Below are positions 1 to 27,673 of a stretch of DNA of 27,673 bases, in pieces. Made by a program: the position numbers and the translations under genes. Within the stretch, counting starts at the first letter, position 1. Each line of letters opens with the position of its first letter. Under the pieces are notes generated by a model. That model was not told the DNA's origin, made no database searches, and was given only the letters and a program-made list of their open reading frames with translations. The stretch comes from a virus, in IMG/VR virus record IMGVR_UViG_3300017917_000559, positions 1 through 27,673 of that record; one strand, given 5' to 3'.

Positions 1-219
1 ACCCTTGATACCATTGAATGGTAAACGGATTTGAGCACGTTCTACCCAGAAGAAAGTATTCTTTGGATTTGCGTCTGGTAGGAAACGGAGTGTTGCGGAA
101 GAACCTTCTTCCATGTTCCAGTGTGGGTAAATTGCGTTGTCACCACCTGTGGAACTGTTACCGCCTTGTTTTGATTCGCTAGCGGCTAAACGAGCGCGAA
201 TTTCTGCTAATGATGCCAT
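1..219 (-). CDS. 32: gp32-like single-stranded DNA-binding protein, N-terminal part
   Basis: Only the first 73 codons are present; the gene runs off the left edge. The start ATG is at 219, with AAAGG as ribosome binding site 8 to 9 bases before it. The protein begins MASLAEIRARLAA, then has a Gly/Ser/Asn linker, then a stretch of the type ATLRFLPDANPKNTFFW, which matches the opening of the gp32 OB-fold core in T4 relatives (T4 has VIRFLPS at the equivalent place). gp32 coats single-stranded DNA in replication, recombination and repair. The basic N-terminal segment would correspond to the cooperativity (B) domain. In T4 this gene is autoregulated at translation, and the leader here (220-296) has features compatible with that. 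The zinc-binding part of the core is outside the window, so the call rests on the N-terminus alone. Confidence 0.75.
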   Translation of the reverse strand, partial: MASLAEIRARLAASESKQGGNSSTGGDNAIYPHWNMEEGSSATLRFLPDANPKNTFFWVERAQIRLPFNGIKG

Positions 220-296
220 TTTAAGTTGCCTTTCAAATTATAAAATGTTGCCTATCTATTTCTAGATTCTGGTTGCCTGTGATTCTGTGTATCACA
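220..296 (-). promoter_or_regulatory. Structured 5' leader of gp32 mRNA, candidate autogenous operator
   Basis: Between the predicted transcription start (about 296) and the gp32 ATG are two small hairpins and a repeated motif, all read on the minus strand. Hairpin 1 is TGTGAT/ATCACA (278-296, 7-base loop) at the very 5' end. Hairpin 2 is ATCTA-GAAA-TAGAT (254-267), with a GNRA tetraloop. AGGCAAC occurs three times (272-278, 247-253, 225-231) at spacings of 25 and 22 bases, and the last copy overlaps the ribosome binding site. T4 gp32 represses its own translation by binding a structured leader followed by unpaired AU-rich RNA. The resemblance is architectural, and I could not build a clear pseudoknot. 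Confidence 0.5.
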
Positions 297-302
297 TGCA
301 TT

Positions 303-331
303 ACTATAACACATGTTTACTGCTGAATCAA
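303..331 (-). promoter_or_regulatory. sigma70-type extended -10 promoter for gp32
   Basis: On the minus strand, TTGATT (326-331), a 17-base spacer and TATAGT (303-308) form a promoter with a TGT extended -10 element just before the -10 box. The predicted start is near 296, which gives a leader of about 77 bases before gp32. It lies directly downstream of the stop codon of the glycosyltransferase-like gene, so gp32 can be transcribed independently of the late operon. Confidence 0.6.
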
Positions 332-334
332 TGT

Positions 335-341
335 TATTTAT
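335..341 (-). promoter_or_regulatory. Possible T4-type late promoter upstream of gp32
   Basis: The minus-strand sequence GATAAATAA contains ATAAATA, the same core seen before gp19 and gp14 in this window. It is just upstream of the sigma70-type promoter and could give late transcription of gp32. A 7-base AT-rich match alone is weak evidence. Confidence 0.3.
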
Positions 342-353
342 CTTGTGTTTGCT

Positions 354-1199
354 CTATCTGCGTATTTCACTTAGCCGATTCCACTGGTCATTGGATACCC
401 GAATGTCCTGTTGCTCAAACCATTCTCGGCCCAGGTCCTGGTCCATGGCATAACAGGTTAAAAATTGATGTGTAAAGAAATTTAATTCTTGAATTGGAGT
501 GTGTATATCATAAGGAGCATACTGAGTCAATTTTAAATCCTGCCCTAATACATGAGCTTTGAAATTTTCAATTAATTCCCATTCACTGACTTCAATGCTG
601 TCAGAACATTCGTACTTGTTGTGTAGAAGTGCCAGTGTGGTATGGTGTTGTGCTTCGATATGCCGACGTAGTTGTTCAAGTACCAATCGGTGCATGGTTC
701 TAAAGGCAGGATTGCTTACACAAACCTGTTGACCGTTACGGTGTAATCCAGGATGATCTATGCCCAATAACCATTGAACATACTCGTTTTGTAATTGTGT
801 TTGGCGCCCAAAGTTAGGAACGCTGTAAGGAATATCGTCTGGATCAACACCATGTAAGAATACAATATCTCCATCGGTGAAAAACCATTCGGTTTCATCG
901 ATAACTGTATCCAGGTGCAATTTGATTATTTGTTGCCGTACCCAGCCGCTGGCAAACTTGTGTGCTTCTTGGATCAAACTGGCTGGTACAACACTGACCT
1001 CTGGAACATATTTGCTGTATAGATCTTGGCAATCCTTACAGTAAGTTGGCCATGCTTTATCGCTCAGATCATCAACCACAATGTAAACTTTCTGTGGCAT
1101 TGAATGATGCTTGATATAGGATTTAATAGTTAGGACTGTTAATAAAAAATGCCCTGGGTAAGTTAATATTACCAAGGGCATCTGTTGAGTTGACTTCAA
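354..1199 (-). CDS. Glycosyltransferase-like protein (GT-A type, DUF6492-like)
   Basis: The product is 281 residues if translation starts at the TTG at 1199, which has TAGGA six bases upstream. The first ATG is at 1181 and has no good ribosome binding site. The N-terminus (VILTYPGHFLLTVLTIKSY) has the look of a Rossmann-like nucleotide-sugar fold opening. GWVRQQIIKLHLD (residues 85-97) followed by WFFTDGDIVF, with the DGD of a DxD metal/nucleotide-sugar site at 109-111, fits small phage and bacterial glycosyltransferases of the DUF6492 type. Substrate and acceptor are unknown; virion decoration or host surface modification are both possible. The first codons lie inside a strong terminator hairpin (1141-1181), so expression probably depends on read-through from the 584-residue gene upstream. 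Confidence 0.55.
   Translation of the reverse strand: MKSTQQMPLVILTYPGHFLLTVLTIKSYIKHHSMPQKVYIVVDDLSDKAWPTYCKDCQDLYSKYVPEVSVVPASLIQEAHKFASGWVRQQIIKLHLDTVIDETEWFFTDGDIVFLHGVDPDDIPYSVPNFGRQTQLQNEYVQWLLGIDHPGLHRNGQQVCVSNPAFRTMHRLVLEQLRRHIEAQHHTTLALLHNKYECSDSIEVSEWELIENFKAHVLGQDLKLTQYAPYDIHTPIQELNFFTHQFLTCYAMDQDLGREWFEQQDIRVSNDQWNRLSEIRR
1141..1181 (-). terminator. Rho-independent terminator overlapping the start of the glycosyltransferase-like gene
   Basis: On the minus strand ATGCCCTTGGTAA (1169-1181) pairs with TTACCCAGGGCAT (1149-1161), 12 of 13 positions, around a 7-base loop, and is followed at once by TTTTTTATT (1141-1149). This is a classic intrinsic terminator 20 bases after the stop of the 584-residue gene. 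It also encodes the first residues (MPLVILTYPGH) of the next gene. Confidence 0.8.
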
Positions 1200-1200
1200 G

Positions 1201-2955
1201 TTAATTCCTAATCATTCCTGAAAGTTCTTTAAGACGTGTTAAGAAGTCTGGCTTGTCGGCTACTGCTTTCATTTTACCAGAATGTCCGTATTGACCTTTT
1301 AAAGGAGAATCTTCGTCATCTTCTTCTTCGGAAGTTAATGAATTTGTCATTTCAGCCACTGGACCTTCTTGACTGTCTACTCCACGTTGATTAGTTGACA
1401 CTGCTTTCATGAAATTATCTGTAGCATCGCCACCGATAGTTTCAACTTCTTCAAAATCATCCTCAGCTTCGCACACACCATCTTCGTAGTCAGGTGCATC
1501 ACGTTTTTCACCAGGCACACCAGCAATACGCAAGATACTGTCTAGATCATCTTGATACTCTGGATATGTAGGTTGCTCGGTTCCAGCAGGATCTTCTGTT
1601 TGTGTAGCAGGATCTTTGTATTCTTCCATGGCAGGAATCTGTGCATCATCTGGATTGGCACTCATTCCAGCGTCTGTTGGCTCAGCGGGATTCATTTCGG
1701 CTGTTGGATCAATTTGAACAGCGTTGATAACTTCCTGAACTTCAGGATGATCGCTCAACATCTGCATGCGATCCATCACAATCTGACGTGCATCAGCATT
1801 GGGATCTTTGGCAGCTAATTCTTCCAATTGGTCAAACAACTCATCATCACCCAACAAGTCATATAGTTGCTCGGTAGCATTGGTAGCATCGGCACCAACT
1901 GGTAACTCTTTGCTTAGGAGTTCAACCAGCTTCATTTGTTTTTCTTTACTGTCTGGGAGTGCCCAGGTTCCTTCGGCAAGGTTGTTAACCCATGCTTCAA
2001 ATATATTTGCTTCTTTCATGGCATTTCCTTGTTGTTGAATACGGGCCAATAATGGTAACGCATCTTCAATGCGTGAATCTAAACTTTGTGTTACAAATAA
2101 ATGTTTAAGGCCTTCGATCATGATTTCTTCTTCGGTAATTTCCAAAGGTTGCCACGATTCAAAGTATGTGTTGTAGCCACGACTATGGCTCATTGCTTTT
2201 AGAGTTTTTTGTGCTGTTTCATAATAGGCGTTGGTCTGTTCTACTAGATCTTTAGTGTCGCCTTCAAAAATCTTACCATGGCTGGCACGACGGAAACGAC
2301 TCAATACGTTGAGTTCGTTGACCATTTCAGTGATGTGTTGTCCACGTGCATCCCATACCTTGCCACCTTGACGAATATGCTCGACCATGGCGCGGCCGCC
2401 TGCAAGTTTTGTAAATGGCAACTTGTAACGCTCACCTTCGGCAGTTTCAATAAACAAACTTTCTACATAACGGAAACGAGCATCAGTCTCGCCTAGAGGA
2501 CGCTTGTGCTTGATCATTAGTCTTGCTTCTGTGGGACGCCCGTTCCAACTGGTTGTTTTGGTGCCTGTCCAGGATTCAAATAGGCCTTCTTTTAAAGCGG
2601 CCATGGTTTGCATGTTGTACTTTAATCTGTTTAGGTCCTTGGGACTAAAACTCATCATGTTCTTTGTGGCAAATTGTTTGATCTGGCTGAGAAAATTAAA
2701 CCATTCTGTTTTGTCTTCAGCTTCCATGCCCTTGCCAAGATTGTCGCCAAAGTACATTTGTACATCGTTGTCGTCAGCAAACATAATAACTACTGTGCCG
2801 TAATCGTTGCCTGTTTCGCTAGTGTAATCAAAACTAAAAATATCTGCTTCAGCTGGATTTGTGGCTGGTTTGCCATTTACATCCAGAGTTTCTGGGTTGA
2901 AATTTTTGGTAACCAATAGGTCAAATAGTTGTTTTTGTGGTGTTTGTTGCGCCAT
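1201..2955 (-). CDS. Phage protein of unknown function, 584 residues, acidic C-terminal half
   Basis: I do not recognise a named family. Residues 1-110 look globular (SFDYTSETGNDYGTVVIMF, then a WFNFLSQIKQFA helix). Residues 110-290 contain FESWTGTKTTSWNG, a KLPFTKLAGGRAM segment and YFESWQPLEITEEE. From about residue 390 the protein is very acidic and Pro/Glu/Asp-rich, with a short RIAGVP motif (476-481) after DDLDSIL, and it ends in a basic helix (KPDFLTRLKELSGMIRN). The place just after terminase and the acidic low-complexity tail suggest a head or packaging role, but this is inference. There is no Shine-Dalgarno sequence; an ATAAATA late-promoter motif lies 7 bases before the ATG. A terminator follows the stop codon. 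Confidence 0.75.
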   Translation of the reverse strand: MAQQTPQKQLFDLLVTKNFNPETLDVNGKPATNPAEADIFSFDYTSETGNDYGTVVIMFADDNDVQMYFGDNLGKGMEAEDKTEWFNFLSQIKQFATKNMMSFSPKDLNRLKYNMQTMAALKEGLFESWTGTKTTSWNGRPTEARLMIKHKRPLGETDARFRYVESLFIETAEGERYKLPFTKLAGGRAMVEHIRQGGKVWDARGQHITEMVNELNVLSRFRRASHGKIFEGDTKDLVEQTNAYYETAQKTLKAMSHSRGYNTYFESWQPLEITEEEIMIEGLKHLFVTQSLDSRIEDALPLLARIQQQGNAMKEANIFEAWVNNLAEGTWALPDSKEKQMKLVELLSKELPVGADATNATEQLYDLLGDDELFDQLEELAAKDPNADARQIVMDRMQMLSDHPEVQEVINAVQIDPTAEMNPAEPTDAGMSANPDDAQIPAMEEYKDPATQTEDPAGTEQPTYPEYQDDLDSILRIAGVPGEKRDAPDYEDGVCEAEDDFEEVETIGGDATDNFMKAVSTNQRGVDSQEGPVAEMTNSLTSEEEDDEDSPLKGQYGHSGKMKAVADKPDFLTRLKELSGMIRN

Positions 2956-2962
2956 AGTGTAT

Positions 2963-2969
2963 TATTTAT
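2963..2969 (-). promoter_or_regulatory. T4-type late promoter 7 bases before the ATG
   Basis: GATAAATAA on the minus strand includes the stop codon of gp17 and lies 7 bases before the ATG of the 584-residue gene. In T4 the late TATAAATA box sits near -10, so transcription would start at or within a base of the ATG, giving a leaderless message. No ribosome binding site is visible, which fits. Confidence 0.45.
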
Positions 2970-4531
2970 CGCATAACGGATATGAACGGCATTGGAGCAA
3001 CAATCACATCACCGTGGTCGCGTAGCTGATTATCAATGCCTGTGTCGTAGGTTTGTAGCAACTGCAACATGCGAATAGTCAAAATACAGGCCATAACTAG
3101 GTCATCTGTTTCGCCAGGTTTTGCAGCATAAGTTACTCCACTTGCTACAAAGGTTTTTAGCTCTGAAACCAGGGCACTGCTTCGTACCTTCATTTTTCCA
3201 GTTTCTATTAGAGTTTTTAGTTTATTACAAGCTGCCAGCTTTGGCTTGTTGCTGGTATTGAAACCCTTGCGGTATCTGCGGCTACCTCCTCCGCCGGGCT
3301 CACTTAGGAAATAGCCCTGTATGTTTTCTTCTCCGTATTCAGCAATACTGATAAGTGCGGCTTCGCCAATGGTGTTGTTTTCAATACTGAAATATATGCT
3401 CTTTGGGTCATTGACTGTTTCGTTGATGTGTCGACAAATATCTGCTAGAATTCTAACCTGTTCAGGAATCGGTGTGCGATTGTGTCGCCATTCGGCAATT
3501 TGTTCTGTGGTGTTGGCTTCAAACACTTGTATAGCTGCTGGGTCTCCTCCAGTACCAAGACTAGGATCCAGAGCCACTGTGTAAATGCGTCCTTCTTTGG
3601 GACGACTGTACCAACGCACCTGCCCTGTTTTGTACAAGGGTTCGTGTCCTTGTAGATCAATAAGTTTAGCAGGAGCAATAAGTGTTTCGTCGTTGATGAT
3701 AAACTCACAGCCCATCTCACGACGGAAACGATCTTCGCCTAGTTGTGCTCGCTGTTCAGTGGCCCACTGCTCATCACGATCTGGATGTTCGTTCCAGTAT
3801 GATCGGTAGGCTTTGAATCCGTTGATTCCTAGATCCATCGGATTACCATAGCTATCTTCGCACTTGTTAGCGCCTTTCCATAACAAGGCAAACTGATCTT
3901 CGTCTGAGTTTGGTGTGCTTGTAATAATTGCCTTACCACCAGTTGCCAGTGTAGGACTAATAGAAGTCCAGAACTCTTTGGCGATACCGGGTCGCACGAA
4001 TGCAAACTCGTCTGCGTACAGGAGTGATATGGACATACCGCGTCCTGTGTTTTCAGTTGTTGTTGCTGATACAATACGACTTCCGTTTTCAAAGTCCAAG
4101 TTACCTTTGTTGTAACTGGTGCAACCTGCACGAATATGATCTGGACACAGTTCATAAGCATAGCGAATACGTTGCATGATCTCTTGTGATCCGGTGTACT
4201 TGTGCGCGGCAATAAGAATTGTACTATCAGGAACAAACATAGCATACCACAACAAGTAACCAGCGGCACTGGTACTCTTACCTGTTTGTCGAGGCATCAT
4301 ACTGATTGAGAAACGATAGTTGTGATAAGTGTGTATCAGGCGTTTTTGATATTCAAACGGGTGATACAACATCTTGCCCTTGGTAGGATGCTGAATATAG
4401 AAAAAATGGTCCATGAAATATTCTGGACCCGTGACAGGATCAGCACATTTCAAGAACTCATCAAGTTGTTCTGGAGTAAATGTTTGTTTCTTGTAGGGTG
4501 TTTTAACTAGTGCTGGTTCGTTACTGGCCAT
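2966..4531 (-). CDS. 17: Terminase large subunit (gp17-like packaging ATPase and nuclease)
   Basis: The product is 521 residues (T4 gp17 is 610). It translocates DNA into the prohead through the portal and cuts the concatemer. The Walker A loop is MMPRQTGKST (78-87) and Walker B is ISLLYADE (168-175), followed by a TSTPNSDED coupling-motif region near residue 205. The C-terminal RNase H-like nuclease shows VALDPSLGTGGDPAAI, then FSIENNTIGEAAL, and ends with GETDDLVMA, giving the expected acidic metal ligands. The small subunit gp16 is encoded 11 kb away at 15623-16123 rather than next to it as in T4. There is no Shine-Dalgarno sequence; a late-promoter variant (ATAAGTA, 4539-4545) lies 7 bases upstream of the ATG. 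Confidence 0.95.
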   Translation of the reverse strand: MASNEPALVKTPYKKQTFTPEQLDEFLKCADPVTGPEYFMDHFFYIQHPTKGKMLYHPFEYQKRLIHTYHNYRFSISMMPRQTGKSTSAAGYLLWYAMFVPDSTILIAAHKYTGSQEIMQRIRYAYELCPDHIRAGCTSYNKGNLDFENGSRIVSATTTENTGRGMSISLLYADEFAFVRPGIAKEFWTSISPTLATGGKAIITSTPNSDEDQFALLWKGANKCEDSYGNPMDLGINGFKAYRSYWNEHPDRDEQWATEQRAQLGEDRFRREMGCEFIINDETLIAPAKLIDLQGHEPLYKTGQVRWYSRPKEGRIYTVALDPSLGTGGDPAAIQVFEANTTEQIAEWRHNRTPIPEQVRILADICRHINETVNDPKSIYFSIENNTIGEAALISIAEYGEENIQGYFLSEPGGGGSRRYRKGFNTSNKPKLAACNKLKTLIETGKMKVRSSALVSELKTFVASGVTYAAKPGETDDLVMACILTIRMLQLLQTYDTGIDNQLRDHGDVIVAPMPFISVMR

Positions 4532-4537
4532 GGTATT

Positions 4538-5653
4538 TTACTTATCGGCCAATTCGGGCCAGAGTCGACTAAATTGCCCTTGTTGATCTGGGTGATACGT
4601 AGACTCAATTTCTTCTATATGCTCTAGAAATTCCTTATGCAGATATTGTTTTTCTCCTGCGATTGCATGTTGAAAAAACTCTTGTTCGTTGGGCAAACAC
4701 AATCCCGATTCTAACAATCTATTGATTTCTTTACGAGCTAGATCAAACACATTTGGGCCAAGATTTTGTGGATCTAAGTATTCAGGTTGATATAGGCTTT
4801 GCCAGTGTATGCTTAGTCCACGGTTACGAGCAAACTCAGTAAACTCTACCAGGCGTGTGGCATTATAGATGTTATATACAGCATGGATACCGCCCCAGTG
4901 TCCTTGGGTTTTCATTAGGTCCTGTATGAGATCAAGATTGTGCAATAACTTGTTCCAGGTAGCACCGTGTCTAACATATTCAAAACGTGTGCCCACATTG
5001 TCAAAGCTGATCGACCAGCCTACTCGAGAGCGTGTGGCTAACTTTTTAAAGATTCGATTAGATTCTAAGTCTACACTGCCGTTGGTGATTAATGTTACTA
5101 TTGCATCCTCAGGAATAACATCCAAAAGTCTTTCGTTTTCTGGCAACAATAGTGGCTCGCCACCGACCAATGCTACTTCTTTGATGTAACGTCGATGTCC
5201 TTCAAGGTACTCGCATACTTGATCATAGTAAGGACGAGCTCCAGACTTAACTGGTATACTTTTTAATGCGGCCCACTTTGAACTACACTTGTCGCCGCAA
5301 TAGTTGCAACTTAGATTACAGGTTGTGTTCCACCGCACATCAATCAAGACAGGATGATGATCTAGGTCAGAAACTGTAGCCGGATCAAAGTCCGGATTCA
5401 AATTGTTGTGCCAATCGCGTTCACTGCGACCATAGCGTTCAGCCTTGACACAGTTAGAGCAATACTCATGAGGCTCACCGCGACGTAATGTTTGTCTGAT
5501 TTCCTGCATCACCGGTCCATGTAGCACTTCTGTGATTGAACGCTCGTTGAGATTACCCAGCATGTTAGGATCGCCGGCACAACAAGTTTTGATATCACCT
5601 CTGGGATTGATATGCAGGCCCCGCCAAGGAGCCGCACAGAAGAATTTGCTCAT
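4538..5653 (-). CDS. Radical SAM protein with an N-terminal SPASM/twitch-like cysteine domain
   Basis: The product is 371 residues. The 4Fe-4S SAM-cluster motif CNLSCNYC (CxxxCxxC, 112-119) is present. GGEP (164-167) is the SAM amino-group binding motif, and the strand TLITNGS (188-193) follows. Before the barrel lies a cysteine-rich segment: CAAPWRGLHINPRGDIKTCC (6-25) and CSNC (65-68). This is the arrangement of twitch/SPASM-type auxiliary cluster domains, here at the N-terminus. Enzymes of this kind modify peptides or other small substrates, but the substrate here cannot be inferred. It sits between a secreted nuclease and terminase, reads in the same direction, and probably has its own promoter (5660-5688). 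No Shine-Dalgarno sequence is seen near its ATG. Confidence 0.85.
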   Translation of the reverse strand: MSKFFCAAPWRGLHINPRGDIKTCCAGDPNMLGNLNERSITEVLHGPVMQEIRQTLRRGEPHEYCSNCVKAERYGRSERDWHNNLNPDFDPATVSDLDHHPVLIDVRWNTTCNLSCNYCGDKCSSKWAALKSIPVKSGARPYYDQVCEYLEGHRRYIKEVALVGGEPLLLPENERLLDVIPEDAIVTLITNGSVDLESNRIFKKLATRSRVGWSISFDNVGTRFEYVRHGATWNKLLHNLDLIQDLMKTQGHWGGIHAVYNIYNATRLVEFTEFARNRGLSIHWQSLYQPEYLDPQNLGPNVFDLARKEINRLLESGLCLPNEQEFFQHAIAGEKQYLHKEFLEHIEEIESTYHPDQQGQFSRLWPELADK

Positions 5654-5659
5654 ACTGTA

Positions 5660-5688
5660 ATTATGAGCGGTTTACTGTCCTAAGTTAA
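5660..5688 (-). promoter_or_regulatory. Candidate sigma70-like promoter for the radical SAM gene, leaderless spacing
   Basis: On the minus strand TTAACT (5683-5688), a 17-base spacer and CATAAT (5660-5665) match the -35 and -10 consensus at 4/6 and 5/6. Only six bases (TACAGT) separate the -10 box from the ATG at 5653, so the predicted start falls on the A of the start codon. The promoter overlaps the 3' end of the nuclease gene. Confidence 0.45.
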
Positions 5689-6382
5689 ATCTCATTCCAG
5701 TTGCCTGCTCAATTTGAACCATCGGAACTTGATATTTTGGCAGGTCGGCTACAGGTAGTGGAGCATTGGGCATTAGGTAAGCCATGACTCGACCTGAATT
5801 CTTTTCAATGATGATCTTGTACAAACGAGTTGGGACGCCTAAGCCATTGCCTACTACAGGGTGTTCGGCATCATAGATACCACCCGAAATGATGTAGAAA
5901 TCTGTACCAGGTGCAGTGGCCCATTGGCGTTCCCAAGTTTCTAACTGTTTCCAGATACCACGATTGTTGTTGGCCACTTGTGCTACCATGTTTGATAGAA
6001 AAAAACTTTCACTCATAATCTGATCATTTTGTGTGTTGTTACCAGCAGGACTCATATGACCACGGTCATGTGTTTTACCCAATACAGCATAATCTGCTAG
6101 TTGTGCTTGGCAGTTAGGAGTTACTTGTGGATCAGGACGGAAATTGTCTTTGCGTTTGCTTGGACCTGTCATTGCCGGCACGGTCAAATGCTCAAATACC
6201 GCCACAGGAGCCTTGACTGAACAACGGTGAATCACTGCGTAATTTGTTTTACACAATTCTTGATCGCCTGGTTGTGCTTGATACTGCGGTGTGCCATTGA
6301 CTGTGAATTGTGGGCACTGCTGATTGATACCAGCAAAAGCCAACAAAGGTGTAAAGAGTAATGCTAATAGTAGTTTTTTCAT
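5672..6382 (-). CDS. Secreted DNA/RNA non-specific endonuclease (NUC1, DRGH family)
   Basis: The product is 236 residues with a clear signal peptide: MKKLLLALLF then TPLLAFA, with likely cleavage after residue 17. DRGHMSPAGN (106-115) is the DRGH active-site motif, with His109 as the probable general base. The following FFLSNMVAQVANNNRGIWKQLE region (127-148) supplies the metal-binding Asn and the conserved W..LE of the Serratia nuclease family. Five or more cysteines in the mature part suggest disulfides and an oxidising location. The enzyme would act in the periplasm or outside the cell. It is encoded directly after the tail-fibre-like gene with a 12-base gap and no obvious Shine-Dalgarno sequence (A-rich TATAATAAAAACTAAA before ATG). 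Its role could be digestion of extracellular or competing DNA, or nutrient scavenging; this is inference. Confidence 0.88.
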   Translation of the reverse strand: MKKLLLALLFTPLLAFAGINQQCPQFTVNGTPQYQAQPGDQELCKTNYAVIHRCSVKAPVAVFEHLTVPAMTGPSKRKDNFRPDPQVTPNCQAQLADYAVLGKTHDRGHMSPAGNNTQNDQIMSESFFLSNMVAQVANNNRGIWKQLETWERQWATAPGTDFYIISGGIYDAEHPVVGNGLGVPTRLYKIIIEKNSGRVMAYLMPNAPLPVADLPKYQVPMVQIEQATGMRFNLGQ

Positions 6383-6393
6383 TTTAGTTTTTA

Positions 6394-8979
6394 TTATAAG
6401 AAAGTTGAAGCCACATAGCAGTTGCCTGCTGTGTTGTCAAAGCAAGTGTAAAGCAATTGAACTGATTGATTGCCACCAATTTTGTGGCCGCCTGATCCAG
6501 AAATTGGAATCGTTATTGACCCTTCTGTGGTTTGTTGCACATTGCCTACGCCCATGTTGATTGGATATGGTGTAACACCGTAACGAATAATAACGCGAGC
6601 GGTATGACCAGCCGTGTAGTTAGCTAGGGCAATATTGACGTTAGCTGTTGGCAAATAAAGTAAGGTAGTCGAGTTGTAGGTAAAGTCGATGCTGACATTA
6701 CTTGTACTGGATCCGTTGATAATAACTGTATTACCACCGGTACCGCTGGTCCAGAATAGGTTACCTGCTCCGTCAGTGGCTAAACTCTGCCCAGCAATAC
6801 CACCACTAATATGAACATTGGCGTTGCTGTTTAAGTTTGTGATGCCTGTGACCGTTAAGTTGGCTGTATTTGAATTATGAACTACCGTAATGTTACCAAA
6901 TGAGCCGTTACCGGTAGCACTCACTGACCCGGAAGTTAAAATATTTCCACCGGTTACATTGCCAGTTGCAGTTACATAACCAGCTGTAAGAATGTTAGCA
7001 CCAATGATGTTTCCACTGGTGCTTATACTTGAATTGATAATGGAGCCAGGAGTTACTACATTAGCACTGGTAACGATGTTACCTGTAGCAACAACTCGAC
7101 CAGCTGTGGCTAGGTTGCCACCTGTGACATTTCCGGTGGCTTGGATGGTTGTTGTAGCACTAACCGCAAGGAATTGAACTGAATTGGCTGTGCCGACTGC
7201 TTGTCCAATACTAAAGGTCACATTACCTGTGGCTGAATCAACTGCTACACCTGTTCCAGCAAGTGCTCTACGAACACCGGTGTTAGTTATAGTTGTGCTA
7301 CCGCCCAGGGCGATCACATTTCCAGTTGTGCTTAATCCATCTCCTACGTTGACAGTAATGTTAGAATTAACTAACTTACTGTTGGTAATCGATCCATTGC
7401 TGAGTGCGTTAGTTACATCACCACTTTGTAGGGTAACAATACCTGAACGACCGTTGAATGTTTGAACTCCTGATCCGCCCACAGGAACATCAACCCAGAC
7501 ATTACTGCTGGTATAAAGAACAAAGTCGCCTACAGCAAATGAAATATTGCCAGAACCTAGATTTTGTGTGCCAGCAGTGCCCACAATGTATTCGTAGCCC
7601 ACAGTGCCTGTTCCGTCAGACAAGGTAGGGTAGTTGTTGCTGGCGTTCCAAATACCTTGGAAGCTAACTCCGCCTGCGGGCAAGTAGATGGGATCAATCT
7701 TGGTGGATGCGTTGAGCGGAACTACACCAAGTGCATTGCCTTTTTCTGTAACTGGAATTGCGGCTACTTCTTGGATACTACCGTCTTTGAACTTGATACC
7801 TGGCATGTTGAGTTGCATGTAGCCAGTGTCGCCCGAGGCACCAATTTCAATGTTTGATCCTGTGTCGGCTGTGACAAGACTGATGCCCGTAGTGGTCATC
7901 TGCATGTTGCCAATTTGAATGCGACTTGCTCCGTTAATATACAAGGTACCGTCCTGAACTGTTAGCTCAGTATTGAGCAAGGTTGAGGTGTCCTGCATGT
8001 TTAGACTATATGGACCTAGCCATAAGTTCGACCAACGGTTTGTGGCGTTGCCCAATGAATATAGACTGTCTACTGTGGGCGTGACATTGCCTGTGAGTAG
8101 GATACCGTTGCTGTCAAATTGTGCGTTGAGAACAATGGTATTACTGCCTTTGGCCACAGTCCACATTTGTATCTGTGTGCCTTGTGTGTTGGCTGTTTGG
8201 TTGTCGGTGCTGACAAAATCTAATCGAGCTGTGCTGATTGATGGAAATCCACTGGCGGTGTAAGGTGTAGCACCAACACGACCAATGATTTGATTGTCTA
8301 ATACCGCGGTAGGAGCCGCTGATGTTCCGTTGTAGCGACGATTGACTAAAACTCCATAAGAGTCGACACCGTCGTTGTAGATTCGACTTGCTGTGTCAGG
8401 AACACCAGTGGTGTGAATCATTACTCCGTAATTTTGCGGAGGCACTGAATCGCCGGCAGGGTTACCAATGACTTCAAATGCTCCCAGGTAACTGGTGGCA
8501 TTAGGAACCAGGGTAGATACCACACCTTCGGTGCTGACCGAGAATAAGGGAGTGCTGGAAAAATTGCCCTGGTAAACTCCAATACCGTTGAGTGTGCGTA
8601 GTGTGCCTGCGCCTACTGGGCTAAGAGTAATGTCTCTGCCATCAATCGTTCCAGCAATGGTTTGATCTGTGATTGTCAAGTTGCCAAGATTGGCTGTACC
8701 AATGACTGAAATGTTGGCAATGTTACTGATGTTGCCAAGATCAGCATTGAGATTGCCGGTCACTGTAACATTAGCAAAGGTTACATCGTTGTAGGTGTTA
8801 AGTAATTGGTTAAACGGATTGCCACCAGCACCAATAGGGATGCCACCTGCGGTGTTGCCATCGCTGTAGTAAAATGAATTAGTAGTAGGGTCCCACCATA
8901 GTCGGCCTTGTTGACCCACATAGGTTTGAGCATTGGCGTTGTTATCGCGGCTGGTAAAAAGATTTTGGATGAAGCTCAT
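6394..8979 (-). CDS. Tail-fibre-like structural protein with beta-helical repeats
   Basis: The product is 861 residues, rich in Gly, Asn, Thr, Val and Ser. The N-terminus has GQQGRLWWDPTTNSFYYSDG (23-41). SLYSLGNATNRWSNLWLGPY (305-324) is the repeat type found in fibre shafts of T4-like aquatic phages. Residues 440-500 (WNASNNYPTLSDGTGTVG, then GDFVLYTSSNVWVDV) form a module common in fibres, followed by VQTFNGRSGIVTLQSGDV (505-522). Residues 612-697 are a run of ATGNVTGGN-type repeats expected to form a beta-helix. The last 100 residues (VIINGSSTSNVSIDF onward) are likely the trimer tip. It probably contributes to host recognition. AAGGGG serves as ribosome binding site. Confidence 0.7.
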   Translation of the reverse strand: MSFIQNLFTSRDNNANAQTYVGQQGRLWWDPTTNSFYYSDGNTAGGIPIGAGGNPFNQLLNTYNDVTFANVTVTGNLNADLGNISNIANISVIGTANLGNLTITDQTIAGTIDGRDITLSPVGAGTLRTLNGIGVYQGNFSSTPLFSVSTEGVVSTLVPNATSYLGAFEVIGNPAGDSVPPQNYGVMIHTTGVPDTASRIYNDGVDSYGVLVNRRYNGTSAAPTAVLDNQIIGRVGATPYTASGFPSISTARLDFVSTDNQTANTQGTQIQMWTVAKGSNTIVLNAQFDSNGILLTGNVTPTVDSLYSLGNATNRWSNLWLGPYSLNMQDTSTLLNTELTVQDGTLYINGASRIQIGNMQMTTTGISLVTADTGSNIEIGASGDTGYMQLNMPGIKFKDGSIQEVAAIPVTEKGNALGVVPLNASTKIDPIYLPAGGVSFQGIWNASNNYPTLSDGTGTVGYEYIVGTAGTQNLGSGNISFAVGDFVLYTSSNVWVDVPVGGSGVQTFNGRSGIVTLQSGDVTNALSNGSITNSKLVNSNITVNVGDGLSTTGNVIALGGSTTITNTGVRRALAGTGVAVDSATGNVTFSIGQAVGTANSVQFLAVSATTTIQATGNVTGGNLATAGRVVATGNIVTSANVVTPGSIINSSISTSGNIIGANILTAGYVTATGNVTGGNILTSGSVSATGNGSFGNITVVHNSNTANLTVTGITNLNSNANVHISGGIAGQSLATDGAGNLFWTSGTGGNTVIINGSSTSNVSIDFTYNSTTLLYLPTANVNIALANYTAGHTARVIIRYGVTPYPINMGVGNVQQTTEGSITIPISGSGGHKIGGNQSVQLLYTCFDNTAGNCYVASTFL
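6889..7146 (-). repeat. ATGN(V/I)-type protein repeats in the fibre gene
   Basis: The coding sequence repeats a unit of about 8 to 17 codons built on ATGNVTGGNL, ATGNIVTSANV, TSGNIIGANIL, ATGNVTGGNIL and ATGNGSFGNI. The nucleotide copies differ at synonymous sites, so the repeat is old or selected at the protein level. Such arrays can recombine and change fibre length. Confidence 0.6.
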
Positions 8980-8990
8980 TTTAGAGCCCC

Positions 8991-9425
8991 TTAATCGTTA
9001 AAGACGTCGTCGTTACTGAGTTCTTGAACTGCGGCTACAGGAACACCGGCCATACGTTTGATCTTTTGTAGTAAATCTTCTTCTTCTGGAGTAGGTGCAT
9101 CTGCATTGGCGTCGCCTTCGTTACCTGGGCGTCCGTCGTCGTAGATATTCTCTACGCCAACTGCTTTCTTCAATAGCTCTTGTTTTTGTTGTAATGGTGG
9201 AATGAATAGGTCTTCTGGCTCTTTGTCGTTGCCGGCAGGTGTTGTGCCATTTGGGCTTGGTTTCTCTGCTTCAACATTAGCAACAACTTCTACAGGTTCT
9301 TGAGCAATGTTAACAGCGGTTAATTCTGCTGGGTTTTGTAAACGTGGATCTGGAGTAGCGGCACCTTTCATTTCGTGCTGTTCTACTGCGTCTGCTATTT
9401 TTCTTAAAATATCACCGATTTTCAT
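8991..9425 (-). CDS. Acidic protein of unknown function, 144 residues
   Basis: I do not recognise the family. It begins with an amphipathic helix (MKIGDILRKIADAVEQHE), continues through a disordered Ala/Pro/Glu-rich centre, and ends with LLQKIKRMAGVPVAAVQELSNDDVFND. The RMAGVP segment (124-129) resembles RIAGVP in the 584-residue protein and LKLAGL in the 666-residue protein. The acidic disordered composition suits a scaffold-like or internal head protein, but there is no proof. It has a late promoter (9444-9450) with AAGGA placed just after the expected transcription start, and it is followed by the fibre gene after 11 bases. Confidence 0.65.
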   Translation of the reverse strand: MKIGDILRKIADAVEQHEMKGAATPDPRLQNPAELTAVNIAQEPVEVVANVEAEKPSPNGTTPAGNDKEPEDLFIPPLQQKQELLKKAVGVENIYDDGRPGNEGDANADAPTPEEEDLLQKIKRMAGVPVAAVQELSNDDVFND

Positions 9426-9443
9426 AATTCGTCCTTGATCACT

Positions 9444-9450
9444 TATTTAG
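9444..9450 (-). promoter_or_regulatory. T4-type late promoter (CTAAATA)
   Basis: GCTAAATAAG on the minus strand lies in the 35-base gap after the 99-residue gene. Transcription would start about 7 bases downstream, leaving a short leader with AAGGACG directly before the ATG at 9425. It probably drives the 144-residue and fibre genes. Confidence 0.55.
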
Positions 9451-9460
9451 CTCGGTTGGG

Positions 9461-9760
9461 TTAAGGTTGGTAGTAGACTACTTCGCCCGTTACAGGATCA
9501 AAGTACAGTTGATTTAGACCTGCTGTACTAGAAACTACACGCACATTTCCCAAGAATGTATTGGCACCGTTGCTGGAAATTACCAAGTTCAAGTTACCAT
9601 TGGTATTGCCGATGTAAATTTGACTGGTGTTGGGATTTACTGTCATTTCGCCAGGACGAGCATTACCGTTGTAATTGGCTACAGTTTCCTGTGCGTTGTC
9701 CTTCATTACTGTGCGTGTTATGCCAGTAATGTTGGCATATGGTGGGGGAGGATTAGCCAT
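9461..9760 (-). CDS. Small structural-type protein, 99 residues
   Basis: No named family is recognised. RPGEMTVNPNTSQIYIGNTNG (36-56) and LYFDPVTGEVVYYQP at the C-terminus are beta-rich motifs like those in phage fibre and capsid-decoration proteins. A related WWDPTTNSFYYSDG phrase occurs in the large fibre. Its ATG overlaps the stop codon of the capsid-targeted gene upstream (TAATG). The AAAGGA inside that gene's last codons is the likely ribosome binding site, so translation is probably coupled. Confidence 0.65.
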   Translation of the reverse strand: MANPPPPYANITGITRTVMKDNAQETVANYNGNARPGEMTVNPNTSQIYIGNTNGNLNLVISSNGANTFLGNVRVVSSTAGLNQLYFDPVTGEVVYYQP

Positions 9761-10143
9761 TATCTACCGTATCCTTTAAACGCCTTTACGGGACTAACTG
9801 TATCGGTTCCAGGAGGTTCTTGACTGTCGGTGGTGCCAATGAGTTCTTTGCCGCCGGCTGTACCAGTTAATTTAAGTGCAAGATCAATAACATCTTCCAC
9901 ATTGTCATTAAAGCCGGCCACAATGGCATTTTGTCCAAAAGCACTTTGATCTGTAAATGGTGGAAAGCCGCTAGTGTCCCCGCCAATTTCAGCTCTAGCA
10001 CGAGCAATAGCAACACCCAATCTTAGTGTGTGGTAGGCGTCGTTGTTTTTGATTCCTGGAATTATGTAAGTGTGTTGTAAAGGATTACTTTGGCCAGGAT
10101 CTAATTCAGCCTTCTGCTCCGTAATAAACTCGCGAGCTCTCAT
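9760..10143 (-). CDS. Capsid-targeted internal protein, paralogue A (MRAREFITE...SPVKAFKGYGR)
   Basis: The product is 127 residues. The N-terminus MRAREFITE resembles the T4 capsid targeting sequence (MKTYQEFIAE type) and contains I-T-E, a site of the kind cut by the gp21 prohead protease. The centre (HTYIIPGIKNNDAYHTLRLGV, then GFPPFTDQSAFGQNAIV) aligns by eye with the genes at 10140 and 10828. The C-terminus is VSPVKAFKGYGR. By analogy with T4 internal proteins it would be carried in the head core, trimmed and packaged with DNA. It overlaps the upstream gene by 4 bases (ATGA). The function after packaging is unknown. Confidence 0.75.
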   Translation of the reverse strand: MRAREFITEQKAELDPGQSNPLQHTYIIPGIKNNDAYHTLRLGVAIARARAEIGGDTSGFPPFTDQSAFGQNAIVAGFNDNVEDVIDLALKLTGTAGGKELIGTTDSQEPPGTDTVSPVKAFKGYGR

Positions 10144-10541
10144 TTTCCATAGCCCTTGAATGCCTTTACTGGACTAACTTTAACTACTTCGGGCATTTCT
10201 TCACTTTTCATTGAGCCGACTTGTACAGCATCACTCGGGGCCATGCCCATAGATTTGAGTGCATCATGTATATAATCAACCACGTGTGGATCATAACTTA
10301 CTACAATTTCATTTTCGCCAAATTCAGATTCTCGACCATCAAATGGCGGAACACCGTCCTTGGCACGTTGCGCAGCACCTTTGGCGCCAGCAATGGCCAC
10401 ACCAAAGCGATACTGTAGGTATGGATCTTGATTTTTCAGTTCAGGAATTTTGTATGCACCAGGAAGAGCACGGCCTACGTCATAGGTAATTGAACCTGTG
10501 CGGCCATCTATATCTTCACGGATAAATTCTCTAGCTCTCAT
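10140..10541 (-). CDS. Capsid-targeted internal protein, paralogue B (MRAREFIRE...SPVKAFKGYGK)
   Basis: The product is 133 residues. It has an N-terminal capsid-targeting-like MRAREFIRE with an I-R-E protease site. The core shares GAYKIPELKNQDPYLQYRFGVAIAGA, then VPPFDG, GENEIVV and a YIHDALKSMG helix with paralogue A. It ends in VSPVKAFKGYGK. Codons for the shared N-terminal motif differ from those of its neighbours at synonymous positions, so the motif is kept by selection rather than by recent copying. The stop overlaps the next start (ATGA), and AAGGGC within the FKGY codons is placed as the ribosome binding site of the next gene. Confidence 0.75.
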   Translation of the reverse strand: MRAREFIREDIDGRTGSITYDVGRALPGAYKIPELKNQDPYLQYRFGVAIAGAKGAAQRAKDGVPPFDGRESEFGENEIVVSYDPHVVDYIHDALKSMGMAPSDAVQVGSMKSEEMPEVVKVSPVKAFKGYGK

Positions 10542-10831
10542 TCACAGTTCCAACGACGGCGTGCTTTACAAATTGCTTTGTCTGGAGTTTTAGCACAGCT
10601 AATATTGTGCATTTTCATTTGACCTTTACTGCGTGAGCAATAGCTCTTACGACGCTTAGACGCCTTTGAGCCTTTCTTTAACTTACCAGGTTTAGTAGTC
10701 ACAGCAGTTTGTAGTTTACTACCAGGATGTTCACGACGATAGGCCTTGACAGCCTTACGACTCATGCCATCTGTCTTGTCACGCTTGTTGGCCTTTTGCC
10801 AATCTTCTACAATAAATTCACTTGCTCTCAT
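10538..10831 (-). CDS. Capsid-targeted basic Cys-containing protein (DUF6321-like)
   Basis: The product is 97 residues and very basic. The N-terminus MRASEFIVEDW is capsid-targeting-like with I-V-E. The rest (GMSRKAVKAYRREHPGSKL, then KRRKSYCSRSKGQMKMH, CAKTPDKAICKARRRWNC) matches my memory of small phage proteins with an RKSFCxR...RRWNC signature (DUF6321 type). Four cysteines may bind metal. Unlike its neighbours it lacks the SPVKxFKGY ending. A basic protein carrying a capsid-targeting signal suggests a DNA-condensing or DNA-binding internal head protein, which is inference. It overlaps both neighbours by 4 bases. Confidence 0.75.
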   Translation of the reverse strand: MRASEFIVEDWQKANKRDKTDGMSRKAVKAYRREHPGSKLQTAVTTKPGKLKKGSKASKRRKSYCSRSKGQMKMHNISCAKTPDKAICKARRRWNCE

Positions 10832-11226
10832 CTTGGGTATCCTTTGAATCCTTTAACAGGACTTACTTTTCCTACATACTCTGGTTCAGTACTACGATTG
10901 TCTGTTAGCTTTGTAACTCTACCTGCGCCAACTGACTTTGCAGCGGCATTGATAATTTCTAAGTCGGCATCACTATAAGTGGCCAATAGTGGGTCGCCAG
11001 CAAATGCTCCTGCTGGTGGTGTAGGATAATCAGGTGCACCAGCCATGGCAATACCAAAACGCCACTGAGTATAAGGACTGCCACCTTGCTTGGTCATACT
11101 GATGTCAGGCATGCTGATAGCACCCTTGATAGCACTGTAATGAGACTTTGGCAATTTATGGGCTTTGGCTGGCACATCGGCAGCACTGCCATATCGCGTT
11201 TCTGTGATAAATTCTTGCGCTCTCAT
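10828..11226 (-). CDS. Capsid-targeted internal protein, paralogue C (MRAQEFITE...SPVKGFKGYPR)
   Basis: The product is 132 residues. It has MRAQEFITE at the N-terminus with an I-T-E site, a core with GSPYTQWRFGIAMAGAPD, a YSDADLEIINAAAKSVGAG helix and an RSTEPEYVGK acidic linker, and a C-terminal VSPVKGFKGYPR. The order of elements matches paralogues A and B (tyrosine-arginine helix, proline-rich loop, amphipathic helix, SxEP linker, tail). It probably arose by duplication, but the proteins have diverged strongly. It starts one base into the stop of the Ntn-hydrolase-like gene (TAATG) and overlaps the next gene by 4 bases, with AAAGGA in its FKGY codons serving as the next ribosome binding site. 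Confidence 0.75.
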   Translation of the reverse strand: MRAQEFITETRYGSAADVPAKAHKLPKSHYSAIKGAISMPDISMTKQGGSPYTQWRFGIAMAGAPDYPTPPAGAFAGDPLLATYSDADLEIINAAAKSVGAGRVTKLTDNRSTEPEYVGKVSPVKGFKGYPR

Positions 11227-12101
11227 TATATGTCTTTCATGTTCATATGGCCAAACGGCGGATCACCTTTGGTGTTCTGCCATAAAGCACGATTGCTTAG
11301 TATCTCAACCCATACATTGGTATTGGGACGATTAAGCGACCAAAAATCAAATTCCAAATGACTGCTGATCGGACGACAATACAGCGTTCTTTCGCTGGGC
11401 ACACACAGTTCTTGACTGGTTGTGCGCATTTTCTTACGCTCAGTACTCATTCTCATTATATTTAGCTGTGGATCGTTGATGTAGACTTGACATAGGCCAT
11501 CTACTAGATCCTCAGGATCTTCGGCAGCTGCCACTACTGCTTGGGCTTGTAACAGGCGACTTTCACTGCTGATTCTACTGAGTGTTTCGCTAGCATTGGA
11601 TTCTTTGCGTTGATATCCAGCATCAGGTATCCAAATGCCATGATTGGTTCTGGCTACCAGTTCTGTTTTGGGTATTTTTTTAGCCACGTACTTGTAGGGT
11701 TTGGTATTATCCCAATCTGACGCTTCGATCAAGAACATGTTGTCACGATCAAATACTATTGTGCAACCGCCCATGCGTCGTTTGATAATGATCTTTGCGG
11801 CTTCTGCGGCTGTGTCTTTTAATAGTGCTTCGCTAATGGTTCTTCCGTCTGGACTGGTGTCAGCGGTGCCTGCTTCGACTTCGCTTTCGTCATCATACAC
11901 GTCAAGACTGGTGTTCAGGATACTGACGCCATGACTGTTGATGCCTTCTTTGTAGCCGGTGATTTGATCGTGCATCATCATGCGTTCAACACCGTCGTCG
12001 TTGGATTCAATAAAATTTAATACAGGAGTGTAGTTACGGTCTCGATTTTTGGCGCCGACCCACCCAATACCGTCAAAGTATTTTGCGACAATAATACACA
12101 T
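11226..12101 (-). CDS. Ntn-hydrolase-like protein (choloylglycine/C45/NRDE type)
   Basis: The product is 291 residues. It begins MCIIVAKYFD, so removal of Met would leave Cys as an N-terminal nucleophile. GAKNRDRNYTP (16-26) is placed like the RNMD of choloylglycine hydrolases and the NRDE of TANGO2-type proteins. KEGINSHGVSILNTSL (51-66) matches the G-N-x-x-G-x-x-x-x-N strand of the Ntn fold, and RTNHG (around residue 150) matches the TNH of C45 acyltransferases. The likely chemistry is amide-bond hydrolysis or acyl transfer; the substrate is unknown. It lies within the capsid-targeted cassette with 1-base spacings but has no targeting sequence itself. The SD-like AAAGGC lies in the final codons of the preceding gene. 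Confidence 0.7.
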   Translation of the reverse strand: MCIIVAKYFDGIGWVGAKNRDRNYTPVLNFIESNDDGVERMMMHDQITGYKEGINSHGVSILNTSLDVYDDESEVEAGTADTSPDGRTISEALLKDTAAEAAKIIIKRRMGGCTIVFDRDNMFLIEASDWDNTKPYKYVAKKIPKTELVARTNHGIWIPDAGYQRKESNASETLSRISSESRLLQAQAVVAAAEDPEDLVDGLCQVYINDPQLNIMRMSTERKKMRTTSQELCVPSERTLYCRPISSHLEFDFWSLNRPNTNVWVEILSNRALWQNTKGDPPFGHMNMKDI

Positions 12102-12102
12102 T

Positions 12103-12483
12103 TTAACGCTTGTAGCCTTTAAATGACTTTACTGGACTTGTGGCGTTGGTGCCGTCGGTTTCGTGACTGCCGTTTGATATTTGTTCTTGCGGCTTCATCT
12201 TGAGTTTTTTCATAATCGCTTTGAGTTTTTTGCGATCATACTCAGTGTAAGCACTGAACACAGGTAGATTACCAAAGAAACCAATGTCATCTACCTTGTC
12301 AATTTGATCTGGGTCCATACCGGCTAGAGAACATGCTCGATAAAAGTCGTAGTAACGACCCCAGTAAACATCGCCGTTGCCGCCGGGGGCAACTAGGCCA
12401 GGGTGTGCTCTTTCAAATTCGTGAGCAGGAGCAGATCTAGTTCCGCCACGACTACCTTCGGCGATGAACTCGCGGGCTCGCAC
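12103..12483 (-). CDS. Capsid-targeted internal protein, paralogue D (GTG start, ...SPVKSFKGYKR)
   Basis: The product is 126 residues starting at GTG (12483). The encoded N-terminus, read with fMet, is MRAREFIAE, the copy closest to the T4 targeting sequence, with I-A-E as protease site. The body differs from paralogues A to C: YWGRYYDFYRACSLAGMDPDQ, GFFGNLPVFSAYTEYDRKKL and a lysine-rich helix KAIMKKLKMK. It still keeps the order of helix, aromatic loop, helix, linker and ends TSPVKSFKGYKR. It is the first gene of the cassette and follows the 163-residue structural gene by 2 bases. The GTG start may lower its yield. Confidence 0.72.
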   Translation of the reverse strand: MRAREFIAEGSRGGTRSAPAHEFERAHPGLVAPGGNGDVYWGRYYDFYRACSLAGMDPDQIDKVDDIGFFGNLPVFSAYTEYDRKKLKAIMKKLKMKPQEQISNGSHETDGTNATSPVKSFKGYKR

Positions 12484-12485
12484 GT

Positions 12486-12977
12486 TTAGAATCCTGCGGT
12501 AGCTGAACTTGCTGTGCCAATTTCTCTAGCAGTAAAATTACTGCCAGTGATGGTCAAGTAGTTGCCAGCGCCAACATAAATTTGTTGACGACTGCTAGCT
12601 GCTACTTGTGGAGCTGCACTGTATAAGTTGCCTGGGGCATGTGGAGTTACAATATAATTTTGAGTAGTTGCTGAACTTGCTGTAGCGTTTGCACTTAAAA
12701 TCAATTGATTTGCTTCTGGATTAACACTGACCACTGTGGTAGTTCCAGCAACGCCAGTTCCTGTAATGTTTCCGCCAATTAAACCAGCACTGGCCATAGT
12801 GGTTGTCATAACATTACTACCATTGGTTACACTACCAGTGATTACTACGTTAGCAGTATAACGTGTAGGCATCTGATAGATATTATATGTAACAGCAGTA
12901 TTACCAGTAACAATTTCACACTTGTCAGTGTACCAAATAACATTACTGGCGCTTGTTAATACATTTGCTTGACTCAT
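12486..12977 (-). CDS. Beta-rich structural-type protein, 163 residues
   Basis: No named family is recognised. The sequence is rich in Thr, Ala, Val and Ser. VMTTTMASAGLIGGNITGTGVAGTTTV followed by ILSANATAS is the glycine/threonine pattern of small beta-sandwich phage virion proteins. It ends with QIYVGAGNYLTITGSN, similar in style to the 99-residue protein. A fibre-associated, decoration or neck-collar role is possible but not shown. AAGG precedes the ATG by 11 bases, and the gene follows the 666-residue gene by 2 bases. Confidence 0.65.
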   Translation of the reverse strand: MSQANVLTSASNVIWYTDKCEIVTGNTAVTYNIYQMPTRYTANVVITGSVTNGSNVMTTTMASAGLIGGNITGTGVAGTTTVVSVNPEANQLILSANATASSATTQNYIVTPHAPGNLYSAAPQVAASSRQQIYVGAGNYLTITGSNFTAREIGTASSATAGF

Positions 12978-12979
12978 TT

Positions 12980-14980
12980 TTATTTGGCCTTATAATTGTG
13001 ATATAACTTGAATAGACTGCGCTCAAGCTCAACTGATTCTTCCATACTTGCTTGACGACGTTCATCTCTATTAGGTATGCCGCCGCCAACTGTAGTGGTT
13101 TGACCAGTACTCTTAGGTCCATTCAAGCCGCCACTGTAAGTGCGGAGGTTAGGTTCAGCATCAATCTTTTCTGTGTTGGTCGGCCAGTCTGGTGAATTCT
13201 CATCAACCATTTGATCGTCGCCTGTTAATCCAGCCAACTTCAACAACTGCATCAACTTCATTGCATCTTCACCTGAAGCTTGAATAGTAATACCAGGCTC
13301 TCCACCTTCCATACCACATTCAGCTACAGTTTCTTGAACTTGAATACTTTCTGTCAGGGCTTGTTTGAACTGTGTGTTTAAACTTTCATAAACACCTTTA
13401 CCAAACTGCATACCACCTTTACTGCTCTTAGGAGCAGCAGGTGCTGTAGCTACAGAGCCACTAGTAGTTGTTTCGTCAACTTTTTCTTCTTTGTCTTTCT
13501 TGTCATCGTACTCGATGTCTTTGGTAACTTTCTTACCAGCTTTTTCAGCTTTGTCGTCATCTTTACCTTTGTGACCTTCGTCGTACTCGATGTCCTTGGT
13601 AACTTTCTTACCAGCACGTTCAGCTTTGTTATCTTCTTTGTCAGCTACTGCTTTCTTGAAAGATTCTTTTTTGTTGCCGTCTTTGTCAACGTCCAAGAAG
13701 TCTGGCTTAGAACCTTCTTCTTCAACCTTGCCGGCTTTTTTAGCTTTCCATGCTGTGGCATAAGCAATAGACTTTTCCTTGTCGGACAACTTGCCATCTT
13801 TGGCATAGGCTTTCTTGATATGCTTGACCATGCGTTCTGCTTTGGCACCAGGAGGAGCAACTTCAGGAACAATAGTAACACCTTCTTCACCAGTGTGATG
13901 CTCAATATCTTGCTCACGATTGCTTAACATGTAGTCAGCAACTGTGGTCATCATGCCTTTGATTTGTCCAAGTTTTTCTTGAACCCATTCTGGCAAGTTT
14001 TCGTTGTCATGTAAAATTGCTTCTAATTCTTTAGCGTGGCGAACGATTGTGTGGATTTGACCTTTGGCCATTTCACCTTCAGCATCGTACTCGCCATCCT
14101 CAGCAATAGCACCCAACTTGTGTAGTTTACTTGTGCCACGAACTTTAGCACCAATCTTTTTGCCTTTGCCAGCGCCAACTTTCTTACGGCCTTTAACTGC
14201 TGGTGTATCTTCATCATCGCTTGGCTCATCAAATGTTTCTGGCTTGCGAGTATATACAGTGCCAGTAGAGATCTTCTTCTTGTCAAAACGGCCTGTGCCT
14301 TTTTCTTTCTCGCGACTCTTGAGCCATGCATCCATTTCAGCATAGCCCTCTTCCATTTCTTCTTCACCAAGACCAGTTACATCAGCTTCTTCAATACTAC
14401 TTGTGTCTTTGAATTCTTTGTCGCCCAACTTGAACTTGCCACCTTTTGGTGTCTTGGCCAGTGCGCCTGTGAAAGCATTGCCTTCTTCTACACCAGGGCA
14501 TTTGCATTTGCTTTCGTACATACCACATTCATTGCAAGTAGCTTCCTTGACAGATTTAGTAGTGCCGTGCTTGAGTTGTTTCATCTTACGCTGAATTTGT
14601 TTATCATTTAACCCACGATTTCTTAAATCTCTAACCAACTTCATGTCAGTATTAGCGGTAATTGCATCAGCTTTATCTTGTTCAACGCTTTCACTTGGAT
14701 GACGTAACTTGTTCAACACAGCACCAGCAACACGCTCACCGGCTTCTTTTGAACCATAACGTGCAGCAGCACCTTTGGCAATCTTGGCAAAGTTCTTACC
14801 TGGCTTGCCAATGTCTTTACCAGCGGCAGCTTTCTTAGCACTGTAATCGCCTTCATTCAGTGCTTGTGTCAATGGTGACTTAGCAACCGCTTCTACTTTT
14901 TTAGCTTCAGCAATTTGTTTTTGCTCTTGTGTATTAGCTAAATTGGCTAATCGTTTGTTTAGGTCGTAAAAGAAACTCAT
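12980..14980 (-). CDS. Large charged protein, 666 residues, Lys/Glu-rich with a Cys cluster
   Basis: The family is known to me only as a recurrent uncharacterised protein of aquatic T4-like phages. Residues 48-92 (AKKAAAGKDIGKPGKNF, then KIAKGAAARYGSKEAGERVAGAVLNKL) form a conserved basic helical module. A CxxC-x6-CxC cluster (CNECGMYESKCKC, 149-161) could bind zinc. The middle is Lys/Asp/Glu-rich and contains a 25-residue tandem repeat. Near the C-terminus are QVQETVAECGMEGGEP and LMQLLKLAGLTGDD. The composition suits a head-core, scaffold or internal protein, and its neighbours on both sides carry capsid targeting sequences. It has no such sequence itself (it begins MSFFYDLNKRLANLANTQ). AGAGGA is the ribosome binding site. 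Confidence 0.7.
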   Translation of the reverse strand: MSFFYDLNKRLANLANTQEQKQIAEAKKVEAVAKSPLTQALNEGDYSAKKAAAGKDIGKPGKNFAKIAKGAAARYGSKEAGERVAGAVLNKLRHPSESVEQDKADAITANTDMKLVRDLRNRGLNDKQIQRKMKQLKHGTTKSVKEATCNECGMYESKCKCPGVEEGNAFTGALAKTPKGGKFKLGDKEFKDTSSIEEADVTGLGEEEMEEGYAEMDAWLKSREKEKGTGRFDKKKISTGTVYTRKPETFDEPSDDEDTPAVKGRKKVGAGKGKKIGAKVRGTSKLHKLGAIAEDGEYDAEGEMAKGQIHTIVRHAKELEAILHDNENLPEWVQEKLGQIKGMMTTVADYMLSNREQDIEHHTGEEGVTIVPEVAPPGAKAERMVKHIKKAYAKDGKLSDKEKSIAYATAWKAKKAGKVEEEGSKPDFLDVDKDGNKKESFKKAVADKEDNKAERAGKKVTKDIEYDEGHKGKDDDKAEKAGKKVTKDIEYDDKKDKEEKVDETTTSGSVATAPAAPKSSKGGMQFGKGVYESLNTQFKQALTESIQVQETVAECGMEGGEPGITIQASGEDAMKLMQLLKLAGLTGDDQMVDENSPDWPTNTEKIDAEPNLRTYSGGLNGPKSTGQTTTVGGGIPNRDERRQASMEESVELERSLFKLYHNYKAK
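13506..13633 (-). repeat. Two-copy 75-bp tandem repeat in the 666-residue gene
   Basis: Near-identical segments start at 13506 and 13581 on the plus strand (tcgtactcgatgt...), a period of 75 bases or 25 codons. They encode KAxRAGKKVTKDIEYD-type units, of which KAGKKVTKDIEYD is shared. A few synonymous and replacement differences separate the copies. Confidence 0.8.
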
Positions 14981-14985
14981 TTATA

Positions 14986-15594
14986 TTATCCTCTTGGGTT
15001 GGCACCAGTGGCTGGACGTGGTGGGCGTTTAACTTTGGTCATTGGGCTTGAAGTACCCATTGGTAAATCGTTTGTTGTTTTAGCTGGCGGAGTCTTGCCA
15101 CCGGCCACTGTGAAGTCACTGCGATATGAATTCTTCAACACAGCATGCTCATCGTATGGTGCTGAATAATCTTTACTGAGTGCTTTCTGTTCTGCGTTAG
15201 GAGCAGGATAGTCTGTGTCGGTCAACAGGTCTTTGTTTTCATCTTCAATGCGCTCGCGCTCACGATCCATGCCTTCTTCATGTGGTGTGGTCAACATGAT
15301 GATGCGATTTGGGTCGAGGAATAACAGTTGTGCCAACTGTTTGATCTGTGGTTCGATAGCTGGATAACGGAATTCAACATCCATAGATGTTACTGAATCG
15401 TTTGAGTGTTTTGGAAAGTCTGCTGGTTTGAGTTGCACTGGAGTAGTTTTTGTAGAACCCCATTTGACAATGTCAAACTGTTTGCATTTTTCTTCTAACT
15501 GTTTGATCCAACCGGCGTCAACTTCACCTACAATTTTGATTCTGTAGTTGTATGTGCGCTCAGATTCTGCCAGATATTGTTGAAAATTTTTCAT
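14986..15594 (-). CDS. Capsid-targeted protein with T4-style leader MKNFQQYLAE
   Basis: An upstream in-frame start exists at 15672, but ATG 15594 is preferred. It has AAGGA 7 to 8 bases before it, a TATAAATA late promoter just upstream, and it yields the N-terminus MKNFQQYLAESE. That closely matches the T4 capsid targeting sequence (MKTYQEFIAE) with an L-A-E protease site. The 202-residue product continues with a small alpha/beta domain (YNYRIKIVGEVDAGWIKQLEE, KCKQFDIVKWGSTKTTPVQ, DVEFRYPAIEPQIKQLAQLL) and then a disordered proline-rich tail. An internal or core head protein is the best guess. It lies between gp16 and the 666-residue gene. Confidence 0.75.
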   Translation of the reverse strand: MKNFQQYLAESERTYNYRIKIVGEVDAGWIKQLEEKCKQFDIVKWGSTKTTPVQLKPADFPKHSNDSVTSMDVEFRYPAIEPQIKQLAQLLFLDPNRIIMLTTPHEEGMDRERERIEDENKDLLTDTDYPAPNAEQKALSKDYSAPYDEHAVLKNSYRSDFTVAGGKTPPAKTTNDLPMGTSSPMTKVKRPPRPATGANPRG

Positions 15595-15613
15595 ATTTGT
15601 ATCCTTAGTACTA

Positions 15614-15621
15614 TATTTATA
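15614..15621 (-). promoter_or_regulatory. T4-type late promoter, exact TATAAATA
   Basis: GAGTATAAATATAG on the minus strand contains the full T4 late consensus octamer. It sits 19 bases before the ATG at 15594, with AAGGA in between, in the overlap of the 3' end of gp16 and the upstream region of the capsid-targeted gene. Confidence 0.7.
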
Positions 15622-15622
15622 C

Positions 15623-16123
15623 TCATTTATTGTTTTGATCCTGATTGCCTTTGAGCATTTCCAGCAGATCATTACGACTTAATACTTTTCCTTCGGCTTG
15701 TTCCACTTCTGGATCTGCACCTTTTGCCTTGGCAGCGTCTTGGTCCAGCTTGAGTTTCTTCATTTGTAACTCGATTACCTTGAGTTTCTTTTGTAATTTT
15801 GTTTGTTTAGCTGTGAGTGCATGCCCTAGCATGGTACCGGCTACAGCAAACAATTCAGCGGCATAACGACTGTCAACATTGAAGCCTAAATCGGTTAGAT
15901 TTTCAAAAGTTTCTGTGGCTTTTTTGGCAATGTCATCCAGTTCAGCATCGCTGGAATTCAAGTCTCGAACTGCTGGTAAGGCTTCGTTGATTTTGTCAAT
16001 GTCCAGATCTATTTCAACAATAGCAGTTCTAGTTTCTTCCACTGTTTGTGGTTGTGGAGTATCTTGGTCTTGGCTGGATTCCAGCTTGTCAAATCCAAAG
16101 AGTTCTTCTAGTTTTTTAGTCAT
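15623..16123 (-). CDS. 16: Terminase small subunit (gp16-like)
   Basis: The product is 166 residues (T4 gp16 is 164). The centre RYAAELFAVAGTMLGHALTA (81-100), followed by a long charged helix KQTKLQKKLKVIELQMKKLKL, matches the oligomerisation helices of gp16 (T4: MEVFATLMGQMTTTNREIL). The N-terminus (MTKKLEELFGFDKLE) and C-terminus are acidic and flexible. It would form rings that recognise phage DNA and regulate gp17. It lies directly after gp4 and far from gp17, unlike T4. The ATG is preceded by a palindrome and a GTAAATA motif. Confidence 0.7.
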   Translation of the reverse strand: MTKKLEELFGFDKLESSQDQDTPQPQTVEETRTAIVEIDLDIDKINEALPAVRDLNSSDAELDDIAKKATETFENLTDLGFNVDSRYAAELFAVAGTMLGHALTAKQTKLQKKLKVIELQMKKLKLDQDAAKAKGADPEVEQAEGKVLSRNDLLEMLKGNQDQNNK

Positions 16124-16127
16124 ACCA

Positions 16128-16147
16128 TATTTACCGTATTTTACGGT
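16128..16147 (-). promoter_or_regulatory. Palindrome and late-promoter-like motif before gp16
   Basis: On the minus strand ACCGTA-AAA-TACGGT (16133-16147) is a perfect 6-bp inverted repeat overlapping GTAAATA (16128-16134), 4 bases before the gp16 ATG. There is no Shine-Dalgarno sequence. It could be a late promoter with an overlapping operator or a short hairpin in read-through mRNA. Confidence 0.35.
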
Positions 16148-16151
16148 GGGT

Positions 16152-16586
16152 TTACTTCTTTTTACCGTTACGGAAAATTTGGTCTTCGTTGATTACTCTA
16201 AATGTTAGGCCGTTTGATTTTGCCCATTTTGTAGCAGCATCCCACTTGGCATAGTTGATGGCCACTTGAGCACGGTCACGCTGACTTTGTTTTTCTTCAA
16301 TTAGACTTTGACTTCTAGGCTTGATTTCAATCAGTTCACCACGGAGTGTGTTGTTAGGGCCACGGTATGTAACAATAAAGTCTGGAACATACGTGGTCAT
16401 TTTGCCTGTGAGCGGATTGCGATAAGGAATACGCACAGGCTCGCTGGCCCATTGCTGTATGTGTTCATTTGAATCACAGAAGTTCATAAAGGCCCATTCC
16501 CAGCTACTACGATATCTAGGAAAGCCTTTGCCTACATACTTGGCACCGTTCTTGACAGTGTAGGGACCTGCTGCAAATTTGGCCAT
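16152..16586 (-). CDS. 4: Head completion nuclease-like protein (gp4)
   Basis: The product is 144 residues (T4 gp4 is about 150). YRSSWEWAFMNFCDSNEHI (25-43), then W-ASEPVRIPYRNP (46-58), TYVPDFIVTY (65-74) and ELIEIKPRSQ (84-93) form the TnsA/restriction-like nuclease pattern E...PDF...E-x-K of phage head-completion proteins. In T4 gp4 (with gp2) finishes filled heads so that tails can join. It is placed between a small structural gene and gp16. AAGG lies 9 bases before the ATG. Confidence 0.85.
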   Translation of the reverse strand: MAKFAAGPYTVKNGAKYVGKGFPRYRSSWEWAFMNFCDSNEHIQQWASEPVRIPYRNPLTGKMTTYVPDFIVTYRGPNNTLRGELIEIKPRSQSLIEEKQSQRDRAQVAINYAKWDAATKWAKSNGLTFRVINEDQIFRNGKKK

Positions 16587-16588
16587 GA

Positions 16589-16951
16589 TTATGACCTTAC
16601 GTTTCTAGCCACGTAATAGTTGGGTGTAACTGATGCGTTGATGCCTAGCAAGGTGCTAGGACTGCGAATGTTGTTGAGGTAATAGGCCAAGGTCAAATTG
16701 AGATCTGCTTGATTTAGCCCTTGAATTTGTTCTAGCAAGGTCATTACAGGAGTACTGCTGGCTTGAGCCACTCTAAAAAGACTCACAGTAAAATTTCCTG
16801 CGGCTTCGGCTGTGCCATAGATGCTACGGAAAAAACTGTAGACTGCATCGTATTCTAAACTTGGAACATCAACTTCATAGGCATAGAATCGATCAAAAAT
16901 TCTTACAGTTTGATCTACCTTGGGATTGGCGTAATTAACTGATCCAGCCAT
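16589..16951 (-). CDS. Small conserved virion-type protein, 120 residues
   Basis: I recognise the sequence as a recurrent neighbour of tail-tube and gp4 genes in aquatic T4-like phages, but I know no assigned function. It starts AGSVNYANPKVDQTVRIFDRF and includes LTLAYYLNNIRSPSTLLG (86-103). T4 has baseplate gene 53 next to gene 4, but I see no clear gp53 similarity. A role in tail or baseplate assembly is plausible from position only. Confidence 0.7.
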   Translation of the reverse strand: MAGSVNYANPKVDQTVRIFDRFYAYEVDVPSLEYDAVYSFFRSIYGTAEAAGNFTVSLFRVAQASSTPVMTLLEQIQGLNQADLNLTLAYYLNNIRSPSTLLGINASVTPNYYVARNVRS

Positions 16952-16953
16952 GA

Positions 16954-18189
16954 TTAACCGCCCTGTCCGTTAGGCAAGAATCCAATCTGACCCACTGGTA
17001 ACTGTGTAGCACTGCGGGGCGGCGTTGGGAATATCATTCCGTTGACTGATCCCAAAGCAGCACGTGTGTAACCAGGTAGACTGTATTGAGCTATCTGAGC
17101 CGCGGCTATCTGAGCATCGTAATTGGCTATACTAGCAATACTCTTGCCTTTGAAAGTGTTGTAGGTTGCGCCGGCTGTTTGAACAGCACCAATAACATTG
17201 TTTAGACTGCCTTGACCCGAAGCCAGGGCTTGTAAATCTTGTGTAATACCGATACCAGCATCGATCAAGCCGCCTTGACCAAACACTGTCTGTGTTGAGC
17301 CAGGACGTGCTAGGCCTGAACGTGTCAGATCGTAGTGTGCTGGATCTGCAAAGCCAGATACTGTGTTGCTTGGAGTTGCACCACCAATGGCACCTGTGTA
17401 GTACTTGACTGTTTCATAACGAATTTCTACGTTGTTGCTCATAGTGCCACTGCCGTCGGCATAGGCATACTGATCATGTTTCCATGATGTAATCATTGGA
17501 TTGATTAGCACATAGCTGGCAAATTTCTTTTGGCTTAGGCCATAGATGCGAATGTCACGGAAGAATGGTGGTTTGCCACTGAAACTGCTGGTATTGGTAC
17601 TGCCAGCTGTGCCATCACTGTAACTTTCGCCGATGTAACCCCAATCGTTGACTTGACGACTGTTGTCATAGGTATCTCTAGTGTTGTAGCCAAAGCCGTT
17701 GAACAAGGTGTTTAGGTTGCCCAGGGTGCCGTTGCTGTTGGGCACGTTTTCGTACTGTTGACTTGGATCTTTGTAGTAGTAACTGTAGTAGTTGTACCAC
17801 ATGTTACGAATCAAGTCACCTTGATCATCGTGGAACACCAGTTGAATTGGATTGTATTCAATTTTTTTCTGTACCAATCGCTTGCGATTGTACTGATTCA
17901 TTGTTTCAACATCAATTTGATAGCTGGGCAAATCCACACTCTTGACCATTAGGCCAATGGTAGCTATTTCATCTGAACCGTAGGCAGCAGCTAGTTGTGG
18001 AATCTGTGCTGTGTTGATATTGAAGAAAACATGATAGAGGAACTTGTTACGAGGACTAAGCTCGTAACCGTTCGATCTAAATGTATCAGAAGCGTGTTGA
18101 TAGTCTTTGAGACCAGGGGCTTGGAAAAACCCCTGTTGAAAACTCTGTAAAAACCCTGACCCGAAGTATCCGTAACCGTTAGTGGACAT
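16954..18189 (-). CDS. Tail structural protein, tail-tube/initiator-like (gp19/gp54 fold suspected)
   Basis: The product is 411 residues. The region LMVKSVDLPSYQIDVETMNQ (79-98), then KIEYNPIQLVFHDDQGDLIRNMW (113-135), resembles the two-sheet barrel of tail-tube proteins. Tyrosine-rich NYYSYYYKD follows, and after a linker FRDIRIYGLSQKKFASYVLINPMITSW. The C-terminal 130 residues are Gly/Ala/Gln-rich. A tube-initiator, terminator or second tube-like role would fit its place after gp19, but the assignment comes from pattern and position. An inverted repeat covering its ribosome binding site and ATG (18188-18207) suggests coupling to gp19 translation. Confidence 0.6.
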   Translation of the reverse strand: MSTNGYGYFGSGFLQSFQQGFFQAPGLKDYQHASDTFRSNGYELSPRNKFLYHVFFNINTAQIPQLAAAYGSDEIATIGLMVKSVDLPSYQIDVETMNQYNRKRLVQKKIEYNPIQLVFHDDQGDLIRNMWYNYYSYYYKDPSQQYENVPNSNGTLGNLNTLFNGFGYNTRDTYDNSRQVNDWGYIGESYSDGTAGSTNTSSFSGKPPFFRDIRIYGLSQKKFASYVLINPMITSWKHDQYAYADGSGTMSNNVEIRYETVKYYTGAIGGATPSNTVSGFADPAHYDLTRSGLARPGSTQTVFGQGGLIDAGIGITQDLQALASGQGSLNNVIGAVQTAGATYNTFKGKSIASIANYDAQIAAAQIAQYSLPGYTRAALGSVNGMIFPTPPRSATQLPVGQIGFLPNGQGG

Positions 18190-18207
18190 AGGATTAAATT
18201 ATCCTAT
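18188..18207 (-). promoter_or_regulatory. Hairpin masking the ribosome binding site between gp19 and the next gene
   Basis: ATAGGAT (18201-18207) and ATCCTAT (18188-18194) form a perfect 7-bp stem with a 6-base loop. AGGA is in the 5' arm, the start AUG overlaps the 3' arm, and the gp19 stop codon is at the base. A ribosome finishing gp19 would open the stem. Confidence 0.45.
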
Positions 18208-18854
18208 TAGGCTGTAGTTGTACTAACCCCAGCACCACCACCTGTAGCTACGTCGCCAATAGTTCTTCCAACAGTTGCGCCAACGCCTGTACCATTTGGA
18301 GTCTGGAGAGCGTTATCGTATGTGATTGTCATGGCCACTGTCATTGCTTCACTTGTGCCATAGTTAGCTTCACCGTAGTCAACTGACTTCAAGTAGCAAC
18401 CATAGATTTCCCAAGTTTCAAGAACTACAGGAGCCTCTGTACCGTTACCACCGTCAAGTACTTCAAAAATTGTAGTAAACTTGTAGTCGATACCAGAAGC
18501 CGCACTTGCTTGTTCCATGAAGTCTAATTGTTTCTGTAATTGCTCACCAACCAATTTAGACACGTTGCCGCCAGCATCATCACGCAGGTTGCAGGTAGTA
18601 TCGGCCCACTTGTGTTTACCAATGAGTTTGATTGTACTGTTGTAAACAGGTACTGCAATCTCGTCAAATTCAACTTGTGGACGCTTAAAGTCAATGACTT
18701 GTTTGGTTAATTCTGTTGTGGGTTGACTTACACCAAAATTCAAAAAAGTAACGCGAAAGCGATACTTTAATTTTGGCATTAACAAACCTTGTACAGAACT
18801 ACTTTGATCACTTGCCAAAGGTACTGTCATTCTACTTAATGATGATACGGCCAT
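18207..18854 (-). CDS. 19: Tail tube protein (gp19)
   Basis: The product is 215 residues, longer than T4 gp19 (163). LMPKLKYRFRVTFLNFG (25-41), FKRPQVEFDEIAVPVYNS (52-69) and WEIYGCYLKSVDYGEANYG (147-165), ending MTVAMTITYDNA, are the typical strands of the contractile-tail tube barrel. Stacked hexameric rings form the DNA channel inside the sheath. It has a well-placed late promoter (18877-18883) and an AGGAGAG ribosome binding site, as expected for a highly expressed late gene. It follows gp18 after 44 bases. Confidence 0.93.
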   Translation of the reverse strand: MAVSSLSRMTVPLASDQSSSVQGLLMPKLKYRFRVTFLNFGVSQPTTELTKQVIDFKRPQVEFDEIAVPVYNSTIKLIGKHKWADTTCNLRDDAGGNVSKLVGEQLQKQLDFMEQASAASGIDYKFTTIFEVLDGGNGTEAPVVLETWEIYGCYLKSVDYGEANYGTSEAMTVAMTITYDNALQTPNGTGVGATVGRTIGDVATGGGAGVSTTTA

Positions 18855-18876
18855 TTTAATCTCTCCTATGTACTGT

Positions 18877-18883
18877 TATTTAT
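18877..18883 (-). promoter_or_regulatory. T4-type late promoter for gp19
   Basis: CGATAAATAAC on the minus strand lies in the gap between gp18 and gp19. The start would be about 7 bases downstream, leaving a short leader that begins with the AGGAGAG ribosome binding site. Confidence 0.65.
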
Positions 18884-18898
18884 CGTATTTCAAAACCC

Positions 18899-21800
18899 TT
18901 AAACTACCGCAGCATTAGCAATAGTACCTGTGGCTTGGATACGCACTGGAATGTAGATAAACTCAACAGCTTTCACTGGCTCGATAGCAATATCAACATA
19001 AAGTTCGTTGCGGTCAATCGTAGCAGGACTATTATTACTCAAGTCACAAACAACCAAGTAATCATAGATACCACGTTTAGCAACAAGGTCAATCATCAAA
19101 CTGGTACAAGCACTCTGAATAGAATTACGTGTAATTTGATCGTTTGGTTCAAACAGGTATTGTTTAGCAATTTCGTTCAAACGATTACGCAAGAATGCTA
19201 CCAAACGTGCCACGTTAATGCGATCCAACGCACTTGTGATACTTGTTGTGGTCTTGTTACCAAAGTTAGTAATACCAACACCCGGAACAAATGTGATTGG
19301 ATTTACACGGTTAGTGTAAAGTACATCACGCAGGCCTTGATTTACACCCAATGTTGTAAATTCACCGGTTGTAGCATTGATATAACCAATTTGTGCAGCA
19401 TTGTCAACTACACCGCGGCGTGTACCAGCTGGAGCCAACCATGGATATGCTACTTCATCGCTACGGATGATTGTGCGTACCATCATGTGACTTGGTGGCT
19501 GTACCACTGGGTTACCTGAAAGGTCTGTAGTTTGGCAACTTGGATAGAAAGCACCTGCATAAGCATCGCCTACCAACAAGCCATCGCCTGAAGTCAATCC
19601 TACACCGTTGTTGTTGGTAGCCCAGTTAACAATTTCTGCTGGGTCTAAACGCAACGGAGTATCAACTACAACAAATGCTGTGTCGCCACGCTCGTTATTG
19701 AGTGCAACCATGTTAGGTGCCAACTCAGGATACTGTGGGCAAGCAATCAAGTTAAACTGTGCTGTTTCTTCACGAATTTGAACACTTGTATCAATGCCGG
19801 TCTTGAGTGCTTTAACAATCAAGGCACGCTGAGCTTGACGACCCATGTATGGTGAACCGTCGTTGCGATTACCACTGGCTGTTACCCAAGCATTAGTTTG
19901 CTGTGGCAATGACTGATCTGGGAAGTCAGTAGAATTAAAATAGTCAGCTTGGAAGCTCTTGACGTTAAATCCTGAACGGCGTGTGTTGAACAACAATGTT
20001 CCTTGTGGATATAATGCAGGATCCGGAGCATCTAAGTCCAAGTAATCGCTTACCAACAAACTTGTAATAGTTGGAATTGGATCTGTGATTGGGTTGGTTG
20101 TACCGTTAGGTGCCCAACGTGCATCTGCAAATACAATACCATTGCTGGTTGTTTGATCTGTGTTGTCAATTTGTACCCACTGTGCTACACCATCAACGTT
20201 GGTCCAGCGACTGATCACTGGATAGTTTTCCAAGTCACTGGTGTTGATCCACAAGTCACCAAATTGCAACGGACTTTGATTTTCATCAGTCTGTGTCATT
20301 GGTGCTGAAGTACTAAAGATTGGACCTGTAGCATTAGTCAATGTCAGGTTCTCGCCGCGAACGTCATTGGTTACCATTTGATAACCCATCCATGCGCCTT
20401 CGTTCTGAATCATGATATCAGCGTTGTTTGTGGCAGCACTGTAGTACCATAAACGACCATTAGCTGGATCTTGATCTGGTGCTGTTTTACCTGCTGTGTA
20501 AGTAAATGTCGGTGTGCTTACCCAATTACTCATTACCAAAGTAGCACTGTCTGTGCCAATACGTACACCACGAACGCTGGTGTTAAATCCAGCAGTAGCA
20601 ATTGGAGTACCTGTGCCAAGACCAGTTATAATACTACCACCTTGTGTATGTGTAAGCACAAGATTGCCAGCACTGTTGATATTTGCAAAAACATAAGGAA
20701 CGTTGGCAGCACTAACTGCTGATACGAAGTCACTAGTTGTTCCTGAACCACCAATTGTAACAGTAACCGGTGTACTATAAGTTGAAGATCCAGCTGCACT
20801 AGCAGACAATGTAAAGGTGTTGCCTGGTGTAAATGGAGTTTGTGTTGGTGTAAATGCAACACTACCTGTGATTATAGTTTCACCTGCGGCATAACGCTCA
20901 TAAATCTCAAATCCTGCTGTTGTTGGCATTGAGCCATCGTTTGGAGTAGGATTGATCTGTGCATAGGTAGAACCAGCTGTAATAAACTGACCACCACCGC
21001 TTGGATCTAAAGCATAATCAGCAGATGCATCATTTGTGTACACTGGGCATTTTTGTAATACAAATGTTCCAAGTGTGCTGTTGTATTTCTTAACACTTAG
21101 GTTTGTACCAAGGTTAACACTGTTGGTTTTGATCCAAACAGAACCTGTTGGCTCTGGTTGAGTATCTGTAGTTCTCCAACGTGGTGCTTGATAACTTGCA
21201 CCTGCAAAATATTCAGGAGCATAATATGTACCAGCAGTGATACCCAATGCAGTCAATGGTGTACCTGTGCCGTTTTGAATGTGAACAATACCTTCGCCGC
21301 CGGTACTACCGTCAGCTGTTGCTGTACTGTCAGCATAGATACTTAATTTTCCGCCGATGTTAGCAGCATAAACACCAGTGATAGCAGCTGTGTTAATTGC
21401 AGCAGCCAAGGCAGTAACAGTAGTCCAACCCGCTGGAATTGTTGTTCCGTTGATAATAATAGTGTTGGTATTAGTTAAACTAGATGGTGCTAATGTGCCT
21501 TGAATAGTTGCCCAGGAAGTTTTCCATTCATCACTACCAACCAGTACCCAAGTATTGTAAAGGTCACTTAAGGCAGTAGCAGTTGTTTGACTAGCAGTAG
21601 GACCGCCGCGCTTGTAATAGATAGGATTGTAAATGCTAGTTGCAACTACAGCATAGTTACCAATGCTGGCAACACTTTGCAATGGAACAGTACTGCTAGG
21701 TTCCAAGTCATCAGTGTTGGTGATTACATAAGGAATTGAATTGGTAAATGCCGCAGTGGTTTGATTCCACTGGAAAATACCCCAGAGTGAACTGGCTGTA

Positions 21801-22213
21801 TCTAACCAGTAAGTACCGTTGGCAGGAGCACCTGTTGGACGAACTAGTGTTGCTGTAAGTTCAGCAAGGTCAATGTCTACACGTTGTACATAGCAACGAT
21901 TACTGATACCCAAGGCACTGTAAGCTGCCAATAAGCCGTATTCGTTAAGCTCGTAACCGTTGATCGGTGTACCAGTTGTGGTTTGATAAAAGAACGGTAC
22001 GCCGTAGGTAGCGGCCAAATCACGTTGACTTGTTATCAAATATACTTTGTTAGCGTTAGCTTGAAGTGTGCCGGCTGCTATACCAGTGCCTGTTCCTGAA
22101 ATCTTGTTAGACGCTGTGGCCAACAAAATATAAGGTACGCTATTGGTAGCGGCTGGAATATATTGACTTTGGTCAATGATCGAAACTTCTACGCCTGGGG
22201 ATACTAATGCCAT
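18899..22213 (-). CDS. 18: Contractile tail sheath protein (gp18)
   Basis: The product is 1104 residues; T4 gp18 is 659. The N-terminus (MALVSPGVEVSIIDQSQYIPA) and the C-terminal core (INVARLVAFLRNRLNEIAKQ, FEPNDQITRNSIQSAC, then DIAIEPVKAVEFIYIPVRI) are characteristic of sheath proteins. The extra length lies in the middle. Residues about 248-326 (NTIIINGTTIPAGWTTV ... LTALGIT) and 464-543 (ITGLGTGTPIATAGF end) look like two flagellin-hook-like insert domains, expected to project from the sheath surface. A late promoter CTAAATA lies 27 bases upstream and AAAGGA is the ribosome binding site. Confidence 0.95.
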   Translation of the reverse strand: MALVSPGVEVSIIDQSQYIPAATNSVPYILLATASNKISGTGTGIAAGTLQANANKVYLITSQRDLAATYGVPFFYQTTTGTPINGYELNEYGLLAAYSALGISNRCYVQRVDIDLAELTATLVRPTGAPANGTYWLDTASSLWGIFQWNQTTAAFTNSIPYVITNTDDLEPSSTVPLQSVASIGNYAVVATSIYNPIYYKRGGPTASQTTATALSDLYNTWVLVGSDEWKTSWATIQGTLAPSSLTNTNTIIINGTTIPAGWTTVTALAAAINTAAITGVYAANIGGKLSIYADSTATADGSTGGEGIVHIQNGTGTPLTALGITAGTYYAPEYFAGASYQAPRWRTTDTQPEPTGSVWIKTNSVNLGTNLSVKKYNSTLGTFVLQKCPVYTNDASADYALDPSGGGQFITAGSTYAQINPTPNDGSMPTTAGFEIYERYAAGETIITGSVAFTPTQTPFTPGNTFTLSASAAGSSTYSTPVTVTIGGSGTTSDFVSAVSAANVPYVFANINSAGNLVLTHTQGGSIITGLGTGTPIATAGFNTSVRGVRIGTDSATLVMSNWVSTPTFTYTAGKTAPDQDPANGRLWYYSAATNNADIMIQNEGAWMGYQMVTNDVRGENLTLTNATGPIFSTSAPMTQTDENQSPLQFGDLWINTSDLENYPVISRWTNVDGVAQWVQIDNTDQTTSNGIVFADARWAPNGTTNPITDPIPTITSLLVSDYLDLDAPDPALYPQGTLLFNTRRSGFNVKSFQADYFNSTDFPDQSLPQQTNAWVTASGNRNDGSPYMGRQAQRALIVKALKTGIDTSVQIREETAQFNLIACPQYPELAPNMVALNNERGDTAFVVVDTPLRLDPAEIVNWATNNNGVGLTSGDGLLVGDAYAGAFYPSCQTTDLSGNPVVQPPSHMMVRTIIRSDEVAYPWLAPAGTRRGVVDNAAQIGYINATTGEFTTLGVNQGLRDVLYTNRVNPITFVPGVGITNFGNKTTTSITSALDRINVARLVAFLRNRLNEIAKQYLFEPNDQITRNSIQSACTSLMIDLVAKRGIYDYLVVCDLSNNSPATIDRNELYVDIAIEPVKAVEFIYIPVRIQATGTIANAAVV

Positions 22214-22240
22214 GGTTAAATCCTTTTTATCTAGTGTTAA

Positions 22241-22247
22241 TATTTAG
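22241..22247 (-). promoter_or_regulatory. T4-type late promoter for gp18 (CTAAATA)
   Basis: CACTAAATATTAAC on the minus strand is placed so that the transcript starts about 20 bases before the gp18 ATG, with AAAGGA in the leader. Confidence 0.6.
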
Positions 22248-22251
22248 TGAA

Positions 22252-22292
22252 TTTGCCAAAAAGATGGCCTGATCATTGCCCTTTGGCAAAGG
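22252..22292. promoter_or_regulatory. Nested inverted repeats between divergent genes
   Basis: TTTGCCAAA (22252-22260) and TTTGGCAAA (22282-22290) are exact inverted copies 21 bases apart. Between them lie GGC/GCC and TGATCA in near-symmetric order. The right arm is also the centre of CCTTTGGCAAAGG (22280-22292). The element lies in the 97-base gap between gp18 and the plus-strand zinc/HNH-like gene, next to the gp18 late promoter. No T-run follows in either direction, so an operator or mRNA leader structure is more likely than a terminator. Confidence 0.45.
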
Positions 22293-22310
22293 TTTTAGGT
22301 AAGTATTTGC

Positions 22311-22658
22311 ATGGAAAGACCTGTATGCCCTGCCTGTAATCAGCGATTTAGAGCAGTCAACTATTACAAAGACGGATTTGTACACTATCGAGCCAAGTGT
22401 GAACACTGTATCAAAAAGGGCAGGAGGATCAAACCACCTGAACCAAAATGGAAACAGAGTGGCTATAAGAAAAAAACCACATGCGATCGATGTGGTTTTC
22501 GTAGTAAGTATGCGGCGCAGTTGTTAGTTTATCACGTGGATGGCAATCTCAACAACTCAGGCCTACGCAACTTAAAAACTATATGTCAAAACTGTGTTAT
22601 AGAAGTTGAACGTGCTGATCTTCCTTGGAGACTTGGAGACCTAGAAGAAGACCGTTGA
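22311..22658 (+). CDS. Zinc-binding HNH-like protein, 115 residues
   Basis: Paired cysteines CPAC (6-9), CEHC (30-33), CDRC (58-61) and CQNC (92-95) would bind two zinc ions. LLVYHVDGNLNNSGLRNLKTI (71-91) is an HNH-nuclease-like core with His75, Asp77 and Asn79. Similar small proteins recur beside terminase or sheath genes in cyanophage-type T4 relatives, so I read it as a conserved phage gene rather than a recent homing endonuclease. Whether it cuts DNA is uncertain. It is the only plus-strand gene inside the minus-strand block, and its last 62 bases overlap the end of the dNMP kinase gene. The ribosome binding site is weak (AGGT 11 bases upstream). Confidence 0.75.
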   Translation: MERPVCPACNQRFRAVNYYKDGFVHYRAKCEHCIKKGRRIKPPEPKWKQSGYKKKTTCDRCGFRSKYAAQLLVYHVDGNLNNSGLRNLKTICQNCVIEVERADLPWRLGDLEEDR

Positions 22659-23268
22659 CCTGCTGGTATAGCCCGTTAAATCCTTCTTCGTTGTTGTCAA
22701 TTACAGCATCAAATTCTGTGCCAATCCAAGCAGTTTCAGAAGCATGAATACTGAACTTTTCCAGGGCATTTTTACTCAAACGCCATTGATAGTCTTGCGG
22801 GCCTTTGTTAACATGCTCGGCCAATTTAAACCATTCAGGTTCAGGTCCGCGCACTACTCTAATAACTATGCCTCCAGCATCTTTAATTGCTTTGATTTCG
22901 TTGGGGAAACGGCAGTCACTAATAACAATATCGTCGCGGCTGTTGCGGATTTTGTTTTCTAAACTGGCAATCCAGATATCGTCATGGAAGCCTCTACGGC
23001 ACACTTCTGTACCCCAGTATTGTAGTACACCACGCGGTGTCACAGATTCACCTAAACGAGTGCTCCACCATGGATCTGGCTGTTCACGCCACTCGCGGCT
23101 TTGTTTGGTACGTCCTTCTAGGAGCTCGCGATCCCAGTTAAAAACACTAGCAACCGCATCCTTTAAACTGTTAGCAAATGATTCTCGTCGGAATTGGTGT
23201 ATGTTTACCAGGTAGTCAGCAACGGTATCTTTGCCAGCGCCAATCAATCCACAAATTCCTATGATCAT
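22597..23268 (-). CDS. 1: Deoxynucleoside monophosphate kinase (gp1-like)
   Basis: The product is 223 residues. The P-loop GLIGAGKDT (7-15) follows the first strand, then FANSLKDAVASVFNWDRELL (32-51), a lid/substrate region WREQPDPWWSTRLG, PRGVLQYWGTEVCRRGF and DDIVISDCRFPNEI (111-124). This fits T4 gp1, which phosphorylates dGMP, dTMP and hydroxymethyl-dCMP for phage DNA synthesis in the cytoplasm. Its ATG overlaps the DexA-like gene's stop (ATGA), and AAAGGA precedes it, so the two are translationally coupled. Its 3' end overlaps the convergent HNH-like gene. Confidence 0.88.
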   Translation of the reverse strand: MIIGICGLIGAGKDTVADYLVNIHQFRRESFANSLKDAVASVFNWDRELLEGRTKQSREWREQPDPWWSTRLGESVTPRGVLQYWGTEVCRRGFHDDIWIASLENKIRNSRDDIVISDCRFPNEIKAIKDAGGIVIRVVRGPEPEWFKLAEHVNKGPQDYQWRLSKNALEKFSIHASETAWIGTEFDAVIDNNEEGFNGLYQQVNGLLLGLQVSKEDQHVQLL

Positions 23269-23786
23269 CTAATTTCCTTTACGTTTAGGTGTTTTAAAGT
23301 TGCTTGAAGCATGTCAATCTGACGACGACAATCTTCAAGCGCATGGTGACTAGTTGGAGGCTTGGGTAGTTCAGGCCACAAACTATATACCGTACGGGCA
23401 TCACGTACATTGTAAAATTGCCAAGGTAACTGTTTGTTATAGCTCTTGTAGGCATGCTCCAGGATGTTCATGTCATAGGTTGGACCATTAGCCCAGATGA
23501 ACTTGTGTTGCCAGGCTAACTTGTAAAGACTATCCAAGGCTTGATCCAATGGCACACGACCTTCTTCCATGAAGGCTTCGGCCTGTGCTTCGGGCTGTGT
23601 GGCCCACCAGTCTATGGTGTCTTGTTGGATAGTACGGTTTTCTTGGCTTTCTAGTGTGATTCGAGCATAGTAGCATCGATCATAATAGCCTGTACCAAAC
23701 GGATCAAAACTCTGTGCCGCAATGGTTAAAATGGTCGCATCAGGACCTGTACCTAAACCTTCGATGTCTATCATTAATGAGCTCAT
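23265..23786 (-). CDS. dexA: DEDD-type 3'-5' exonuclease, DexA-like
   Basis: The product is 173 residues, shorter than T4 DexA (227). Exo I is MIDIEG (Asp7, Glu9), Exo II is ANGPTYDMNIL with Asp105, and Exo III is HHALEDC with His148 and Asp152, so it is a DEDDh enzyme. The small size also fits the Rv2179c-like exoribonuclease relatives of DexA. It would degrade single-stranded DNA or RNA ends, perhaps salvaging nucleotides for the adjacent dNMP kinase. A TGCTATAAT extended -10 sits 6 bases before the ATG and there is no Shine-Dalgarno sequence. ATGAGCTCAT, a 10-bp palindrome, covers the first codons. Confidence 0.8.
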   Translation of the reverse strand: MSSLMIDIEGLGTGPDATILTIAAQSFDPFGTGYYDRCYYARITLESQENRTIQQDTIDWWATQPEAQAEAFMEEGRVPLDQALDSLYKLAWQHKFIWANGPTYDMNILEHAYKSYNKQLPWQFYNVRDARTVYSLWPELPKPPTSHHALEDCRRQIDMLQATLKHLNVKEIR

Positions 23787-23792
23787 GCTAAG

Positions 23793-23801
23793 ATTATAGC
23801 A
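23793..23801 (-). promoter_or_regulatory. Extended -10 promoter giving leaderless dexA mRNA
   Basis: TGC-TATAAT on the minus strand is a perfect -10 box with an extended TGn element. The six bases CTTAGC separate it from the ATG at 23786, so the predicted first base of the message is the A of the start codon. No convincing -35 box is seen, which extended -10 promoters do not need. Confidence 0.6.
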
Positions 23802-23828
23802 TAAATCAAAAAGAAAAGCTAGAGTGTG

Positions 23829-24596
23829 TTAACCGATTACCCAGGTAATTGGCTGACTACCATCTACGTAATTCTTGAGATCTTCGATCAATTTATCCAT
23901 GGCAGCTTGTGCTTCTGCTTTCATAGCTGTACCATTTAGGGTACCGCCACCCTGTGGACCAGCGATACTGCCAAACTTCTCACGTGCTTCACCAATGATC
24001 ATTTTGCAGTTGGCCACCATGTAGTCACGGATCCACTGTTGTATCTGGAAATCACTTAACAGGTTAACTTCAGGTTTTAGGTTGTAGGTCCAAAGCAAGA
24101 CATTTTCGCCTGTGCCTTTTGGATCGCGGATCAACTGTAATTTTTTAGTTACAGGATTGAACGTGTAGTTCATGTAGGCACCAAACATACGACCAGCAAG
24201 TTCTACATACTGTGTGTAGAAATCGTATGTGGCCAAGCCGCCTGCTACGTTAAAGTTCATTAGGTACACGTTCATTGACGCTTGACTAAATGGATCAAAG
24301 TTTGAAGCAAATGGACCAGTTGAGTCGCCGAAGGTACGACGATAGATAGTACGAACTGAAATAATTTCTTGTGGTAAAGTATAGATGTTTACGTTGGTCA
24401 CCAACTCCATAAAGGTGTATGATTCTTCGTAGGCGTTCTGTGCTCGCTGACGATATACACCAATGGTTCGTTGATAAGCAGCTTCGTAGTGCTCAGGGTC
24501 TAGTTCAAGATCAATAATTTGTGCGCCCAGTTGTAGACGAACATATTCAATTAGATTTTGTTTTAGTGTTTCGAGTGTAGATTCTGCTTGTGCCAT
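23829..24596 (-). CDS. 13: Neck protein (gp13-like)
   Basis: The product is 255 residues (T4 gp13 is 309). It begins with LKQNLIEYVRLQLGAQIIDLELDPEHYEAAYQ split over residues 12-43, then YTLPQEIISVRTIYRRTFG (90-108) and FNPVTKKLQLIRDPKGTGEN, the recognised pattern of gp13 in aquatic T4-like phages. gp13 and gp14 form the collar that closes the filled head and accepts the tail. Here gp14 is encoded on the opposite strand 1.5 kb away, unlike T4. A late-promoter-like GTAAATA and a hairpin precede the ATG. Confidence 0.82.
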   Translation of the reverse strand: MAQAESTLETLKQNLIEYVRLQLGAQIIDLELDPEHYEAAYQRTIGVYRQRAQNAYEESYTFMELVTNVNIYTLPQEIISVRTIYRRTFGDSTGPFASNFDPFSQASMNVYLMNFNVAGGLATYDFYTQYVELAGRMFGAYMNYTFNPVTKKLQLIRDPKGTGENVLLWTYNLKPEVNLLSDFQIQQWIRDYMVANCKMIIGEAREKFGSIAGPQGGGTLNGTAMKAEAQAAMDKLIEDLKNYVDGSQPITWVIG

Positions 24597-24600
24597 AGTA

Positions 24601-24619
24601 AAGGGAACTCCGTTCCCTT
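24601..24619 (-). promoter_or_regulatory. Perfect 8-bp hairpin in the gp13 leader
   Basis: AAGGGAAC-GGA-GTTCCCTT on the minus strand begins just after the stop of the 381-residue gene and ends 4 bases before the gp13 ATG. The only SD-like sequences (AAGGG, GGAG) are inside it, so it probably limits initiation in read-through mRNA. There is no T-run, so it is not an obvious terminator. Confidence 0.55.
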
Positions 24620-24620
24620 G

Positions 24621-24627
24621 TATTTAC
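24621..24627 (-). promoter_or_regulatory. Candidate late promoter for gp13 (GTAAATA)
   Basis: GGTAAATAC includes the stop codon of the upstream gene. A transcript from here would start inside the hairpin at 24601-24619, so the stem could not form and the ribosome binding site would be free. Confidence 0.4.
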
Positions 24628-25769
24628 CAGGCTTTCAATATGATCAAGTTATCGTTGCCACGCCCATTATACTTGGTTTCTGTGGCTTTAATTGCTTCAA
24701 ATTCCTTACGGGCTTGCGGTTTACTTCCCATTACCAGTTTGATTTGTTCTGCTGGTTTACGCAGAGTTTTTTGTACTGTAGTTTGCGCATCAAAGCCCAC
24801 AATAGCACTGCCCTTTACAGTAAAGGTACCAATGTGACTGTCAGCCATGACATGGATTAACTTGCGCTTGGCTGTGTCATACAACCAGGCTTCGCTGGCA
24901 TTGACCAGCTTGGTAACCACTTCTGACTTGAGTCCAAGCTCTTCAAATTCTTTCATGAACTTGAATTTGCGTGTGAGTTTTTCTGGGCTGGCCGCTTTCT
25001 TGGCACGTGGCTTGCGTTCTACTTTTTTCAGTTGAACATAGCTGGCACAATCGTTAATAACAGTTTCGCAGAACTTAACACACTGTTTTAGTTGATTCTT
25101 GGTAAGGTGGCTGTAGCCTTCGACCAGGTCAGCATCTTCGCCTTCTAATACTTCGTTGAATTCGGCCATACGTAATTCCCATACCGCTGTGACCTGACCA
25201 ACCATGTTGGGACTGATATTCAAACTACGCATTAGGCTAATAGGTTTGAAGTCAGCTGACATCTTGGCTCCTTTGTCAATGAAGTCGTCAAACATGCCTT
25301 CTAGTTCGCCACAGCACTCGCTGATCTTTTCACGTAGATGATCTTGAATGGTCAACTTTTGTACTGCCGTGTCTGTATCTTTTTCTTCTTGGCTCTTGCG
25401 AATCTCTTGTTTTATCTTGAGCATTTGACTGATCTGTTCGTCAACAATACACTGCTCGTGCTCGGTTAGTTCTAGGCCAACCAAAGTCATACGACATGCC
25501 CAGGCCGGAGTTAATCTAATTTGACTGTCAGGAATGCCACGCATTAACTTGGCATCGGCTTTCCTGTGATTGTGTTCTAGGTAATGACAAAGGAACTCTT
25601 TGGCATCCTTTTTACCATAGTGATAGTTGTACCAGTTAAAGGCCTGGGCCAGCTTGCTCAAGCGATTTTCACTCGTGGGCTGAAAGTTCCACTCGGGCTC
25701 AAATCCCACGTATTTTGTTTCAGCACCCTTGGGGTTAAGACGTTTAATTTTGTTTTCTTTATTGCTCAT
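24624..25769 (-). CDS. Conserved phage protein of unknown function, 381 residues
   Basis: No named domain is recognised. Residues 1-60 are basic and aromatic (YVGFEPEWNFQPTSENRLSKL, AFNWYNYHYGKKDAKEFL), 95-160 are helical and charged, and 255-270 (KKVERKPRAKKAASPEKLTRK) are strongly basic and may contact nucleic acid. The C-terminal third (EAWLYDTAKRKLIHVMADSH, GTFTVKGSAIVGFD) is beta-rich, followed by KTLRKPAEQIKLVMGSKP. Similar proteins occur in aquatic T4-like phages near replication or neck genes. It has its own TTGACA/TAAAAT promoter, no Shine-Dalgarno sequence, and follows the 83-residue gene by 33 bases, so an early or middle function is likely. Confidence 0.72.
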   Translation of the reverse strand: MSNKENKIKRLNPKGAETKYVGFEPEWNFQPTSENRLSKLAQAFNWYNYHYGKKDAKEFLCHYLEHNHRKADAKLMRGIPDSQIRLTPAWACRMTLVGLELTEHEQCIVDEQISQMLKIKQEIRKSQEEKDTDTAVQKLTIQDHLREKISECCGELEGMFDDFIDKGAKMSADFKPISLMRSLNISPNMVGQVTAVWELRMAEFNEVLEGEDADLVEGYSHLTKNQLKQCVKFCETVINDCASYVQLKKVERKPRAKKAASPEKLTRKFKFMKEFEELGLKSEVVTKLVNASEAWLYDTAKRKLIHVMADSHIGTFTVKGSAIVGFDAQTTVQKTLRKPAEQIKLVMGSKPQARKEFEAIKATETKYNGRGNDNLIILKAW

Positions 25770-25778
25770 AGTCTTTGT

Positions 25779-25806
25779 ATTTTACGTGATGTTTTAAATT
25801 TGTCAA
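25779..25806 (-). promoter_or_regulatory. sigma70-type promoter for the 381-residue gene
   Basis: TTGACA (25801-25806, 6/6), a 16-base spacer and TAAAAT (25779-25784, 5/6) on the minus strand. Nine bases separate the -10 box from the ATG, predicting a leader of about 3 bases. The -35 box contains the stop codon of the upstream gene. Confidence 0.65.
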
Positions 25807-26054
25807 CCGATTAATGCTGCAAAGGTAATATGTTTTTCCAAATTGTCTATTAGATCTTGAGCTTGTTGGCGGAGTTCACGATAGCGTATGGTTTCTTTGT
25901 GAGTTCTTCGACATTCTACAAGCTCTTGATCTACTTCAGTCATTTTACGGTCTATACCACGCACCATCTTGATCAGATCACGTTTAGCCACCTTGCTTGT
26001 TAGGGCATTTATTTGCGGTATAGCGCGATCTATGCGTTCGTACAATTCATCCAT
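25803..26054 (-). CDS. Small helical protein of unknown function, 83 residues
   Basis: The frame can be extended to a TTG at 26090, but that TTG is the first codon-sized piece of a -35 box, so ATG 26054 is the likely start. The product (MDELYERIDRAIPQINALTS ... QQAQDLIDNLEKHITFAALIG) is almost entirely helical, with heptad-like spacing suggesting a coiled coil. A near-consensus promoter lies 7 bases before the ATG and there is no Shine-Dalgarno sequence. It heads a minus-strand early-type unit facing away from gp14. Function unknown. Confidence 0.65.
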   Translation of the reverse strand: MDELYERIDRAIPQINALTSKVAKRDLIKMVRGIDRKMTEVDQELVECRRTHKETIRYRELRQQAQDLIDNLEKHITFAALIG

Positions 26055-26061
26055 AACAGTA

Positions 26062-26090
26062 ATTATAGCTGGTTTAGAGTTTCTGGTCAA
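26062..26090 (-). promoter_or_regulatory. Near-consensus sigma70 promoter, leaderless spacing
   Basis: TTGACC (26085-26090, 5/6), a 17-base spacer and TATAAT (26062-26067, 6/6) on the minus strand, then TACTGTT and ATG. The predicted start is at 26054-26055, on or one base before the ATG. Confidence 0.75.
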
Positions 26091-26098
26091 CTACGCCC

Positions 26099-26105
26099 AT
26101 AAATA
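26099..26105 (+). promoter_or_regulatory. T4-type late promoter for gp14, leaderless spacing
   Basis: CCATAAATACATATT on the plus strand ends at the gp14 ATG; ATAAATA is 6 bases before it. There is no ribosome binding site. It lies back-to-back with the minus-strand early-type promoter in a 57-base divergent gap. Confidence 0.55.
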
Positions 26106-26111
26106 CATATT

Positions 26112-27416
26112 ATGCCACGCTTATCGCTTTATCGCCCAAATAGAACCAGTGATTATCAGTTCTTAGATCGCACTATATCTGAGATGTACACTGTCGGCGG
26201 ACTTGACATTTATGTACACAAATACCTAGGTCCGCAAACCGGTGATCCCGGCAACAACGATGCTACCATACCGGTGTATGATCAGCAAAATCCTCTATTC
26301 ATTGAAGACCTGTTGCTAGGGGAAAACCGTGATCGTGCCTATGATCCTGATGTGTTTATCATGCGTGGTGTGTACCGCGTACAAGACATTGACTTTGATT
26401 TAACGCAGTTTGGCCTATTTTTAAACAACGATACTTTGTTTATTACTTTCCACTACAATGACATGATTGACACATTTGGTCGTAAGTTGATGTCAGGAGA
26501 TGTGTTAGAGTTTCCAAACTTAAAAGATTACAATCCTTTAGATACTACATTGTCTAAAGCTCTGCCACGTTACTATGTAATTCAGGATGCTTCGTTTGCC
26601 AGCGAAGGCTTTAGTGTCACATGGTTGCCACACCTTTGGCGTGTCAAGGCAACACCGTTGGTCAATGCTCAAGAATTCAAACAGATCATGGACCAACCGT
26701 TCATGCCGCCCAACATTTGGGATCCAGGCAATTTCTATCCATCAGCTGAAATAGTACAAGATGGCAACACATTCTATCAGGCCAGCAAGCCAGTGCCGCC
26801 TGGTACACCTATTACCGATACCGACTACTGGACTCCGATTGAGAATCCTACCACAGTTGGCGACAAAGATTCAACTCGTCCAAAAGACTTGGAAATCAAC
26901 GATGCTCTGCTTACGCAGGCCTTTGCTGATGTTCCACTGAGTGGCTACGATACTGTCAAGTTTTACATCCTGCCGACATTCACAAACAATCAACCAGCCG
27001 GCTACAATGGCAGTGGACTAACTGCTGACATGACTGCACCCACTGTGGACGGAACACAAACCGGCGAGGGCATTACTCCTAGAGCCGACGGTTATACGTT
27101 AGGTTACTTGACTGGTGATGGCATAGCACCAAACGGCTTGCCAGTTACACCAGGAGTGAACTTCCCTCCTAACCCAGTGTTAGGCGATTACTGTTTGCGT
27201 TTAGACTATTATCCAAATCGTTTGTTCCGCTATGACGGCCGCAGATGGGTTAAAGTCGAAGATGCTGTTAGAACAGATATGACTCCCGGTCCCGATAACA
27301 AAACACTACGTAGCAGTTTTGTTAACAACAGCACTAGCTTTGTTGATGGGCAAGGTAACACACAAGAAACACTACAAAGTTTAAGCAAAGCATTTAAACC
27401 AGGGGCAGATAATTAA
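26112..27416 (+). CDS. 14: Neck protein (gp14-like) with C-terminal insert modules
   Basis: The product is 434 residues; T4 gp14 is 256. The N-terminal part carries MYTVGGLDIYVHKYLGPQ (25-42), PLFIEDLLLGENRDRAYDPD (62-81), a YRVQDIDFDLTQFGLFLNND stretch and GDVLEFPNLKDYNPL, the gp14 pattern of cyanophage-type T4 relatives. Residues about 202-238 (WDPGNFYPSAEIVQDGNTFY, then PGTPITDTDYWTPI) look like a small carbohydrate-binding type 5/12 module. The C-terminus has GDYCLRLDYYPNRLFRYDGR and RWVKVEDAVR. With gp13 it completes the head for tail joining. The stop overlaps the gp15 start (TAATG). Confidence 0.8.
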   Translation: MPRLSLYRPNRTSDYQFLDRTISEMYTVGGLDIYVHKYLGPQTGDPGNNDATIPVYDQQNPLFIEDLLLGENRDRAYDPDVFIMRGVYRVQDIDFDLTQFGLFLNNDTLFITFHYNDMIDTFGRKLMSGDVLEFPNLKDYNPLDTTLSKALPRYYVIQDASFASEGFSVTWLPHLWRVKATPLVNAQEFKQIMDQPFMPPNIWDPGNFYPSAEIVQDGNTFYQASKPVPPGTPITDTDYWTPIENPTTVGDKDSTRPKDLEINDALLTQAFADVPLSGYDTVKFYILPTFTNNQPAGYNGSGLTADMTAPTVDGTQTGEGITPRADGYTLGYLTGDGIAPNGLPVTPGVNFPPNPVLGDYCLRLDYYPNRLFRYDGRRWVKVEDAVRTDMTPGPDNKTLRSSFVNNSTSFVDGQGNTQETLQSLSKAFKPGADN

Positions 27417-27673
27417 TGGCACAACAGTTTTTCTACGACGGGCAAGTAAGACGATTCATTGAACAATTTGTTAGAATTGTGTCTAACTTCCAAGTTGAAT
27501 TTGGAAAGGATCGCAACGGCGTTGCGGCATTACAGCGTGTTCCGGTTATATATGGCGACCAAAGTCGTCAAGCCGCGGCTATTTTGCGTGGTAACAGCGA
27601 AAATTCGCTGGCTAATGTGCCAGCAATGGCTGTTTATGTAAGTGCATTGGACTATGATCGCGAACGCATGCAA
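27416..27673 (+). CDS. 15: Tail completion / sheath stabiliser protein (gp15-like), N-terminal part
   Basis: Eighty-six codons are present before the right edge. FFYDGQVRRFIEQFVRIVSN (5-24), then FQVEFGKDRNG, RVPVIYGD (41-48) and MAVYVSALDYDRERMQ follow the T4 gp15 pattern (FYNSSFRRY...SNIQI...RVPITYAS...HLVDFSYN). gp15 caps the finished tail and binds gp14 on the head. AGGGG lies 11 bases before its ATG, which overlaps the gp14 stop by one base, so the two should be made together. Confidence 0.8.
   Translation, partial: MAQQFFYDGQVRRFIEQFVRIVSNFQVEFGKDRNGVAALQRVPVIYGDQSRQAAAILRGNSENSLANVPAMAVYVSALDYDRERMQ

What the first reader, a model, noticed from the sequence alone, without database searches (positions are those of the whole stretch)
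9760..12483. A cassette of five proteins with T4-like capsid targeting sequences
Five small genes (starts at 10143, 10541, 10831, 11226, 12483) open with M/V-R-A-(R/S/Q)-E-F-I-(T/R/V/A)-E. T4 internal proteins IPI-III and Alt carry a leader of the MKTYQEFIAE type, which directs them into the prohead core and is cut by gp21 after I/L-x-E. Every copy here keeps I-x-E at the same place. Codons differ at synonymous sites (Ala is GCT, GCT, GCA, GCG, GCC), so the protein motif is under selection. The inference is a set of diverse internal head proteins, possibly injected into the host like T4 IPI or Alt to block defence or take over the cell. The bodies have no function I recognise apart from one DUF6321-like member.
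Basis: partly seen in the sequence, partly recalled or inferred. Interest (0 to 1): 0.88.

Follow-up and report, generated by a model that had tools for sequence, protein, structure and literature searches.

The report
Head-packaging tag on jumbo-phage proteins
Five neighbouring genes of an uncultured T4-related giant phage start with the same nine-residue tag, which looks like the T4 'zip code' that puts proteins inside the virus head and is then cut off; the same tag sits on many unrelated proteins in related giant phages, so it may show which proteins these viruses carry into their hosts.

Summary
In detail: five genes start with M-R-A-x-E-F-I-x-E, and shuffles of the window give none. The capsid-targeting idea passes several independent tests. 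The leader is on about 26 unrelated body clusters in other phage contigs. All nine leader-bearing contigs of at least 150 kb encode one gp21-type (S77) protease. In these phages the capsid protein has [ILV]-x-E sites only in its N-terminal stretch and once near its end, and the scaffold is full of them. Tagged bodies avoid [IL]-x-E (observed/expected 0.31 in the family, 0.96 in other tagged proteins, 1.24 in control genes); the reversed motif is not avoided. Two members that lost Glu9 have an L-x-E four or five residues later. 'Diverse injected effectors' fits tagged proteins elsewhere (ADP-ribosyltransferase, GNATs, GH19 hydrolases) better than this cassette, whose main family occurs as an adjacent pair in most relatives and looks like a core internal head protein. 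Packaging, cleavage and injection are inferred, not shown. A new variant of the T4 capsid-targeting system.

The parts
12103..12483 (-). Family A copy 1 (126 aa, GTG start), leader MRAREFIAE, tail SPVKSFKGYKR
11226..12101 (-). Untagged gene inside the cassette, weak AAT (acyl-CoA:6-APA acyltransferase, Ntn-hydrolase) match; starts Met-Cys
   Evidence: PF03417, E=0.0012, below the curated cut-off; no PDB match
10828..11226 (-). Family A copy 2 (132 aa), leader MRAQEFITE, tail SPVKGFKGYPR
10538..10831 (-). DUF6321 protein (97 aa; mature part pI 10.7, net charge +22, 4 Cys), leader MRASEFIVE then DWQKANKRD
   Evidence: PF19846, 5e-9, above cut-off
10140..10541 (-). Family A copy 3 (133 aa), leader MRAREFIRE, tail SPVKAFKGYGK
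   Evidence: AF2 model mean pLDDT 85, leader about 60
9760..10143 (-). Family A copy 4 (127 aa), leader MRAREFITE, tail SPVKAFKGYGR
10117..10143 (-). Leader (capsid-targeting-like propeptide) of copy 4; predicted cut after codon 9
10515..10541 (-). Leader of copy 3
10805..10831 (-). Leader of the DUF6321 protein
11200..11226 (-). Leader of copy 2
12457..12483 (-). Leader of copy 1
9762..9799 (-). Repeated C-terminal tail coding segment (SPVKxFKGYxR); further copies at 10142-10179, 10830-10867, 12105-12142
14986..15594 (-). Structural protein with a T4-style leader MKNFQQYLAE (202 aa from ATG 15594); its PA5oct homologue is a mass-spectrometry-detected virion protein
15614..15620 (-). T4-like late-promoter core ATAAATA upstream of the structural run that holds the cassette; the next - strand copy is at 2969

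Best explanation
The nine-residue N-terminus M-R-A-x-E-F-[I/V/L]-x-E is a cleavable capsid-targeting propeptide of the T4 type. The mechanism by analogy with T4: the leader docks the newly made protein on the scaffold core (gp22-like) of the prohead, the shell of gp23-like protein closes around it, and the S77 prohead protease cuts after [I/L/V]-x-E, leaving the body free inside the head with the genome. The tag is portable: it sits on many unrelated bodies in related phages, many of them jumbo phages. In this window it sits on four paralogues of one family ('family A', about 13 kDa mature, tail SPVKxFKGYxR) and one very basic DUF6321 protein. Family A is most likely a conserved internal core protein used as a pair, and DUF6321 a DNA-associated internal protein. 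Variable tagged proteins elsewhere (ADP-ribosyltransferase, GNAT, GH19) are the likelier injected effectors. Shown here: the motif, its spread, the protease, the site pattern in capsid and scaffold, and avoidance of the motif in the bodies. Inferred: targeting, cutting, packaging, ejection.
For: In 20 contigs the reversed pattern never occurs. (2) The leader sits on unrelated bodies: 26 body clusters beside family A after removing the leader (single linkage, one cluster of 53 is chained). These include ADPrib_exo_Tox E=9.5e-13, GNAT and GH19 above cut-off, ART-PolyVal 4e-6 and Kinase-PolyVal 3.5e-4, both below cut-off. (3) All nine leader contigs of at least 150 kb encode one S77 protease; gp23-type capsid proteins were found in three of five contigs tested, with a gp22-like scaffold beside them in the two inspected. 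(4) Protease specificity read from other substrates: in G001 the capsid protein has [ILV]xE at residues 7, 19, 34, 42 and then none until 389, G002 shows the same pattern, and the scaffold has 23 sites in about 370 aa against 11 in about 600 for the portal. (5) Bodies avoid [IL]xE: observed/expected 0.31 (0.16-0.47) in family A, 0.96 (0.82-1.10) in other tagged proteins, 1.24 (1.18-1.29) in control genes; reversed motif 1.15, 1.15, 1.17. (6) Of 152 family-A bodies found by body-only HMM, 146 have the leader; two that lost Glu9 read MRASEFISAQLME and MRAREFVSAVLSE, with an L-x-E 4-5 residues on. (7) In cyanophage B23 DUF6321 is the C-terminal domain of a larger protein with junction ISIVE-DWQKVNKKD; here it is FIVE-DWQKANKRD. 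(8) Control: the T4-spaced pattern hits T4 three times, two being ipII and ipIII. (9) The model gives the leader low confidence (about 60) and the body high.
Against: No virion proteomics exist for this clade, so nothing shows packaging or cleavage. The window is a fragment without portal, capsid or protease genes. The leader is one residue shorter than MKTYQEFIAE and lacks a Tyr at position 4, one of the two residues that matter for targeting in T4 IPIII (PMC9026906). Family A is one homologous family, so its depletion of [IL]xE is not 111 independent observations. Many loci were fetched with the leader pattern itself. One family-A member (L030:5777-6511) has no such leader and is fused behind a metallopeptidase-like domain. 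The strict leader is absent from the nearest cultured relatives (PA5oct, Atu_ph07, Vibrio 2.275; one off-motif hit in Phosso), and the PA5oct homologue of the MKNFQQYLAE protein has no L-x-E at that place. Late-promoter motifs are not more common before tagged genes than before other large ORFs.
Confidence: 0.86

Rival explanations
1. The proteins of this cassette are packaged and injected host-takeover or anti-defence effectors.
For: T4 IPI and Alt precedents (PMC9026906, PMC9503650). The same leader is on ADP-ribosyltransferase, GNAT and polyvalent-type domains in related contigs.
Against: Family A occurs as two adjacent genes in 11 of 15 contigs tested and as three in one more; one fragment has a single copy and two have none: core-like, not variable. 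No enzyme or known fold. No evidence of ejection.
Confidence: 0.3
2. Tagged family-A proteins are prohead-core or assembly proteins (like T4 gp67, gp68 or IPIII) that enter the head and are matured there but have no function in the host.
For: Conserved adjacent pair with short overlaps, inside the structural gene run; IPIII affects T4 head assembly (PMC9026906).
Against: Copy number expands to four here. Bodies strongly avoid protease sites, unlike the scaffold, which is rich in them, so they probably stay in the mature head rather than being destroyed.
Confidence: 0.55
3. The shared N-terminus only reflects common descent of a paralogous family and has no targeting role.
For: Four of the five window genes are paralogues.
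Against: The DUF6321 protein and some 26 other body clusters carry it without detectable body homology; an L-x-E stands close by where Glu9 is lost; bodies avoid the motif.
Confidence: 0.04
4. The leader is a signal for something else, for example a docking peptide for a tail, replication or nucleus-like structure, or an N-terminal degradation signal.
For: No direct proof of capsid entry; Tyr4 of the T4 signal is missing.
Against: Capsid propeptide and scaffold share the same [ILV]xE signature, and the motif resembles that of T4 ipII/ipIII. The leader occurs in S77-protease phages.
Confidence: 0.08

Closest known systems
T4 capsid targeting sequence of internal proteins IPI-III and Alt, cut by gp21 (Mullaney and Black 1996, as reviewed in PMC9026906)
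   Same: Short basic-Glu-Phe leader ending in I-x-E, S77 protease, several tagged proteins per phage, an ADP-ribosyltransferase among the tagged proteins
   Different: One residue shorter, MRA instead of MKT, no Tyr4; bodies unrelated; far more kinds of body; phages up to 525 kb
phiKZ / SPN3US head-protein propeptides (PMC5694885)
   Same: Propeptides removed by a gp21-like protease after a short x-x-E motif; identical N-termini on diverged paralogues (gp53/gp54)
   Different: Several of those propeptides exceed 100 residues; here nine
Polyvalent proteins and head-packaged ADP-ribosyltransferases (PMC5512222, PMC9503650)
   Same: ART, GNAT and kinase domains predicted to be injected
   Different: There the evidence is fusion to MuF or portal domains and gene neighbourhood; here an explicit N-terminal tag
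DUF6321 (PF19846) in T4-like cyanophages
   Same: Same basic domain with the DWQK..K.D.TDGMS start
   Different: In cyanophages it is the C-terminal part of a larger protein (376 and 473 aa in the two read); here a stand-alone tagged protein

Membership tests
T4-type capsid targeting sequence | Short N-terminal propeptide (about 10-20 residues in T4 IPs) ending in [I/L]-x-E | tested here: met
   nine residues, with I 99, V 26, L 11 of 136 at position 7
T4-type capsid targeting sequence | Targeting residues 4 (Tyr) and 7 (Phe) of IPIII (PMC9026906) | tested here: inconclusive
   Phe is kept (T4 Phe7 = Phe6 here); no Tyr equivalent, position 4 is variable
T4-type capsid targeting sequence | S77 (gp21-type) prohead protease encoded by the same phage | tested here: met
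   9 of 9 leader contigs of at least 150 kb; not on the window fragment itself
T4-type capsid targeting sequence | Protease specificity [I/L]-x-E in the same phage | tested here: met
   Site pattern in capsid protein and scaffold; inferred, not biochemical
T4-type capsid targeting sequence | Protein found in the virion with N-terminus after the cut | not testable with these tools
   No proteomics for this clade
T4 internal proteins IPI/IPII/IPIII/Alt (bodies) | Sequence or fold similarity of the body | tested here: not met
   No Pfam match for family A, one weak PHROG match, no T4 match to the family profile, no PDB fold match
DUF6321 (PF19846) | Profile match above curated cut-off | tested here: met
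   37.1 bits against 28.5 for window 10538-10831
ADP-ribosyltransferase exoenzyme PF03496 (tagged protein L152:6643-7242) | Profile match above curated cut-off | tested here: met
   48.4 bits against 23.4

The most novel reading that the evidence does not exclude
MRAxEF[I/V/L]xE is a portable packaging tag that lets one read, from sequence alone, the set of proteins that uncultured T4-like jumbo phages carry in the head and deliver into the host, including ADP-ribosyltransferases, acetyltransferases, kinase-like proteins and GH19 hydrolases, most of the set being of unknown function.
Probability: 0.5. Interest if true: 0.85.

Novelty: new variant of a known kind. Interest (0 to 1): 0.72.

Why it matters
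Which proteins giant phages inject is normally known only after virion mass spectrometry of a cultured phage. A sequence tag that marks such proteins would open many uncultured phages to prediction of their early effectors. It would also make an old question testable: how general is the T4 capsid-targeting mechanism, and what does its leader need? The searches here found no earlier report of this leader, in an open-access library only.

Tried and rejected
Paralogy alone: rejected because unrelated bodies share the leader. Late-promoter enrichment before tagged genes: 19/238 tagged, 158/828 other large ORFs, 52/7350 random 60-mers; no support beyond ordinary genes. Cultured homologues of family A by tblastn: none; none in PA5oct, Phosso, Atu_ph07, Vibrio 2.275 or T4 by profile. 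Known fold for family A: none in PDB, one uncultured-phage relative in BFVD. PA5oct test: a looser motif M[KR][IL]x[ED][FIV]..[LI]xE occurs in seven ORFs; five of the six that coincide with annotated genes are mass-spectrometry-detected virion proteins, against 93 of about 440 overall, but the pattern was loosened after seeing that list, so it is suggestive only. AF2 model of another tagged protein (L076:4901-5791): mean pLDDT 55, not used. The first HMM of family A was contaminated by leader-only matches; rebuilt on bodies.
Full report
Observation. The five starts are exactly as described, with 0 expected by shuffling. The genes lie in one tightly packed run, 12483 down to 9760, together with an untagged Ntn-hydrolase-like gene (11226-12101; weak PF03417 match). 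The surrounding genes include a tail sheath (18899-22213) and a T4-type large terminase (2966-4531), so this is a structural region of a T4-related myovirus. The terminase's nearest cultured relatives are the jumbo phages PA5oct (54%), Phosso and Atu_ph07. The window is a 27.7-kb viral record in which I see no protease, capsid or portal gene.

Four of the five proteins are paralogues: bodies stripped of leader and tail match a family HMM at 4e-33 to 6e-20, the DUF6321 protein does not. They also share a C-terminal tail SPVKxFKGYxR. So the shared N-terminus inside the window was not by itself proof of selection on a signal. I call this family A. It has no Pfam match, no solved fold and no cultured homologue by tblastn. 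The AF2 model is a small mainly helical body (mean pLDDT 85) with a low-confidence leader.

Spread of the leader. From the fetched loci I collected 242 distinct leader-bearing proteins, with a pattern slightly wider than MRA. Those outside family A fall into 26 body clusters after removal of the leader, one of them a chained cluster of 53. Matches above curated cut-offs include an ADP-ribosyltransferase exoenzyme domain (L152:6643-7242, 9.5e-13), GNAT acetyltransferases (L191, L159) and GH19 hydrolases (L128, L123). ART-PolyVal and Kinase-PolyVal matches are below cut-off. Tagged genes often lie together: five in a row in L076, three in a row in L152 and in L105, five in L155.

Protease test. 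All nine leader-bearing contigs of at least 150 kb have exactly one S77 match over cut-off; smaller contigs are fragments (one of 74 kb has it, one of 149 kb does not). Three of five contigs tested have a gp23-type capsid protein. In G001 and G002 the order is portal, acidic protein, S77 protease, scaffold-like protein, capsid protein, as in T4 (the T4 order is from my own knowledge).

Specificity read from the substrates. In G001 the capsid protein has [ILV]xE at 7, 19, 34 and 42 and then not again until 389; in G002 at 29, 41, 56 and 65 of the called ORF (which begins about 22 residues early), then at 411. The scaffold has 23 such sites in about 370 residues, the portal 11 in about 600. This is what a protease that removes the capsid propeptide, destroys the scaffold and spares the mature shell would leave, and the leader ends in the same motif.

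Avoidance test. If tagged bodies sit in the prohead with an active protease, they should avoid its motif. Observed/expected [IL]xE is 0.31 (bootstrap 0.16-0.47) in family A, 0.96 (0.82-1.10) in other tagged proteins and 1.24 (1.18-1.29) in control genes of G001 and G002. The reversed motif shows no difference (1.15, 1.15, 1.17). Family A is one family, so its value is not built on independent cases; the second group is more varied.

Natural variants. A body-only HMM found 152 family-A stretches: 146 with the leader, two cut by contig ends, one with its leader clipped at the contig start, one fused behind a metallopeptidase-like domain, and two without Glu9, MRASEFISAQLME and MRAREFVSAVLSE, which have an L-x-E four or five residues on. 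In cyanophage B23 the DUF6321 domain is the C-terminus of a longer protein, preceded by ISIVE-DWQKVNKKD; in the window the leader supplies FIVE-DWQKANKRD. In cyanophage MA01 the residue before DWQK is also Glu but the I/L is absent (FHE). The same cut point may therefore serve two architectures; this is inference.

Controls in known phages. The T4-spaced pattern has three hits in T4, two of them ipII and ipIII. In PA5oct a looser motif marks seven ORFs; five of the six that match annotated genes carry the depositors' ESI-MS/MS label. I loosened the motif after reading that list, so this is a lead only. The PA5oct homologue of the window's MKNFQQYLAE protein is also MS-detected, but its own N-terminus MKSFRDYYDAS lacks L-x-E.

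What family A does. Of 15 contigs tested, 11 have exactly two adjacent copies, one has three, one fragment has one and two have none; five cultured phages have none. The window has four. A pair kept this strictly, inside the structural run, suggests a core internal head protein more than a changing anti-defence protein. Mature family-A proteins are about 13 kDa with mixed charge (median pI 8.1); the DUF6321 protein is strongly basic (pI 10.7, +22) with four cysteines, which suits a DNA-associated internal protein. These roles are inference.

Prior knowledge. The T4 mechanism (10-residue CTS of IPIII, L/I-x-E cut, targeting residues 4 and 7) is from PMC9026906; giant-phage propeptides from PMC5694885; head-packaged ARTs and polyvalent proteins from PMC9503650 and PMC5512222 (abstract). 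I found no report of the MRAxEFIxE leader, but the library is open-access only and short sequences are poorly searchable.

Verdict. Observation confirmed. Capsid targeting and cutting are well supported by independent sequence tests (0.86). Injection of this cassette is undecided. I file the leader as working like a T4 capsid-targeting sequence; the bodies are not members of the T4 internal-protein families.

Noticed in passing
window 11226-12101 (-): An Ntn-hydrolase-like (AAT, PF03417, weak) gene starting Met-Cys sits inside the tagged cassette without a leader; L005 and L006 have a gap of the same size between the flanking tagged genes.
   Followed up: partly
window 5672-6382 (-): DNA/RNA non-specific endonuclease (PF01223, 7e-37) with an N-terminus that looks like a secretion signal, in the structural gene run.
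   Followed up: no
window 4538-5653 (-): Radical SAM/SPASM protein directly beside the large terminase gene.
   Followed up: no
window 354-1199 (-): DUF6492 protein (2.5e-12) in the structural gene run.
   Followed up: no
L030:5777-6511 (+): Family-A body fused behind a metallopeptidase-like domain (HELVH), with I-Y-E at the junction and no standard leader.
   Followed up: partly
T4 AF158101 18966-19130 (-), gp61.1: The 54-aa T4 protein gp61.1 starts MKTFKEFIKE, close to the IPII/IPIII leader.
   Followed up: no
L076:2414-6636 (+), L155 and L152 (-): Groups of three to five leader-tagged genes of mostly unknown function lying together, which look like effector cassettes.
   Followed up: partly
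PA5oct MK797984 260677-262300 (-) and 82921-83142 (+): Neighbouring genes starting MRLNEINLIE, MKILEFNLTE, MKLSEICILE, and MKINDIITE right after the portal gene: a possible related leader in a cultured phage, mostly in MS-detected proteins.
   Followed up: partly
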